Of a stretch of DNA of 64,000 bases, positions 1 through 64,000 are shown piece after piece. Made by a program: the position numbers and the translations under genes. This DNA comes from Roseofilum capinflatum BLCC-M114 (lineage in GTDB: Bacteria; Cyanobacteriota; Cyanobacteriia; Cyanobacteriales; Desertifilaceae). How positions within the stretch are numbered: position 1 is the stretch's first letter; each line of letters opens with the position of its first letter. The notes under the pieces were generated by a model. It searched no databases. It worked only from the letters and a program-made list of their open reading frames with translations, and was not told the origin of the DNA. The DNA lies in assembly GCF_030068505.1 (NCBI RefSeq), contig NZ_JAQOSO010000082.1, forward strand, positions 1 to 64,000, read 5' to 3'.

Positions 1-162
1 TTAGTAAATTGTAGCACATAGCTTACCCATGATTTTAAGCTTGCCGGTCCAGTAGTGGCTTGGCAAGCTTAATTTTGTGGGCAACGCGATCGCTGTAATT
101 TATTCCATTAGTAAATTGTAGCACATAGCTTACCCATGATTTTAAGCTTGCCGGTCCAGTAG
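1..162. repeat. 55-bp direct repeat, two copies 107 bp apart
   Basis: The same 55 bases occur at 1-55 and 108-162, beginning TTAGTAAATTGTAGCACATA and ending GCCGGTCCAGTAG, with no visible mismatch. The 52 bases between them are unrelated. The second copy runs into a short palindrome at 163-179 (GGTGGGCA / TGCCCACC) of a kind often dispersed in cyanobacterial genomes. No gene was found here; the first copy may extend beyond the window edge. Confidence 0.85.
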
Positions 163-229
163 GGTGGGCAATGCCCACCTACAAAATAATCCCTATATGT
201 TTCAGAAAATAAACAACAGGTACAGACCT

Positions 230-466
230 TTAGGGCAGAGCCGAGATATTAAACAGAGCATCTAGATACACTCGTGCTGCCTTCCGATAGCTCGATTGAT
301 GACTCTCCGGAGTCTGACCATTTCCATTTTGCAGCAAAAATAGGGACAAGGCCGCAGAAAATACTCGCTCTTGATCCCAATCGGGATGATTTTCTAAATA
401 GCATTGGATGGATTCGTGGAGGTCTTCAGGTATTTCTGCCAGAATACTCACGGTCGTAGTATGCAT
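230..466 (-). CDS. DUF2811 family protein
   Basis: This 78-residue protein begins MHTTTVSILAEIPEDLHESI and continues with a HPDWDQ segment followed by FSAALSLFLLQNG, the conserved core of the cyanobacterial DUF2811 family as I recall it. There is no signal peptide or membrane segment. The family has no established function; its size and helix pattern would suit a small regulatory or protein-binding role, but that is a guess. It is transcribed away from the DUF302 gene, so the roughly 500-bp spacer to its right is flanked by two outward-pointing genes. Confidence 0.8.
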   Translation of the reverse strand: MHTTTVSILAEIPEDLHESIQCYLENHPDWDQERVFSAALSLFLLQNGNGQTPESHQSSYRKAARVYLDALFNISALP

Positions 467-738
467 ATGCAGCCCTCAAGGATTGGGTTTAGTGAATGTT
501 GGCATAATGCCTCGTGGCTCTATTGTGTGCTAGGGATAGGCGGTATTGTCAATGTTGCGAATTATTAAAAAAGTCGATTATTTTTTGTTACATCAACGAA
601 AGAATCATACTTTCAACCCATTTTTTGTTACATAACTTTATGATTTGACTCCAGTCCGTTGCCGTTCCCGTCAGGATCGAGAAATCCCCAAGGGAGACTT
701 AATGATAGGGCTAGATGGGAGTTTAGTCAGGTTAAGGT

Positions 739-823
739 TGTGTAAAATCCTGGAGAAATTGTGGAAAAGATCGGGGGAACTTGTGGAAACTCTGTGGACG
801 TTCTGGGGAAAAGAGGGGGAAAT
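739..823 (-). other. Phased DnaA-box-like array (possible origin element)
   Basis: Read on the minus strand, TTTTACACA (739-747) and TTTTCCACA (760-768) match the DnaA-box consensus TTWTNCACA. GTTTCCACA (782-790) is one base off; weaker copies follow at 793 and 804, with degenerate ones near 751, 773 and 815. All point the same way at roughly 11-bp steps or multiples (21, 22, 11, 11), so they fall on one face of the helix. TTTTCCACA is the DnaA box reported for the Synechococcus elongatus origin. No dnaA or dnaN is present in this window, so origin status is inferred, not shown. Confidence 0.55.
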
Positions 824-874
824 GATAAGAATTACGAATTTGTGCCCTATAAGTCATGGGCCTCTTAATACTGC

Positions 875-903
875 TTGACAACCAAATAGTTATATACTAT
901 TGT
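875..903 (+). promoter_or_regulatory. Probable promoter of the DUF302 gene
   Basis: A perfect -35 box TTGACA (875-880) is followed after 17 bases by TATTGT (898-903), which matches four of six -10 positions. The predicted start lies about 50 bases upstream of the ATG at 964. An overlapping TATACT (893-898) would give too short a spacer. Confidence 0.5.
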
Positions 904-963
904 TAAGACAACAGGGATAACCGAGTTAACCGCCCTGACCATTGCCATAGAAGACAGAGGATT

Positions 964-1368
964 ATGAGCTATCACTTTAGTATTATTCTAAATACGACCC
1001 TGGATGAGGCGATCGCCCAAGTCACCGAGGCCCTGAAACAAGAAGGATTTGGGATTTTGACCGAAATCAACGTTCAAAACGCTTTCGCCAAGCATGGTAT
1101 CGAGTTCCATACCTATCGCATTCTCGGTGCATGTCATCCCCAACTTGCCCATCGCGCTCTCCAAGCCGATGACAAAGCCGGAACCCTCTTCCCTTGTAAC
1201 GTGGTGGTACAAGACAAGGGACAAGGAGCGATTGAAGTCTCTGCGGTTAACCCTTTGGGAATGCTCCAAGCCGTTGAACATCCCGATGTCCAAGCCATGG
1301 CTGAAGAAGCCAGCCAGAAAATGCAAGCCGTCATTTCTCACCTGAAAGCCCCAGCCTTAACCTCATAG
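964..1368 (+). CDS. DUF302 domain protein
   Basis: This 134-residue protein is a single DUF302 domain. It has the family's central ILGACHPQLAHRALQ segment, with the conserved Cys and following Ala-rich helix, then LFPCNVVVQ and a strand ending in EVSAVNPLGML. There is no signal peptide. The DUF302 fold is a dimeric alpha/beta domain, sometimes found beside metal or redox genes, but its biochemical role is not established. A transporter of the arsenite/bile-acid superfamily follows 170 bases downstream on the same strand; a functional link is only suggested by position. Confidence 0.85.
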   Translation: MSYHFSIILNTTLDEAIAQVTEALKQEGFGILTEINVQNAFAKHGIEFHTYRILGACHPQLAHRALQADDKAGTLFPCNVVVQDKGQGAIEVSAVNPLGMLQAVEHPDVQAMAEEASQKMQAVISHLKAPALTS

Positions 1369-1536
1369 CAGAGGATTAAACGGGTGGCTCCCGAATTTAA
1401 ACTTGCACGCATCAAAACCACCCATCTCTCTAAGACTAATCTTTCCTCCAATTTAGGTCACCGTCTCCCCAATTGCATGAAATAAAAATTGGGGGGAATT
1501 CTTCACTCCTTAGCGTCACTGTTGTTTGAATCAATT

Positions 1537-2517
1537 ATGTGGAAAATTTTATCTTTTTTACAAAAAAACTTAACTTGGTCAATTCCTATTTTTATGATCT
1601 TGGGGGTTGTCTTTGGACTCCTGGCCGATCCATCAGGACTCAAATCATTAATTATTCCCCTCACTTTCTTGATGGTTTATCCCATGATGATCAACTTGCA
1701 AATCAAGAAAGTGATCGCTGGAGGAGACTACAAAGTTCAAATCGTCACCCAGCTTATTAACTTTGCAATTATTCCCTTTTTTGCCTTTGGAGTTGGGAAA
1801 CTGTTCTTTAACGATCAACCCCTAATTCTCTTGGGTTTACTCCTAACCTCCCTATTACCCACCAGTGGCATGACTATTTCCTGGACAGGGTTTGCTAAGG
1901 GCAATATTAATGCTGCCATTAAAATGACAGTAATTGGATTAATTGCTGGCTCCATTGCTACGCCCTTCTATGCCAAATTTTTGATGGGGACAGTGATTGA
2001 AATTCCTCTGGCCAATATTTTTAAGCAAATCATCATTATTGTCTTCTTGCCAATGATTTTAGGTCAGATCACCCAATTTCTGTTGATTAAACAGGTTGGG
2101 ATGGACAAATATCAGAAAAACTTAAAGCAAAAATTTCCCGTTTTTTCTACCTTGGGAGTTTTAGGGATTGTGTTTGTGGCCATGTCCTTGAAAGCACAGG
2201 CCATTTTAGAGAATCCGGCGATGTTGCTCTCCTTGTTAGTTCCCTTGGTGACGATTTATGGATTTAACTTTCTGTTGAGTACGTTGATTGGCAAAGCCTT
2301 ATTCGATCGCGACAATGCGATCGCCCTAGTCTATGGTACAGTCATGCGTAACCTGTCCATTGCCCTGGCGATCGCCATGACCGTGTTTGGTCAAGAAGGC
2401 TCAGAAATTGCCCTGATCATTACCATGGCTTACATTATCCAAGTTCAAGCCGGTGCATGGTACGTCAAATTTACCGACCGCATCTTTGGTAAAGTCCCCA
2501 CCTCAGAAGCCATTTAG
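1537..2517 (+). CDS. Acr3/bile acid:sodium symporter superfamily transporter
   Basis: The protein is about 326 residues with roughly ten hydrophobic segments and almost no soluble part. The N-terminal MWKILSFLQKNLTWSIP, the following LGVVFGLLAD and the LLPTSGMTISWTG motif resemble the Acr3-like arsenite efflux branch of the bile acid:sodium symporter superfamily. I chose the ATG at 1537; an in-frame TTG at 1489 would add 16 residues without family resemblance. No arsR or arsC gene lies next to it, so the substrate is uncertain; it could export arsenite or another anion. It acts in the cytoplasmic membrane. Confidence 0.75.
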   Translation: MWKILSFLQKNLTWSIPIFMILGVVFGLLADPSGLKSLIIPLTFLMVYPMMINLQIKKVIAGGDYKVQIVTQLINFAIIPFFAFGVGKLFFNDQPLILLGLLLTSLLPTSGMTISWTGFAKGNINAAIKMTVIGLIAGSIATPFYAKFLMGTVIEIPLANIFKQIIIIVFLPMILGQITQFLLIKQVGMDKYQKNLKQKFPVFSTLGVLGIVFVAMSLKAQAILENPAMLLSLLVPLVTIYGFNFLLSTLIGKALFDRDNAIALVYGTVMRNLSIALAIAMTVFGQEGSEIALIITMAYIIQVQAGAWYVKFTDRIFGKVPTSEAI

Positions 2518-2743
2518 ACCAAGCCTTAGCCAACCGAACCTTAAGCTCCGGGTTCTTCCTCAGTCCCCATCCGCCCATCTTCCCCTTGCTCCCTCCTATG
2601 GAACAGAGTAAAATCGAAGATGGGCTATTCTTAGTTCAACCCGAAAACATAAGCTGACGGAAACCCGACCGGTAAGGAAGATGTCAGCTCAATTACAATA
2701 GAGAATAAATATTTCGCCAGAGAAGAGGACTCGTCCCCTAATA

Positions 2744-3736
2744 ATGATATCGGAAAAAATTAGCCAACGCTCTGACTTTCTTGGAACCCAAGTGATCACC
2801 CGAAGTAGTGGAAAACGCTTGGGAGTCATCAGCCAACTGTGGGTTGATATTGACCGGCGGGAAGTTGTTGCCCTAAGTTTGCGAGATAATCTGCTCTCAG
2901 GTGTTCTCGCCGGAATTCCCCGCTATATGTACTTGAGTAATATTCGCCAAGTTGGTGATGTAATTCTTGTTGATGATGATGACGTAATCGAAGATGTCAA
3001 CGTAGAAGTTTACAGCAGCCTCATTGGGAGTGAAGTGATTACCGAAGCTGGGGAAATGCTCGGCCGGGTCAGAGGCTATCGGTTTGATACCGAAGATTAT
3101 CGCGTCACTTCCTTAATTATTGCCTCAGTCGGCCTACCCCTAATTCCCGAACAGGTGATCAGCACCTATGAACTCACCATTGACCAAATTGTGAGCAGTG
3201 GGCCCAACCGCCTGATTGTGTTTGAAGGTGCAGAAGAGCAGATGGTGCAGTTAAGTACGGGGGTGCTGGAGAAGCTCGGTATTTCTCAAGCGCCTTGGGA
3301 AAGAGACGGAGCTGAACCTTATGTGATGCCAACCATTAAAACTGAAAATCAGTTAGGGACAGGCACTCCCCTACGAACAGAAGAACCCATCCGCGAGATG
3401 GAGCCAGTGATGGAAGAAGCCTGGGATGTGGATCAGTGGGAAGAACCCCAACCGGCTCCCATGCGGCAGTTCCAGCAACCTGAACCCCGGTATGAGACCA
3501 ATTATGAGGAAGATAACTGGGGAGATAATGGGGATGAGGATCTGCCCTATCGAGAACCGAGCTATCGGGTCGATCCTCCGGAACTAGAGGAGGAAGAGAT
3601 TTCAGAGGCTCCTTATGAACCTCCTTATACAGAAATAGAACCGGATGCCTGGGCTGATAAGGAGCAGGATGAACCCTACGATCTGCCTAAAGTCAATATC
3701 CCAGAAACTCTGAAAAAGCCAGAGTATGAAGGATAA
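2744..3736 (+). CDS. PRC-barrel domain protein with acidic tail
   Basis: The 330-residue protein has two PRC-barrel-type beta domains (about residues 8-80 and 92-165), seen in repeated patterns such as FLGTQVITRSSGKRLG and LIGSEVITEAGEMLG. The rest (about 195-330) is low-complexity, rich in Pro, Glu and Asp, and probably disordered. PRC barrels occur in photosynthetic reaction centre H subunits and in RimM; stand-alone cyanobacterial members are of unknown function. The ATG at 2744 is the first in frame. The next gene starts 90 bases downstream on the same strand and may share the transcript. Confidence 0.85.
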   Translation: MISEKISQRSDFLGTQVITRSSGKRLGVISQLWVDIDRREVVALSLRDNLLSGVLAGIPRYMYLSNIRQVGDVILVDDDDVIEDVNVEVYSSLIGSEVITEAGEMLGRVRGYRFDTEDYRVTSLIIASVGLPLIPEQVISTYELTIDQIVSSGPNRLIVFEGAEEQMVQLSTGVLEKLGISQAPWERDGAEPYVMPTIKTENQLGTGTPLRTEEPIREMEPVMEEAWDVDQWEEPQPAPMRQFQQPEPRYETNYEEDNWGDNGDEDLPYREPSYRVDPPELEEEEISEAPYEPPYTEIEPDAWADKEQDEPYDLPKVNIPETLKKPEYEG

Positions 3737-3826
3737 CGATTGGTGTGACTCAAAATATCCTAGCCTTGGGCAATCCCAGCCTTGGGCAAGGGGCATCCAG
3801 CCCCTTGTTAGCTCCTTCTTTTTCTA

Positions 3827-4642
3827 ATGAGTATCCAAAAACTTCCCCTGGCATCTATCCAAAAAATCCGTAGCTATCTCACCAGCCTACTGGTGCTTCC
3901 CAACTCTGAAAATCTTCCTCGTTCCCTATCGTTTAATGAATCGGACGATCTCCCAGAACCTGAATCTTTGGATGAGTTAGGGGGATTATTTAGTTTAGGG
4001 GGAGCAGAGGACGATGAGGACATTATAGAGCGATCGCCTTCTGGTCCCTGGTTCATTAGTGCGGTTAATCCGGCTACTCCCTTACGAAAATTACCCGGAT
4101 TGGGCTTAAAACCGGGTCTCCGATGGGTGAGCTATATCTATCGTGACCCCAATCAACCGAAACAGGGAACTGGGATCACCTGGGCTGTACCTGAAGAATA
4201 TTGTACAACCGCCACCCTAGAAGAAGCCTTAGCCCATAGCTCAGATCCGGAGCATCCTCCCTGTCCCCAAGGTGCATTAGATCATTTTATGGCTGCCATT
4301 GAAGGCGATCGCACTCCTCCCTCTTTTATGGTAGCCGCCCTATTACGGCGAGAAATCGATGAATTTGTCTGTGCAGAAGAAAATCGAGATTGGAGTTACC
4401 ACCGCCTGATTGACTCCCCTCCCAAGCAAGTCAAATGGCAATGGAAAACCCAGTTAAAAGACTTATCTGCCAAAATTCGCAAGCTTGATGATGGCAAAGT
4501 TGCCGTAGAGTTTTTTACTTGCCGTACCCGATCGCCGATCGCCATTGTCCGCCACATTGAACAATATCCCCCATCGAGTTATCAGAGTAAAGCGATCGAC
4601 CAACCTGTAGCCATTCCCATCCGCACGAAATCAACCCAGTAA
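3827..4642 (+). CDS. Conserved cyanobacterial hypothetical protein
   Basis: I do not recognise a named family for this 271-residue soluble protein. The first 75 residues are low-complexity, with an acidic stretch (LGGAEDDEDIIERS). The rest looks like a compact domain beginning GPWFISAVNPATPLRKLPG and containing a Cys/Pro segment (PEHPPCPQGALDHFMAA). There is no signal peptide or transmembrane segment. GCGATCGC sites inside the gene and ordinary base composition suggest a resident gene. It follows the PRC-barrel gene closely and precedes the HU gene by 216 bases. Confidence 0.7.
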   Translation: MSIQKLPLASIQKIRSYLTSLLVLPNSENLPRSLSFNESDDLPEPESLDELGGLFSLGGAEDDEDIIERSPSGPWFISAVNPATPLRKLPGLGLKPGLRWVSYIYRDPNQPKQGTGITWAVPEEYCTTATLEEALAHSSDPEHPPCPQGALDHFMAAIEGDRTPPSFMVAALLRREIDEFVCAEENRDWSYHRLIDSPPKQVKWQWKTQLKDLSAKIRKLDDGKVAVEFFTCRTRSPIAIVRHIEQYPPSSYQSKAIDQPVAIPIRTKSTQ

Positions 4643-4803
4643 TCCGTAATGGGTAATTTCTCCATCTCCTCATGCCCTAGAACCGATAAAATAGTATCCT
4701 GTGATACAATTTCTTGGATAATTTGTGAAAAAAATCCTCAAATCCATAGAAATTAAAGGTTTGACCGATCCATATTGGGAGGACAGCGATTAGAATAATC
4801 CAG

Positions 4804-4851
4804 TGAAACTCTGAATTAATGGGAGTTTCAGCAGGTTAATCCTCAAAGGAG
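4804..4851 (+). promoter_or_regulatory. hup leader: stem-loop and strong ribosome site
   Basis: The leader before the HU gene contains a perfect 8-bp inverted repeat, TGAAACTC (4804-4811) and GAGTTTCA (4823-4830), followed by AAGGAG at 4846-4851, seven bases before the ATG at 4859. The stem could influence message stability or access to the ribosome site; this is inferred from its position only. Confidence 0.5.
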
Positions 4852-4858
4852 ATTCAAG

Positions 4859-5146
4859 ATGAATAAAGGTGAATTGGTCGATAAGGTGGCTGAAAAGGCT
4901 GCGGTGACCAAAAAACAAGCGGATGCGGTTTTGACGGCCGCTCTCGAATCGATTATGGAAGCGGTTTCTGAAGGCGACAAAGTGACCTTGGTTGGCTTTG
5001 GATCGTTTGAGTCGCGGGAGCGGAAAGCACGGGAAGGACGTAATCCCAAAACGGGAGATAAGATGGAAATCCCGGCCACCAAAGTGCCTGCGTTTTCGGC
5101 GGGTAAGCTGTTTAAGGAAAAAGTGGCTCCTCCGAAAGACGAGTAA
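4859..5146 (+). CDS. hup: HU-family nucleoid DNA-binding protein
   Basis: This 95-residue basic protein is full length for HU. It begins MNKGELVDKVAEKAAVTKK, has the conserved GFGSFESRERKAREGRNPKT hinge into the DNA-binding arm, and ends with FSAGKLFKEKV. HU dimers bend and wrap DNA and coat the nucleoid. The start is fixed by a strong AAGGAG seven bases upstream. The CobD-like gene begins 26 bases after the stop, so the two are probably cotranscribed. Confidence 0.97.
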   Translation: MNKGELVDKVAEKAAVTKKQADAVLTAALESIMEAVSEGDKVTLVGFGSFESRERKAREGRNPKTGDKMEIPATKVPAFSAGKLFKEKVAPPKDE

Positions 5147-5172
5147 GACCTTAGTGGATGTAAGTTGAGCCA

Positions 5173-6228
5173 GTGTCTTTAAACCGTCCGGTTCATGGAG
5201 GAAATGTGGTTTGGGCAGCCTCAGTCGCAGGCTGTTCACCCGATCGCCTGCTGGATTTTTCCGCGAGTATTAATCCCTTGGGCCCTCCACAATCGGCGAT
5301 CGCCGCGATTACCACTCACCTGAATCGGATTACTCTGTACCCCGATCCCCGGTACTCCGAGTTACGGAAACATCTGGGGCGGTTTCATCAGCTTCCCCCA
5401 GAGATGATTTTGCCGGGGAATGGGGCCGCAGAATTATTGACTTGGATCGCTCGTCAGTTGCGAGAATGCCAGAGGGTCTATGTGCTGACTCCTGCGTTTC
5501 GCGACTATGCACGAGCGCTGCAAGCATTTGGGGTTCCCATCCAACCCTATCCCCTAGATTGGTCTAAGTTAGCCTCTTCCCTTCCCCTCTCTCCTAATCC
5601 TGGATCGGGGGTGTTGCTCAATAACCCCCATAATCCGACGGGCAAATTATGGCGACGGGAGGAGATTCTCCCCCTGTTGGATCGATTTGAGTGGGTGGTC
5701 ATTGATGAGGCGTTTATGGATTTTCTAGATCCCTCAGAAGACCAAAGTTTAATCCCTCTGATCCAAGAGTATCCCCATCTGGTGATTGTGCGATCGCTCA
5801 CTAAGTTTTATAGTTTGCCGGGTCTGCGTCTGGGTTATGCGATCGCCGATCCGGCCTGGATTGCACAATGGGAACACTGGCGCGATCCTTGGCCAGTGAA
5901 TATCCTGGCAGAAGTGGCCGGAATTGCAGCCATCGGCGATCGGGATTTTCAACGGCAAACCTGGGACTGGTTACCCCCCACCCGCGAGGATCTTTTAGAA
6001 GGGTTGCGATCGTTGCCAGGGTTCAATCCTTACCCAGGAGCTGCTAATTTCTTATTAGTGAATGTCGATCGATCCGTCACTGAGCTACAGGAATGGTTAT
6101 TAAAAGAACACCAGATCCTGATCCGAGACTGCACGAGTTTTCCGGAATTGGGCGATCGCTATTTCCGTATCGCTGTTCGTTCCCAAGCTGAGAATCAACG
6201 GTTACTGAGTGCTTTGGGCGATCGTTGA
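5173..6228 (+). CDS. cobD: Threonine-phosphate decarboxylase-like aminotransferase (CobD type)
   Basis: This 351-residue fold-type I PLP enzyme opens with RPVHGGNVVWAA and LLDFSASINPLGPP, the pattern that marks CobD-like threonine-phosphate decarboxylases within the HisC-related family. The PLP lysine is K211 in RSLTKFYSLPGLRLGY, and the NNPHNPTG and VVIDEAFMDF motifs are in place. CobD makes aminopropanol phosphate for the cobamide nucleotide loop; cbiT, another corrin gene, lies elsewhere in this window. The start is GTG at 5173. A histidinol-phosphate aminotransferase activity cannot be excluded from sequence alone, but the opening HGGN fits CobD better. Confidence 0.85.
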   Translation: MSLNRPVHGGNVVWAASVAGCSPDRLLDFSASINPLGPPQSAIAAITTHLNRITLYPDPRYSELRKHLGRFHQLPPEMILPGNGAAELLTWIARQLRECQRVYVLTPAFRDYARALQAFGVPIQPYPLDWSKLASSLPLSPNPGSGVLLNNPHNPTGKLWRREEILPLLDRFEWVVIDEAFMDFLDPSEDQSLIPLIQEYPHLVIVRSLTKFYSLPGLRLGYAIADPAWIAQWEHWRDPWPVNILAEVAGIAAIGDRDFQRQTWDWLPPTREDLLEGLRSLPGFNPYPGAANFLLVNVDRSVTELQEWLLKEHQILIRDCTSFPELGDRYFRIAVRSQAENQRLLSALGDR

Positions 6229-6326
6229 CCGAAGGGGATTCTTTTACCTTCTTTGGCTTCTGGCAATCGGCATCTTAAACTGGGATCACGATGAACTCTT
6301 CACTGTTTACTCTCAACTGATTCACT

Positions 6327-7211
6327 ATGGTTAGTCCATCCCCACCCCAAACCGATCCCACCTGGCTCAGTATCATTAAACTCTTGCGTTGGCATAAACC
6401 CGCCGGTCGGTTTATTCTCATGGTTCCGGCTCTATGGGCTGTATTCCTGGCTGCCCAAGGAACTCCCCCCCTGCCCCTGGTCGGTGTGATTATTGTCGGC
6501 ACATTCGTCACCAGTGCGGCCGGTTGTGTGATTAATGACCTGTGGGATCGCAATATTGACCCAGAAGTAGAACGCACCCAAACCCGTCCCCTAGCGTCTC
6601 GCGCTCTCTCAGTTCAGGTGGGAGTGGCGATCGCCATTTTAGCTCTATTCTGTGCTGCCCTCTTAGCTCTATATCTCAACCGGTTTAGCTTCCTCCTCTG
6701 CGTCGCTGCCGTTCCCGTCATTGTCCTCTATCCCACTGCCAAACGAGTCTTTCCCGTGCCCCAGCTTGTCCTCTCCATTGCCTGGGGCTTTGCCGTCCTC
6801 ATTTGCTGGAGCGCTATTACCGCCAACCTAGAACCCGCCACCTGGGTACTCTGGGGAGCAGTTGTCCTCTGGACTCTCGGTTTTGATACCGTCTATGCCC
6901 TGCCCGATCGCCAAGATGACCAACGCATCGGAGTCAACTCCAGCGCCCTATTTTTCGGCGACAACACCCCCATCGCCGTGGGAGTCTTTTTTGCCGGAAC
7001 TGCCCTTTTATTAGCCCTAGAGAGCCAAATCATGGCCCTCCATTGGACATTTTGGTTAGGGTGGAGCCTGGCGGTGATTTTTTGGGCGAAACAGGTTTAC
7101 GATCTCCTACAACCGGAGGTTTCCCCCAGTCTCTACGGTCAAATTTTTGGTCAAAATGTAATCATTGGCTTCATGCTCTTAGCTGCCATGATTTCCGGCA
7201 CACTCTTTTAA
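6327..7211 (+). CDS. plqA: 4-hydroxybenzoate polyprenyltransferase (UbiA family)
   Basis: This 294-residue protein has eight to nine membrane segments and both Asp-rich prenyl diphosphate motifs of UbiA enzymes: NDLWDRNID (70-78) and DRQDDQR (194-200). In cyanobacteria this family transfers a solanesyl chain to 4-hydroxybenzoate in plastoquinone synthesis. The N-terminal LLRWHKPAGRFILMVPALWA is typical of the 4-hydroxybenzoate branch and unlike the chlorophyll or homogentisate branches. The ATG at 6327 is the only sensible start. It is preceded by the cobD-like gene but separated by about 100 bases. Confidence 0.88.
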   Translation: MVSPSPPQTDPTWLSIIKLLRWHKPAGRFILMVPALWAVFLAAQGTPPLPLVGVIIVGTFVTSAAGCVINDLWDRNIDPEVERTQTRPLASRALSVQVGVAIAILALFCAALLALYLNRFSFLLCVAAVPVIVLYPTAKRVFPVPQLVLSIAWGFAVLICWSAITANLEPATWVLWGAVVLWTLGFDTVYALPDRQDDQRIGVNSSALFFGDNTPIAVGVFFAGTALLLALESQIMALHWTFWLGWSLAVIFWAKQVYDLLQPEVSPSLYGQIFGQNVIIGFMLLAAMISGTLF

Positions 7212-7341
7212 TCGTTGTGAGGGTATGGGGAAAAAGTTCGCCATCTTTTTCTCATGGATCAAATTCCCTGCGTTATAGCAGTTTCTATCCGAGTGCTACT
7301 CTTACTCTTAAATTAGAGTATAGTCTTTCGGTTATTTGACC

Positions 7342-8259
7342 ATGTTTTTTATATCGCAACGGATTAATATTACTGCAATTGGGGCGATCGCTTTATCTGT
7401 AGTAACGGCGGCTTGTTCTCCACCCAATCTTACAGAATCTGCCGATCGCAATTCCAATGCCTCTGTAGCAGCAGTCCAGGAACTTAAAATCGCTGTCATT
7501 CCTGATCGCGCTCCAGAAATCCAACGGCAGGAACTGCAAGAATTGGAAACCTATTTAGAGACAGCTTTAGGTATTCCGACTGATTTTGAAGTCACGCCAG
7601 ATTATAAGACTTCTATTCAACTGATCGTTGAAGAACAGGTAGAAATGGCTTATTTAGGCCCTTTTTCCTACGTCCAAGCTAAAGATCAAAATCCTGATAT
7701 TGAGCCGTTAGTGACCCATATTGAACAGTCTACGGGTCGGCCTTGGTATACTGGGGTAATTGTGGCAGATACCAGCCAAGGGATTACAACGTTAGAGGAT
7801 TTGCGCGGTAAACGGTTTGGTTTTGTCAGTCAATCTTCAACTTCTGGCTATTTAGTACCCAGTGCCCAATTTCAAGAGATGGGGATTGATCCAGAAGAAG
7901 ATTTTGCCGCGATCGCCTATTCGGGGAGCCATGATAAAAATGCGACTGCCTTAGCTCAGGGAGAAGTAGACGCGATCGCTATTGAAGAAACAACATACCA
8001 GAGAGCCAAAGCATCAGGAGAGTTAGCTGGCGATCGCTATGTTATCCTCTGGCAATCCGATCCATTACCCAATTCTCCTCTAGTCATCCGCTCTACCCTA
8101 CCCGATGAATTCAAACTGAGCGTCCGAAAAGCTTTAATTGAAGCACCATCTGGTTTAGGATTAGTGGGAGGAGAGCAAGCTTCTGGCTATACTTCAGTTG
8201 CAGATGAAGATTACGAACCCATTCGTCGCATCCAACAAACCCTAGGATTAGATAACTAG
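7342..8259 (+). CDS. PhnD-type periplasmic binding lipoprotein
   Basis: This is a 305-residue phosphate/phosphite/phosphonate-type substrate-binding protein. It has a lipoprotein signal ending VVTAAC with Cys25 as the predicted lipid site, then the PhnD-like core (LKIAVIPDRAPE, EMAYLGPFSYVQA, LRGKRFGFVSQSSTSGYLVP). The ATG at 7342 is preferred over an in-frame TTG six bases earlier. No permease or ATPase gene is nearby. Instead a membrane histidine kinase begins eight bases downstream, so the protein more likely presents a ligand to that kinase than feeds a transporter. The ligand is unknown. Confidence 0.85.
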   Translation: MFFISQRINITAIGAIALSVVTAACSPPNLTESADRNSNASVAAVQELKIAVIPDRAPEIQRQELQELETYLETALGIPTDFEVTPDYKTSIQLIVEEQVEMAYLGPFSYVQAKDQNPDIEPLVTHIEQSTGRPWYTGVIVADTSQGITTLEDLRGKRFGFVSQSSTSGYLVPSAQFQEMGIDPEEDFAAIAYSGSHDKNATALAQGEVDAIAIEETTYQRAKASGELAGDRYVILWQSDPLPNSPLVIRSTLPDEFKLSVRKALIEAPSGLGLVGGEQASGYTSVADEDYEPIRRIQQTLGLDN

Positions 8260-8267
8260 GTCTGATT

Positions 8268-9935
8268 ATGAAGATTGCCACTAAATTCATTGCCTCTTCC
8301 ATCATTGTGATTAGCACGATTGCTATCAGTATGGGGGGCAGTATCCTAACCGTTCATCAAGCAGAAAAATCGGTTACTCAAAGTCGAGAACGTAGCCGTG
8401 AATATCTGTCAGCAATGCTAGAATTACAAACAACGTTAGAAGAACAAATTTTTGCCCTTAAAGATTTTGTGATTCTCGATCAATTACCTGAAAACCTGCG
8501 ACGCTATGAAAATGCTAGATCTAAATTTCTACTGACCTTAGATGAATTGGCGATAGAATTTCCTGATTCAAAGGAAATTGAAGTAGTAATTAATCGCCAA
8601 AAAACACTCCATCAACTGAGCAAACAGCTAACGCAAAACCAGGATGAAATATCTAAACAAAAGCAAGATCTACGCTCTATCAACTTTTTTGCAAATGATA
8701 TTCATTTTTCCTTAAAGAGTTTAATGGATTATACCCAAACTCTGGATGAAAAAGCCCAAGATCATGCCGATCGGGTCAAACAAAAAACCAGGGCTTTCCA
8801 GGCTTTGTTAATCTGTATGCTTTTTTTGGTCGTTTTTTGGCAATCAAAATGGATTATATTTCCAGTTATTAAATCTTTATATCAACTCAAAGATGGCGCT
8901 GAACAAATGGGTATGGGTAGACTAAATTACCGAATAAATATTAACACTGGAGATGAAATTGAGTCCTTAGCAAATACCTTTAATCAGATGGCAGAACAAT
9001 TGTCTAACTCTTATTATAATATGGAGCGAAAAGTAATCGATCGCACCCATGAATTAGAGAAAAGCAACGATCATTTAAAGCAGGTTTTGGGGGAGCTACA
9101 AAAAACTCAATCACAATTAATTCACAATGAAAAGATGTCTAGCTTAGGACAAATGGTTGCGGGGATTGCCCATGAGATTAATAACCCGGTCAATTTTGTT
9201 TATGGTAATCTTAGCTATGCCCAAGAATATATTCAAGATCTTCTTCATTTAATCGATCAGTATCAACAAGATTATCCTCAACCTACCGAAGCCGTACAAG
9301 CAGTGATTGAGGAGATCGATCTAGAGTTTCTCACAAGTGATTTGCAAAAAGTGATGAACTCGATGAAAGGAGGATCGATCCGTATTCGGGATATTGTCAA
9401 ATCTTTACGGACGTTTTCTCGGCTAGATGAAGCCGATATGAAAGAGGTAGATATCCATGAAGGGATTGAAAGTACATTGATGATTTTACAGCATCGTATT
9501 AAGCATAAGCCAAATTTTCCTGAAATTGAAATCATTAAAGACTATGGAAATCTGCCTAGGGTAGAATGTTATCCGAGTCAGTTAAATCAGGTATTTATGA
9601 ATGTGTTGGCTAATGCGATCGATGTTTTAGAAGATAAGGTTAGCCTTGAACACAAAGGTGAAATTACGATTGCTACGAGAGTGAGTGACGATGGATTAAT
9701 TCAGATTAGAATTAAGGATAATGGGCCAGGCATTGATCCGCAAACTCAAGATCGTATTTTTGATCCGTTTTTTACCACTAAACCGGTGGGTAAAGGAACG
9801 GGTTTAGGATTGTCTATTAGTTATCAAATTGTAGTCGATAAGCATAAAGGACAGTTCTATTGTGAATCTCAATTGGGAGAAGGGACAGAATTTACGATTG
9901 AGATTCCTTGCACGCAGCAGATGTTAATGAGTTAA
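8268..9935 (+). CDS. Membrane sensor histidine kinase with HAMP
   Basis: The protein has 555 residues. A membrane segment near 7-27, an extracytoplasmic helical region to about 175, a second membrane segment (178-200), a HAMP linker (to about 250), a coiled coil, the phospho-acceptor motif AHEINNP (His302) and a complete ATPase domain follow in order. The N box is near 445-449, G1 is DNGPGID (484-490) and G2 is GKGTGLGLSI. It has no receiver domain, so a separate response regulator is expected; none is adjacent. It starts eight bases after the binding-lipoprotein gene, which indicates a two-gene operon. Confidence 0.92.
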   Translation: MKIATKFIASSIIVISTIAISMGGSILTVHQAEKSVTQSRERSREYLSAMLELQTTLEEQIFALKDFVILDQLPENLRRYENARSKFLLTLDELAIEFPDSKEIEVVINRQKTLHQLSKQLTQNQDEISKQKQDLRSINFFANDIHFSLKSLMDYTQTLDEKAQDHADRVKQKTRAFQALLICMLFLVVFWQSKWIIFPVIKSLYQLKDGAEQMGMGRLNYRININTGDEIESLANTFNQMAEQLSNSYYNMERKVIDRTHELEKSNDHLKQVLGELQKTQSQLIHNEKMSSLGQMVAGIAHEINNPVNFVYGNLSYAQEYIQDLLHLIDQYQQDYPQPTEAVQAVIEEIDLEFLTSDLQKVMNSMKGGSIRIRDIVKSLRTFSRLDEADMKEVDIHEGIESTLMILQHRIKHKPNFPEIEIIKDYGNLPRVECYPSQLNQVFMNVLANAIDVLEDKVSLEHKGEITIATRVSDDGLIQIRIKDNGPGIDPQTQDRIFDPFFTTKPVGKGTGLGLSISYQIVVDKHKGQFYCESQLGEGTEFTIEIPCTQQMLMS

Positions 9936-9990
9936 GTAATAATATCAAATCCGTTGAAACAGTTGTCATTGTGACCGGATGGAAGCATTC

Positions 9991-10083
9991 GCGCTTTACG
10001 TTTCGCGTTTCGCGTTTCGCGTTTCACGCAAGCTTCGCTTTCATGTCCGCGAAGCGGAAACACGCAAGCTTCGCTTTCATGTC
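9991..10083 (+). repeat. Simple and 36-bp tandem repeats with TCCGC-GCGGA palindrome
   Basis: A TTTCGCG run (about 9998-10023) leads into two copies of a 23-base unit, CACGCAAGCTTCGCTTTCAT plus GTC, at 10025-10047 and 10061-10083. Between them lies the palindrome TCCGC-GAA-GCGGA (10046-10058). The same palindrome, next to CATG, occurs at 14319-14330 and 14622-14634. It is gene-free. Confidence 0.75.
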
Positions 10084-10174
10084 GGTGACAACCGAAACGC
10101 CAGGATTTGGAGATGATCGAGATTGCTTCATTCCACTGCGTTCCATTCGCAATGACATACTGTAATTAATTATA

Positions 10175-10200
10175 TTGTTAATTGTTAATTGTTAATTGAT
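10175..10200 (+). repeat. TTGTTAA heptad array ending TTGAT at a start codon
   Basis: Three exact TTGTTAA units (10175-10195) plus TTGAT end directly at the ATG at 10201. The same design, (TTNTTAA)n plus TTGAT, precedes the starts at 12536 and, on the minus strand, 45758. Confidence 0.85.
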
Positions 10201-10683
10201 ATGATATGGCTTGCTGTTCTATTATCCTTACCCATTGTGTCCTTATCTTTGAGTCTTGAAACCCAAGCCGCCCTTCAGTATCTGAAAGTGTTTAGTGTGA
10301 AGCCGGAGTCTGTGGATCTGAGTATACCAGAGCAACGGGAGCAACTGCGATCGCACTTAATCCATGTTGCGAGTTTAGCCGATCATCATAATTTCGGGGT
10401 TTGTGCCGATGAGGGGACACAAGGGTTTACCGCTCTTGCCCATTATTTGAGCGCTTTGGGCTATCCGGTTCCCTTTAATCTGGTGCAACTTCCGGCGATC
10501 GCTGAACCGGTTTATATTAAGTTTAATGGCCAAACCTTAGCCCATTATCACGATAGCTATACAGGAGACTATCGAGGGGTTTTAATTTCTTGTTTATCTT
10601 CTGACTACGATCAACTCAATGGAACCTTTGGCCATTTCCCCTTAAATCTCTTTGACGATCAACCCATCTCTGCTAAGTCTTAA
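10201..10683 (+). CDS. Conserved hypothetical protein, possibly DUF1824
   Basis: From the ATG at 10201 the product is 160 residues. The core after residue 20 has LETQAALQYLKVFSVKP, then HNFGVCADEGTQGFTALAHYL and ALGYPVPF, which resembles the DUF1824 family of cyanobacteria as I remember it; I am not certain. The first 15 to 20 residues are hydrophobic and may not be translated: in-frame GTG (10237) and TTG (10249) codons would start just before the conserved part. A TTGTTAA heptad array ending TTGAT abuts the ATG, with no ribosome site. No catalytic function is known. Confidence 0.6.
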   Translation: MIWLAVLLSLPIVSLSLSLETQAALQYLKVFSVKPESVDLSIPEQREQLRSHLIHVASLADHHNFGVCADEGTQGFTALAHYLSALGYPVPFNLVQLPAIAEPVYIKFNGQTLAHYHDSYTGDYRGVLISCLSSDYDQLNGTFGHFPLNLFDDQPISAKS

Positions 10684-10707
10684 TGCTTAGTGTAGTGCCA
10701 TGAGAAA

Positions 10708-10739
10708 CCCGGTAGCCTGTTTGGGAACAAACTACCGGG
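10708..10739. terminator. Inverted repeat between convergent genes
   Basis: CCCGGTAG (10708-10715) and CTACCGGG (10732-10739) form a perfect 8-bp stem with a 16-base loop. It sits between the stop at 10683 (+) and the stop of the small gene at 10796 (-), a fitting place for a bidirectional terminator, although no T-run follows on either strand. Confidence 0.4.
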
Positions 10740-10795
10740 AAGGGTCAACAGATTCATAAAATTTAAGCGTTTCTCTCAAAAGGTTTCCAACAAGA

Positions 10796-10942
10796 TTAGA
10801 ATTCCATCCACTCGGACAAAGAGTCACCGTTAAAGGGTTGTACGCCAACACTGGGATATTGATCGTGATTGGGACTGAAGATTTCGCCGATGGCATCAAA
10901 CATATACATCACGATGTCGTTTATAGCAGAAAACATATTCAT
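10796..10942 (-). CDS. 48-residue small acidic protein
   Basis: This short gene encodes 48 residues beginning MNMFSAINDIVMYMFDAIGE and containing SPNHDQYPSVGVQPFNGD near the end. The first 22 residues can form an amphipathic, Met-rich helix; the rest is acidic. An exact AAGGAG ribosome site lies six bases before the ATG, and an extended -10 box (TGCTATAAT on the minus strand, TATAAT at 10995-11000) lies about 50 bases upstream. I believe similar cyanobacterial short proteins with a YPxxGVQPF core exist, but I cannot name a family or function. Its coding quality and leader make it a real gene despite its size. Confidence 0.75.
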   Translation of the reverse strand: MNMFSAINDIVMYMFDAIGEIFSPNHDQYPSVGVQPFNGDSLSEWMEF

Positions 10943-10994
10943 AACTGTCTCCTTTCTTTAACTTGAAATCATTTGATTTATTCCTGATGCTTTG

Positions 10995-11003
10995 ATTATA
11001 GCA
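10995..11003 (-). promoter_or_regulatory. Extended -10 promoter of the small gene
   Basis: On the minus strand the bases read TGCTATAAT, an extended -10 element with a perfect TATAAT at 10995-11000. No good -35 box is seen. The right end of the IS element lies only about 60 bases further upstream. Confidence 0.45.
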
Positions 11004-11056
11004 ATTCCATGACAAGTGGGATCGCTGCTCTACTATTCTTTATATTCTGTTGCGTT

Positions 11057-12400
11057 TGTTGACATACTCCCCGCGCTGAAGCGACGGGGATTCTAACTCT
11101 CGGTTCACTGAAGTCCACTTGCTGTTTCAGGTTTCCCATCGACAGTAGAGGCGGTCTTCTCCCCGATCTTTCCCTCTTTCGAGGCGGATCGCGTATGCCC
11201 TACGCTACCGTTTTGCCAATCCATACCGAGAATCCCCATACCCTTCTTAAGTATGTTGAGCGCCGCGTTGGTATCACGACAAATTTCGAGCTTACATTTC
11301 GGGCAGGAGTGGGTTCTGGTACTTAATGACTTCTTCACCCGATGACCGCAACTAGAACAGTCTTGAGAAGTGTAGTTTGGTGAGACGGAAACTACCGCCT
11401 TATCCCACACTTTTCCGTAGTAGCCTAGCCATTGGGTATATTGATACCAACCAGCGTCGGATATCGACTTAGCCAAGTGATGATTCTTGACTAGATTCGA
11501 CACTTTCAGATCTTCGTAGACAATCACATCGTTAGAGTGAACCACGCATCGGGCTTGTTTGATAGCCCAATCTTTACGCTGTCTCTGGATCTTTAAGTGG
11601 AGTTTACCGAGTCGTTTCCTAGCTTTATGGTAATTATTCGATTGGGGTTTCTTCCCTTTCACGAATTTCTTACTTAGTCGTTTCTGTAGTCTCTTCAATC
11701 GCTTTTCAGATTTACGGAGGTATTGTGGGTATACAACTTCATTCCCGTTCTGATCTTTGGTGAAATACTTCAATCCTAAATCCAGTCCGACAACGTTACC
11801 TGTGTACGTTCCCTCTTCTTTCCTATCAGCGTCGAAACAAAATTGCGCGTAGTATCCATCCGCTCTACGAACCCCTCTCACGCGGTTGATTTTGAGACGG
11901 AATAGGTCTTCCCTCGTCTCACCGTTGCAATATAAAGATAAGATTCCGATATTGAAACCGTCGGTGAAATTGATAGACTTACAATCCTCCGATAGCTTCC
12001 ACCCGCTAACCTTGTACTCTACCGAGCGACAGTGTTTCGTGAACTTAGGATACCCTTTACGCTTTTCCTTTTTCTTGCAACGACTATAGAAACTAGAGAT
12101 AGCCCGCCAAGCTCTTTCGGCACTAGCTTGTCTAGCGGACGAGTTTAATTTACCCGCAAACGGGAACTCTTTGGCTAGATCCTTACATAGCGAGTATAGA
12201 GCCGCTTTCCCCACTCCTCGATTATCCATCCAGTATCGAACCGCCTTATTCCGAATGAATTGAGCGGTACGAATGGCATTGTCGAGAGCGCAGTATTGCG
12301 CCTCCGTTCCGTTTAGTAGCTTGGCTTCTCTAATTAACATGACATTATTTTATCACACATTGTTGCGGATAAATATAAAGCCGCCCTAGAAGGGCGTTGC
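11057..12400 (-). mobile_element. tnpB-only IS200/IS605-type element
   Basis: The element holds one gene, tnpB, and no tnpA. Downstream of the tnpB stop a right-end hairpin is formed by CCCCG (11069-11073) and CGGGG (11085-11089), within the familiar GACATACTCCCCGCGCTGAA context. Upstream of the start a left-end hairpin CGCCCT-AGA-AGGGCG lies at 12382-12396. Exact ends cannot be set from one copy; the given limits are estimates. Without tnpA it would need a transposase in trans. The 3' end of tnpB plus the right end is where a guide (omega/re) RNA is expected. Confidence 0.75.
11105..12340 (-). CDS. tnpB: TnpB, RNA-guided nuclease of IS200/IS605 type
   Basis: This 411-residue protein is intact. 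The RuvC residues are D187 (VGLDLGLKYF), E276 (VYEDLKVSNL) and D356 (CRDTNAALNIL), and the zinc finger cysteines are 328, 331, 346 and 349. The N-terminal part (1-110) matches the helical/WED region. TnpB uses an RNA read from its own 3' end to cut empty donor sites and so helps the element persist. The tail after residue 375 (SVGHTRSASKEG and onward) is poorly conserved in the family. The ATG follows no strong ribosome site. Confidence 0.93.
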   Translation of the reverse strand: MLIREAKLLNGTEAQYCALDNAIRTAQFIRNKAVRYWMDNRGVGKAALYSLCKDLAKEFPFAGKLNSSARQASAERAWRAISSFYSRCKKKEKRKGYPKFTKHCRSVEYKVSGWKLSEDCKSINFTDGFNIGILSLYCNGETREDLFRLKINRVRGVRRADGYYAQFCFDADRKEEGTYTGNVVGLDLGLKYFTKDQNGNEVVYPQYLRKSEKRLKRLQKRLSKKFVKGKKPQSNNYHKARKRLGKLHLKIQRQRKDWAIKQARCVVHSNDVIVYEDLKVSNLVKNHHLAKSISDAGWYQYTQWLGYYGKVWDKAVVSVSPNYTSQDCSSCGHRVKKSLSTRTHSCPKCKLEICRDTNAALNILKKGMGILGMDWQNGSVGHTRSASKEGKIGEKTASTVDGKPETASGLQ

Positions 12401-12499
12401 TCTAAACCCAAATTTCCGGTAATAATGGGTGGTGTGGGGAGATGGACGGATGAAAACCCCCCACCCGCAAAAATCCACTACAATAAGTATCAACCCCCA

Positions 12500-12532
12500 T
12501 TTTTAATTTTTAATTTTTAATTGTTAATTGAT
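12500..12532 (+). repeat. TTTTTAA heptad array before a start codon
   Basis: Three TTTTTAA units (12500-12520), then TTGTTAA and TTGAT, end three bases before the GTG start at 12536. An inverted relative of the array overlaps the stop of the same gene at 14216-14245. Confidence 0.85.
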
Positions 12533-12535
12533 ACC

Positions 12536-14224
12536 GTGTTTCGCAAATTCTGGGCATTTTGGTTAACTCTCGCGGTGGTCGTCACTCCCCAAGCGACCAT
12601 TGCCCAAACGATTGACGAGTTGCGGCAGCAAGGAGAAGCGGCCTACAACTCTGGCAACTATGCCCAAGCCGAGTTAATTTGGCGCAGGGTTATTAATCAA
12701 AAACCGGATAGTGTGGCTTATGTCTGGTTAGGCATTGCCCTCAGAAACCAAGGGAAACTCCCGGAGGCAGTGCAGTCCTATCGCCGCGCCCTTCAACTTG
12801 ACCCCGAATATGCCCTCGCTCACTACAACCTGGGTCTTGCCCTCTACGACCAAGGGAAACTCCCGGAGGCAGTGCAGTCCTATCGCCGCGCTCTTCAACT
12901 TGACCCCGAATATGCCGCCGCTCACAACAACCTGGGTCTTGCCCTCTCCGACCAAGGGAAACTCCCGGAGGCAGTGCAGTCCTATCGCCGCGCTCTTCAA
13001 CTTGACCCCGAATATGCCGCCGCTCACAACAACCTGGGTCTTGCCCTCTCCGACCAAGGGAAACTCCCGGAGGCAGTGCAGTCCTATCGCCGCGCCCTTC
13101 AACTTGACCCCGAATATGCCCTCGCTCACTACAACCTGGGTCTTGCCCTCTACGACCAAGGGAAACTCCCGGAGGCAGTGCAGTCCTATCGCCGCGCCCT
13201 GGAACTTGACCCCGAAGATGCAGGCGCTCACAACAACCTGGGCATTGCCCTCAGACAACAAGACAAACCCACAGAGGCCATAGAAGCTTATTATCAAGCA
13301 CTCAGTTTACCTAATAAACAAGGAAGACCATGGAGTGCCCATACCCTTGCTCACAATAATCTCGGCTATGCTCTGCAACAACAAGGCGACCTGCAAGGGG
13401 CCATTGCCGAATACAAAAAATCTCTTCAAATTGACCCCAACTTTACCACCGCCCAAAACAACCTCCGGGAAGCCGAGCGCTTCCTGGCTCAACAGCGCAC
13501 CCCACCCCCACCCAGCGACCTAGCCTATGTTCCCAGCCCAGAAGAGGAACCCCTGGTCTATGAAATGCGCTCCACGGTTCGCATCATTACCGAAAACAGC
13601 CAGGGTAAAGACTATGGCACGGGTTGGATCTTCAAGCGCGAAGGAGAGACCATCTGGATTATGACCAACCGCCATGTCATTCAACACGGCAACCGTCCCA
13701 GCGAAACCATTCAAGTGGAGTTTTTCAGCACCCTAGACTATAACCAACGTACCCCCTACCCAGCGACGTTGGAACACATTACCCGTCCTGGAGACCCCCT
13801 CGACCTGGCGGTGATTAAAGTGGAAGGCATCCGAGCAGACGACGACACCATCCGCCCCCTGAAATTCCATTCCGGTGCTATTCCCCGCACCCAACCGGTA
13901 ACCATTATCGGTCATCCGAATAATCTTGCTGACCCCTGGAATGTGGTCATCGGCAACGTCACCAATGTTAACCTCAATAGCCATAAGATGACCCTAGACG
14001 CAAACCTCGCTTCTGGCAATTCTGGCGGCCCCATTCTCAACTCGGAAACCAACGAAGTCATCGGTATTGTCATCCAACTGATTACCACTGAAGGTATCGA
14101 CACCGACCCCAATATCGCCACACCAGACATCCCCGAAAATCCTATCGCGACGCGGGGTTTCGGTTTCGGCCACCCCATTGATTCGGTAGTTGAACAGTTG
14201 CGGCGCTGGCGGGTGATCAATTAA
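12536..14224 (+). CDS. Exported TPR and trypsin-like protease fusion
   Basis: From the GTG at 12536 the protein has 562 residues. A signal peptide (cleavage after ATIAQ, near 24) is followed by about eight TPR repeats (27-310), a Pro-rich linker (320-340), and a trypsin-like domain with the full triad His380 (MTNRHVI), Asp423 (DLAVIK) and Ser496 (ASGNSGGP). It probably acts outside the cytoplasmic membrane, with the TPRs choosing partners. Five of the TPR units are nearly identical in DNA (102-bp period). The TTG at 12521 used by naive calling lies inside the heptad array and is less likely. No ribosome site is visible. Confidence 0.85.
   Translation: MFRKFWAFWLTLAVVVTPQATIAQTIDELRQQGEAAYNSGNYAQAELIWRRVINQKPDSVAYVWLGIALRNQGKLPEAVQSYRRALQLDPEYALAHYNLGLALYDQGKLPEAVQSYRRALQLDPEYAAAHNNLGLALSDQGKLPEAVQSYRRALQLDPEYAAAHNNLGLALSDQGKLPEAVQSYRRALQLDPEYALAHYNLGLALYDQGKLPEAVQSYRRALELDPEDAGAHNNLGIALRQQDKPTEAIEAYYQALSLPNKQGRPWSAHTLAHNNLGYALQQQGDLQGAIAEYKKSLQIDPNFTTAQNNLREAERFLAQQRTPPPPSDLAYVPSPEEEPLVYEMRSTVRIITENSQGKDYGTGWIFKREGETIWIMTNRHVIQHGNRPSETIQVEFFSTLDYNQRTPYPATLEHITRPGDPLDLAVIKVEGIRADDDTIRPLKFHSGAIPRTQPVTIIGHPNNLADPWNVVIGNVTNVNLNSHKMTLDANLASGNSGGPILNSETNEVIGIVIQLITTEGIDTDPNIATPDIPENPIATRGFGFGHPIDSVVEQLRRWRVIN
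12747..13256 (+). repeat. Five tandem 102-bp TPR-coding repeats
   Basis: Units begin ACCAAGGGAAACTCCCGGAG at 12747, 12849, 12951, 13053 and 13155. The first half of each unit is almost invariant; differences fall in the segment coding for AHYNLGLALYDQ or AHNNLGLALSDQ. Units 1 and 4 match each other, as do 2 and 3, which suggests unequal crossing-over or conversion. Confidence 0.9.
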
Positions 14225-14245
14225 AAATTAAAAATTAAAAATTTT
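14216..14245 (+). repeat. TTAAAAA heptad array overlapping a stop codon
   Basis: ATCAA followed by three TTAAAAA units and TTTT overlaps the TAA stop (14222-14224) of the TPR-protease gene. It is the inverse of the array at 12500-12532. Confidence 0.85.
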
Positions 14246-14296
14246 CATGTCGGCGACATGCACGTTCCTTAACCCAACCTAGGGGGAATAGGAAAG

Positions 14297-14330
14297 TCCC
14301 CCTTTTTAAGGGGGATTTTCCGCAAGCGGA
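14297..14330. repeat. Palindromic repeat (CCCCC stem plus TCCGC-GCGGA)
   Basis: A TCCCCC...GGGGGA stem is followed by TCCGC-AA-GCGGA (14319-14330) and CATGAAAGGG. The second module recurs at 14622-14634 and, reversed, at 10046-10058. Confidence 0.65.
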
Positions 14331-14383
14331 CATGAAAGGGGGATCAAGATGTCCCACATAACAGCGAAAACTGCTGTATCCAG

Positions 14384-14524
14384 ATGCAACAGGAATTAGA
14401 AGCCATTTTTAATCGTAAAGTCGATCTAATCAGCAAACGAGCAATTTTACGCAGCCAAAACCCCATCCGTCGCCAAGAAATCCTATCCACTGCCCAAGTG
14501 GTCTACACTGAGGAGAACGATTAG
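14384..14524 (+). pseudogene. Remnant of an MNT-type nucleotidyltransferase (antitoxin family)
   Basis: This frame encodes 46 residues beginning MQQELEAIFNRKVDLISKRA and ending RRQEILSTAQVVYTEEND, which resembles the C-terminal third of small MNT-type nucleotidyltransferases (MntA-like) found with HEPN toxins. The catalytic GSxxRG part is absent, and the frame upstream runs into palindromic repeat sequence. No HEPN partner follows. It is best read as a broken gene, although the surviving C-terminal frame is intact. Confidence 0.65.
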
Positions 14525-14566
14525 CATTTTTAAATGAGTTGCCAACAGTTGCCCCTCATCCCCCAG

Positions 14567-14634
14567 CCCCTTCTCCCGCAGGAGAAGGGGGAAAAGTCCC
14601 TCTCCCGTGGGAGAGGGATTTTCCGCAAAGCGGA
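14567..14634. repeat. Double-hairpin dispersed repeat, copy 1
   Basis: Two perfect stems follow each other: CCCCTTCTCC-CGCA-GGAGAAGGGG (14567-14590) and TCCCTCTCCC-GT-GGGAGAGGGA (14597-14618). The TCCGC-AAA-GCGGA palindrome (14622-14634) is appended. Close relatives lie at 21066-21119 and, inverted, 31872-31931. Confidence 0.85.
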
Positions 14635-14767
14635 CATGAAAGGGAGAGGGCATTTCCCGTTTTACAACTCATTTAGACTAGCTATATTGTTGGAGAAACT
14701 GGGTTTCTCGTCAGATTTGCGATCTATTCTTCTTATAATAGAATCAGTCTTGAGTGAGGCTTGAATC

Positions 14768-15496
14768 ATGTTGATGTCCGCTTGCAGAAATACCAAAATT
14801 TTCCTAACGCTCCTATCTCTCGCGGTTACCCTCAGCGCTACACCGGCTTTGGCTTGTCCCACGGGTAACCGTAATAGTCTAGCCTATATGGATAGGGGCG
14901 ATCGCTGCGAAGGCTTAGTCAATCACGACATTAGCGCCAGCATTCGCTTAGTATCCTTTACCACGGGCGCACCTGCGGCATATCCCAACCGCCTCACCCT
15001 CCGCATTCCCGGCATTAACCAACAGCCCCAATTTATCATGCAATCGTTCGATCGCGGTTACCTGCTCGACAACCTCAACCGCTTCTTGCCTATCCGCAAT
15101 GGTATGGAATATAACTTAGATACCCAGCCCATTTTACAACGAGCTAGAGTTGCTCCCGATAGTCTGCGAGCCACTGCATATCTGACCCAAAAGAGCGAAA
15201 CTATCTACTATCCCGTTATTCTCGACCCCTCTTCTCAACGCTACGAATTCACCCTATTTGTCGGCAATGCACGTACCACTTTCCCCACTGTACAAATTCG
15301 CAAAGACGGTAGAATTTACCATAATATTTCCCAAAAAATTCCCAAAACTGGACAAGTCCCCTTTACTTGGACATTTGGTAATGCTCCTGCGGGACGCTAC
15401 GAACTCTATATAGTGATGGAACAACAAAAACCAGGACAACCCAAAGAAACGGATACCCGAATTATTCTATTTTATCATAATCCAGCCTGGTTTTAG
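14768..15496 (+). CDS. Exported protein of unknown function
   Basis: The product is 242 residues, or 240 from the second ATG at 14774. A clear signal peptide ends ATPALA, followed by a mature protein with three Cys in its first 25 residues or so (ALACPTG, DRCEGL). The mature part is mostly predicted beta strand. I recognise no family. The final 60 residues (FTWTFGNAPAGRYELYI) could be an immunoglobulin-like or beta-sandwich fold. It is followed 25 bases later by another unknown, membrane-anchored gene, so the two likely form an operon. Confidence 0.75.
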   Translation: MLMSACRNTKIFLTLLSLAVTLSATPALACPTGNRNSLAYMDRGDRCEGLVNHDISASIRLVSFTTGAPAAYPNRLTLRIPGINQQPQFIMQSFDRGYLLDNLNRFLPIRNGMEYNLDTQPILQRARVAPDSLRATAYLTQKSETIYYPVILDPSSQRYEFTLFVGNARTTFPTVQIRKDGRIYHNISQKIPKTGQVPFTWTFGNAPAGRYELYIVMEQQKPGQPKETDTRIILFYHNPAWF

Positions 15497-15521
15497 CGCC
15501 TAATTTGAACATAACTCCTAG

Positions 15522-16814
15522 ATGAAATCTTCCAACCGAAACCACCCCAAACAGAACGCCTCAAAATCTGACCGAGATCGCCCTATTTGGTCTCACCTTA
15601 TCGATGGGCTTGCCTGGATTCTGTGGGTATTGATATATTTACCCATAGTCGGCTTTTTCAAAATCATTCTGATCCTCGCTGAAGTCTCCCCCATTCCCTT
15701 CAAACGCTTGACAAGTAAGAAAGATAAAATCGCTGCATTTATCCTATGTTCCGTATCTTTTATTATCTTGCTGACCCACTTTTTTATTCCCGGAACCCAA
15801 AACTTTGAAGCCACCTTACTCGTCAGTCATATTCAATTCACGACTCCGGAACCCAACTCCCGCTTCTTGCTGCAAAATATCGACGATCTAACCTCTTTAA
15901 GTTTACAAACCTCCTCAGAAACTCTAACCTTAAGGGGAACTTTTACCAGTCCAGAAAATCATAAAATTAACTCAATTTTAAGCCAAAAAACCGAGCTTTC
16001 TTTTACCTTTTCTGAAGCCAACAGTCACCTGTTACTCTATCCTTCAACAGCTCAAGGTTTAACCCTCGATCGGCTGGCTTTAAATTCAACCACTCAAGTC
16101 AATCTCAGTTATCTTTCCTATCCTCCGGAAACTCAACTGAATCTGGGGTTGAACTTTCCTACCAATGAGTCCCCCCAAAAACCGGCTATTCTACAACTCA
16201 AACTCAATCCAGAACTCTTTATTTTAGTCCTTGAAAATATTAAGATTGAGGGATTAGAAGCCCCCATCACCAAACTTCAATTTACTCCTAATGCGCCCCT
16301 AAATCCCGAATTATCTCTGTTTTATTCAAGCCAGTTATCGCTAAATTTTAGGGAAAACATGCAGACAGAACCGGAATGGATTGGGAGAAATTTACCGGTA
16401 ACTGATGTGAGCTTAAAATGGATCGATCGCGTGGGAGATTCTCGCAATGATTTCCCTCACTCTTCTATTCTGAAAGGGGAAGTCCGTATGAATGATAAAA
16501 CTCTAACGATACAGGACAATCAATTTTTAACCACAGCAGATGCTCAGGATATTGAGAAATTGCGCTATTTTGACCTCAATTGTGATCCTGTGGGGCTGCA
16601 AGTTAGGTTAGCGGGAAAAAGCAAGAAGTTGACTGTAGGACTCGATCCAGATTATCCCGTACAAACCTTAAACTCCAGTTGGCTCAGTCGTTATCTGAGT
16701 CCCGATCAAATTACGGCTGCCCTATCATTTGCTGCGGCAGTCATTGGGTTTTTATTGCCCTATTTGTTTGTCACGCTTCCGGAGAATGACCCCAAAGTTC
16801 CCCCCAATCCCTGA
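15522..16814 (+). CDS. Membrane protein with large external domain, unknown function
   Basis: The 430-residue protein has two N-terminal membrane segments (about 28-52 and 68-88), a long domain (95-390) rich in Leu, Thr and Ser with beta-strand periodicity, and one C-terminal membrane segment (396-416) before a short Pro-rich end. No catalytic motif or family was recognised. It starts 25 bases after the exported protein gene. The topology suggests that the central domain faces outside the cytoplasm; this is inferred. Confidence 0.75.
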   Translation: MKSSNRNHPKQNASKSDRDRPIWSHLIDGLAWILWVLIYLPIVGFFKIILILAEVSPIPFKRLTSKKDKIAAFILCSVSFIILLTHFFIPGTQNFEATLLVSHIQFTTPEPNSRFLLQNIDDLTSLSLQTSSETLTLRGTFTSPENHKINSILSQKTELSFTFSEANSHLLLYPSTAQGLTLDRLALNSTTQVNLSYLSYPPETQLNLGLNFPTNESPQKPAILQLKLNPELFILVLENIKIEGLEAPITKLQFTPNAPLNPELSLFYSSQLSLNFRENMQTEPEWIGRNLPVTDVSLKWIDRVGDSRNDFPHSSILKGEVRMNDKTLTIQDNQFLTTADAQDIEKLRYFDLNCDPVGLQVRLAGKSKKLTVGLDPDYPVQTLNSSWLSRYLSPDQITAALSFAAAVIGFLLPYLFVTLPENDPKVPPNP

Positions 16815-16840
16815 GTAAAGGTGATTTTTGTAAAAATAGA

Positions 16841-16871
16841 TTGACACAATTATGGTTTAATCTACTATAAT
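16841..16871 (+). promoter_or_regulatory. pncB promoter with candidate NrtR operator
   Basis: TTGACA (16841-16846) and TATAAT (16866-16871) are separated by 19 bases. Over the spacer and -10 box lies an imperfect palindrome, ATTATGGT-N7-ACTATAAT (7 of 8 pairs). The element is nearly identical to that before nadD at 18822-18852, and a gene for the NAD regulator NrtR lies next to nadD. The operator role is therefore likely but not proven. Confidence 0.7.
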
Positions 16872-16908
16872 AAGAAGGGAAGCAGCCTTAAGGGAGGCGA
16901 TCGCCAAA

Positions 16909-18255
16909 ATGGAAGACTCCTTACTCACCCTCAACCTCGAAGACAACAGTCTACTCACCGATCTCTATCAGCTCACCATGAACGCCTGTTATATCGGCGA
17001 AGGCATAGCAGAACATCGCGCCAGCTTTGAACTGTTCACCCGCCGTTTACCCCCAGGTTTCGGTTACCTGATCGCCATGGGAGTGCAACCCGCGCTGGAG
17101 TATTTGCAAAACCTGCAATTTACAGCCGCTCAGATTGAAGCACTGCGAGCAACCGGTATTTTTAACCATGCGCCTGCGGAGTTTTGGACAAAATTAGCCC
17201 AATTTCGCTTTACCGGCGATGTTTGGGCTGTACCCGAAGGAACCGCAATTTTTGCCAACCAACCCCTGTTGAGAATTGAAGCCCCACTCTGGCAAGCTCA
17301 ACTGGTGGAAACCTATTTACTCAATACCTTAAATTATCAAACCCTCATCGCTACCAAAGCTGCCCGAATGCGAGATCAGGCGGGCGAGGATGCGTCGATC
17401 CTAGAATTTGGTACAAGACGGGCATTTAGTCCCCAGGGCGCTCTCTGGGCAGCACGAGCCGCCATTGCCGGAGGAATGGATGCCACATCTAATGTATTAG
17501 CCGCCCTAAAATTGGGTCGCAACCCCGCAGGAACCATGGCTCATTCTCTGGTAATGGCGATCGCCGCCTGCGAAGGTGCAGAAGATGCCGCCTTTCAAGC
17601 CTTTTACCGCTATTTTCCCGGCGCTCCTTTGTTAATTGACACCTACGACAGCTTGGCAGCAGCCGAACGGTTAGCCGAGCAGATCAGAGCAGGAACTCTA
17701 GAAGTTGCCGGTATTCGCCTAGACTCTGGGGATCTGGTTACCCTATCCCAGAAAATCAGCCAACAGTTACCAGACGTTCCTATTTTTGTCAGTGGAGACA
17801 TTGACGAATACGAAATGCAACGCTTAAATCAAGCCGGTGCTTGTATTAATGGCTATGGAATTGGTACAAAATTGGTCACCGGTTCCCCGGTTAATGGAGT
17901 CTATAAACTGGTGGAAATTGAAGATAAACCAGTGATGAAGCGCTCCACCAATAAAGTCAGCTATCCTGGACGCAAACAAATCTTTCGGCGATGCAGTGAG
18001 GGAGAATGTATTGGCGATCGCCTGGGTTTAATTCATGAATCCCCTAAACCCGAAGAAATTCCTCTTTTGCAACCCCTGCTCAAAGCCGGAGAATCCGTCA
18101 CTCTTCCCGATACCCTCGATCTGATCCAAGAGCGTACCCGTACCTCTGTCCTCAGTCTTCCCCCCTCCTGTCGCCGTTTAGAAGATCCCGTTCCTGTACC
18201 CATGGAAATTTCCGCTAAACTACAACAACTAATCGAGGAGATATTGTCAGGCTAA
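16909..18255 (+). CDS. pncB: Nicotinate phosphoribosyltransferase
   Basis: This 448-residue enzyme joins nicotinate and PRPP to make nicotinate mononucleotide, the entry step of Preiss-Handler NAD salvage. Family marks are LLTDLYQLTMNACY near the N-terminus, ELFTRRLPPGFGYL, the catalytic histidine His212 in GTMAHSLVM, and the IRLDSGDL phosphate-binding loop. AGGGAGG (16891-16897) precedes the ATG. The promoter is shared in sequence with nadD, consistent with joint control by NrtR. A toxin remnant overlaps its stop codon on the other strand. Confidence 0.95.
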   Translation: MEDSLLTLNLEDNSLLTDLYQLTMNACYIGEGIAEHRASFELFTRRLPPGFGYLIAMGVQPALEYLQNLQFTAAQIEALRATGIFNHAPAEFWTKLAQFRFTGDVWAVPEGTAIFANQPLLRIEAPLWQAQLVETYLLNTLNYQTLIATKAARMRDQAGEDASILEFGTRRAFSPQGALWAARAAIAGGMDATSNVLAALKLGRNPAGTMAHSLVMAIAACEGAEDAAFQAFYRYFPGAPLLIDTYDSLAAAERLAEQIRAGTLEVAGIRLDSGDLVTLSQKISQQLPDVPIFVSGDIDEYEMQRLNQAGACINGYGIGTKLVTGSPVNGVYKLVEIEDKPVMKRSTNKVSYPGRKQIFRRCSEGECIGDRLGLIHESPKPEEIPLLQPLLKAGESVTLPDTLDLIQERTRTSVLSLPPSCRRLEDPVPVPMEISAKLQQLIEEILSG

Positions 18256-18369
18256 AGTTGTGATTAAAGGTTCATAAGGATATTTAGCTAGAATAGCTTG
18301 TGCCCTTTGGTGATATTGGTCTTTATCATTGAATAAAGCAACCCAAAATCCCGTGTCAACGATGATCAT
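18247..18369 (-). pseudogene. Truncated PIN-domain (VapC-like) toxin
   Basis: The 40-residue frame begins MIIVDTGFWVALFNDKDQYH and ends at PLITTLA-stop. The first part is the N-terminus of a PIN ribonuclease with its first acidic residue (Asp5). A complete PIN domain needs about 90 more residues, including the other acidic residues. The break lies at the pncB 3' end, which it overlaps. The start overlaps the upstream antitoxin-like gene by 14 bases, the usual layout of a toxin-antitoxin operon. Confidence 0.75.
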
Positions 18370-18631
18370 ATTTGCAGTCTAGTTTTTCTTGAACAACAGA
18401 TTTATAATCAGTAGAAAGATTGGGTTCTGCACTGATGCAACCGATCAACTCAGATTCGTTGAGAATGTCTAAGGTACTCAATTGATTATTTTGGGAGAGG
18501 TCTGAGTTTATTGCTCGTTTTTCTGGTGTTGAATAGCGCTTTTTTAATAAATCAATAAAATCCAAGAGTAAGCTTTGCGCTTCTTCAGGTAATTCATTAA
18601 TATCTGTTTGGATTTGTTCGATATCAACCAT
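18356..18631 (-). CDS. Antitoxin-like protein upstream of a broken PIN toxin
   Basis: This 91-residue protein begins MVDIEQIQTDINELPEEAQS followed by LLLDFIDLLKKRY, a helical opening seen in small antitoxins of the DUF2281 type. The C-terminal half is low in conservation. Its stop overlaps the start of the PIN-toxin fragment, which places it as the antitoxin of that pair. Because the toxin is truncated, the gene may be an orphan. Confidence 0.65.
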   Translation of the reverse strand: MVDIEQIQTDINELPEEAQSLLLDFIDLLKKRYSTPEKRAINSDLSQNNQLSTLDILNESELIGCISAEPNLSTDYKSVVQEKLDCKYDHR

Positions 18632-18821
18632 TATCTTTTCCTCAATACAAATTTTAACCTACTCACGCTATGTTCCTTGCAAATATCAGTATAATAACGT
18701 GAGTTCTGGAAATCGCTGAGAATATTGGTGTTAAAAACTATAAATGAGTGGAGTTAAGAGGGGAATAAGGGGTTTAATTTTGGTTTTCAGGCTATTTTAA
18801 GGTCATTTCATAAAAAACAGG

Positions 18822-18852
18822 TTGACAGTATTATGGTTTATTGCACTATAAT
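18822..18852 (+). promoter_or_regulatory. nadD promoter with candidate NrtR operator
   Basis: TTGACA (18822-18827), a 19-base spacer and TATAAT (18847-18852) match the pncB promoter. The blocks ATTATGGTTTA, ACTATAAT and a following AGAAG are identical. The palindrome ATTATGGT-N7-ACTATAAT is retained. Confidence 0.7.
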
Positions 18853-18893
18853 CAGAAGAGGAGTAACCTGAGAAGGAGGATGGCGAACGATCC

Positions 18894-18921
18894 ATTCCCT
18901 ATTCCCTATTCCCTATTCCCT
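18894..18921 (+). repeat. ATTCCCT heptad array between ribosome site and nadD start
   Basis: Four exact ATTCCCT units lie between AAGGAGG (18873-18879) and the nadD ATG at 18934. Such short tandem heptads are known from cyanobacteria as STRR sequences. Confidence 0.85.
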
Positions 18922-18933
18922 TGCCTTTTACCC

Positions 18934-19539
18934 ATGAACACTGTTGCCCTTTTTGGAACTAGCGCCGATCCACCCACCCAGGGACATCGAACCATTCTCC
19001 AATGGTTGAGCCAATATTATGATTATGTGGCGGTTTGGGCTTCCAATAACCCATTCAAAGACCACCAAACCCCCTTAGATCATCGTCTGGCGATGCTGGA
19101 GTTGTTGATCGAAGACCTCAAAGAGGACTATGACAATATTGGCTTGTATCCCCAATTGGGTTATTCGCGATCGCTAGAATCCGTCAATGTCGCCCGTCAT
19201 TTGTGGCCCGAAGTCCAGTTTATCCTAGTTGTTGGCTCCGATCTAATTGCCCAAATGCCCAAGTGGTATCAAATCAAGACCTTATTGCAGCAAGTCGAAG
19301 TTCTCATTGTAGAGCGATCGGGGTACTCCATCGAGCCAGAGCAAGTGCAAGCGCTCACCGAATTGGGAGGAAAAGTGGCGATCGCCGATTTTGATGTGCC
19401 ACCTGTGTCCTCAACAGCGTATCGTGAAAGAAAGGAGACCCAAGTTATTACGCCTCCCATCCAGGATTACATCCATCGGGAGCAGTTGTATCATGCCAGA
19501 GAGCCATTCCAAACCAACTCACAAAGAGCCGTTAGCTGA
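18934..19539 (+). CDS. nadD: Nicotinate-nucleotide adenylyltransferase
   Basis: From the ATG at 18934 the protein has 201 residues. It adenylates nicotinate mononucleotide to deamido-NAD. It begins [18 protein letters not shown], the nucleotidyltransferase GxFxxxHxGH-type site, and has the second motif SSTAYRE near 170. The best ribosome site (AAGGAGG at 18873) is 54 bases upstream and abuts another ATG (18880) that would add an 18-residue extension encoded by the heptad array, so the true start is unsettled. It overlaps nrtR by 47 bases, which suggests translational coupling. Confidence 0.9.
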
Positions 19540-20227
19540 TTTTAAGGTGGGCGTAGATAACGTCATCTTTTCCGTTGATAGCGCCCTCAACCGACTCCTC
19601 GTCCTCTTGGTGATGCGTCATGAAGACCCCTATCTCAATCAATGGAGTTTACCCGGAACCCTTGTCCGTCGCTCCGAATCCCTCGAACAAGCCGCCTATC
19701 GCATTCTCTCAGAGAAAATTCGCGCCCAAAATCTCTATCTAGAGCAACTCTATACCTTTGGCGACCCAGGACGCGACCCCAGGGAAGCTCCCGATCAATA
19801 TGGAGTCCGATATCTTTCCGTCAGTTACTTTGCCCTCGTGCGTTTTGATGAAGCTCAACTGATTGCCGATGGAGTCAGTGGCATTGCTTGGTATCCCATT
19901 CATCAAGTGCCAGACCTAGCATTTGATCATAATCAGATCCTAGAATATGGCTACAGACGTTTACGCAACAAATTGGAATATAGTCCCGTGGCCTTCGATG
20001 TCCTACCGGAGATGTTCACCCTCAACGACTTGTATCAGCTCTACACTACGGTGTTAGGGGAAAATTTTTCAGACTATTCTAACTTCCGCGCTCGCTTGCT
20101 GAAGTTAGGATTCCTATACGATACAGGGGTGAAAGCCTCACGGGGAGCAGGGAGACCAGCCAGCCTTTATCGATTTGATGCACAAGCGTTCGATTTACTG
20201 AAAGATAAACCCATGGTGTTTATTTGA
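19493..20227 (+). CDS. nrtR: NrtR, Nudix-type repressor of NAD genes
   Basis: From the ATG at 19493 the protein has 244 residues: a Nudix fold (about 15-150) and a C-terminal winged helix (about 165-240). The Nudix box is degenerate: [20 protein letters not shown] lacks the REUXEE metal-binding pattern. That fits a ligand sensor (ADP-ribose in known NrtR proteins) that no longer hydrolyses. The C-terminus has [12 protein letters not shown] and GRPASLYRF, typical of NrtR. Upstream in-frame starts lie inside nadD and are unlikely. Its probable targets are the matched pncB and nadD promoters in this window. Confidence 0.9.
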
Positions 20228-20240
20228 TGAGTGCGATCGC

Positions 20241-20969
20241 ATGACTAAAATCCACGATAACCCCGGACAAGTCCATCAAGCCGAACGGATTGAAGTTACA
20301 ATTCGTTACCAGTTTAATGAAAAGGAATATCTTTGGCAAGTGCTGAAGTCAGGGCGAGCCTTAATGGAAGGCAAAGCTCTCGATGAATCAGGCGATCGCC
20401 TCTTATTCCTCGGAGAAGCCGTTTTGCAAATGATTGCCGCCGATTGCTGCTATGAACGACCCAAAGCCTGGATTGAATTTCTAGAGCCGAAAACCCTAGG
20501 AAAATTAGCCGATCAGTTAGAAGTCACCGATTGGATACAAATTCGCGTCGATCATCCCGAACGCTGGGGCGATGAACGGTTCATCCATTTAGGACAATTT
20601 CTCAAATTGCTCACCGGTATGATTTACCTCGATTGTAATTTTTATCAGGTGCGCGATTGGTTTTTGGGACAAGTGATTGGCATTGATAATCCCCTGATTC
20701 CTCCAGATTATCCTGGCAGTGGTGAACCCTATCGCGATTTTGTTCATTTGGGGACATCTGCCTTAAACTTAATTGCCAGCGATTATTTATATGCTCGATT
20801 TCCGGGAGTCCCAAAAGAAGTTTTATCCCACATTCGAGAAGGGTGCAAGGAAAAGATGCTAGATTTAGGAGATTTCGATGAAAAATCCTTGGGAAAACAC
20901 TATGTAAAAGGTAAATTTGTTTTTGCTAGAAATAAATTAATTTCCTTGATTCAAAAAGCTGAAAAATAA
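20241..20969 (+). CDS. RNase III-fold protein lacking catalytic residues
   Basis: The 242-residue protein has an RNase III-like domain (about 20-145). The signature helix is GDRLLFLGEAVLQMIAADCC, where active enzymes have NERLEFLGD. Glu38, Glu41 and Asp45 (E. coli numbering) become Asp, Leu and Glu, and the later Asp/Glu pair becomes Gln and Lys in LGQFLKLLTGMIYLD. A second, partial copy of the signature follows (DFVHLGTSALNLIASDYLYA, 166-185). There is no double-stranded RNA-binding domain. It begins 13 bases after nrtR, so it is part of the NAD operon. I predict RNA or protein binding without cleavage. Confidence 0.75.
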   Translation: MTKIHDNPGQVHQAERIEVTIRYQFNEKEYLWQVLKSGRALMEGKALDESGDRLLFLGEAVLQMIAADCCYERPKAWIEFLEPKTLGKLADQLEVTDWIQIRVDHPERWGDERFIHLGQFLKLLTGMIYLDCNFYQVRDWFLGQVIGIDNPLIPPDYPGSGEPYRDFVHLGTSALNLIASDYLYARFPGVPKEVLSHIREGCKEKMLDLGDFDEKSLGKHYVKGKFVFARNKLISLIQKAEK

Positions 20970-21065
20970 CTAGCTTGCTTAAATTAAATCCTATTTTCTT
21001 GTCTTCATAAAATGGTGACAATCAGAGTTTTTTTGTACCTATATAGCTGTTCCCTCATCCCCCTG

Positions 21066-21119
21066 CCCCCTTCTCCCGCAGGAGAAGGGGGAAAAAGTCC
21101 CTCTCCCGTGGGAGAGGGA
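21066..21119. repeat. Double-hairpin dispersed repeat, copy 2
   Basis: CCCCCTTCTCC-CGCA-GGAGAAGGGGG (21066-21091) and TCCCTCTCCC-GT-GGGAGAGGGA (21098-21119) are perfect stems matching the repeat at 14567-14618. It fills the 270-base gap between the RNase III-like gene and nadE and could end or process the operon message. Confidence 0.85.
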
Positions 21120-21239
21120 TATAGGGAGAGGGCACATCCAGCACATCATCACTTGATACATCAATAGTGGTTTTTCAAGATAGCCAGAATAGCCCGAAGC
21201 TAGATTGAGATTGTTGTTCATTCCCCCATTCCTTAAACT

Positions 21240-22925
21240 ATGAAAATTGCCATCGCTCAACTCAATCCCACCATTGGCGATCTAGAAAATAATGCCCAAA
21301 TGATCCTGAAGTCGGCAGAAATTGCGGCTGCTCAGGGCGCTCTAGTGTTGCTGACTCCTGAATTATCTCTGTGTGGTTATCCTCCCCGTGACTTGTTAAA
21401 TTATCCCGTGTTTATCGATAAGATGGGTCATTTAATTGAAGATTTAGCTCAGAAAATACCGAATAACTTAATTGTTTGTGTGGGCACAGTCACTCGCAAT
21501 TCAAAAGCCAGCAAACAGGGCGGAAAAGAGTTATTTAATAGTGTGGTGGCGCTCTATCAAGGGGATATTTTAGCGGAGTTTCATAAACGGTTGCTGCCCA
21601 CCTATGATGTGTTTGATGAAGACCGGTATTTTGAACCGGGCCATGAAAGTCAAGTTTTGGCCCTACATACGGAGGGCGTGGATCTAAGAATTGGGGTAAC
21701 GATTTGTGAGGATTTATGGAATGATGAACAGTTTTGGGGTAAACGCTCTTATGCGATTAATCCCTTGGCAGATTTAATGGATAAAAATGTAGATTTGGTG
21801 GTCAATTTGTCTGCTTCTCCTTATAGTTTAAACAAACCGGCTTTGAGAACTTCAATGTTAAGCTATAGCGCCAGTCGTTACCAAGTGCCGATTATTTATG
21901 TAAATCAGGTGGGGGGAAATGATGATTTGATTTTTGATGGTCATAGTTTGGCTGTGAATCAGACGGGTAAAGTTGTGACTCAGTTAGAGGGATTTGAGTC
22001 TGATTTTCAGGTGCTGACGTTTGATTCCCAAGAGCATGATTTGATCGGTGATGCTCCAGAAGTTTCTGAGGATGAAAATTTAGAGATTTGGTCGGCTTTG
22101 GTGTTAGGGGTTCGAGACTATGCTCGCAAGTGTGGCTTTAGTAAAATTGTGTTGGGGTTAAGTGGGGGAATTGATTCGGCTTTGGTGGCGGCGATCGCCG
22201 CAGAAGCGATCGCCCCCTCCCAAGTTCTCGGTGTCCTCATGCCTTCTCCCTATAGCTCGGAACACTCAGTCAAGGATGCTCTGCAATTGGCGCAAAATGT
22301 GGGGATTCAAACCCAAACCCTTGCCATTGGTGACTTGATGGGGGGATTCGATCGCGCTCTAGACCCCCTATTTGCGGGCACAGAACCCGGTGTGGCGGAG
22401 GAAAATATTCAATCTCGGATTCGGGGAAATCTGCTCATGGCGATCGCCAATAAATTCGGTCATCTGCTCCTGTCTACCGGCAATAAATCGGAGATGGCAG
22501 TCGGATATTGTACCCTCTACGGAGACATGGACGGCGGTTTAGCGGCGATCGCCGATGTCCCCAAAACCCGCGTGTATAGCCTCTGTCGTTGGCTAAATCA
22601 GCGTTCTGGAAAAGAAATCATTCCCGAAAATATCCTGGTTAAACCCCCCAGCGCCGAACTCAAACCCGATCAGTGCGATCAAGACTCTCTCCCCGATTAT
22701 GACACCCTCGATGATATTCTCCATCGTCTGATTCACGATCATCAATCTCCAGAAACCATAGCTGCTGCCGGACACGATCGGGCCATCATCAACAAAATTT
22801 TACACCTCGTCAAACGAGCCGAATTTAAGCGTCGCCAAGCTCCTCCCGGCTTAAAAATCACCTCCAGAGCCTTCGGCACAGGCTGGCGAATGCCCATCGC
22901 CGCCAAAGGTATCCCCAGTTTGTAG
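21240..22925 (+). CDS. nadE: Glutamine-dependent NAD synthetase
   Basis: The 561-residue enzyme converts deamido-NAD to NAD using ammonia from glutamine. The N-terminal nitrilase-like glutaminase (1-265) has the triad Glu41, Lys116 (FHKRLLPTYDVFDE) and Cys156 (TICEDLW). The synthetase domain (285-560) has the ATP loop LSGGIDSAL (307-315). Together with pncB and nadD this completes salvage from nicotinate. A REP-like hairpin element separates it from the nrtR operon, and the pncB/nadD-type operator is not seen upstream. Confidence 0.96.
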   Translation: MKIAIAQLNPTIGDLENNAQMILKSAEIAAAQGALVLLTPELSLCGYPPRDLLNYPVFIDKMGHLIEDLAQKIPNNLIVCVGTVTRNSKASKQGGKELFNSVVALYQGDILAEFHKRLLPTYDVFDEDRYFEPGHESQVLALHTEGVDLRIGVTICEDLWNDEQFWGKRSYAINPLADLMDKNVDLVVNLSASPYSLNKPALRTSMLSYSASRYQVPIIYVNQVGGNDDLIFDGHSLAVNQTGKVVTQLEGFESDFQVLTFDSQEHDLIGDAPEVSEDENLEIWSALVLGVRDYARKCGFSKIVLGLSGGIDSALVAAIAAEAIAPSQVLGVLMPSPYSSEHSVKDALQLAQNVGIQTQTLAIGDLMGGFDRALDPLFAGTEPGVAEENIQSRIRGNLLMAIANKFGHLLLSTGNKSEMAVGYCTLYGDMDGGLAAIADVPKTRVYSLCRWLNQRSGKEIIPENILVKPPSAELKPDQCDQDSLPDYDTLDDILHRLIHDHQSPETIAAAGHDRAIINKILHLVKRAEFKRRQAPPGLKITSRAFGTGWRMPIAAKGIPSL

Positions 22926-22987
22926 TGCTTTTGAGCCATGGTCATAACACTATAAAATAGAGCCACCAGCAACCGGCAGTGATAGAA

Positions 22988-23662
22988 ATGATTTTCAAAC
23001 GGTCTAATGAGCTAAATGAACTTTACCTTGATAATTTTGAGGGAAAATTAACCCAAACTATTGTCTTATCCCACATGAGTTGGTCAACCTATCAAGCCAT
23101 GCTTCGGGATATGGGAGAAAGCCAGGCCATTCGTACCGCCTATAGTCAAGGCATTCTCTCCTTAAAAAGCCCCTCTAGAGTCCATGAAAAGATTAATCGC
23201 TTATTAGCTGCTATTGTGCAAACTTTAAGTGGAAAATTAAACCGCCAAGGTGTAAATTCAGGGTCGAAAACCATACAAAATCCAGAGTTGGCTCAAGCTA
23301 TTGACCCAGATAGTGGCTTTTATTTAAATCGTTCTGAACTGCACCCATCAGATTCTGAACAGATTAAGAGCCTACTCCCCGATTTAGTGATTGAGATCGA
23401 TCTGACCAGCCCCTCGACCCAACGAATGGATATTTATCATGATTTGAAGATACCCGAAGTTTGGCGATATAGCAAAAGTCGAGGGTTAGTTATTTATCAA
23501 TATGAAAGTTTTGAGTATATCGAATCAGAAATCAGTCTTACCTTTCCCAGAGTAACGGCTACCCGTTTAAATGATTTTCTGATTTTACGCCAAACTCAAC
23601 CCCATAATCGGGTGATTCGAGCAGTGCAAAACTGGAGTCGGAAATTGGAGCAGCGAAAATGA
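22988..23662 (+). CDS. Uma2 family nuclease-like protein
   Basis: This protein of about 224 residues belongs to the Uma2 (DUF820) group, a PD-(D/E)XK nuclease-like family greatly expanded in cyanobacteria. Visible marks are MSWSTYQAMLRDMGE, LLPDLVIEIDLTSPSTQRMD (the acidic core) and IPEVWRYSK. The ATG at 22988 is chosen over a GTG nine bases earlier. The biological role of Uma2 proteins is not known. It stands alone between nadE and a convergent unknown gene. Confidence 0.85.
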   Translation: MIFKRSNELNELYLDNFEGKLTQTIVLSHMSWSTYQAMLRDMGESQAIRTAYSQGILSLKSPSRVHEKINRLLAAIVQTLSGKLNRQGVNSGSKTIQNPELAQAIDPDSGFYLNRSELHPSDSEQIKSLLPDLVIEIDLTSPSTQRMDIYHDLKIPEVWRYSKSRGLVIYQYESFEYIESEISLTFPRVTATRLNDFLILRQTQPHNRVIRAVQNWSRKLEQRK

Positions 23663-23736
23663 ATCGTTGATACACAACAGTTTATCAACAACAACGATAC
23701 AGCGCTTTGCTTGCTTTATCGCCCGAAAAACCGTCT

Positions 23737-24369
23737 TTAAGGGTTGTCTATTCCTAAAACGGGTAATAATTCGGGACGATCTCCGATCGCCAAAATTGCG
23801 ATCGCCAGAAAGTCAGCAATCCAATCAGCTAACACATCGATCGCATCATCTCGGTGTTGTATGGCGGCTTCGATTCCGTCTTGATAGTTTGCATAAGCCT
23901 TATCAACCGCTTCTACCTTAACTTGCCCGGCTTCTAAGCGCTCCTGACTTAGCCCATAATCGGCTAACACATCCACAATAATTAAATCGTCCAAACTCTG
24001 ACTATAAAACTGTTGAGCTTGCATCAGCCAACCCGATAAACTGGGCTTGCGATCGCCCATTAACCCCAGTTTCACATGGGTTACCCCATCTTTGCGAAAC
24101 GCCACACGAGCGATCTTTAAATGCATATCATAGCTCGGTTGAGCGACCGCTAACGCCTCTTCCACAATGCTCATATCCCGTTCTCCGGATATGGGTTGAG
24201 CCATCAGCGCTTCCCAAGCTAAATCATACAGGGCTTTTCCCCGCTCGATGCGCTCCGGGGTATAGGCAAATTCGAGCAAGTAATTTTGAATCTCGGAATT
24301 GTTGAGAGCGCCTTCGAGGGCGACTTTGGACGATAGAAAAAAGCGATCGATACTCTCACTGAAAGACAT
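23737..24369 (-). CDS. Conserved helical protein of unknown function
   Basis: The product has 210 residues from the ATG at 24369 (a TTG six bases further out is less likely). It is predicted almost wholly alpha-helical, with no signal or membrane segment. Recognisable stretches are LLEFAYTPERIERGKALYD, LGLMGDRKPSLSGWL and ADYGLSQERLEAGQ. Proteins of this shape are widespread in bacteria, but I know of no assigned function. It converges with the Uma2 gene and is divergent from the amidohydrolase gene. Confidence 0.75.
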   Translation of the reverse strand: MSFSESIDRFFLSSKVALEGALNNSEIQNYLLEFAYTPERIERGKALYDLAWEALMAQPISGERDMSIVEEALAVAQPSYDMHLKIARVAFRKDGVTHVKLGLMGDRKPSLSGWLMQAQQFYSQSLDDLIIVDVLADYGLSQERLEAGQVKVEAVDKAYANYQDGIEAAIQHRDDAIDVLADWIADFLAIAILAIGDRPELLPVLGIDNP

Positions 24370-24441
24370 AGACAAATCAACTCCACACTTACTCTATAAG
24401 GTGTAAAGTAGTTTAACAAATACTTTGCGCCCTACTCACCC

Positions 24442-25761
24442 ATGACCTCTCAGAGCATTCTAGAACAGGATCGCTACTGGCTCCATAACGCCCAAGTTCC
24501 CCTCTGTCTGTTTCTCCCTAAACATTGCCCTCCCACAATTACGCCGAACTCGGAAAAATTGGTGCGGGTGGATATTCATATCGAGGAGGGGATGATTACG
24601 GAAATTTGCGCCAGTGGCGATCGCCTTCCCAGCCATGAAAATGAGGTCTACGATATGAAGGGAGGCCAAGTCTGGCCGACCTTTGTCGATATCCATACCC
24701 ATTTGGATAAGGGCCATATTTGGCATCGGAGTCCCAATCCTGATGGTACATTCAATGGGGCGATCGCTGCTTCTGGAGAAGATGGCGATCGCTATTGGAC
24801 AGCCGAGGATCTCTATCGGCGCATGAATTTTGCCCTAAAATGCAGTTACGCCCACGGAACCCAAGCCATCCGCACCCATCTCGATTTTAGGGGCGAAGAA
24901 ACAGAAGTCACTTGGGAAGTCTTTCAAGCTCTACGGGAAGAATGGCAAGGGAAAATTCACTTGCAAGCCGCCAGTTTAAGCACGTTAGACATATTTTACG
25001 GCGATCAGCAAGGAGAAAAGTTAGCCGATCGCCTGGCAGAAGTTGGGGGAATTTTAGGCGGAATGCCCCTTATGAATCCTAATCTGGATGGCCAACTGAC
25101 TAATGTGTCGTCTTTGGCAAAAGAGCGTAATTTAGACCTCGATTTCCATACAGATGAAAATCTAAATGTAGAAGCACGTACTCTTTATCAGGTGGCTAAA
25201 GCAGCGTTCAAATATAAATTTGAAGGGCAAATTACCTGCGGTCATTGTTGCAGTTTATCTGTACAAACGCCAGAAATTGTCCAAGAAACCCTAGAAGCAG
25301 TAAAAAAAGCCGGGATTGCGATCGTCAGCTTACCCCTGTGTAACCTCTACCTGCAAGACCGACAACCGGGGAAAACGCCTACCTATCGCGGTGTAACCTT
25401 AATTCAAGAAATGCAACAGATGGGAATTCCCGTCATGTTCGCTTCTGACAATTGTCGCGATCCATTTTTTGCCTTTGGCGATCATGACCTGCTAGAAGTG
25501 TTTAATCAGACCGTGCGAATTGCCCATTTAGATATCCCCTATGGAAATTGGCCGCAAGCCGTGACCACAATTCCCGGTAAAATCATGAAATTACCCCATC
25601 CAGTGGCGATCGCCGTCGGTTTACCCGCTAACTTAATTCTCTTCAAAGGACGGCGCTTTACCGAACTTTTAGCCCGTTCCCAACATGACCGCATCGTACT
25701 CCGTAACGGTCAACCCATCGATACCACCTTACCCGACTATGCCGAATTAGATCGCCTTTGA
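24442..25761 (+). CDS. Cytosine deaminase-type amidohydrolase
   Basis: The 439-residue protein belongs to the metal-dependent amidohydrolase superfamily. It has the HTHLDK motif (85-90), FHTDEN as the third metal-ligand segment, CGHCCSLS, and the final SDNCRDPF. This set, with the HLDK form, is typical of cytosine/isoguanine deaminase-like enzymes. The N-terminal 70 residues form the usual small beta domain. No transporter or pyrimidine gene is adjacent, so the substrate is not certain. There is a divergent promoter region of only 70 bases shared with the minus-strand unknown gene. Confidence 0.85.
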   Translation: MTSQSILEQDRYWLHNAQVPLCLFLPKHCPPTITPNSEKLVRVDIHIEEGMITEICASGDRLPSHENEVYDMKGGQVWPTFVDIHTHLDKGHIWHRSPNPDGTFNGAIAASGEDGDRYWTAEDLYRRMNFALKCSYAHGTQAIRTHLDFRGEETEVTWEVFQALREEWQGKIHLQAASLSTLDIFYGDQQGEKLADRLAEVGGILGGMPLMNPNLDGQLTNVSSLAKERNLDLDFHTDENLNVEARTLYQVAKAAFKYKFEGQITCGHCCSLSVQTPEIVQETLEAVKKAGIAIVSLPLCNLYLQDRQPGKTPTYRGVTLIQEMQQMGIPVMFASDNCRDPFFAFGDHDLLEVFNQTVRIAHLDIPYGNWPQAVTTIPGKIMKLPHPVAIAVGLPANLILFKGRRFTELLARSQHDRIVLRNGQPIDTTLPDYAELDRL

Positions 25762-25834
25762 GCGAAAACTTTTGATCCTGACATATCGCACTTAATTTAC
25801 TCAAAGTTCCTGCAAACAAACTCAGCTTTATAAT

Positions 25835-28228
25835 TTATAATTTTTGCAACGGGACTACTTTAGGATTGAGAATTTTTCGCCCTAAACCAGTAAACTGAAC
25901 CGCAACCGATTGCTGTTCTCCCTTACCGCCAAAAACATGGGTGATTTGCCCCACTCCAAAGCTCCGATGCAGCACGCGATCGCCCACTTGCCAACCCGTG
26001 TTTTTTTTCTGACTCTTTTTGCCCTTACTGGTCGGTTTATCGGCTGATTTTTTCACCGGTTTATTCACCATTTTTGACACCGACGTTTTGGGAGCTGGAC
26101 TAGGAGAGGTCACCTGGGTTTGGTACGTCGTACCTCCCTTTAACAATTCGCGGGGTAATTCACCTAAAAATTGAGAGGGAGTGGCGGGTTCTCGGTTGCC
26201 CCATAACCGTCGTTCTTGGGCATGGGTTAAAAATAATTGTTCCTGAGCGCGAGTAATGCCAACATAACACAAGCGTCGTTCTTCTTCTAGGGCAGCAGGA
26301 TCATCCATGCTACGAAAATTGGGGAATAAACCCTCTTCTAAGCCCACTAAAAACACAATCGGAAATTCTAAGCCTTTGGCTGCATGAAGAGTCATTAAGG
26401 TAACAGCATTTTCCCCTTCTTCCAGGTTATCTAAATCTGATTGTAATGGCGCATAATTGAGATAGCTAGATAAATGGGTATCTCCAGTTTCTTCCTCATA
26501 TTGGATAATGGCACTCAATAACTCTTGTAGGTTTTGTAAGCGGTTTTCCGACTCGTCTGTTCCTTGGAACTTTAGATCTTTAAGATATTCGGAGTCCGTT
26601 AAAATACCTTGGGCAATGGTTGAAGCTTTTTCAGTTTCCACCCGCGTTTGCCAACTGGAGATCAGCTTATAAAAGCTCATCACTGCTTTGGTTGAGCGTC
26701 CGGCTAATGTCCGTACAGAGGTTTCATCACTGATAATTTCCCACAGGGGAATCCCCAGTTCTGCGGATGCACCTAAGAGCCGATCTAAGGTCGATTTGCC
26801 AATGCCTCGACGGGGCACATTAATAATGCGTAGTAAACTGACGGTATCGGCGGGATTGATTAATAATCTCAGGTAGCAAATGGCATCCTTGATTTCCTTG
26901 CGATCGTAAAATTTTAAGCCCCCCACCATCCGATATTTGATATTCTGGCGCACCAAAACATCTTCAAAGGCGCGGGACTGGGCGTTAGTCCGGTATAAAA
27001 TTGCAAAGCTGCCCCAATTCACATCCGCATTCTTTTGTGTCAGTTGACGAATCTGACGGATTACAAATTCTGCTTCCTCGATCTCATTATCAGCTTGGTA
27101 ACAGGTAATGGGAACGCCTGACTCACGAGTAGGACGCAAGACTTTATCAATTCGTTCTTGGTTGTTCTGAATCAGTTCATTGGCTGCTTGTAGTATATTT
27201 TCCCGCGATCGATAATTTTCCTCTAGTTTAATAATCGTCTCGCTTTTTTGGTCTGGTAAACCATCGCCAAAATCTTGTTGAAAATCCATCAAAATCGTAA
27301 AATCTGCCATGCGGAAACTATAAATGGACTGATCCGCATCTCCGACGACAAAAATCGAGCGATTTGCCCAGTCTTTATAGTCACGGGTATGGACTCCCCC
27401 GGTTGCTAACAGGCGAATCAAGTCATATTGGGTGCGGTTGGTATCCTGATATTCATCGACCAAAATATGATGAAAGCGGTTATGCCAGTAGGCTAAAACT
27501 TTCTCATTCTGGCGCATTAACTTCACAGGGACTAAAATTAGATCATCAAAATCGAGGGCATTATTTTCTGCCAGCCGTTTCTGGTAGTGTTCATATACTT
27601 CAGAAATCACCCGTCCTCGATAATTGGGTTGTTCCTGTTGAAAATCTTGGGGGGATAAGCCTTTATTTTTGGCATTACTAATGGCGTAACGCACGGATTT
27701 ATGATTAAATTTCTTATCATCCAGGTTTAAGTCTTTGGTGACAATTTCTTTCACCAGACCTTGCACATCGGATTCATCAAAGATAGAGAACTGTTTATCC
27801 CACTTTCTGCCCCTTTCATCTTGATATTTATCGATGTCGTAGCGTAAAATGCGAGCGCAGGAGGCATGGAAGGTTCCCACCCATAGGGGTTTAATATAAT
27901 CATGATAGATGCGCGATCGCAACCTCACCTGTTCCGCCTCCCCCAAATCATCCCAATCGCGTCCCGTAGAACTGGAGGCTAACTGCTGGGCAAACAGGCG
28001 CTCAATGCGCTCCTTCATCTCCCGCGCTGCCTTGTTCGTAAACGTCACTGCCAAAATATGTTCTGGATTGACCCGATGCCGTAAAATTAAATTAGCAATC
28101 CGATAGGTGAGGGCGCGAGTTTTCCCCGAACCTGCTCCAGCAACCACCAACATCGGGCCGCACACATGCTCAACTGCGTTTCGTTGTGAAGGGTTGAGTA
28201 CACTGAGAAAGTCTGAGGTTTGGGTCAT
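25835..28228 (-). CDS. pcrA: PcrA/UvrD-type DNA helicase
   Basis: From the ATG at 28228 the protein has 797 residues, normal for this superfamily 1 helicase; an upstream in-frame start would add 14 odd residues. Motifs are LNPSQRNAV (Q motif), Walker A GAGSGKT (31-37), VDEYQDTN, GDADQSIYSFR, EENYRSR, VTLMTLHAAKGLEFP and VGITRAQ. The last 60 residues form the Tudor-like C-terminal domain (VGDRVLHRSFGVGQITHVFG) after a Lys-rich linker. It unwinds DNA in repair and clears replication obstacles. Confidence 0.95.
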   Translation of the reverse strand: MTQTSDFLSVLNPSQRNAVEHVCGPMLVVAGAGSGKTRALTYRIANLILRHRVNPEHILAVTFTNKAAREMKERIERLFAQQLASSSTGRDWDDLGEAEQVRLRSRIYHDYIKPLWVGTFHASCARILRYDIDKYQDERGRKWDKQFSIFDESDVQGLVKEIVTKDLNLDDKKFNHKSVRYAISNAKNKGLSPQDFQQEQPNYRGRVISEVYEHYQKRLAENNALDFDDLILVPVKLMRQNEKVLAYWHNRFHHILVDEYQDTNRTQYDLIRLLATGGVHTRDYKDWANRSIFVVGDADQSIYSFRMADFTILMDFQQDFGDGLPDQKSETIIKLEENYRSRENILQAANELIQNNQERIDKVLRPTRESGVPITCYQADNEIEEAEFVIRQIRQLTQKNADVNWGSFAILYRTNAQSRAFEDVLVRQNIKYRMVGGLKFYDRKEIKDAICYLRLLINPADTVSLLRIINVPRRGIGKSTLDRLLGASAELGIPLWEIISDETSVRTLAGRSTKAVMSFYKLISSWQTRVETEKASTIAQGILTDSEYLKDLKFQGTDESENRLQNLQELLSAIIQYEEETGDTHLSSYLNYAPLQSDLDNLEEGENAVTLMTLHAAKGLEFPIVFLVGLEEGLFPNFRSMDDPAALEEERRLCYVGITRAQEQLFLTHAQERRLWGNREPATPSQFLGELPRELLKGGTTYQTQVTSPSPAPKTSVSKMVNKPVKKSADKPTSKGKKSQKKNTGWQVGDRVLHRSFGVGQITHVFGGKGEQQSVAVQFTGLGRKILNPKVVPLQKL

Positions 28229-28446
28229 GGTTGGAACAAGGCTGAGTCTACGGAAAATCAAAAAAGACATTATAACATTACTTGTGTTGCTCAGGGAAAT
28301 CAGAATGAATTAGAGTTTCCATCCTCTCTAACAAAAATTTCTGTGCTATTATCAACTTCGGTATTCAGAAATCAACGGATATCTAGACCGTCTCAGATTA
28401 TCCCACTCTTTCTCTACCGCTTCACCACCCTCTTTCAACGCCCCTA

Positions 28447-29271
28447 ATGTTCACCAATATTCGCCTGTTGCTTGAAGCTTGTCAGTCTTTAAACCTCGAT
28501 TATGAGATGCTTCACCCTAATCAAAATGTCATCCAAGTTAATCTCGGTAAGCCTTATTTGTTTGTCAATGGATTCACCCCGATTTTAACCGGGGCGATGC
28601 TAAAAATCATTAAAGATAAAGATTATACTTATCATCTCCTCAAAGATAGAGTTTTAATGCCCAAAACCTCTGCCTATGTCGATCCTCATGTTTCTACTTA
28701 TAAAAACTATGCCATCTGTAAAAGCATTCCAGAAATTGTGGACTCTATTGAAGATACATTTGATTTTCCAGTAGTGATCAAGAAAAATACAGGCTCTTGT
28801 GGCGTGAATGTTTTTTTGTGCGATCAAAAATCTCAAATTATAGAAGCACTAAACAAAATTTTTGATCGCAATGATAAAGAGTATGACTATATTGCTCTGG
28901 CCCAAGAAACAATTAAGATTGAGAGAGAATATAGGGCTATTTTTCTGAATCAAGATTTGGTTTTGCTCTATGAAAAAAATATCCAAAATGCCACATTTAC
29001 GGGTAATTTAAGCCCTCTGCATTGGCAAGGCGCTCAAGCGATTCATGTCACCAATGAAGATACGATATGCCAGCTAGAGCAGTTTATTCACCCTATCTTT
29101 GAGCGATTGCAGATTGGCTATGCCGGATTTGATGTAGCAGTGGATCAGTCAGGACAGTTATGGTTAATCGAAATTAACTCTAATCCGAATTATGGTATTT
29201 TTATTCGCGATAATCCAGAAAAGTTGGCGGTAGAAGTGTTTGAAAAGCTTTTGCTGTTTCTGATGGAGTAA
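28447..29271 (+). CDS. ATP-grasp enzyme, RimK/cyanophycin-synthetase-like
   Basis: The 274-residue protein is a single ATP-grasp domain. The FPVVIKKNTGSCGVNVFLC segment is the nucleotide-binding lysine and glycine loop, and WLIEINSNPNYG supplies the metal-binding Glu/Asn. The N-terminus (LLLEACQSLNLDYEML) resembles the entry to RimK-type and cyanophycin-type ligases, which join an amino acid or peptide to a carboxylate. The substrate cannot be read from the sequence; no clear partner gene is adjacent. No ribosome site is obvious before the ATG. Confidence 0.75.
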   Translation: MFTNIRLLLEACQSLNLDYEMLHPNQNVIQVNLGKPYLFVNGFTPILTGAMLKIIKDKDYTYHLLKDRVLMPKTSAYVDPHVSTYKNYAICKSIPEIVDSIEDTFDFPVVIKKNTGSCGVNVFLCDQKSQIIEALNKIFDRNDKEYDYIALAQETIKIEREYRAIFLNQDLVLLYEKNIQNATFTGNLSPLHWQGAQAIHVTNEDTICQLEQFIHPIFERLQIGYAGFDVAVDQSGQLWLIEINSNPNYGIFIRDNPEKLAVEVFEKLLLFLME

Positions 29272-29319
29272 TTTATTCCTGAGAGAAGCATCAGAACTCT
29301 GAGCATTGTCGAAGAACAA

Positions 29320-29907
29320 TCAGATATTATGATCTGAATCATTAAGATCTAACGTTGCATAAATATCGCTCAAACTGACTTCAATTCCCAAGGTTTCTAT
29401 CCGCGCCACTGCCTCTAGTCCTTCATAACTTTGTAGCATCCATAAGTTATCATCTCTGCGCCGGAAACAATCGACAACATAGCGTTGAGAATTGACTAAA
29501 ATATATTCCTGTAAACTGGAAAGTGTCCGATAATATTGGAATTTTTCACCCCGGTCAAATGCTTCGGTAGACTGGGAAAGAATTTCAATAATGACATGAG
29601 GAAACTGAACGATATAGGAATCTTGATTGTCATTCTCATCACAAGTGACGACTAAATCAGGATAGAAGAACTTGTTTTGATTAGCAAGGCTTACTTTCAC
29701 GTCAGCCATAAAGGTTTGACAGCGTGAATCCCTTAATCCTTCTCGCAACCGGAGAGCTAAGTTCAAACTAATGGTATTGTGGGCTTTAGATGAGCCTGCC
29801 ATGGCGTAGACTTGGCCATTGATGTATTCATGCTTAATTTGGCTCTCTTGTTCTAATTCGAGATAAGCTTGTGGAGTTAGATAATTATCGGATTGTACAG
29901 CAATCAT
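29320..29907 (-). CDS. Uma2 family nuclease-like protein
   Basis: This 195-residue Uma2 (DUF820) protein shows the common form: LTPQAYLELEQESQIKHEYI, GQVYAMAGSSKAHN, YPDLVVTCDEND, PHVIIEILSQSTEAFDRGEK and YRTLSSLQEYILV. The acidic PD...E-K core of the nuclease-like fold is intact. It differs from the other Uma2 protein in this window, so the two are not a recent duplication. Role unknown. It diverges from menI with about 70 bases between them. Confidence 0.92.
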   Translation of the reverse strand: MIAVQSDNYLTPQAYLELEQESQIKHEYINGQVYAMAGSSKAHNTISLNLALRLREGLRDSRCQTFMADVKVSLANQNKFFYPDLVVTCDENDNQDSYIVQFPHVIIEILSQSTEAFDRGEKFQYYRTLSSLQEYILVNSQRYVVDCFRRRDDNLWMLQSYEGLEAVARIETLGIEVSLSDIYATLDLNDSDHNI

Positions 29908-29977
29908 GGCAAGTTAATGAGTTAAAACTAAACTCTATGCTTTTGATTATACCTGAGTTCACTGACAATGTGGTAAG

Positions 29978-30400
29978 ATGGTTATGTCTTCTATGTCATT
30001 TCACTATACCCGAAAAGTTCACTTTGCAGAAACGGATGCTGCTGGAGTGGTGTATTTTGCCAATGTATTTCAGTTTTGCCATGAAGCTTATGAAGCGTCT
30101 TTGGCTGCTGCTGGAATTGACTTAAAGGAGTTCTTTTGTCAGCCGAAGATTGCTTTTCCCATTATTCATAGTGAAGCGGATTTTTATCGACCTCTGACTT
30201 GTGGAGATTTCCTGGAGATTGAGTTAGAATCGGTGCTTTTGTCGCCAGAAGAATATGAAGTTAATTATCAGATAAAAGTGGGCGATCGCCTGGCAGCCCA
30301 AGCAACCACTCGCCATGTTTGTATCAATGCTCACCAGCGCACCCGGCAAGCTGTACCAGAATTCTTACTCAACTGGCTTAATCCTATCCAGTCTGGTTAA
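29978..30400 (+). CDS. menI: 1,4-dihydroxy-2-naphthoyl-CoA thioesterase
   Basis: This 140-residue single hotdog-fold thioesterase has the 4HBT-type active site HFAETDAAGVVYFANVF with the catalytic Asp20, then FCHEAYEASLAAAG. In cyanobacteria this protein hydrolyses DHNA-CoA in phylloquinone synthesis for photosystem I. Three in-frame ATGs (29978, 29984, 29993) are possible; the conserved part begins MSFHYTRKVHF at the third, so the protein may be five residues shorter. It converges with opcA. Confidence 0.85.
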   Translation: MVMSSMSFHYTRKVHFAETDAAGVVYFANVFQFCHEAYEASLAAAGIDLKEFFCQPKIAFPIIHSEADFYRPLTCGDFLEIELESVLLSPEEYEVNYQIKVGDRLAAQATTRHVCINAHQRTRQAVPEFLLNWLNPIQSG

Positions 30401-30413
30401 AGGAAAAAGAGAA

Positions 30414-30477
30414 GCGGGCAAGATGCCCGCACTCCTCCAATCCCTCGATCTTACTGGAGTGGGAGCGTCTCGCTCCC
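30414..30477. terminator. Paired hairpins between convergent menI and opcA
   Basis: GCGGGCA-AGA-TGCCCGC (30414-30430) and GGGAGCG-TCT-CGCTCCC (30461-30477) are two perfect 7-bp stems in the 92-base gap between two stop codons. They could serve as a bidirectional terminator. Similar hairpins are dispersed in cyanobacterial genomes, so a repeat origin is as likely. Confidence 0.45.
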
Positions 30478-30492
30478 TAGATTTTCAAGGCA

Positions 30493-31827
30493 TTATCGCA
30501 ACTTCAGAATCTGGGCAGTAACCGCCAAACTTTCCTCGTATAAAACATCTCGCCCCCAGCGTTGCAACTGTTGACTCATCATCTCTTCTGCCTTTTGATC
30601 CGTCACCGCAGTCACCTGTTCGGTGCGACTATTGCTGGCACTTCCCCCCGCTTCCATCCGCATACATCCGGTGGTTTCCGAACATAAAATCGTGCAACAA
30701 TTGGCATTAGGATTACTGGAATTGAGCAACACTCCAACTAAATCCCCTGGAATTTCGCCCCAGTCGGCTGTGGGAATGCCAGCTAATTCAGCATAAATTT
30801 TCTTGTTTTCCGGGCCAGAAAACTCAATCCGTTTAATATCATAATCGCCCCCTTCATCGTTATAAGCCACCGGTTGCCAACCCAGGCGACTGGCTAACCA
30901 TCCTAAAAACATTAACGCTTGGGCATCATTGCCTTTTTCATAGTCAATGGTGACCTGATCGATATCCCCTAGGGAATCTCGGCGCTCTGGAGGATCGAAA
31001 GCGGCGGCAGTTAATTCTTGCCAGGGATAAAACCGATGCCAATTGAGGTCAGCAATATAGGTTTCCGATTCGATTAATTCATGAATTTTCAGGAGTTCTG
31101 AGTCCGGATCGCTAAAATAGCAGGAATCGACGACAATACAATTGGCTTGTTGGGCTAAATGTTGAAATAGGGGTTGTTCGGGGTTGGGGGTTGCTTTCCA
31201 CCAGACAAATTTGGGTAAGTCGGGAATCAATAGGGAAGCAATCAACTCTTTGACTCGTTCTAAGGCTTCTTTTGTGCCTCGCAGGGTAATGTATTCACAA
31301 CAGACCAAGGTGCTGCTACTGCTGCTTTTTTGAATGGGACAGTAGGCAGAGACTTGGGCACTCACGCCTCGATCTTCGCCTAAAACGGGGCAGAGGGTGA
31401 TGATCCGACAGGGATTTTGGGAGGCGATCGCCTCACTAACACTCGATCCCCGCAAATCCACATTACTGAGCTGGGTAGTTTGGGAGGGCGATCGCTTCCC
31501 ATACTTCTCGCGCAAACGGTCTAGCGTCTCCCCATCAATGCGACTGGTCACCCTCAAACCATAAGCGATCTGAGCCTCACGCACCGCATCCTTCATCATC
31601 GGGCCATTAATGCCATCAATCGAGCCACTATAGAACCCCAAACCAGCCAATAACTGTTGGAATTCCTCCGGCTCATAGATCACCATACTAAACGTCGCCG
31701 CTCTTGTGGCCACTGGGCTGGCCTTACCTGTATTTTGGCTCAACCAAATCTTATTCAGTTCCGCCTCAATTTCACTCAGAGAAATATCCTTCGGCTTTTG
31801 TAAAGTAACAATCGGAGTAGAAGTCAT
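30493..31827 (-). CDS. opcA: Glucose-6-phosphate dehydrogenase assembly protein OpcA
   Basis: From the ATG at 31827 (MTSTPIVTLQKP) the protein has 444 residues. OpcA is an allosteric partner that activates cyanobacterial glucose-6-phosphate dehydrogenase and responds to redox state through cysteines. Here there are scattered Cys (CRIITLCPVLGED, VCCEYITLRGTKEAL, CCTILCSETTGCM) and the family's WWKATP segment. An N-terminal stretch (about 45-110) looks like a peptidoglycan-binding-type helical domain. It is the last gene of fbp-zwf-opcA, separated from zwf by a dispersed hairpin element. A longer frame opening at 31899 runs through repeat DNA and was rejected. Confidence 0.93.
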   Translation of the reverse strand: MTSTPIVTLQKPKDISLSEIEAELNKIWLSQNTGKASPVATRAATFSMVIYEPEEFQQLLAGLGFYSGSIDGINGPMMKDAVREAQIAYGLRVTSRIDGETLDRLREKYGKRSPSQTTQLSNVDLRGSSVSEAIASQNPCRIITLCPVLGEDRGVSAQVSAYCPIQKSSSSSTLVCCEYITLRGTKEALERVKELIASLLIPDLPKFVWWKATPNPEQPLFQHLAQQANCIVVDSCYFSDPDSELLKIHELIESETYIADLNWHRFYPWQELTAAAFDPPERRDSLGDIDQVTIDYEKGNDAQALMFLGWLASRLGWQPVAYNDEGGDYDIKRIEFSGPENKKIYAELAGIPTADWGEIPGDLVGVLLNSSNPNANCCTILCSETTGCMRMEAGGSASNSRTEQVTAVTDQKAEEMMSQQLQRWGRDVLYEESLAVTAQILKLR

Positions 31828-31871
31828 GATGAGTAATGGGTAATGGAACAGGAAAAGCCCTCTCCCTAAAT

Positions 31872-31931
31872 CCCTCTCCCCAGGGAGAGGGACTTTCACT
31901 TCCTATTCCCCTTCTCCTGCGGGAGAAGGGG
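31872..31931. repeat. Double-hairpin dispersed repeat, copy 3 (inverted)
   Basis: CCCTCTCCC-CA-GGGAGAGGG (31872-31891) and CCCCTTCTCC-TGCG-GGAGAAGGGG (31908-31931) are perfect stems, in the reverse order of the copies at 14567 and 21066. The element lies inside the zwf-opcA spacer, and so inside the presumed operon message. Confidence 0.85.
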
Positions 31932-31988
31932 CTAGGGGATGAGGGGGCAAAGTGTTGGTCACTCACTAGAATTTGCTGTATCAACTCT

Positions 31989-33518
31989 CTAAAGTCTGCG
32001 CCAGCGACGGCCATCTCGGTTTAGTAATAACTCTGCCTCCACCGGTTCCCAAGTTCCCGCCTCATACAGAGGAATCGCTTCCGGAGGAGCGGGAGCATCC
32101 CACACATCCAACACCGGCGTTAGCACTCGCCAAGAGGCTTCCACCTCATCCCCGCGAGTAAACAGAGTCTGATCCCCTAACATACAATCAATCAACAAAC
32201 GACTATAGGCATCCGTATTCGCTTGACCAAAAGCGCGATCGTAGCCAAAATCCATATCCACTGACCGAGTACGCAGAGAACTCCCCGGCGTTTTCACCTC
32301 AAAGCGCATCGAAATCCCCTCATTCGGCTGAATTCGCATCGCCAGCACATTCGGGTTCGCCTGCTTCGCCGCCGACTGGAACATCAAATAAGGCACATCC
32401 TTAAACTGAATCGCAATCTCCGAAACCTTTTTCGGCATCCGTTTCCCCGTCCGCAAATAAAACGGAACCCCCTTCCAGCGCCAATTATCAATATTCAACT
32501 TCAGCGCCGCATAAGTGGGAGTCACCGAATCCGGACTCGCTCCCTCCTCATCCCGATATCCCGGAACCTGCTTACCCCTACTCCAACCCGACGTATACTG
32601 ACCCCGAACCGCACAAGCATCCAAATTACTCACATCCGCCAAATGAGTCGCCTGCACCACCTTCACCTTCTCATTGCGAATACTATCCGCATCCAAAGAA
32701 TTCGGCGGCTCCATCGCCGTCAACGAAAACAACTGCATCAAATGGTTCTGCACCATATCCCGCAGCGCCCCAGACGTTTCATAATAGCCAGCTCGTCCTT
32801 CTAAGCCGACCATTTCCGCCACCGTAATTTGCACGTGGTCAATAAACTGGCGATTCCACAGGGGTTCAAAAATGGCATTCGCAAACCGAAACACCAACAA
32901 ATTTTGTACCGTTTCCTTACCCAAATAATGGTCAATGCGGTACACCTGCTTTTCATCACAGACTTGGGTTACCACCCGGTTCAATGTCCGGGCGCTACCC
33001 AAATCGTGGCCAAAAGGCTTTTCAATCACCAACCGTTGCTTCGTCGGATCGTCTAACATACCCGCATTACCCAACTGTTGGGTAGCTTCCCCAAAGAAGC
33101 GAGGGGCAACAGACAGATAAAAAACCCGGTTACCACGAGTCCCCCGTTGGGTGTCAAGTTCTTCTAGAAAAGCTTTGAGCTTCTGATAACTTTCCGGGTT
33201 GTCAATATCGCCCGGACAGTAAAACAAACCTTGGGCAAACTCATGCCACAACTCTTCTGACTGAAGACCGCCCCCAAAATCTTCCACGCCTTCGCGCATA
33301 TGCTCGCGAAAAAAGTCATGGCTCCACTGGCGACGCGCAACCCCCACAATGGTTAATTCTGGGGGAAGTCGTCTCTCTAATTTCATTTGGTAGAGAGCTG
33401 GGACTAATTTGCGTTGGGTGAGGTCTCCAGATGCACCAAAAATAATTAAAATCTGGGGTTCAGGAATTCGGTCTTGTTGTAGTCCAACGCGCAGAGGGTT
33501 TTCTGTGAGTGTAACCAT
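31989..33518 (-). CDS. zwf: Glucose-6-phosphate 1-dehydrogenase
   Basis: The 509-residue enzyme oxidises glucose 6-phosphate with NADP, the first step of the oxidative pentose phosphate pathway that supports cyanobacteria in the dark. It shows the coenzyme motif [18 protein letters not shown] (166-170) and the substrate-binding RIDHYLGKE (194-202). Length is standard. It lies between fbp and opcA; the 57-base gap to fbp suggests cotranscription. A tal gene, present in this cluster in some cyanobacteria, is absent. Confidence 0.97.
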
Positions 33519-33575
33519 AGAGAGTCAATTGACGATAGTGAGTTTAATCTAGATGTACACAAGGTTGGTGTGGGG

Positions 33576-34616
33576 TTATTTTATCTCTGAGGCACGGTTG
33601 AGGAAAGACTCGGCTAAGGCCACATCTTCTGGAGAGCCGATAATCAGAGGAGTTCTAGCGTGCAGTTCTTTGGGGATTACCTCTAAGATGTCTTGAGTTC
33701 CCGTACTGGCGCGGCCTCCTGCTTGTTGGGCAAGAAAAGCTAAGGGAGCTGATTCATAGAGTAATCGTAGTTTACCTTCTGGTTTTTTCAGAGTGCCCGG
33801 ATACAGAAAAACTCCCCCCTGAAATAAAATGCGATGAAAATCACCCACTAAGGCTCCGCCATAGCGAGCCGTGTATCCTTCGTGGCGGTGAACATAGCGC
33901 ACATATTCGCGCATGGGTTCATCCCATTGCCAAAAATTACCTTCATTGAGGCTGTAGACGGCTCCACGACTGGGGATTTGGATATTTTCTCGGCTGAGGA
34001 TGAATTCTCCTAAGCTGGGGTCTAGGTTGAAAGCGTGGACTCCGTTGCCGACAGAATAGATCAGCATGGTACTGGGGCCATAGAGGATATAACCGGCAGC
34101 AATTTGTTTATGACCGTCTTGGAGGAGGTCAGAAGCGCTTTCATCTAAGTCCATGCCTTCTTGTTTGCGGATGGAGAAGATAGAGCCGACATTGAGGTTG
34201 GTATCGACATTAGAGGAGCCGTCGATGGGGTCGTAAATCAGGGTTTGACGACCGATGGGGCAGTTTTCGGGGATGTAATAGGGGTTCTCCATTTCCTCGG
34301 AGGCGAGGCGACAGACGAGACCGCTTTGTTTGAAGACGCTGATGAATACGTCGTTGGCGTAGACATCCATTTTTTTGACCGATTCCCCTTGGACGTTGGT
34401 CTCTCCCGTAAAGCCGAGAACGTTTTCCATCAGTCCTGCTCTGGACAGACGACGGGAGATGAGTTTTCCGGCTAGGGCAATGCGATTCATAATCGCACTG
34501 AGGTCTTGAGCGTCTGGGGAGAAGCTTTGCAGTTGTTGGAGGACGTGGCGGGATAGGGTGGTACAATCCCGGTCTAGGGCATGTTCTTGGGTAACTTCGA
34601 CATGGGCATCGGCCAT
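33576..34616 (-). CDS. fbp: Class I fructose-1,6-bisphosphatase
   Basis: The 346-residue class I enzyme removes the 1-phosphate from fructose 1,6-bisphosphate in the Calvin cycle and gluconeogenesis. The metal-site motifs EEMENP (107-112) and [12 protein letters not shown] (129-140) are present, followed by [20 protein letters not shown] near 260. A GAGGAA ribosome site precedes the ATG. It heads the fbp-zwf-opcA cluster. A perfect TATAAT on the minus strand at 34752-34757 may be its -10 box, without a matching -35. Confidence 0.96.
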
Positions 34617-35038
34617 GGGTCGGGTTCCTCTGTTAACGTTCTAATGCAATGGACAGTGTTTAGAGTTGACCTGGAAGGGGTCATCCCTTGATATGGGCTT
34701 GTTGATTATGTTAAGGAATGGGGTTACTCAATGGCTCTAAGCTTAAGATGAATTATAGAAATGGCTGGCTAGGAAAGGGAAACAGGGTTTAATTACCTAT
34801 GCTAGAGGATAACTGGGGGTTGAGGTTTTGGGGGAGATTGGCAGGATTAATCAGGAAAAAAGAGGATCAATTTTGCTTAAGAATGAAGAGACTGTACTCA
34901 TGGGTTCTGAGAGGGCGATCGCCAGATTGATGAGCTGAGTCTGGTGGTTGTTTTAAACTCTCTGACCGGCGGTTGAAGTTATCCTTTATAATTGATGAAG
35001 ATCCAACGCCAGATGAATGCACGTCCTCGAAGACTCTA
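34617..35038. other. Divergent spacer between fbp and the HD-domain gene
   Basis: This 422-base gap holds the fbp leader, a minus-strand TATAAT (34752-34757), and a plus-strand TATAAT (34987-34992) about 47 bases before the HD-domain ATG. Neither has a convincing -35 box. Nothing else was recognised. Confidence 0.4.
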
Positions 35039-35890
35039 ATGTTAAATCTGACTTCTGTTGTCATTAATGAATTCTTGGTAAAAATTCGGGAAGGTTACCA
35101 TCGGACTTATGGTGGCTATAAACCTGATTATGCGGATATTATCGTTTGGGCCGGAAGTATGGCCTTGGAGAATATTGCCAATAGTGATGCCCTTTATCAT
35201 AATGTGGAACATACGATTTTTGTAACGTTGGTGGGGCAAGAAATTCTTCGCGGAAAACATATTCGTGAGGGTGGGGTTTCGGCAGAGGATTGGCTTCATT
35301 TTATGATTTCTTTGCTCTGTCATGATATTGGCTATATTAAGGGGGTTTGTCGTCAGGATCGGCATTCAGAACGGTTGTATGATTCTGGAATCGATAATAG
35401 TATGATTGAGTTGCCGCCAGGGGCAACGGATGCGGGTCTGACCCCTTATCATGTAGACCGGGGTAAGCGGTTTATTGAGGAGCGGTTTGGGGGTCATAAA
35501 TTAATTGATGCAGAGGAAATTAAGCGTAATCTGGAGTTAACTCGTTTTCCGGTTCCCAAGGATGAAGATCATGCGGATACGGCTAATTATCCGGGTTTGG
35601 TTCGGGGGGCGGATTTGATTGGTCAGTTGAGCGATCCACAGTATTTACAGAAGATTCCGGCGCTGTTTTATGAGTTTGAGGAAAATGGGGCGAATAAACA
35701 GTTAGGGTATGAAAATCCTGGGGATTTACGGAATAATTATCCGGCGTTTTTCTGGAATGTGGTTGCGCCTTATATTAAGCCTTCGTTGAATCATTTGAAG
35801 TTGACGCAGGAAGGGAAGCAGGTGATTGCTAATTTGTATGCGAATGTTTTTCGGGTGGAACATGAGGCACAAACGGATCAGTTTGTTTGA
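35039..35890 (+). CDS. HD-domain phosphohydrolase
   Basis: From the ATG at 35039 the protein has 283 residues. The HD metal site is visible as ALYHNVEHT (His54/His58), LLCHDIGYIKG (His95-Asp96) and a later Asp in LVRGADLIGQLSD. HD proteins hydrolyse phosphoesters, often nucleotides; this form resembles a phosphodiesterase-like catalytic core, but the substrate is unknown. The TTG start at 34973 is unlikely because a TATAAT lies downstream of it at 34987. The stop runs into an 11-bp repeat (TTTGAGGGGAG). hisA follows after 86 bases. Confidence 0.8.
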   Translation: MLNLTSVVINEFLVKIREGYHRTYGGYKPDYADIIVWAGSMALENIANSDALYHNVEHTIFVTLVGQEILRGKHIREGGVSAEDWLHFMISLLCHDIGYIKGVCRQDRHSERLYDSGIDNSMIELPPGATDAGLTPYHVDRGKRFIEERFGGHKLIDAEEIKRNLELTRFPVPKDEDHADTANYPGLVRGADLIGQLSDPQYLQKIPALFYEFEENGANKQLGYENPGDLRNNYPAFFWNVVAPYIKPSLNHLKLTQEGKQVIANLYANVFRVEHEAQTDQFV

Positions 35891-35917
35891 GGGGAGTTTG
35901 AGGGGAGTTTGAGGGGA
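35886..35917 (+). repeat. TTTGAGGGGAG minisatellite at a stop codon
   Basis: Nearly three copies of TTTGAGGGGAG begin at the TGA stop of the HD-domain gene and fill part of the gap to hisA. Confidence 0.75.
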
Positions 35918-35976
35918 CGAGACAAGGGAATGGGGTAGGATAGAGGGGATTTTGAGGTGTTAGGAGAATAAGTGTT

Positions 35977-36750
35977 ATGGATGTAATTCCGGCGATTGAT
36001 TTGCTCCAGGGAAATTGTGTGCGCTTGTACCAGGGAGATTATGAGCAAAGTCAGGTGTTTGATGAAAATCCGGTGGCGATCGCCCAACAATGGTTTTCTC
36101 AGGGCGCAAAACGCTTGCATGTGGTGGATCTCGATGGCGCGAAGTCGGGACAGTCGGTGAATTTGGAGGTCATTCGGGCGATCGCCCAATCCATCCCGAT
36201 TCCGGTACAAGTGGGGGGCGGCTTGCGCGACTATACAGGGGTGGCCAACTTGCTCTCTACCGGGGTCAAACAGGCGATTCTCGGCACGGTGGCGGTGGAA
36301 AACCCCGAACTTGTCCAACAGCTCTGTCAGGAGTTTCCAGGGCAAATTATGGTGGGGATTGATGCCCGCGATGGTAAGGTGGCCACCAGGGGATGGTTGG
36401 AAACTTCGACCATTTCGGGGATTGAATTGGCCCAACAATGCGCCCAGATGGGCGTTTATGGCATTATTTATACAGACATTAGCCGAGATGGAACCTTGAA
36501 GGGGCCGAATATTCCGGCCTTGCGGGAAGTGGCGGAAGCCGTCGATGTGCCAGTGATTGCTTCGGGTGGAGTCAGCAGTGTGACGGATTTGCTCAGTCTC
36601 TTGGCCCTAGAGCGTTTGGGGGTGACCGGGGTAATCGTGGGTAAGGCGTTATACACCGGGGATGTGGTGCTGAAGGAAGCGCTCCAGGCGATCGGCCCCG
36701 GTCGTCTACAGGATATCCCCCCCGATTTTGATTCAACAGCGATCGGTTAG
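35977..36750 (+). CDS. hisA: ProFAR isomerase
   Basis: The 257-residue TIM-barrel enzyme catalyses the Amadori rearrangement in histidine synthesis. It begins [20 protein letters not shown] with catalytic Asp8, and carries the second catalytic Asp129 in VGIDARDG plus phosphate-binding loops VGGGLRD and ASGGVSS. No other his gene is present, as is usual for scattered cyanobacterial his genes. The ATG is the first in frame. Confidence 0.97.
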
Positions 36751-36794
36751 GTTGATTCTAATATCAAATCTAGAAAAGAATACTAGGTTTGATA

Positions 36795-38051
36795 TTAGAT
36801 GGCCGGATTGACCATCGAGCCTAAAAACAAAGGAGTTTGGGTTTCCTGGTCGTAAATGGCGTAGAAAAAGGGGCGATCGACGACCATTTCAAAGGGATTA
36901 GAGGGGGGACGAATGGAGGTGGCGACAATGCCAACGGAGGTGACCGCAGCCGCTTCTGTACCTTTTTCATTCACTTCAATAAAGGTTTTATGCTTCACGC
37001 GATCGATTTTGGCAGACGGGTCGATGCCGGAAAAATCAGCATTTTGACTAAAGGCAATATCCATGCCTAATGCGGATAAAACGGGTTTGAGTTCTACGCC
37101 ATATTCAAGTTGAAATCGAGGCAGGGTAATAGAACCATCCTGTTGGGTAAATTGCCCTAGCCAGGTTTGCCAAGTGGTACTGTTAAGTTGGCTATAGAAT
37201 TGGGATAGGCTTTGGTTCGGTTGGGGGAGAAAGACGTAGAGACTAAATCGGCCTTCACCATAGGGTAAGCGAATAGCTTGGAAGTGTTCGGTTTCCAAAT
37301 AATCGTAGCTCCCGGTTTGGAACATCATGGGATGTTGCTTTTCTTGTCCGTTGGGGAGGTAAAATGGACGGTTTTGGGTGAGATTAGGATTAAATTCGTT
37401 TTGCCAGTCTCCTTTAAAGTAGGTGGCGTTAATGAGGAAGAGGAGATCGTTGGGATTAATGCGATCGACAATTTGGGGGATTTTACCTTGGGTTTGCTGG
37501 CTTACCCAATGATTGATGTGTTTAGGAGTGGCTGGATCGGTAAAATCTAACGATCGCAGATTCGCATCATAATAGGTTTGGGTTTGTTCCAGAAAGTCGG
37601 GTTTGAAGTTAATATCATTTCTGCCCCAAAGAGAATTGGCTAATTTGAGCTGAACGGATGGATCGTTCTGTTCTAAGCTCTGCTTTAGATCGGCGTAGGC
37701 TTGATTGACTTCGCTTAAACTCATGCCTTGTAGTTCTAAGGCATCATGCATGGCGGTTTGAGTCTCTCCTGATGCGCCATTGTAGGTCATGGTGAGGGCG
37801 ATCGCCACACTGGAGGGAGAAATTAAGATATTTTCCTTTTCTTGCTCGGCTAATAAGTGCTGCCATAGCTTAAAGCTAAACCGGGTTTGGGCATCGGTTA
37901 ACTGGGAATTCACAGGAGTATCGAGAGTTGTGACAATGGGTGATGAGGCGATCGCCCCTGGAGTGGTTGGACGAAAACATCCCCACAACCCCACCAGGAC
38001 TAAACCGGCTGTCATCAGTATACCGACCTTTTTTAGCGTTTGTGCATTCAT
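36795..38051 (-). CDS. Lipoprotein serpin (serine protease inhibitor)
   Basis: From the ATG at 38051 the protein has 418 residues. A lipoprotein signal ends LVGLWGC (Cys25), followed by a full serpin domain: ILISPSSVAIALTMTYNGAS, LLFLINATYFKGDW, and a reactive loop hinge EVNEKGTEAAAVTSV with a C-terminal DRPFFYAIYD. The small Ala-rich hinge is that of an inhibitory serpin. Counting by the usual spacing puts P1 at Thr in VATSI, suggesting an elastase-like target; this is inference. Serpins are uncommon in bacteria. The protein should sit on the outer face of a membrane. Confidence 0.93.
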   Translation of the reverse strand: MNAQTLKKVGILMTAGLVLVGLWGCFRPTTPGAIASSPIVTTLDTPVNSQLTDAQTRFSFKLWQHLLAEQEKENILISPSSVAIALTMTYNGASGETQTAMHDALELQGMSLSEVNQAYADLKQSLEQNDPSVQLKLANSLWGRNDINFKPDFLEQTQTYYDANLRSLDFTDPATPKHINHWVSQQTQGKIPQIVDRINPNDLLFLINATYFKGDWQNEFNPNLTQNRPFYLPNGQEKQHPMMFQTGSYDYLETEHFQAIRLPYGEGRFSLYVFLPQPNQSLSQFYSQLNSTTWQTWLGQFTQQDGSITLPRFQLEYGVELKPVLSALGMDIAFSQNADFSGIDPSAKIDRVKHKTFIEVNEKGTEAAAVTSVGIVATSIRPPSNPFEMVVDRPFFYAIYDQETQTPLFLGSMVNPAI

Positions 38052-38178
38052 GCTCCGCACTCCAGAAGATAGAACTCTATAGTTCTAGGCTGTCATAGAG
38101 ATGTGCCCGTGGGGGTGGTGTTACCCTTTCTGTAACCAAGTAAGCCGATCGCTCTTATGCTGACTGCAAGGTAAATTC

Positions 38179-38553
38179 CTAGTTCGCATGAACCAGAGGT
38201 AAAGTAGATTCACTGTCCATATCAGTCGTTTTTTCGTCCACATCCTCAGATTGCTCGTAGATCATGGCTCGATATCCCGTATTCGTGGGAATGATAACTG
38301 ATTTAAAACCTTTACCCTTGATGGTAACTTTTGTGAATCCTTCTAAACTGAGAAAAGACCCCATCAATAGTTTGAGGGAAATGGTTTGGAAAATGACTCT
38401 AGTCCAATCAACTTTGAGACTCTTATCCAGAACAACATAATCATTGAGGATACCATGGCGGTCAAAATAGGCAACAACGCTGATATATCGCTTTTTGCGG
38501 CTTGACTGCTGGTAAATGGCAAATTTTCTTAAGGGATGTTGATGAAGAACCAT
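38179..38553 (-). CDS. Hypothetical protein
   Basis: The 124-residue product starts MVLHQHPLRKFAIYQQSSRK, which is basic, and ends in an acidic tail. The middle (YISVVAYFDRHGILNDYVVLD) looks like a small alpha/beta domain. I recognise no family and no motif. There is no signal peptide or membrane segment. It is isolated between the serpin and gltX, with a long spacer on the gltX side. Confidence 0.55.
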   Translation of the reverse strand: MVLHQHPLRKFAIYQQSSRKKRYISVVAYFDRHGILNDYVVLDKSLKVDWTRVIFQTISLKLLMGSFLSLEGFTKVTIKGKGFKSVIIPTNTGYRAMIYEQSEDVDEKTTDMDSESTLPLVHAN

Positions 38554-38990
38554 GACTTTAAGTTAAAAAAGATTAAGGTTTGAAGCAAATTTTTTAAAAA
38601 GGGTTGAATTTAAGGAAATTTGAGGTTTTTTGGGTGAGTTTGAGTCCTGGAATCAGGGAAACCCTTGCATAACATCTCTCATAGCATACAGGATTTTGAA
38701 ATTTCTATCAGTGCGGCTGAATACTCCTCTAGCGATCTGTCTTCAGTAAGATTAGCGAATTTTCACCCTAGATCCTGTTCAAAGAGAACAAAATCTCCGA
38801 ATTTCTACGATTGGGTTTTACCGGCGCTTTAAGTTAAGGATAGGCGTACAAGGGGAATTTACTGAAAATACTAAATATAAAATCCGGTTTTTCCCCTAGA
38901 CCTCTGACCCCCTATTTCAGTGAAGATGGGGATGGGGGGGATAGGGGAGAGGGGAGAAGTAAGTCTTCCCCATTCCCCATTCCTGACTGG
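38554..38990. other. Gene-free spacer upstream of the hypothetical gene and after gltX
   Basis: This 437-base stretch shows no credible gene. Its right end carries a short CCCCATT heptad run (about 38967-38981) that ends eight bases before the gltX stop codon, and a G-rich run precedes it. Nothing else was recognised. Confidence 0.5.
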
Positions 38991-40430
38991 CTATAGGGTT
39001 TGTAGGGCTTGTTTGATGCGATCGCCATCTTGTCCGTTCTGATTCCAGAGTAACCAGGATTGGATCAAGTCGGGGCCGTGGACTTCACCGGTTAAGGCGG
39101 CGCGTATACTCCGCATCACTAAGCCTTTTTTCACCTTCTTCTCTTTGGTGACCGCTTTAATTGCCTCCTTGAGGGTGTCTTCAGTGGCAGCAGAGCCTTC
39201 AACGGCAGCTAAAAGGGATTCTAAAATCTCTTTTACTCCTTCTTTTTGCAGTTGCTCCTGGGCTTCTGCGGAGAAGGTAATCTCTGAGGTAAAGAACATT
39301 TTGCCTAAGTCTACAGCTTCCGGCAGACGGGTTAAACTGGGGCCGATGAGGGCAACGAGTTGTTCTAACCAGGGGCGCTGTTGGGAGTCTACGTCATAAC
39401 CGGCTTCTTTCCAGAGGGGAAGAACAAGGTCGGTTAACTCAGCGACAGGGAGATGATGGAGATATTGGCTGTTAATCCAGTTGAGCTTATCCCAATCAAA
39501 TTTAGCACCGGCTTGATTGACGCGATCGAAGCTAAAGGTTTGGGCCGCTTCGTCTAGGGTAAAGATCTCCTGGGTCGCATCGGGAGCTGTCCAACCCAAG
39601 AGGGTCATATAATTGGCTAAAGCGGGAGCAATATAGCCCATCTGACGGAACTCGGAGATGGAGGTTACCCCATCACGCTTAGACAGTTTGCGCCCTTCTT
39701 GATTGAGAATTAGGGGCGTGTGGGCAAATTCGGGAACCTCTCCCCCTAGGGCTTCGTAGAGTAAGATTTGTTTAGCAGTGTTGGCGATGTGGTCTTCGCC
39801 GCGAATCACATGGGTGATAGCCATGTCCATATCATCGACGACTACGGCTAAGTTATAGAGGGGCTGGCCGACTCCTCCGGCTTCGGCAGCACGCGCAACG
39901 ACCATATCCCCGCCTAAGTCGCTGGCTTTCCAACTGACGGTTCCTCGAACTAAATCTTTCCAGACAATGGTGCGATCGCCATCTATCTTAAACCGAATCA
40001 CGGGTTTACGCCCTTCGGCTTCAAAGGCGGCTTGTTCCTCTGGGGTTAAATTACGATGGCGGTTATCATAGCGGGGGGCAAGACCGGCGGCTTTTTGCTT
40101 GGCTCGCATGTCGTCGAGTTCTTCGGTCGTGCAATAACAGCGATAGGCAAGTCCTTTATCGAGCAAGGTTTGCACGGCTTGCTTATACATATCAAGCCGT
40201 TGGGACTGATAAAAGGGGCCTTCATCCCAGGTTAAGCCAAGCCAACTCAGGCCTTCGAGGATATTATCGGTGTATTCGGGGCGCGATCGCTCTAAATCGG
40301 TGTCTTCGATTCTAATAATAAACTTCCCCCCCAGATGGCGGGCGAATAACCAGTTAAAGACAGCCGTCCGCGCTGTGCCAATATGGAGGTTTCCGGTGGG
40401 ACTCGGTGCAATTCTAACTCTGACACTCAC
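38991..40430 (-). CDS. gltX: Glutamyl-tRNA synthetase
   Basis: The 479-residue class I synthetase charges tRNA-Glu, which in cyanobacteria also supplies tetrapyrrole synthesis. It has the HIGT form of the HIGH site (16-19, in [17 protein letters not shown]) and KLSKR (248-252) as the KMSKS loop. Length is normal for the family. The start is GTG at 40430 ([11 protein letters not shown]). No gatCAB gene is nearby. Confidence 0.97.
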
Positions 40431-40588
40431 AAAAGTTTTCTCTTTGGATACAACTTTTTCTCATTTTAACGCTTGACTTGCTCTCTCCCTCTATCCCTCT
40501 CCCATGGGAAAGGGACGATACGCCGGTCTACTACCAACCTGTTGTCTTCATCTAGGGGCTTTGCGCTCTTTGCGCTGTAACGGGGGAG

Positions 40589-43222
40589 CTAGGATTCTTT
40601 TGCTTCTAAGGCTTCCACGCGACTTTTTAAGGTTTGATTGGTTTTCTTCAACTGCTCGACTTCTTGCCGTAGGGTTTCTACAGCACTATCAGAGCCGATC
40701 GCCTTTTGCACCTTTTGCACCGCTTCTTCCGCTCGACGTTGCACCCGCCCATCTGCGGTTGAAGCGGCGAGATTTTGCAAAATCTCCATCGCTTTTGCCG
40801 TTTTCATGGTTCCTAAAGCCTGAATGACTGCCATTTCGGTCAAGAAAAACGATTCAGCCGATAGAGCTTCTAACCGCGCTAACACCTGTTCTACCTCAGC
40901 TTCATCTTGACCGGAGGATACCGTACCCAAGGCACGAATCGCACTTAAGCGCAGGGGTTGGGGCATACCCGCTTCGGTATACTCTAGAATCACCTCTAAG
41001 GCTGCTTTAGACCGATTCATTTGACTTAAACCGGCGATCGCCCCACTGCGAACCACCTCATTCCAACCGGCTTTAGTCTCCAAGACCTTCTTGAGCAATT
41101 TGATCGCCTTACGGGGTTTAGGCAGATCCTTATCCTTAATTGCGGCGATCGCCCCTATCCCCCTAGCAGCAGAGGCTTCCACCTGATAAGAGGGATCGCC
41201 ATTGACCAAAATCGACTTCAGAGCCTTATAACTGGCCTTCGTTTTAATTTTCCCTAGGGCCTCAACCACCGCCTTACGGACTCGTGCATCCCCATCTTTC
41301 AACCCCGGTAACAGAGCCTCAAACCCCTGATCCAGGCGAATTTTAGCCAAACTCTTCGCAATTTCTACCCGTACTCCCCAAAAGGGTTCAGTTTTCAGCG
41401 CTTCCGCCAAAGCCTCAACTACCGGCAAAGTCCCCTTTTTGACTAAAGCACTCAAGGCATAAATGCGAGAAATGGGGTCAGGATCGTAAAACAACTGGGC
41501 CTTTAACTCGGCCACCGGATAGTCTAAAACCACGGTTTTCAGATAGCAATTGCCCACATCAAAACTAATAAAACTGGGCTTCTCCTCTAACGGAAAATAA
41601 AACGTCTCTTCGACTTGATGAATCCTCACCTGATGGGAAGCGATCGAACTCTGTTTCGCTGGCGCGATCGCCACTTCTGGTTTTTGACCTTCTTTCTCAG
41701 ACGGCACAACGGAGCCAAAACCGATGGAGATTTTCAAATCAAATAACGCTTTTTCATCGTCTTTCGCTTGGGTTTGCACCACTGTCACCTTGGCCAGCTT
41801 ATGGTCGCGATCCCAACTGTAGCTCACCTTAAAATCGGGATGACCGCCACGATAGACATATTGATCGAATAAAAACAGCAGATTTCGGCCCGTTGCTTCT
41901 TCAACCGCTCGCAGTAAATCCACCGTTTCTACGGTACTGTGGGCATGGTTGCGAACGAAGGTTTGGATCGCCTTTAAAAATAAATCATCCCCCAATTCTG
42001 CCCGCATCATATGGTAGACACAGGCTCCTTTTTCATACAGATGCCGGTCATAAAGTTCGATCGGCTCCCGATAGACATGGGTGACGATGGGGCGACGATA
42101 ACGGGTTTTATCTTCTTGTATATAATTGCGGGCTTCTCTGAGGTAATAATAAGCGGCATCCTCTGAGCCATATTCATGTTCTGTCCACAGCACTTCACAA
42201 TAGGAAGCCATCCCTTCTTTAATCCAAGCGTGAGACCAATGTTTAATTACCACTAAGTCCCCAAACCATTGGTGAGCCAGTTCATGGGCGACTAAACTTT
42301 CGGTGAAGGGATGATCGACTAGGGCCCGTTTATCGAGGAGACAGCGATCGGTTAACAGGGTAGTGGAGGTGTTTTCCATGCCCCCAAAGATAAAATCAGC
42401 CACACAAACTTGGGCGTATTTGGGATAGGGATAGGGATAATCAAAGATGTTGCTAAAGAAGTTGATCATTCGGGGCGTTTTGCCCATGCTTCTCTGGGCA
42501 TCTTCTTTACGGCTTTTTTCCACGTAATAAGTAACGGGTTTATCTTGCCATTGGTCTTTGATTTCCACAAATTCACCCACTGCTAGAGTGATTAAATAGG
42601 TGGGATGAACTTCTTTTTGAAACCAGTGATAAATTTTGGTTTTTCCTTGAGTTTGGGTGTCGATCAGTTCCCCATTGGAAATGGCCATATATTTAGCGGG
42701 GACTTGTACGCGAATTTCGGAAGTCGAGAGTTGGCCGGGATAGTCCAGACAGGGAAACCAGTAACGGGAGTCTTCATCTTCTCCTTGTGTCCAAACTTGG
42801 GTCGGTTTGTCCCGATAGTGACGATCGGGATGAATGAAATAGAGTCCTCTTTGGGGATGTTCGACGCGATAGGTGATTTGGATTTCTAGGGTTTGTTGGG
42901 CTTGGGTGGGGGGGTCTAGATGGATGTGGAGCTGTTGACCATTGTAGTCAAAAGATTGGGTTTTGTGGTTGATTTTGACCCCTTCGATGATTAGATCTAC
43001 TGCGTCTAGGGTGAGGGTTTCAATCCCGGTGCGAATAGGTTTGAGATGGAGGGTGCAGGAACCGCTATATCGAGACTGGGGAATGTCTAGGACTAAATCC
43101 AGGAAAATATGTTCGACTTGTCCGGGGCGATCGGGGGTATAGTGGGGATAGGAGCCAGGAAGTTGAAAGGATTTATGCTTAGGTTTTTCGCCATCGAGAA
43201 GGGATTGCAATAGTTCAGACAT
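40589..43222 (-). CDS. M1 family aminopeptidase with C-terminal HEAT repeats
   Basis: The 877-residue zinc metallopeptidase has an N-terminal beta saddle (1-200), the exopeptidase motif GGMEN (280-284), the zinc site HELAHQWFG (313-321) with the third ligand Glu336, and a long C-terminal region (about 590-840) of HEAT-like repeats (VRVEIAKSLAKI, VRKAVVEALGKI, ALRLSAIRALG type). It ends in a coiled coil (about 845-877). It resembles cold-active aminopeptidase N/ColAA-type M1 enzymes but carries HEAT repeats in place of a compact helical cap. It probably acts in cytosolic peptide turnover. Confidence 0.93.
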   Translation of the reverse strand: MSELLQSLLDGEKPKHKSFQLPGSYPHYTPDRPGQVEHIFLDLVLDIPQSRYSGSCTLHLKPIRTGIETLTLDAVDLIIEGVKINHKTQSFDYNGQQLHIHLDPPTQAQQTLEIQITYRVEHPQRGLYFIHPDRHYRDKPTQVWTQGEDEDSRYWFPCLDYPGQLSTSEIRVQVPAKYMAISNGELIDTQTQGKTKIYHWFQKEVHPTYLITLAVGEFVEIKDQWQDKPVTYYVEKSRKEDAQRSMGKTPRMINFFSNIFDYPYPYPKYAQVCVADFIFGGMENTSTTLLTDRCLLDKRALVDHPFTESLVAHELAHQWFGDLVVIKHWSHAWIKEGMASYCEVLWTEHEYGSEDAAYYYLREARNYIQEDKTRYRRPIVTHVYREPIELYDRHLYEKGACVYHMMRAELGDDLFLKAIQTFVRNHAHSTVETVDLLRAVEEATGRNLLFLFDQYVYRGGHPDFKVSYSWDRDHKLAKVTVVQTQAKDDEKALFDLKISIGFGSVVPSEKEGQKPEVAIAPAKQSSIASHQVRIHQVEETFYFPLEEKPSFISFDVGNCYLKTVVLDYPVAELKAQLFYDPDPISRIYALSALVKKGTLPVVEALAEALKTEPFWGVRVEIAKSLAKIRLDQGFEALLPGLKDGDARVRKAVVEALGKIKTKASYKALKSILVNGDPSYQVEASAARGIGAIAAIKDKDLPKPRKAIKLLKKVLETKAGWNEVVRSGAIAGLSQMNRSKAALEVILEYTEAGMPQPLRLSAIRALGTVSSGQDEAEVEQVLARLEALSAESFFLTEMAVIQALGTMKTAKAMEILQNLAASTADGRVQRRAEEAVQKVQKAIGSDSAVETLRQEVEQLKKTNQTLKSRVEALEAKES

Positions 43223-43305
43223 GCAGTTACGGATGAGATTAGGAGCAATTTTTTAGTTTAATACAGTTTTTAGGGTTTGGAAAATTTACCGGGGAAAACT
43301 AATCT

Positions 43306-44418
43306 ATGAGTCAGTCTTCTATTGGTATCGGCATTGTCGGCACAGGATTTGGTCAAAAAGTTCATATCCCTGCTTTTAAGCATCACCATCGTACTCAAGT
43401 GGTAGCAGTGTATCACCGGGATCGGGCGACGGCTGAGAAGATCGCTGCTGAACATCAAATTCCCCATGCTGTAGATACCGTAGAGGCGATCGCCCAATTG
43501 CCAGAGGTAGAAGCGGTTAGTATTTCTACCCCACCCTTCTTACACTACGAAATGGCGAAAACTGTTCTGACGGCAAAAAAACACCTATTGCTGGAAAAAC
43601 CAACCACCCTATCGGTTCAGTCGGCCCAAGACCTTTATCAATTGGCTCAAGCTCAAGGCGTTGTGGCAGCGATGGATTTTGAATTCCGGTTTGTCCCCGC
43701 ATGGCAAAGAGTTCAAGAACTGCTTGCTGATAATTATGTGGGGGAAAAACGGTTCATTAAAATTGATTGGTTGGCTCCCTCTCGCTCCGATCCGAATCGT
43801 CCTTGGAATTGGTATTCCCAAAAAGAGAAAGGAGGCGGAGCATTAGGGGCGATCGGTTCCCATACGTTTGACTATATTGCTTGGCTATTTGGAGACATCA
43901 AGCGGCTATCGGCTCGCTTGAGTACCGCGATTGGCCAACGCCGAGATCCGACGACAGGAGAACTCAAACTGGTAGACGCAGATGATACCGGTTTATTGAT
44001 GCTCGAACTGGCTGATGGTACGCCTTGTCAAGTCTCTCTCAGTTCGATCGCCTATCAAGGACGGGGGCATTGGGTAGAAGTGTATGGCGATCGCGCTACC
44101 CTGGTTTTAGGCAGTTCCAATCAAAAAGATTATATCTATGGCTTTACCCTGCAAGGAGCCAAATTTGGCGAACCGTTGAGCCAACTAGAGATTCCCCAAC
44201 GTCTAGAGTTTCCCCAAACCCACTCCGATGGACGTATTACCGCATTGATGCGCGTGGTGGATGCTTGGGTAGAAACGATAGAAAATCCTTCGGTTCAACC
44301 CACGGCTGTTCCCACCCTACGAGACGGGGTATACTCCCAACTGTTGATCGATTTAACCCATCAATCCCATAGGACAAACCGTTGGGTCGAAGTTCCCCAG
44401 CGATCGGATTTGATTTAA
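43306..44418 (+). CDS. Gfo/Idh/MocA family oxidoreductase
   Basis: The 370-residue protein has the NAD(P)-binding fold (GIGIVGTGFGQKVHIPAF, 6-23), the conserved EKPTTL motif (about 98-103) and a C-terminal alpha/beta domain with WNWYSQKEKGGGALGAIGSH. Family members oxidise or reduce sugars, inositols or biliverdin; no clear marker assigns the substrate here. Biliverdin reductase (BvdR) members are related, but this protein is longer and lacks signatures I would trust. cpcF follows after 64 bases on the same strand. Confidence 0.88.
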   Translation: MSQSSIGIGIVGTGFGQKVHIPAFKHHHRTQVVAVYHRDRATAEKIAAEHQIPHAVDTVEAIAQLPEVEAVSISTPPFLHYEMAKTVLTAKKHLLLEKPTTLSVQSAQDLYQLAQAQGVVAAMDFEFRFVPAWQRVQELLADNYVGEKRFIKIDWLAPSRSDPNRPWNWYSQKEKGGGALGAIGSHTFDYIAWLFGDIKRLSARLSTAIGQRRDPTTGELKLVDADDTGLLMLELADGTPCQVSLSSIAYQGRGHWVEVYGDRATLVLGSSNQKDYIYGFTLQGAKFGEPLSQLEIPQRLEFPQTHSDGRITALMRVVDAWVETIENPSVQPTAVPTLRDGVYSQLLIDLTHQSHRTNRWVEVPQRSDLI

Positions 44419-44482
44419 TTGACAGGAAACAACCGAGTTTTGTCCTTTGCCTTTTGCCGATTCCCCATCCCTTGACATTGCT

Positions 44483-45136
44483 ATGACGACCTCTGTTTCT
44501 TCCTTATCCAGCCTTCTTGAGGCGATCGAAAAAGCCGACTCCTCCGATCGCCTGATTGACGCAGTAGAAGACTTAGCTGCTGCCCAAATTCCCGAATCTG
44601 CCCCCACCCTCATTCAAGTCCTCAGTTATAACAACCCTGGAGCGGCCGTTGCTGCGGTTGATGGCTTAATTGCCCTAGGCGATTTAGCCGTTAATGACTT
44701 ACTCCAACTTCTCGATAATTACAACTACGGGGGACGCGCTTGGGCCATTCGCGCCCTAGCCGGAATTGGTCACCCTGATGCTTTAGAAACCTTGCTAGAA
44801 GCGGCCACCACTGACTTTTCCATGAGTGTCCGTCGGGGGGCTGCCAGGGGACTCGGTACGATCCAATGGTCAAAATTGCCCTCTACTGAGGTTTCTGCGG
44901 CCCAAGAGCGGGTGATGAAAACCTTATTTCAAGTGACCGAAGATCCTGAATGGGTGGTGCGCTATGCTGCTGTTGTGGGTTTAGGGTCTCTAGGGGAAAG
45001 CGTCGATCCCAGTCTCTACCCAAAAATTATCGATCGCTTACAGCAACTTCAAGATCTCGAAGAAGAGCCAAGTGTTCGCGCACGTATTCAATGGGCGATT
45101 CAAGGTGTGAAACAAAAAAAGAGCGATCGCCCATAA
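44483..45136 (+). CDS. cpcF: Phycocyanin alpha phycocyanobilin lyase subunit CpcF
   Basis: From the ATG at 44483 (MTTSVSSLSSLLEAIEKADS) the protein has 217 residues and consists of HEAT/PBS-lyase repeats. The stretch VLSYNNPGAAVAAVDGLIAL and RAWAIRALAGIGHPDALETL are diagnostic of CpcF. With CpcE it attaches phycocyanobilin to Cys84 of the phycocyanin alpha chain. cpcE and the cpcBA operon are not in this window. An upstream TTG would add 12 residues with no similarity. Confidence 0.88.
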   Translation: MTTSVSSLSSLLEAIEKADSSDRLIDAVEDLAAAQIPESAPTLIQVLSYNNPGAAVAAVDGLIALGDLAVNDLLQLLDNYNYGGRAWAIRALAGIGHPDALETLLEAATTDFSMSVRRGAARGLGTIQWSKLPSTEVSAAQERVMKTLFQVTEDPEWVVRYAAVVGLGSLGESVDPSLYPKIIDRLQQLQDLEEEPSVRARIQWAIQGVKQKKSDRP

Positions 45137-45161
45137 ATCAGGCACTTCCATCAAGGGTTCG

Positions 45162-45758
45162 TTAATCGAGCTTTTCGCCGCTAATAATAAACATGGGATT
45201 GACGGCGGCAAAAACCTGATACATGCCCCGTTTTTCCAAACGATTGACCCCAGACTGAACAACTTCGATATTCCGAACTTGGAGCTGGGCAAAGCCTTCG
45301 GAGAGAGCATATAAACTTTCTAAAGACGCAGCAGTGGCGACGATGCGCCCTTCTGGGAGTAACAAATTCCAGACCGCTTCTAAAATGGGTCTAACGGAGC
45401 GTCCCCCTTCCATACAAACGCGATGGGGACGCATGGTGATTTCCTGTAAACATTCGGGGGCGCTGCCTTCAATAATCTCTACATTTTGGACTTCAAAGCG
45501 ATCGCAATTTCGACGAATTAAGCTGGCGACCTCATTATCACGCTCAACCGCAAAAATTCGTCCTTCTGGACACAATAACCCGGTTTCCACCGGAATGGTT
45601 CCCGTTCCTGCGCCAATGTCCCACAAGACTGAATCCTTACGCAACCGCATCGCCGAAATGAGCAATAACCGGATCTCCCGCTTACTTAAGGGAATACCCG
45701 GTAACCGCTCAAATAGATCGTCGGGGATACCCGGAGAAACAAAGGGCCAAAGGGACAT
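45162..45758 (-). CDS. cbiT: Cobalt-precorrin-6B C15-methyltransferase (decarboxylating)
   Basis: The 198-residue class I methyltransferase has the SAM motif WDIGAGTGTIPVE (46-58), AVERDNEVASLIRRN and PHRVCMEGG. It begins with the CbiT-type GIPDDLFERLPGIPLSKREIR. CbiT methylates C15 and removes the C12 acetate carboxyl in corrin synthesis. It converges with cpcF with only 25 bases between stop codons. A TTAAAAA heptad array lies immediately before its ATG. Confidence 0.93.
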   Translation of the reverse strand: MSLWPFVSPGIPDDLFERLPGIPLSKREIRLLLISAMRLRKDSVLWDIGAGTGTIPVETGLLCPEGRIFAVERDNEVASLIRRNCDRFEVQNVEIIEGSAPECLQEITMRPHRVCMEGGRSVRPILEAVWNLLLPEGRIVATAASLESLYALSEGFAQLQVRNIEVVQSGVNRLEKRGMYQVFAAVNPMFIISGEKLD

Positions 45759-45760
45759 AA

Positions 45761-45794
45761 GATCAATTAAAAATTAGAAATTAAAAATTAAAAA
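45761..45794 (-). repeat. Heptad array immediately before the cbiT start
   Basis: On the minus strand the array reads TTTTTAA, TTTTTAA, TTTCTAA, TTTTTAA and TTGATC, ending two bases before the cbiT ATG. The design matches the arrays before 10201 and 12536. Confidence 0.85.
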
Positions 45795-45840
45795 TGGGTC
45801 TGGCTTGGGGTCACCATTGCCTATTTCACCCAATTTTCTA

Positions 45841-47322
45841 TTATCTCACGACTTTTAAGGTTTTTAGAGTGGGATCGCTACATCCGGTGATCGTCCCCCC
45901 TAGGGATAAAACCTGTTGTAGATAGTCTAATGCTGACATATTAATCATTTCACCGGGCATGATCGCCGGAATTCCTGGAGGATAAGGACAAATGATTTCC
46001 GCACAAATGCGCTCATCGGTTTGTTCTAGGGGTAAGGTTTCGGTTTCCGAGAAAAAGGCCTCACGGGGAGAAAGGGCAGGGGTAATTAAAAAGGAGGACG
46101 GATGGACAAATAAACATTCTTCTTGCCATCGTTGTAAGACTGTGGGGGAGGAGTCAAATTGATGAGTCCCTGGGGTCTGGCAAACCTGGGATAACCCTTG
46201 CACTAATTGCTCGATATCGGTCTGAGTGTTGCCCAAACTAATGATAAAGGTTAAATACTGGGCAGAGGGTAATTCGGCAATAACGCCATGGCGATCGTGC
46301 AAAAGCTGGTCTACTTCGTAGCCCGTCAAGCCACAACTACTGACTTTCACACTTAAGCGAGTGGGATCTAAGGCCATAAACCCCCGACTAATTTTGGGTT
46401 CTAAAATGGCTAATTGGGGAAGAGTTTTTAGGTTGTGTTTCGCCCGTTGTGCTAAGTCTAAAGTCTGGGAAATGAGGCTCTCTCCTTGGAGAGCCATTTG
46501 CTGGCGAGCGGCATCTAGAGAGGCGAGGAGTAAATAACTGGGACTGGTAGATTGGATCAGTTGGAGCGATCGCCGAATGGCTTGGGGATCGACCCGTGAC
46601 CCCTTCAGATGGAGCATCGAGGCTTGGGTCATCGCTCCGAGAACCTTATGAATCGATTGAATACTTACATCTGCCCCACTGGATAGAGCCGAAGGCGGTA
46701 AATCTGGATGGAAATGAAAATGGGGGCCATGGGCCTCATCCACAATCAGAGGAATATTAGATTCATGACATAAATTGGCGATCGCCTCCACATCCCCACA
46801 AACCCCTTGATAGGTCGGATAGACCATCATCACCGCTTTCGCATCCGGATGTTTAGTCAACGCCTTCTCAATGGACATCGGCGTAACACTATTGACCATA
46901 TCCCAATCCGGGTCATACTCCGGATTGACAAAAATCGGCATCGCTCCAGAGAGAATTAGCCCAGAAATCGCCGAACTATGGATATTTCGGGGTAAAATAA
47001 TCTTTTCGCCACTGGTGCAAGTCGCCAAAATCGCAGCGATCGCACCGGCGGTCGAACCATTGACCAAAAACCAGGTCTGATCTGCACCAAACGCTTGGGC
47101 AGCCAAATCTTGCGCTTCTCGGATCACCCCATCTGGAGCATACAAATTATCCAGATCGGGCAACTCCGGTAAATCCGCTTGAAACACCAAACTCCCGAAT
47201 AAATCCGCCAAAGGGCGAGAAATACCCACTCCCCGTTTATGGCCAGGTGTATAAAACGGAGCGTGAGCGTGAGTCGCATAGTGCCGGAGTGCATCTAAAA
47301 TTGGGGTTTTGGCTTGAGACAC
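45841..47322 (-). CDS. Orn/Lys/Arg-type PLP decarboxylase
   Basis: The product is about 493 residues from the GTG at 47322, which has AGGA nine bases upstream; a TTG at 47346 would add eight residues. It shows TPGHKRG, the LVNGSTAGAIAAI phosphate loop, VDEAHGPHFHF and the PLP lysine in SIQSIHKVLG. This is the short bacterial family of ornithine/lysine/arginine decarboxylases without the wing domain, feeding polyamine synthesis. The substrate cannot be fixed by eye. It is divergent from ychF. Confidence 0.88.
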   Translation of the reverse strand: MSQAKTPILDALRHYATHAHAPFYTPGHKRGVGISRPLADLFGSLVFQADLPELPDLDNLYAPDGVIREAQDLAAQAFGADQTWFLVNGSTAGAIAAILATCTSGEKIILPRNIHSSAISGLILSGAMPIFVNPEYDPDWDMVNSVTPMSIEKALTKHPDAKAVMMVYPTYQGVCGDVEAIANLCHESNIPLIVDEAHGPHFHFHPDLPPSALSSGADVSIQSIHKVLGAMTQASMLHLKGSRVDPQAIRRSLQLIQSTSPSYLLLASLDAARQQMALQGESLISQTLDLAQRAKHNLKTLPQLAILEPKISRGFMALDPTRLSVKVSSCGLTGYEVDQLLHDRHGVIAELPSAQYLTFIISLGNTQTDIEQLVQGLSQVCQTPGTHQFDSSPTVLQRWQEECLFVHPSSFLITPALSPREAFFSETETLPLEQTDERICAEIICPYPPGIPAIMPGEMINMSALDYLQQVLSLGGTITGCSDPTLKTLKVVR

Positions 47323-47420
47323 TTTGGTAAATCCTATAACTTTCAATCAACCCAGTTGGCGATTCGGTACACACTTAAGATCAACTTGACAACCTGAAAC
47401 TTCATTAACAAACTCCACTA

Positions 47421-48512
47421 ATGCTCAGAGCTGGAATTGTTGGACTGCCCAATGTAGGCAAATCAACGTTATTTAACGCCTTAGTCGCCAATGCTAAAGC
47501 ACAAGCGGCTAATTTTCCATTTTGTACGATCGAACCCAATGTCGGGGTGGTTGCCGTCCCCGATGAACGCCTTTCTGTGTTGGCTAAACTTTCCCAATCT
47601 GAACAAATTGTTCCCACGCGGATTGAATTTGTTGATATTGCGGGCCTAGTCAAAGGAGCCAGTCAAGGTGAAGGCCTCGGTAACCAGTTTTTAGCCAATA
47701 TTCGAGAAGTAGATGCCATTGTGCATGTGGTTCGATGCTTTGAAAATGATGATATCATTCATGTTTCCGGTTCTGTCGATCCCAGTCGGGATATTGAGAC
47801 GATCAATCTAGAATTGGCCTTAGCTGACCTGAGTCAGGTCGAACGGCGCTTAGACCGCGCTCGTAAGCAAGCGAGGGGCAATAAGGACGCTCTGGTAGAA
47901 GTGAGCGCCCTAGAAAAACTGATGGAAGTCTTGAATGAGGGTCAATCTGCTCGTTTAGCTCCCTTAAGTGAGGAGGAACTCGACAGCATTAAAGGATTGG
48001 GCCTGCTAAGTGCCAAACCCATTATTTACGCGGCCAATGTCTCTGAAGATGATTTAGCTGAGGGGAATCAATGGGTAGAGCAGGTCAAACAGATTGCTGC
48101 CCAAGAAACGGCTGAAGTGGTCACTATTTCTGCTCAGGTGGAATCGGAGTTAATCGAATTGCCCCCAGAAGATAGGGCTGATTTTCTCGCCAGTTTGGGG
48201 GTAGAAGAGGGAGGCCTACAATCCTTGATTCGCGCCACCTATAGCCTGTTGGGACTCCGGACTTACTTGACCACCGGGCCCAAGGAAACCCGCGCTTGGA
48301 CGATTAAAGCGGGGATGACGGCTCCCCAAGCGGCGGGAGTGATTCATTCCGATTTTGAACGGGGATTTATTCGCTCAGAAACCATTGCTTACCAGGATTT
48401 GGTCAGTAGTGGGTCGATGAATGCAGCTAAGGACAAAGGATTGGTACGCAGTGAAGGGAAAGAGTATGTGGTGCAAGAAGGGGATGTGATGCTCTTCCGG
48501 TTTAATGTTTAA
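47421..48512 (+). CDS. ychF: YchF (OLA1-type) ATPase
   Basis: The 363-residue Obg-related P-loop ATPase has the G1 motif GLPNVGKST (8-16), the G3 region [18 protein letters not shown], and an NVSEDD segment at the G4 position, the replacement of NKxD that gives ATP rather than GTP preference in this family. The C-terminal TGS domain contains [20 protein letters not shown]. It is redox-linked and ribosome-associated in other bacteria. Confidence 0.97.
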
Positions 48513-48609
48513 GTGGGGCGAAAAAACCATTACCGATTACCCATGACCAGCGCCCAGCGCTATAGGATAGATCACAAATGTGCTTGTGTTGCGTTTTCCC
48601 CGTTTAAAA

Positions 48610-48996
48610 ATGACCCAATCTAATTCTAGCGATCGCCAACCCTCCGAGTCCCAACCCGAATCCCAACCGGAACTGTCCCTAAATCCCCCTAGGGTTCAAC
48701 GGCCCAAACGTCCGGAAATTGTGCAAAAACCCCAAAGACCCCAGGCCCCGGCTAAACCCGAACGAGTCTCGAAAACCCCTAAACCCCGTAAACCCCATGA
48801 CGCTCCCCGACTGCCGAAAATCGAGCAACCGGAGCCAGTCCCTGAATATGGAGAACGGAAAGCCGGAGATGAAATTGTCTTGCCCTATAGCGGTAAAAGT
48901 GTGGAGATTAGCCACTTTTATGAAAGCGCCGGCCGTTGGTATGCCGCCTTTGAAGTGGGTTGTGTGCGGATGGATTTATTAGAAAAAATGTCTTAA
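48610..48996 (+). CDS. Proline-rich protein with conserved C-terminal domain
   Basis: From the ATG at 48610 (MTQSNSSDRQPSES) the product is 128 residues. The first 80 residues are Pro, Lys and Arg rich (PRKPHDAPRLPKIEQPEPVP) and likely disordered. The last 45 residues, from GDEIVLPYSGKSVEISHFYE through RWYAAFEVGCVRMDLLEKM, look like a small beta domain. I do not recognise the family. A GTG at 48580 is an alternative start. A strong promoter begins four bases after its stop. Confidence 0.65.
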   Translation: MTQSNSSDRQPSESQPESQPELSLNPPRVQRPKRPEIVQKPQRPQAPAKPERVSKTPKPRKPHDAPRLPKIEQPEPVPEYGERKAGDEIVLPYSGKSVEISHFYESAGRWYAAFEVGCVRMDLLEKMS

Positions 48997-48999
48997 CCC

Positions 49000-49027
49000 T
49001 TGACAAACGATCGAGATGTGATAAACT
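49000..49027 (+). promoter_or_regulatory. Strong promoter before a hairpin RNA
   Basis: TTGACA (49000-49005), a 16-base spacer, and an extended -10, TGATAAACT (TAAACT at 49022-49027). The predicted start of transcription is near 49034. Confidence 0.65.
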
Positions 49028-49033
49028 GTGGTT

Positions 49034-49110
49034 GGTGGTGAGGAGTAAAGTGAAAGGAAAACGCGCTTGGGGTCGAAACACGGCCAGACTCCCAGGCGCT
49101 TTTCCTTTTT
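49034..49110 (+). ncRNA. Candidate small RNA or terminator-attenuated leader of sufE
   Basis: From the predicted start near 49034 the transcript has a G-rich unpaired 5' part (GGTGGTGAGGAGTAAAGTG). A long stem follows, formed by about 49053-49071 (AAAGGAAAACGCGCTTGGG) and 49091-49108, and then TTTTT at 49106-49110. The promoter, stem and T-run together make a transcript of about 77 bases. It ends 113 bases before sufE, so it could be a free RNA or an attenuator. GAGGAG also sits five bases before a GTG (49050) that opens a 35-codon frame, so a leader peptide is possible. Confidence 0.5.
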
Positions 49111-49223
49111 CTTCAAGCTTTAAATACAGAAAAAATATCTTAAGTCCGGGCAGGTGAACGGGAGCGATCTATTAGAATCCAGTATAAGCATAATGGATCT
49201 ATGATATTTGTGGCGATCGCCCT

Positions 49224-49655
49224 ATGACTGAAACAACCCAAAGCCTACCCCCTAACTTAGAGAAAATTGTCAAACGCTTCCAACGCTGTCAAGACCCGAA
49301 GCGTCGCATTGAGCAATTAATTGACTACGCCAAGAAATTACCCCCCTTCCCAGACGCGGATAAGGTGGATGAAAACAAAGTCCCCGGTTGTGTCTCCCAA
49401 GTTTATGTAACGGCAACCTTGGAAGAGGGCAAACTGCACTATCAAGCAGATTCGGATGCTCAACTGACCAAAGGTCTAGTTGCACTACTTGTCAGAGGAC
49501 TCGATGGCTTAACCCCTGAAGAAGTAACCCATCTTTCCGCCAACTTTATCAAAGACACTGGTTTAGAAGTGAACCTAACGCCATCGCGGGCAAATGGATT
49601 TTACAACATCTTCGAGACCATGAAGAAAAAGGCGATCGCCGCTAGTACAACCTAG
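49224..49655 (+). CDS. sufE: SufE cysteine desulfurase activator
   Basis: The 143-residue protein accepts persulfide sulfur from SufS in Fe-S cluster assembly. It has the SufE core FQRCQDPKRRIEQLIDYAKK and the acceptor Cys56 in VPGCVSQVY. Length matches the family. No other suf gene is adjacent. A terminator-like hairpin and promoter lie upstream (49000-49110). A GGCGATCGCC site lies in its immediate leader. Confidence 0.95.
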   Translation: MTETTQSLPPNLEKIVKRFQRCQDPKRRIEQLIDYAKKLPPFPDADKVDENKVPGCVSQVYVTATLEEGKLHYQADSDAQLTKGLVALLVRGLDGLTPEEVTHLSANFIKDTGLEVNLTPSRANGFYNIFETMKKKAIAASTT

Positions 49656-49690
49656 TGCCGTGACACAGCTACAATAGTGCATTAGCGTAG

Positions 49691-49752
49691 GGTGGGTTAG
49701 GCGGCTAAAACCTAGACTCTGACAGCAATCTCTCAATCCGCCGTAACCCACC
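49691..49752. repeat. Inverted-repeat element between sufE and mog
   Basis: GGTGGGTTAGGCGG (49691-49704) and CCGCCGTAACCCACC (49738-49752) form a near-perfect stem with a 33-base loop. GTGGGTTA...TAACCCAC elements of this kind are dispersed in many cyanobacteria. It could end sufE transcription. Confidence 0.6.
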
Positions 49753-49781
49753 ATTTTAGGGTTGTCTCAAACCTAGCACCC

Positions 49782-49802
49782 ATTCCCCATTCCCCATTCC
49801 CC
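49782..49802 (+). repeat. ATTCCCC heptad array abutting the mog start
   Basis: Three exact ATTCCCC units end directly at the ATG at 49803, leaving no room for a ribosome site. Confidence 0.9.
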
Positions 49803-50333
49803 ATGAACACCCGTATTGGAATCCTGACGGCCTCAGACCGAGCCAGTGCCGGAGTCTACGAAGACCTCTCCGGAAAAGCCATCATTGACCGCCTCACCGA
49901 ATACCTCACCAGTCCCTGGGAACCCGTCTATGAGGTCATCCCAGACAACTATGAGACAATTAAAACCACCCTCACCTCCCTCATAGACGAGAGTCAATGC
50001 TCCCTGGTCGTCACCACCGGAGGAACCGGCCCTGCTCCCAGGGACGTAACCCCAGAAGCCACAGAAGCCGTCTGTGACAAAATGCTCCCCGGATTTGGGG
50101 AACTCATGCGCTCCGTTTCCCTGCAATACGTTCCTACCGCCATCTTGTCCCGACAAACCGCAGGCATTCGCGGCAGCGCCTTAATCGTCAATCTTCCCGG
50201 TAAACCCAAATCCATCCGAGAATGTCTAGATGCTGTCTTTCCCGCCATTCCCTACTGCTTAGACTTAATTGGCGCACCTTATCTAGAGTGTAATCCGGAG
50301 GTGATTCAAGTCTTTCGACCGAAACAGAATTAA
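49803..50333 (+). CDS. mog: Molybdopterin adenylyltransferase
   Basis: The 176-residue protein of the MogA/MoaB family adenylates molybdopterin before molybdenum insertion. It begins MNTRIGILTASDRASAGVYE and has the TTGGTGPAPRDVTPEA nucleotide motif (71-86) and VNLPGKPKSIRECL. No other moa/moe genes are nearby. The ATG directly follows a heptad array, so translation starts without a visible ribosome site. Confidence 0.92.
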   Translation: MNTRIGILTASDRASAGVYEDLSGKAIIDRLTEYLTSPWEPVYEVIPDNYETIKTTLTSLIDESQCSLVVTTGGTGPAPRDVTPEATEAVCDKMLPGFGELMRSVSLQYVPTAILSRQTAGIRGSALIVNLPGKPKSIRECLDAVFPAIPYCLDLIGAPYLECNPEVIQVFRPKQN

Positions 50334-50388
50334 TACAGCGCCTTGCTTGCTTTATGAGGGACGCTACCTGTCTATTTACCGAATATGA

Positions 50389-53121
50389 CTATAAATATTT
50401 CTGCAAAATATGCTCAATACTTTCGACTTCAAAGTTAGCGGACATTTCTTCTAATTGTTGAACAAAATCTTGATAAGCAGAATCTAGTTCTCGAATCCGA
50501 TCTAATTCTAATTTAATGGCTTCAATATCTCCAATTTTAGCAGAATAGTGTAATTTTTTTAATTCAGTGTATTCAGGTATTTTTTGTTCAGTGGTTGCAG
50601 CAACATCAACAGAATCAGATACTTCAAGATCCTGAGTTTCATAAATCCATTCTAACTTTAAATAATGCTCTAATTTATCTAACAATTCATCAATTTTAAC
50701 GGGTTTAGATAAACAATCATCAGCCCCTGACTCTAAAAATTGAGCTTGATCGGACTCAAAGGCTCGCACCGATGAAATTAAAATAATTGTTTTTTTAAAT
50801 TGGGACGATCGCCGTAAATGACGAATCATCTCTAACCCATCCATTACTGGCATTCCCACATCACTAATAATCAACTGTGGATTAAACTTTGCTGCCCTAT
50901 CTAAACCTTGTTGACCATTTTCGGCTTCCGCCAGCTCGAAACCTAAAGGAGATAATATTTCCGTGAAAATACCTCGATTTTGCCAGCGATTATCAACAAT
51001 TAAAATACGGGGTGGTTTTCCTTTAATGTAAATTGGATTCGCTCTAAATTCTTTTGTTTTATACCTGAGTTTATGGCTGCTTTTTAAGTTTAAGTCGATC
51101 TGAAACTTACTTCCTTGTCCTAGCTTACTGGTTACTATTATTTCTCCCTCCATTAAGTTAATAATTTGTTGTGTAATTGCCAATCCCAAACCTGTTCCTT
51201 CTGCATTTTGACTTTTACTGCCCACTTGCTCAAAGGGTAAAAAAATAGTATTTAATTGCTCTGGAGTCATCCCTACTCCAGTGTCTTCGATGGTAAAGGA
51301 TAGGGGATAAATAGTTGAATCTGAGTCTGAATGAATCACGGATTCCCGGTGATAAATATGGAAAATAACTCCTCCTTGATGGGTGAATTTAATGGCATTA
51401 CCAATCAAATTAATTAAAACTTGTCTGAGACGTTTTTCATCAAAATATAGAGTTTCAGGTAATTCAGCATCCGTTTGATACACAAATTCAATATTTTTTT
51501 GCTCTGCTTTGATGCGACAGATTTCAGCCACACCCATCAAAAAGGATTGAAAATGAACATCGGTGGGGTTTAAGTCCATTTTGCGGGCTTCTATTTTGGC
51601 TAAATCAAGGATATCATTAATGAGATTGAGTAAATGTGTACCACATTGATTGATAATGTTGATGCTATTGATTTGCTGAGGATTTAAGCTCCCATCTCTG
51701 ACCAAAATTTGGCTATAGCCGAGGATGCCATTTAAGGGTGTGCGTAATTCATGGCTCATATTAGCTAGGAATTCACTTTTGGCTTTATTGGCATCATCGG
51801 CTGCGAGTTTTGCGGTTTGTAATTCTTGGGTGCGTTCGGCAACTTTGGCTTCTAGGGTGTGTAGATATTCTTGCAGTTGGTGTTGGGATTTTCTCAGGTT
51901 ACTCCAGAGGGTATAGCTGGTTTCTAGGAGGGCGGAGCTGGTTAAGGCTAAAAAGGAGGGAATGAGGGGTATCCACCAGCCATACAGAAAGAGAATGTAA
52001 CTGAGGGTAATAACGCTGGCGGCGCTGATGAGAAAGGTGAGGGTTGTTCGGCCAACATAAAGTTTAGCAATATCGTCAATTAAGTGCCATTGACTAATCC
52101 ATTTTGCGCCGATGATTGACCAGGCAAAAATCCATAGATATTCCCAGATATCGGGCCAGGTTTTGATGGGTAAGCGGCCATTCATTGCTTCACTGATGAG
52201 CTGACTGGTGAAATTGGCGTTGACTTCTACTCCGGCCATGGCTTGGGGAATGCCTTGGATTTCGTTACTATAGGGGGTTAAGACGGATTCTTTTAGGCTT
52301 TTGGCGGTGGAACCAATCAAGACAATGCGATCGCGCATTAAATCGGCTGGAAGGCGATTTTCTAGGACATCCATTAAGGAAATGGTGGTAAAACTGCCGG
52401 GTTTGCCGCGATAATTCAAGATAATCTGATAACCGGCATCGTTACTGCGAATATAGGCTCCATCATTCTGGAAAAAGGGGTAAAATTTGGCTTGACCTAG
52501 GGTGATCTGATCTTTTTCGCCGCTCGCGGGCAGAATGTCTTGCTGTTCTAGGTACAATCGGGCCAGACGAAATCCTAAACTGAAGATGGTATTGCCTTCG
52601 GTATCATCGAGATAGAGAAACCCCCGGCGAATTTTACCATCTACATCCCAGGGAAAGTCATTGGCACTGATTTGACCGAGTTCAGCTAAGACGGGAGGGG
52701 GGGCGATCGCCAAACCATCTGTTTCTCCGACGACTTTTTCAATTCCAATTAAGTTGGGAGTCTGGCGAAATAAGGTGCTTAACTGTTCATACCCTGGCTC
52801 AACGGGTAAGTTTCGGTATAAATTCAAGCCAATGGCGGTGGGATTTTGGGCTTTTATGTTTTGTAATACTTGGGTTAAGATGGCATCCGAGATCGGCCAA
52901 GTGCCGATCGCTTGGATATCTGCTTCATTAATGCCAACAATGATAATGCGATCGTCTCTAGCTTCTACTGGACGCAAGCGAAACCCTTGATCCAATGCGG
53001 ATAATTCTAAAGGTTGCAATACTCCTGTCAGACGAATGGCAACGATCGCTCCTGTCATGCTAGTCGCAGTGAGCAAGACTTTACCCCATCGTTTGATTAT
53101 ACTGCTCAACTTTGCCTGCAT
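50389..53121 (-). CDS. CHASE2 hybrid sensor histidine kinase with receiver domain
   Basis: The 910-residue protein has an N-terminal membrane segment (about 15-33), a CHASE2 extracytoplasmic domain (about 35-320), three further membrane segments (325-402), a coiled coil, HisKA with His457 ([12 protein letters not shown]), an ATPase domain (N box near 571-575, [15 protein letters not shown]), and a receiver domain with Asp754 ([11 protein letters not shown]) and Lys806. The last 80 residues form a helical tail related in pattern to the tail of the ethylene-type kinase at 59707-62763. CHASE2 ligands are mostly unknown. Confidence 0.93.
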
Positions 53122-53435
53122 CCCTTCAACCTACAAATTAAGGACTTTTCCCACCATAGGTTCCTCTTGACGCTCTATGGAGGGTTAGCAACCCTATCGT
53201 CACCCTTATCTTCCAGTTTACTGCTGCTATCATACAGTTAACGGTTAAGAGTGGCTCACGGAAAATGTAAGTTGGGTTAATGCCAGCTAATTGAACGAAA
53301 AATCAGGGGTTAGGAACAATTCAATCTAAGCAAAGTATTTTTAAATACAAAAAAAAGAGAGTCATTCATCTGACTCATGAAGGAATGGAGAAGGAATGGA
53401 GAAAGAATCAGGGCTGAGGTTTGGCGATCCAAGGA
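53122..53435. other. Spacer before the CHASE2 kinase gene
   Basis: This 314-base stretch is the leader side of the kinase gene and the 3' side of the small Cys-rich gene. No family-like frame was seen. It contains a run of A residues (53347-53355) and ordinary A/T-rich sequence. Confidence 0.45.
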
Positions 53436-53603
53436 TCATCCACATAAGCAGCATTTACAATTGTTGCCGTCCGCATCACAGCATTGGCAACATTCGATCG
53501 CTACGTCGGGTTTCATCACGTTTGGATTTTGCTGGACACAGCCCAAAGCATTGATAATGGTAGTGACCAAAAGAATTTGGATCAGTTTCGGTAGATGATT
53601 CAT
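53436..53603 (-). CDS. Small Cys-rich lipoprotein (metallothionein-like tail)
   Basis: This short gene encodes 55 residues. The first 22, MNHLPKLIQILLVTTIINAL plus GC, form a lipoprotein signal with Cys22 as the predicted lipid site. The last 18 residues carry eight cysteines in the pattern ECCQCCDADGNNCKCCLCG, ending at a TGA. Such density suggests metal binding or a disulfide knot. It differs from the classical cytosolic cyanobacterial metallothionein SmtA. A weak AAGGG precedes the ATG, with AGGAG further out. The frame on the other strand has no merit. I know of no named family. Confidence 0.65.
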   Translation of the reverse strand: MNHLPKLIQILLVTTIINALGCVQQNPNVMKPDVAIECCQCCDADGNNCKCCLCG

Positions 53604-53751
53604 TGTATGTATGCACCCTTGAACTCCTAATATCTTACTGTATCCCCTTTTCCCTGAAGTGACCTAGGGGGAGAAACCACTTATTGAAAAGTATTGATTC
53701 TTTCTGATGGAAAGATGCTCACACCCATTCCCCTAAGCAGCTCTTGTACCG

Positions 53752-54729
53752 ATGACTCTAAACTCATCCGAAATTATTGCTCTTCAAGTGACCCACAAAG
53801 CCGATCGCCTCGATCGCTATCTCTCGGATCAGTTAGCGGATTTTTCCCGCTCCCGACTCCAGAAATTGATCGATCGCGGGCAGGTAAAGGTGAATGAACA
53901 GGTGTGTCAACGGAAGAAAATGACCCTACAACCGGGCGATCGCATTACCTTAGAGTTGCCTCCACCGCAACCGGTTGACCTGATCCCGGAAGATATGTCC
54001 TTAGATATTCTCTATGAAGATGATCAAATCTTGATTGTGAATAAACCGGCTGGCTTAGTTGTACATCCTTCCGCCGGTCATGAAACGGGAACCTTAGTCC
54101 ATGGCATTTTAGCCCATTGTCCCGACTTGAAAGGCATTGGCGGCGAGCAGAGACCGGGAATTGTCCATCGACTGGATAAGGATACGACTGGGGCGTTGGC
54201 GATCGCCAAAACCGAAACCGCTCTTTATCATCTGCAAGCCCAACTGAAAGAAAAAACCGCCCGTCGCGACTATCTCGGTATTGTCCATGGTTCCCCCACC
54301 ACCGAGAGTGGAACGGTGAACCAACCCATTGGGCGACATCCTGGCGATCGACAAAAAATGGCGATCGTTCCTGTTGAAAAAGGCGGCCGAGCGTCCATCA
54401 CCCATTGGCAAGTCCAAGAGCGTCTTGGCAACTATACCCTCCTGCACTTCCAACTCGAAACCGGGCGTACCCATCAAATCCGCGTCCACAGTGCCTTTAT
54501 CGGTCATCCCCTGGTGGGAGATGCCACCTATAGCCGCAATCGCTCCGTGGGGGTTAACCTCTCTGGACAAGCCCTGCACGCCTGGAGACTGCGCCTACAG
54601 CATCCCACAAAAAAGGAGTGGATAGAAGCAATTGCTCCACCACCCCCAGAATTTAAAAAACTTTTACAAGTCCTCAGACAAAGATTAGCGCTTCCGATAA
54701 GGAGCAGCGATGGGCAGATTCGCGGTTGA
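53752..54729 (+). CDS. rluD: RluA/RluD family 23S rRNA pseudouridine synthase
   Basis: The 325-residue protein has an N-terminal S4 RNA-binding domain (about 16-75) and the synthase domain with catalytic Asp142 in [12 protein letters not shown]. Also present are [18 protein letters not shown] and [12 protein letters not shown]. The S4 domain and length fit RluD rather than RluA. Its last 45 bases overlap the 3' end of cpcG on the other strand. The ATG at 53752 is supported by the S4 domain spacing. Confidence 0.92.
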
Positions 54730-55443
54730 AACTCGCCCGGCTGGTTTACCCTGGGCACTAGGAATGGACTTAGCCATATCCAAGAAATTGACCGGGCTGC
54801 CAGCAGATGGTTTTTTGTCTTGGGGCGTAAACTTGCGGATTTGGTTTTGCCAAACCGTTTGGGGGAAGCCCAACTGAGAACGGTGATAGGCTCCATAGCG
54901 AGGAGTCTTCAGGTTAAAAGGTGTTTCTCCCATTGGCCGTTGGGGAAGAACCCGCCGACGCTGGTAAGGAACGGTGTCATACCCAAAGTTTTCCAGGTAT
55001 TCATCGCTCTCTAAGAGTTCATCGATGAATCCGGCTACACCTTTGTTTACAATCACGATCGACCAAGCAATTTTTTCCCGCTCGCTGTATACATCGCGGC
55101 CTAACAAGCGTTGGACGCAGATTTCTACAAAGCGGTAGTTGCTATTGGTTTCAAAGTTCCGACGCATAAAGGGATCGGAGGTGACTAAACCTTTAATGAA
55201 ATCCCGAACGGTGATTTGACCATACCGGAGTTGAGACTCTAGGGCGGTTTGTCTATTTTGCTTGAGCATTTGGTGTTCGCTATAAACCTGGCGATAGGCA
55301 GCCCAGATTAGTTCATCCAGGTTACTGCCAGAGAGCAGATCTTCCGTGGAATAAACAATGGGTTGCTCTTCGGAACCGGTTTCATAGCCGGAAACACGCA
55401 CATTTTGACTTTTTGGAGAGTAGTTTAATAAAGGAATTGCCAC
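54685..55443 (-). CDS. cpcG: Phycobilisome rod-core linker polypeptide CpcG
   Basis: The 252-residue protein begins [20 protein letters not shown] from a GTG at 55443 and has a pfam00427-type linker domain (about 15-180; [36 protein letters not shown]). The C-terminal part (185-252) is the basic region that attaches rods to the allophycocyanin core. The cpc operon is not here, which is common for cpcG. It overlaps rluD tail to tail by 45 bases. A GGGAG lies about 10 bases before the GTG. Confidence 0.95.
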
Positions 55444-55607
55444 CTTGATATATCTCCCGAATCTTAGAAAAACTTACATTCCTTAACTGTTTACTATATA
55501 TCAAACTTTGGCCCAACTTGTAGAAAGTTTTCTAGAGGAATTGGGAGAGTAATTGAGGATTTAATGCAAGGAATCTTAATATTTTTTAATATAAGATTGG
55601 ACTTGAT

Positions 55608-57137
55608 TCACTGCATCCGATCGATCATCCGGTACTGGATGGCTTCAGCGATATGGGCAGATTGTAGGGTTTCCTGACCGGCTAAATCGGCGATCGTCCG
55701 GGCGACTTTGAGGATGCGATCGGTTCCCCTAGCTGATAATCCTAACTTGCGAATGGCTCCTTCTAGGAGTTGCTGACAGGCTTGATCGAGTTGACACCAT
55801 TGGCGTAGATGCTGGGTTTGCATATGGGCATTGCAATGCAGAGTGGGATCGTCTTGGAATCTCAACCGAGCGCGATCGCGGGCTATTTTCACCCGTTCGA
55901 GTATAGCGGCTGAGGGTTCCCCGCGACTTTGTTGGGTGATTTCTTCGGGTTTGAGGCGGTTAACGGCGACTTGTAGATCGATGCGATCGAGTAATGGCCC
56001 GGATAATTTAGCCCAGTAATTAATCCGTTGGCGGGGGGAACAGGTGCAGGCTTGCAGGGAGTCGCCGTAATAGCCGCAGGGACAGGGATTAGTCGAAGCA
56101 ATCAGGGTAAACTGGGCAGGAAAGGTGACGGTTTGACGAGCGCGGGAAATGGTGACTTCTCCATCTTCGAGGGGTTGGCGCAGGAATTCGAGAACATTGC
56201 GTTTAAACTCCGTCAGCTCGTCGAGAAACAAGATCCCTTGGTGAGCCAAGGAAATCTCACCCGGTCGCGGATAGCTGCCCCCACCGACTAAGGATGCACC
56301 GGAGGCGGAATGGTGGGGAGAGCGAAAGGGGCGATCGCACACTAAAGAGCCTTTATTCTTTAATAAACCGGCAACCGAATGAATCTGCGTCACCTCTAGA
56401 GCTTCATCAAAGCTCAACGGCGGCAAAATGCCCGGTAAACGCCGCGCTAACATGGTTTTTCCACTGCCTGGAGGGCCGATAAAGATTAAATTATGACCGC
56501 CAGCGGCCGCAATTTCTAGGGCGCGACGACCATGGGCTTGCCCTTTGACATCCTGAAGATCCAAGCCCTTCGCAGGCGCGTTTTGCCAGCGTTTAACGCC
56601 ATCAAATTGTACAGGTTCATAGCGATCGGGCTGACTGAGGAAATCCCCGACTTCAGAGAGCTGCTTAAATCCATACACTTTTAAGCCACTGACGAGGGCG
56701 GCTTCTTGCACATTATCTTCCGGAACCACCAACCCAGTAATGTCTAATTGTTCCGCAGCCGCCGCGATCGGTAAAACACCAGCCACCGGGCGCAAACTCC
56801 CATCTAGGGACACTTCCCCCAGAAACAAATAATCTCCGAGTAACTGAGGATTCACCTGTTCCGAAGCGGCTAAAATGCCAATACTAATCGGTAAATCAAA
56901 ACTCGGCCCCTCCTTCCGCAAATCGGCGGGAGTTAAATTAATCACGATTTTTCGCATGGGAAACCCATAGCCCGAATTTCTCAGGGTTGCCTTCACCCTC
57001 TCCCGCGACTCTTGCACGGCTGTATCGGGCAATCCGACCACCACGATCGCCGGTAAGCCCCCAGATACATCAACTTCAACCCCCACCTTAATGGCGTTGA
57101 TTCCCACCAAAGATGCACTCCAGACTCTAGCTAACAC
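55608..57137 (-). CDS. comM: ComM/YifB Mg-chelatase-like AAA ATPase
   Basis: The 509-residue protein has the N-terminal Lon-protease-like fold (residues 20-170, VEVDVSGGLPAIVVVGLPDT), Walker A GPPGSGKT (221-228), ILFLDELTEF as Walker B, and the C-terminal Mg-chelatase-type domain with CPCGYYGD and GTDRILKVARTIADLAG. ComM is a hexameric helicase that promotes branch migration during natural transformation. The start is GTG at 57137. It lies alone on the minus strand. Confidence 0.95.
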   Translation of the reverse strand: MLARVWSASLVGINAIKVGVEVDVSGGLPAIVVVGLPDTAVQESRERVKATLRNSGYGFPMRKIVINLTPADLRKEGPSFDLPISIGILAASEQVNPQLLGDYLFLGEVSLDGSLRPVAGVLPIAAAAEQLDITGLVVPEDNVQEAALVSGLKVYGFKQLSEVGDFLSQPDRYEPVQFDGVKRWQNAPAKGLDLQDVKGQAHGRRALEIAAAGGHNLIFIGPPGSGKTMLARRLPGILPPLSFDEALEVTQIHSVAGLLKNKGSLVCDRPFRSPHHSASGASLVGGGSYPRPGEISLAHQGILFLDELTEFKRNVLEFLRQPLEDGEVTISRARQTVTFPAQFTLIASTNPCPCGYYGDSLQACTCSPRQRINYWAKLSGPLLDRIDLQVAVNRLKPEEITQQSRGEPSAAILERVKIARDRARLRFQDDPTLHCNAHMQTQHLRQWCQLDQACQQLLEGAIRKLGLSARGTDRILKVARTIADLAGQETLQSAHIAEAIQYRMIDRMQ

Positions 57138-57226
57138 GGGATTCCTCAGATCATCAGTATCCTAGTTTATAGCGCTACGCGCTGGTAATGGGTAATGGGT
57201 GTGGCAGAAAATGGCGAAACTGGGTT

Positions 57227-57256
57227 TTCCCTATTCCCTATTCCCTATTCCCTATC
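57227..57256. repeat. CCCTATT heptad array after a stop codon
   Basis: Four to five CCCTATT-phase units end six bases from the minus-strand stop at 57263, so the array begins immediately downstream of that gene. Confidence 0.8.
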
Positions 57257-57262
57257 CCCCTC

Positions 57263-57514
57263 TTAATCAACTTCAGCCGGTTTATTTTGCCGCACAGTTT
57301 CGATCAAAGAACCGATCGCAAAACCTGCCGTTGCTCCGATAATCGCATAGGTACGAGGCGCTCGCGATTGACTAAAGCCTTGGGAAAATTCGGGTCGGTG
57401 GGTTAAATCACAGCATTGAAATTGTCGTTGAGACATTTTTGATACAGATAATCCAAAGACGATACCAATCAAAGCTGTAACTACTCCGGAAAAAACAATT
57501 AACCTGAGATTCAT
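57263..57514 (-). CDS. Small membrane protein, conserved hypothetical
   Basis: The 83-residue protein has two membrane segments: MNLRLIVFSGVVTALIGIVF (1-22) and YAIIGATAGFAIGSLIETV (about 56-75), joined by a polar loop with a Cys-Cys pair (FQCCDLTHRPEF). Two-helix proteins of this form with a Gly-rich second helix are common in cyanobacteria; function unknown. It stands alone between comM and the GUN4 gene, with heptad arrays beyond its stop. Confidence 0.65.
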   Translation of the reverse strand: MNLRLIVFSGVVTALIGIVFGLSVSKMSQRQFQCCDLTHRPEFSQGFSQSRAPRTYAIIGATAGFAIGSLIETVRQNKPAEVD

Positions 57515-57640
57515 GGCTCTTCCTCCACTGTTGCCAATGCCCTACCTTGGTTATAGCAAAACAGGGGTTAAAAATGCCCCTGTTCTCAATAGCTCTTAAC
57601 ACAATCAGGTGGGGGAATGGGAGGACGCGGAGATCGCCTA

Positions 57641-57668
57641 ATTCCCTATTCCCTATTCCCTATTCCCT
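57641..57668. repeat. ATTCCCT heptad array next to the GUN4 stop
   Basis: Four exact ATTCCCT units end six bases from the GUN4 stop codon (57675, minus strand). Confidence 0.9.
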
Positions 57669-57674
57669 ATTACT

Positions 57675-58292
57675 TTACATCCCACAGCGAATCATCCGGG
57701 CAAAGAAATAGGTGGCCATTTTTCCCCCATAGGGCGATCGCCACCATCCCGAAGGGTGAGACCCCGCAGGCGCATCCAAACTAAAATCTAAGTTCTCCAA
57801 GGGCAAAAACTTACCCTCCTTAAACCAACCCACCTTAGCGGCTGTTTTCTCCAAAATCTTCATATCCACTTTAGAAATATCATCATTTCCGCCCTCTTCC
57901 AGATAGAGTTGCTTCTGGACACTAAAGCCGAATTTACCGTCACTATACTTGAGCCAGAGGCGATCGATGACCCGAATAATACTACAGGGACACATCAGCA
58001 CATCATCCGGAGTTAATTTATCATGACGGGTGTGCCCCATCGCTTCTAGCATCAAGGCAGTCGTTTCTTGATCTGCTTCCTTCCATTGACCCGCACTTAA
58101 ACAATCACGCAACTGACCATAACGCTCCACATCAGTGACGACATTCAGTAAATTTTCCACCTGTTCTTCTAATTGACTCACTCTCTGGGGTAGGGAAGTT
58201 AACCCACTCAACTGAGCCATTTGGGTTTCTAACTCAGAAATACGAGCTTCTAAATCAGGAGTTTCGGGTTGATTCGAGGGTTCGTTAGTCAT
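57675..58292 (-). CDS. GUN4 domain protein
   Basis: The 205-residue protein has a coiled-coil N-terminus (about 10-50, LEARISELETQMAQL) and a GUN4 domain (about 58-200) with LRDCLSAGQWKEADQETTAL, LWLKYSDGKFGFSVQKQLYL and a final PSGWWRSP. GUN4 binds porphyrins and stimulates Mg-chelatase in chlorophyll synthesis. Many cyanobacterial GUN4 copies are fused or divergent, so I cannot say this is the main Mg-chelatase partner. Confidence 0.9.
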   Translation of the reverse strand: MTNEPSNQPETPDLEARISELETQMAQLSGLTSLPQRVSQLEEQVENLLNVVTDVERYGQLRDCLSAGQWKEADQETTALMLEAMGHTRHDKLTPDDVLMCPCSIIRVIDRLWLKYSDGKFGFSVQKQLYLEEGGNDDISKVDMKILEKTAAKVGWFKEGKFLPLENLDFSLDAPAGSHPSGWWRSPYGGKMATYFFARMIRCGM

Positions 58293-58346
58293 AGGATTGA
58301 AGTCAGTTTTGGATAATTGTACTCTTTACATTTCCATTATACTTTT

Positions 58347-59654
58347 TTAGACTTCTTTATCATTCTTAGGGCTAGACTGTTCCATTTCACCCTGAATCGG
58401 CAATTCAATGATAAAAGCCGTTTGCGCTCCCGGTAAAGATTCACAGATTAAACATCCTCCATGTTGCTCAACAATAATTTGATGGCTAATCGACAACCCT
58501 AAACCTTGAGAATTACGGTCTAGTTTAGTCGTAAAAAACGGATCGAATATCTGCGATCGGATCTCCTCAGAAACCCCCACTCCATTATTCTTAATCAAAA
58601 TTTGTACACGATCTTCATCTACCAGTTTAGTTTCAATCCAAACCGTAGGATCGACCGATTCTTTGGCATCCTCTAGAGCCTCGATTGCATTATTGAATAA
58701 ATTCAGAAAAACCTGATTCAAATCCCTAGGACAACCCATAATATCAGGGATGTCACCATAACTTTTTACCCATTTAATCGGTTGAATATTGCGAGACTCT
58801 AGATCGTATTGAATTAAAGTTAAGGTACTTTCAAGTTCTTGATTAATTCCCAACCATTTTATCTCAGCTTCATCTAAATGAGAAAACTTTTGCAAAGTTA
58901 AGACAATCGAACGAATCCGATCCGCTCCATGATACATAGATTGCATTAAATCTCTTAAATCAGATTCCAAAAAATCAAAATCCAATTCCTGTAAGGGATT
59001 TTCAGCATCTTGGAGAGCGTCTGGATAGTGTTCTTGATAAAACGCAATAATGTTTAACAAGCTATTGATGTACTCATTGGCTGGTTCTAAATTACTATAA
59101 ATGAAGCTGACCGGATTATTAATTTGATGAGCAACTCCAGAAACCAACTCAGCCAAACTCGACATTTTTTCCTTTTGGATGAGTTGGGCTTGAGTGAGTT
59201 TTAATTGAGTCAAAGCGTCTTCTAGCTCCTGATTGCGATCGCGCAGATCGGTATTCAGTCGTTGTAACTCTAATTGATGATTAATCCGGGCTAACACTTC
59301 TTCCACAGCAAACGGTTTTGTGACATAATCAACACCTCCAGCTTGAAACGCTTTGATTTTATCCCTCGCTTCATCTAAAGCACTAATAAAAATCACAGGA
59401 ATATGGCGAGTTGTTTCAGATTTTTTTAACTGCTGGCAGACCTGATAGCCATTCATATCTGGCATGTTAACATCGAGTAAAATCAGATGGGGAAGTTTTC
59501 TGTCCGTTGCTAGTAATGCCATGTTGCCATTCAACGCTTTACGCACATTGTAATGGCGCTCTTCTAGCATATCCGAGAGTAAGCGGAGATTAACCGGTGT
59601 ATCATCAACAATTAAAATGTCAATTTCATTGGGTTCAAGTGTGGATAAAATCAT
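58347..59654 (-). CDS. Receiver-histidine kinase fusion with altered catalytic boxes
   Basis: The 435-residue cytosolic protein begins with a receiver domain (12-128; Asp61 in LLDVNMPDMNG, Lys113), then a coiled coil, a dimerisation motif GVAHQINNPV (His176, with Gln after it instead of Glu), and an ATPase domain. The G1 box reads KNNGVG where kinases have DNGxG, so the Asp that binds adenine is replaced by Asn356. G2 is SQGLGLSIS. It may therefore have weak or no kinase activity. It lies 52 bases downstream of the ethylene-type kinase gene, probably in one transcript. Confidence 0.9.
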   Translation of the reverse strand: MILSTLEPNEIDILIVDDTPVNLRLLSDMLEERHYNVRKALNGNMALLATDRKLPHLILLDVNMPDMNGYQVCQQLKKSETTRHIPVIFISALDEARDKIKAFQAGGVDYVTKPFAVEEVLARINHQLELQRLNTDLRDRNQELEDALTQLKLTQAQLIQKEKMSSLAELVSGVAHQINNPVSFIYSNLEPANEYINSLLNIIAFYQEHYPDALQDAENPLQELDFDFLESDLRDLMQSMYHGADRIRSIVLTLQKFSHLDEAEIKWLGINQELESTLTLIQYDLESRNIQPIKWVKSYGDIPDIMGCPRDLNQVFLNLFNNAIEALEDAKESVDPTVWIETKLVDEDRVQILIKNNGVGVSEEIRSQIFDPFFTTKLDRNSQGLGLSISHQIIVEQHGGCLICESLPGAQTAFIIELPIQGEMEQSSPKNDKEV

Positions 59655-59706
59655 GGTTAGTATTTACGATTTTGACGGTGTTCATTTTTAAAGGAAATTA
59701 GAGAAG

Positions 59707-62700
59707 CTATGGCTCAATTAATTGCAAGATCAGATCGAATCGGAAATCAATTGCCATAGTTGTCAGCTCTGAAGCGAGCATGGCTTGTTCGGCAGGAATT
59801 TCATCGATTAAGTCAAGAATAGTTTTGTCACTCCCTTGACAGGCTGCATTATAGATCTGTTCAATCCACTCTGGCGACATTTGGGAGAGGGCAACCTTAT
59901 TAGCTTCTGCTTCTGAGCTAGAGTCCTCATCGAGCTTTTCAGGAGATGGATCGCTGGCTTGACTTTCCTGTTGCTCTTCCTGTTGCTCATAGAGATACCT
60001 CACTCCTAAATATTGATGAAGGATGTCGAATATATCCTCTTTTTGGAAGGGTTTGCGGACAAAATCACTAAATCCCGCATCCCTTACATTCTGGAGAGTT
60101 TCCTCAAATGCACTAGCACTGATGGCAATAATGGGAATGGTATCGAGTTGAGGATTTTTTTGTTGTTTCTGTTGAATTTCTCTCAGTGCTTCATAACCAT
60201 CCATTTGCGGCATTTGTAAATCCATAAAAATCAAGTGAGGATGCCAAGATTCCCAGAGTTCAACGCCTTCTCTACCGTTCGTGGCAACTTGGACAGTAAA
60301 ACCCACCTGCTCTAGGAGATCGGATAATAACAAGTGATTAGCCGCATTGTCTTCCACAATTAAAATATGATAGGTGGGTTGATCGGGTTCTAATCCGACA
60401 ATACGTCCGGGTTTTTCTTCCTTGGATATGGATTCAGAACTGACGGGAGTGACGGGAATGATAAAGCTAAATTTTGCCCCTTGACCGGAACAACTCTCTA
60501 CGGTAATTTCACCTCCCATCAAGTTGACAAATTGCTGACTGATGGGTAATCCGAGACCGGTTCCTTCTTCTGAGGCTAGTCCGGTTTGAGTTTGCTCGAA
60601 GGCTTGAAATAATTTATGTTGTTCTTCTAGGGCAATGCCTGGCCCGGTGTCTTCGACTTCAAAGCACAAACGGAGAGTTTCTGGGTGGGTGATGGACTGA
60701 ACTCGTAAGGTAACTGAACCAGTTTGGGTGAATTTAATCCCATTGCCCAATAAGTTAATTAAGACTTGCCGCAGTTTACTCTCGTCTGTGCGAATAGTTT
60801 GGGGAATGTCGGCAGCAATGTCAAATTGTAAGTCTAAAGATTTGGAAGAGGCTTTGAGGGCTAACATCTCCTTTAGGCTGTTGAGCAACCGATGTAAGTT
60901 GAAATCATTTTCTCGGAATACGGTGCGCCCGGCTTCAATTTTGGACATTTCTAAGATGTCGTTAATCAGGGCGAGGAGATGTTCTCCTGAGCGATTAATG
61001 ATCTCGATATATTGATGGTATTTCTGAGGCAGGGAGGGATTGGCACTCATGAGTTGAGTAAAGCCTAAAATGGCATTGAGGGGGGTGCGTAACTCGTGGC
61101 TCATGTTGGCGAGAAATTCACTTTTGGCCCGATTCGCTGCTTCAGCAGCTTCTTTGGCTTGGGTGAGTTCCTGGGCTTGCTGTTGGGTTTGCTCGAAGAG
61201 TTCGGCTTGTTGGACGGCAATACCGAGTTGATTGCTGATTTTGGAGAAGATGGTTAGTTCTGGGGTTTGCCAGAGTCGGGGGGCAGAGTTTTGGTAGGCG
61301 GCGAGTAATCCCCAGAGTTTATTTTGGGCAAAGATGGGGACGATGAGATAGGCGCGGGCTTGCATTTTCTGCAATAGTTCTAAGTAGCATTGGCTGAAGC
61401 CTGCGGTTTGGATGTCGGGGACGCAACTACAGGCTATGGTTTCGTAGAATTTTCCGCCTTGGGTTTCTTGGAGGTAGGTGTCTTCGATGAAGGGTTCGGG
61501 GGTGCTAAGTCGGCAGTTTTGGCTATGGGTGGTTTGATGGAGTTCGGGTAGGGTTTGCCAGTCGGAGGAGAGTAGGGGAGTCCAACCTGGGGTGACGGAT
61601 TCGGCGACGATTTCGCCGCTCCAGTCGGGGTTGAAGCGATAGACGAGGAGGCGATCGCACCCAAGAGCTAAACGCAGTTCTTGGGTGGTAGCCTGGAAAA
61701 TCGCCTGTACATCAAGGGTGCGGCGCATTTGCTCCAGAATGTGGCTGATGGTATTCTGCCGTTCGGCAATCTGTTGCAGGGCGGTATTGGCTTGTTCTAA
61801 GTCGGCGGTACGTTCGGCAACGCGCTGTTCGAGTTCGGCTTTGGCTTGGGTGAGGGCTTGGGTGGCTTCTTGGCGTTGCAGTTCAGCCACAGCACGGGAG
61901 GCGAAGACTTGCAGGAGGCCTTCGGTGCGATCGTCTTTGGGTAGGGGTTTGGAATCGACAATGCAGAGGTTACCGATCGCCTTTTCTTGTTCATCAATCA
62001 GGGGTACGCCTAGGTAACTGACGGCGTTCATGGGTGGGAGGAGGGAGTCTTCTGGAAAGAGGGCTTGGAGATTATCGCCATACCAACAGGGTTTACCCTG
62101 CTCGATTACGACTTGGCAGGGAGTGGCAGCGAGGGGATACTCGATGTTATTTTGCAGTTGCCCGTCCATCCACAGGGCTAAGGTTTGCAAATTTTGCTCG
62201 ATTTTTTGGCCAATCCCCACATAATGGACATTGAGGGCAGTGGCTAAATGCTCAACTAAGGCGGGGAAAAATTGCTCCCCGGTAGCGGCGGCGGTTCCGG
62301 TGACAATACTGCTTAAAATGTCTTCGGTGCGCTGGCGCTCTTGAATTTCTTGTTGCAATTCTCGATTGACGGCTTCGAGTTCTTCTGGGGTTTTCAGGGA
62401 CAGGAACTGGGGCAGCAGAACCACCATGTGAGCGGCTGTCCAACAGGAGACTAGGGCGGTAATTGCGTCTTCGATACCAGAGAGCCAATAGGCGGGATGC
62501 CAGAGCGTCCAAATTTCAAGTAAATGGCCGATGCCGCAGCAAACGATAAAGGCTCCAAACAGGTAAAATACGCCCATGAAGGGCATACGGCGTTGGCGGA
62601 CGAAGTAAATGAGGAGGGCGGGAATGGAAAAATAGGCGATCGCAATCAACCCATCGCTCACTACATGCAGCCAAATTAACGGAGTTTGCCACAAATAACA

Positions 62701-62763
62701 CGAGCCATGGGGCATGTATTGGCTCGGAGAGAAAACATTTTGTAAAAAATTCCAGATAGACAT
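59707..62763 (-). CDS. Ethylene-receptor-like hybrid kinase with two GAF domains
   Basis: From the ATG at 62763 ([15 protein letters not shown]) the protein has 1018 residues; an upstream TTG is less likely. Three membrane helices (about 30-120) match the plant ETR1 ethylene site: [20 protein letters not shown], and CGIGH with Cys76 and His80 as copper ligands. GAF1 (about 162-294) and GAF2 (347-522) follow; GAF2 has a bilin-type QCYLELL with Cys459. Then HisKA (His556), ATPase and a receiver with Asp848 ([11 protein letters not shown]), and a helical tail. It recalls Synechocystis Etr1/UirS, which senses ethylene and light. Confidence 0.9.
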
Positions 62764-62856
62764 TATTATTGGGAGCGAAGAAACAGAGAAACCGCCTAAT
62801 TGATGTATTTTATCCAAAAACCGTCTATTCTTACTAGAGAATAGAGCCTAATTGCT

Positions 62857-64000
62857 ATGTCCCACACCTGTGAGAAATACTTAATCCTTGGGGCCGGTTT
62901 TATTGGTCTGGGGATCGCCCAAGCCCTGAAATCTGCCCAAATTCCCTACGATCAAGTCGATGCCAGCGATGATATTGGCGGCAATTGGTATCACGGCGTT
63001 TATGAAACTGCCCATATTATTTCTTCTCGAAAAGTCACCCAATTTCCCCAGTTTCCCATGCCCGATGACTATCCCGACTTCCCCAGTGCCGCCCAAATGT
63101 TAGCCTATCTGCGTAATTTTGCCGAGCATTTTCAATTACGAAAAAATATCGAACTCAACCGCACCGTCACCGCCGTTCATCCCACTAAAAATAATCTCTG
63201 GCGCGTCATTTTTGCCAACGGAGAAGAGCGAATTTACAAAGGAATATTACTCTGCAATGGTCATCACTGGTGCAAGCGCTTTCCAGAATTTCAGGGAAAA
63301 TTCAACGGAGATATTATCCATTCTAAAGATTATAAACATCCCGACCAACTGCGCGGTAAACGAGTCCTTGTCATTGGCGGGGGGAACTCCGGTTGTGATA
63401 TTGCCGCCGAAGCCGCACGAGTGGCCGAAAAGTCCTTTTTGAGCTTGCGCGAGTCCGTTTGGTTTATCCCCAAAACCTTTGCCGGAATTCCGGTTGTTAA
63501 TCTCGTTCAATGGTGGATGCCGGAATGGTTACAGCGAGCCATGGCTCACACCATTATTAACTTTACCTTTGGCCCCCATAAACGCTATGGCTTACCGAAA
63601 CCCAACCATCGCCTATTTACCAAACATCCTACCATTAATAATGAAGTTCCCTATTATATTAAACAAGGGAAAATAACACCCAAGCCCGGTATTGATCGCT
63701 TACAGAATTCTACCGTAGAGTTTGTCGATGGTAGTTCTGCTGATGTAGATTTGATCGTCTGTGCAACCGGCTATCATCTTGCCTATCCCTTTTTATCCGA
63801 TGAACTGCAACGGATTAAAGGGGCAACTGTTCAATGTTATGCGGGCACTGTTTTAGACGATTATAAAGGCATTTACTATATTGGCTGGGGGCAAGCGCGA
63901 GGCGGTGTTGGTTCAATTATTGGCGCTTACGGCCAATTTTTAGTCAACTGTTTGCGCCTACAAGAAGAAATTAAAATCCCCATCGGCTTAGTGTTCAAAA
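62857..64000 (+). CDS. Flavin-containing monooxygenase-like protein (partial)
   Basis: The gene starts at ATG 62857 and runs off the window after about 381 codons. It has the FAD-binding GAGFIGLG near residue 12, GGNWYHGVYE (FAD contact of FMO-type enzymes), and the NADPH-binding VIGGGNSGCDIA near 170. The later ATGYHLAYPF is typical of flavin-dependent monooxygenases. The family oxygenates heteroatoms or ketones; the substrate is unknown. It is divergent from the ethylene-type kinase, sharing about 90 bases of spacer. Confidence 0.85.
   Translation, partial: MSHTCEKYLILGAGFIGLGIAQALKSAQIPYDQVDASDDIGGNWYHGVYETAHIISSRKVTQFPQFPMPDDYPDFPSAAQMLAYLRNFAEHFQLRKNIELNRTVTAVHPTKNNLWRVIFANGEERIYKGILLCNGHHWCKRFPEFQGKFNGDIIHSKDYKHPDQLRGKRVLVIGGGNSGCDIAAEAARVAEKSFLSLRESVWFIPKTFAGIPVVNLVQWWMPEWLQRAMAHTIINFTFGPHKRYGLPKPNHRLFTKHPTINNEVPYYIKQGKITPKPGIDRLQNSTVEFVDGSSADVDLIVCATGYHLAYPFLSDELQRIKGATVQCYAGTVLDDYKGIYYIGWGQARGGVGSIIGAYGQFLVNCLRLQEEIKIPIGLVFK

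Follow-up and report, generated by a model that had tools for sequence, protein, structure and literature searches.

The DNA that we analyzed, referred to here as the window, covers positions 1–64,000 of contig C82 in the 5.37-Mb genome of Roseofilum capinflatum BLCC-M114. Near its start, a DUF2811 gene and a DUF302 gene face outward from a shared intergenic region. The preliminary description of this DNA had stated that the flanking genes face outward, but it did not connect the array with DUF2811. A site scan located the five DnaA-box-like sites given in that description, all in one direction and with start-to-start steps of 21, 22, 11, and 11 bp (Table 1). The observation that dnaA and dnaN are missing from the window was also correct, as dnaA is on contig C87 and dnaN is on contig C74.

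Table 1. Features of the DUF2811 upstream region and its flanking genes, in window coordinates
Feature	Position	Strand	Basis
DUF2811 gene, 78 aa, PF10929	230–466	minus	Pfam, 3e-27
CACAAT, candidate −10 of the DUF2811 promoter	522–527	minus	kept downstream of TTGACA in relatives; putative promoter activity
TTGACA, candidate −35, within conserved block TCGCAACATTGACA	547–552	minus	near-constant distance to last box
HLR1-like (RpaB) candidate motif GTTACATAACTTTATGAT	627–644	plus	14/16 consensus positions
Conserved block TTGGGGATTT, place of a weak inverted DnaA-like box	682–691	minus	inverted-box peak in other genomes
DnaA box TTTTACACA	739–747	minus	site scan and aligned relatives
DnaA box TTTTCCACA	760–768	minus	site scan and aligned relatives
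DnaA box GTTTCCACA	782–790	minus	site scan and aligned relatives
Degenerate box ACGTCCACA	793–801	minus	3 mismatches to TTTTCCACA, weakest of the five; ACTTCCACA in the nearest relative
DnaA-like box TTTTCCCCA	804–812	minus	site scan and aligned relatives
Conserved block at far end of array, here AAATTCGTAATTCTTATCATT	821–841	minus	aligned relatives
DUF302 gene	964–1368	plus	

The array exists and exceeds chance expectation. Four of the five sites (739, 760, 782, and 804) differ from TTTTCCACA at no more than one position, and at this stringency the top cluster in the window consists of four same-strand sites within ~75 bp. When 200 windows were simulated with a first-order Markov model and counted in the same way, the maximum was one site in 148 of them and two sites in the other 52. 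The array is not unique in a looser count (up to two mismatches, ~90 bp), in which four sites also occur together on the opposite strand at one other location in the window. In the genome as a whole, TTTTCCACA occurs 103 times and the reversed word 30 times, a 3.4-fold difference.

Two further box arrays were seen in the same genome. The first, at C84:65576-65625 (L022 5577-5648), has three exact boxes at 20- and 21-bp steps plus one near-exact box, and it sits just after a cation-efflux gene (PF01545); similar arrays lie beside similar genes, judged by eye from translations, in G001, G003, G005, G010, and G012. The other, at C2:63280-63318 (L019 5281-5312), immediately follows topA (DNA topoisomerase I), and an array after a topA-like frame is also present in G001 and G005 (L094, L095).

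Alignment of the spacer in relatives, which the preliminary description had set as a check, showed that the array is conserved between related genomes, and so did not refute the interpretation given there. The R. halophilum spacer aligns without gaps, with the boxes largely kept and the bases between them changed. Across five of the six Roseofilum genomes (G004, in which the array is offset by 2 bp, was left out), 2 of 43 columns within the boxes are variable compared with 15 of the 31 columns between them (Fisher p = 1.2e-5, a value that ignores relatedness). In a set of 29 genomes, our own included, 25 have a DUF2811 orthologue, and an array lies upstream of DUF2811 in 23 of the 24 that are dnaA positive.

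We defined an array as at least two same-direction boxes with no more than one mismatch each, separated by steps of 10–12, 20–23, 31–34, or 41–45 bp. By this definition an array lies upstream of DUF2811 in 75 of 82 dnaA-positive Cyanobacteriia (79 of 88 loci), and a chain of three or more boxes is present at 59 of the 88 loci. These 82 genomes are part of the 104 dnaA-positive genomes of the class that we saw, and comprise the 30 best DUF2811 matches, the 29-genome set, and others picked for breadth. Loci of the dnaA-negative genomes G020, G191, and G156 were counted apart, and we dropped two duplicates (L162, L180), two loci for which other stretches from their genomes were substituted (L078, L079), and a weak second match (L081). 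The commonest steps within the chains are 22 bp (81 cases) and 21 bp (56), followed by 11 bp (15), and 68 loci together contain 231 forward boxes, compared with 28 in the opposite direction and 12 reversed-word controls. No recognizable array was found in 7 of the 82 genomes. Three of these belong to one genus (G015, G086, and G103) and four to family f33, in which the array was judged on only part of the DUF2811 copies (one of two in G150 and G213, one of three in G183 and G189). In the three genomes of the single genus, the best boxes upstream of DUF2811 are TTTTCCCCA-type (CCCCA-type) variants despite the presence of dnaA, and the specificity of DnaA may have shifted in this genus.

The boxes are one part of a larger conserved layout. 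Toward DUF2811, the order is the far-end block (usually TTTG[CT]AATTCTTAT), the boxes, the TTGGGGATTT block, an A/T-rich tract that includes TATGTAACAAAAA, and finally TTTCGCA[AG]CATTGACA, a block that resembles a promoter. An inverted box with up to two mismatches peaks 44 bp past the last forward box in other genomes (11 loci). The A/T-rich region at 541–660 is the conserved spacer and putative promoter region of DUF2811. The 19-bp spacing between CACAAT and TTGACA is long for a −10/−35 pair. The TTGACA motif was found in 55 of the 79 loci with an array and not in the other 24. At 42 of the 55 measurable loci the last box is 181–184 bp from TTGACA, so that the boxes hold a set position relative to this presumptive promoter motif, and at seven more, Roseofilum among them (195 bp), the distance is 195–197 bp. 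From the promoter to the gene, taken as the point where the DUF2811 match begins, the distance ranges from 78 to 385 bp (n = 55). The standard deviations at these 55 loci are 11.5 bp for array to promoter and 64.5 bp for promoter to gene. Because the first distance is near fixed and the second varies, we conclude that the array keeps its place relative to the promoter and not relative to the reading frame.

An HLR1-like motif lies at −91 or −92 from TTGACA in 32 of 51 regions. The motif scores at least 13/16 in 45 of the 51, but because 18% of base-shuffled regions score as high, it remains a candidate. Control of DUF302 by the array was considered and rejected, because in G001, G002, and G005 there is no array upstream of the DUF302 gene, while DUF2811, which is on a different contig there, retains it. 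A structured RNA was likewise dropped as a candidate; a search of window positions 1–2000 with Rfam gave two matches only, both far below the gathering scores.

We found that the presence of DUF2811 closely follows the presence of dnaA. In a phylum survey of 214 genomes at 95% completeness or better, 103 belong to class Cyanobacteriia, and DUF2811 is present in all 90 members of the class that are dnaA positive. (Two genomes scored as dnaA positive have a short open frame, of 214 aa in G009 and 200 aa in G222.) Among the 13 dnaA-negative members, DUF2811 is absent from 10, broken by two stops in G156, and kept in G020 and G191. No genome of the survey outside the class had a DUF2811 match above the cut-off, and there was one match below it. 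Within the 29-genome set, neither gene is present in G024, and DUF2811 is also missing from G026, whose dnaA is broken. This joint absence is not a matter of general gene loss, because dnaN is kept in the dnaA-negative genomes G014, G020, G021, and G024 and also in G026. Loss of dnaA occurred more than once, because dnaA-negative genomes of g14, g26, and g43 have dnaA-positive counterparts in the same genus. In a β-clamp tree that covers 27 genomes of the 29-genome set, the dnaA-absent label requires three changes (bootstrap 2–3), of which the well-supported branches force only one.

The two dnaA-negative genomes that keep DUF2811, a gene without which the former place of the array could not be examined, were compared with dnaA-positive members of their genera. 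In G020 the boxes are gone, and the flanking block at the far end (in some form) and the promoter persist; G131, of the same genus, has three exact boxes and one near-exact box. The array of G191, with one exact and two near-exact sites, still qualifies as an array by our definition and is weaker than that of its congener G152 (two exact and one near-exact). Genome-wide, we counted 13 tandem box pairs in 15 genomes with absent or broken dnaA (5 for the reversed control) and 59 in 19 selected dnaA-positive genomes (7 for the reversed control), some of the 59 being the DUF2811 array itself. Tandem pairs are thus rarer without dnaA (p = 1.4e-5 by a Mann-Whitney test that ignores relatedness). A dnaA-negative genome, G119, also contains a perfect 21-bp tandem repeat with three TTTCCACA words (C2:18151-18200), which is iteron-like and perhaps from a plasmid.

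The preliminary description had offered a replication origin or a DnaA regulatory or titrating site as alternatives. The regulatory or titrating half gains support, in that the boxes and their spacing are kept far beyond the genus and the neighboring gene goes with dnaA. From these sequence comparisons, we consider it probable, at roughly 60%, that the array is a conserved DnaA-responsive regulatory element that controls DUF2811. The boxes share a single direction, are stepped by one or two helical turns, lie ~183 bp (195 bp in Roseofilum) from TTGACA, and occur class-wide, and DUF2811 is mostly absent without dnaA. Because the array is near fixed relative to the promoter of a gene that is mostly missing without DnaA, a DnaA-controlled switch is a better explanation than an origin. 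In such a switch, DnaA, probably as DnaA-ATP, would bind the array cooperatively, and the complex, acting through the conserved spacer, would set the level of DUF2811 transcription, perhaps with the participation of RpaB at the HLR1-like site. A distance of 183 bp is large for promoter control of the ordinary kind, which counts against the proposal; a position this far upstream of the −35 would suit activation or control by looping better than a mechanism in which RNA polymerase is simply blocked. On this view, the small DUF2811 protein would be required chiefly in cells that contain DnaA, and it could plausibly feed back on DnaA activity or replication. A more specific proposal, to which we give somewhat worse than even odds, is that DUF2811 acts, specifically in cyanobacteria, as a partner or feedback regulator of DnaA and is itself controlled by DnaA (and perhaps by light/RpaB) through the class-wide composite element, in a circuit that would keep dnaA where replication no longer needs it.

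Clusters of DnaA boxes outside oriC are known in other bacteria, namely datA and DARS in E. coli and the DnaA-box clusters of B. subtilis. The array could be a titration or reactivation site of this type that governs initiation, with its adjacency to DUF2811 being secondary. Like those clusters, it places several boxes outside oriC, here all in one direction and away from the dnaA and dnaN regions, and the arrays after the cation-efflux gene and after topA show that other conserved extra arrays exist. The near-fixed distance to one promoter and the class-wide association with one gene family nevertheless set it apart from them, and neither this rigid distance nor the missing DUF2811 reading frame where dnaA is absent is expected of a mere sink. 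We therefore regard titration as unlikely. Eight intergenic DnaA regions are given for B. subtilis in work cited in the available portion of PMC7198777.

The array is probably not a replication origin, and it seems quite improbable that it is a second one or the one used where boxes beside dnaA or dnaN are missing, as in Roseofilum. It resembles the oriC located by dnaN or dnaA in Synechococcus 7942, Anabaena 7120, and Cyanothece 51142 in being a cluster of several TTTTCCACA boxes with an A/T-rich neighbor, which here lies between divergent genes. Our genome also has no exact DnaA box near dnaN (C74:159382) or dnaA (C87:164641), and the usual origin arrangement appears to be lost in Roseofilum. 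Unlike those origins, however, the array lies elsewhere in the genome, on a contig separate from both genes, is accompanied by the arrays on C84 and C2 instead of being the sole cluster, and is locked to a gene promoter. Among the 24 dnaA-positive members of the 29-genome set, 13 have at least two exact boxes near dnaA or dnaN, G027 is ambiguous, and ten, our own included, have no such cluster (dnaN was not found in G002 and G018, so these were judged on the dnaA side only). All 13 also carry the DUF2811 array, which argues against the origin half of the earlier proposal, and the array persists in nine of the ten without the cluster (the exception is G015). The DUF2811 array runs one way at 21/22 bp, in contrast to the opposed halves of many of the dnaN arrays that we saw. 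GC skew is irregular and uninformative within the window and in 20 sampled stretches of a single-contig relative, G017, as the accessible text of PMC7198777 describes for most cyanobacterial species. In G017, where the locus is at 1027 kb, the skew is positive at 930 kb and negative at 980 and 1050 kb, a change opposite in sense to that at an origin.

The idea that another protein recognizes TTTTCCACA at these sites and that the link to dnaA is indirect is very improbable: DnaA binding to the array is a prediction and further conserved blocks flank it, but TTTTCCACA has been published as the DnaA box of cyanobacteria and boxes of this type are footprinted by domain IV of the Cyanothece DnaA (both from the available part of PMC4674748), G020, which is dnaA negative, no longer has the boxes, and dnaA-negative genomes contain fewer tandem pairs.

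The DUF2811 protein resembles nothing that we could identify. For a low-confidence single-sequence model (mean pLDDT 67.7), Foldseek gave 47 matches, all of them weak and with E values above 0.001, and the best match to PDB sequences was at an E value of only 0.25. Comparison of 23 members with other profiles gave 0.0097 for the best other Pfam family and 0.088 for the best NCBIfam, and a scan of IMG/VR gave one match, of 14 residues. A ribbon-helix-helix fold, suggested at first by resemblance, gained no support from the searches. A full-text literature search, with most subscription journals outside its coverage, found no paper on DUF2811 or PF10929, and no title or abstract opening found in such searches, which extended to DnaA ChIP-seq in a cyanobacterium, described an element of this kind. 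Within that coverage, the present element gives DUF2811 a first context.

The promoters of nrdAB, dnaA, and gcrA are regulated by DnaA. The DUF2811 region is like them in having boxes upstream of a promoter and unlike them in that the array is ~183 bp upstream, across a conserved spacer, and has a DUF gene as its putative target. The HLR1-like motif near TTGACA recalls the RpaB/HLR1 promoters of cyanobacteria, but it lies at a greater distance upstream than do the activating sites in the available part of PMC13421787, and its second half-site is often poor. Ohbayashi et al. 2020, in the available portion of PMC7198777, call the role of DnaA unclear in cyanobacteria that have dnaA yet replicate without DnaA. 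The presence of the array in nine of the ten genomes without dnaA/dnaN-adjacent clusters, together with the absence of DUF2811 from most genomes without dnaA, makes this element a concrete candidate site, with a candidate target gene, for DnaA in such cyanobacteria.

Three minor observations concern the rest of the window. The nearest named relative of the DUF302 protein is from Roseofilum halophilum BLCC-M91 (96% identity, in a scan that may omit records very close to our own). A further exact TTTTCCACA at 1538–1546 lies at the start of an SBF transporter coding region, and the protein sequence may account for the copies of this site in relatives. The contig begins with two copies of a ~55-base repeat (ttagtaaattgtagcacatag..., positions 1–180), which is probably dispersed and caused the assembly to break here.
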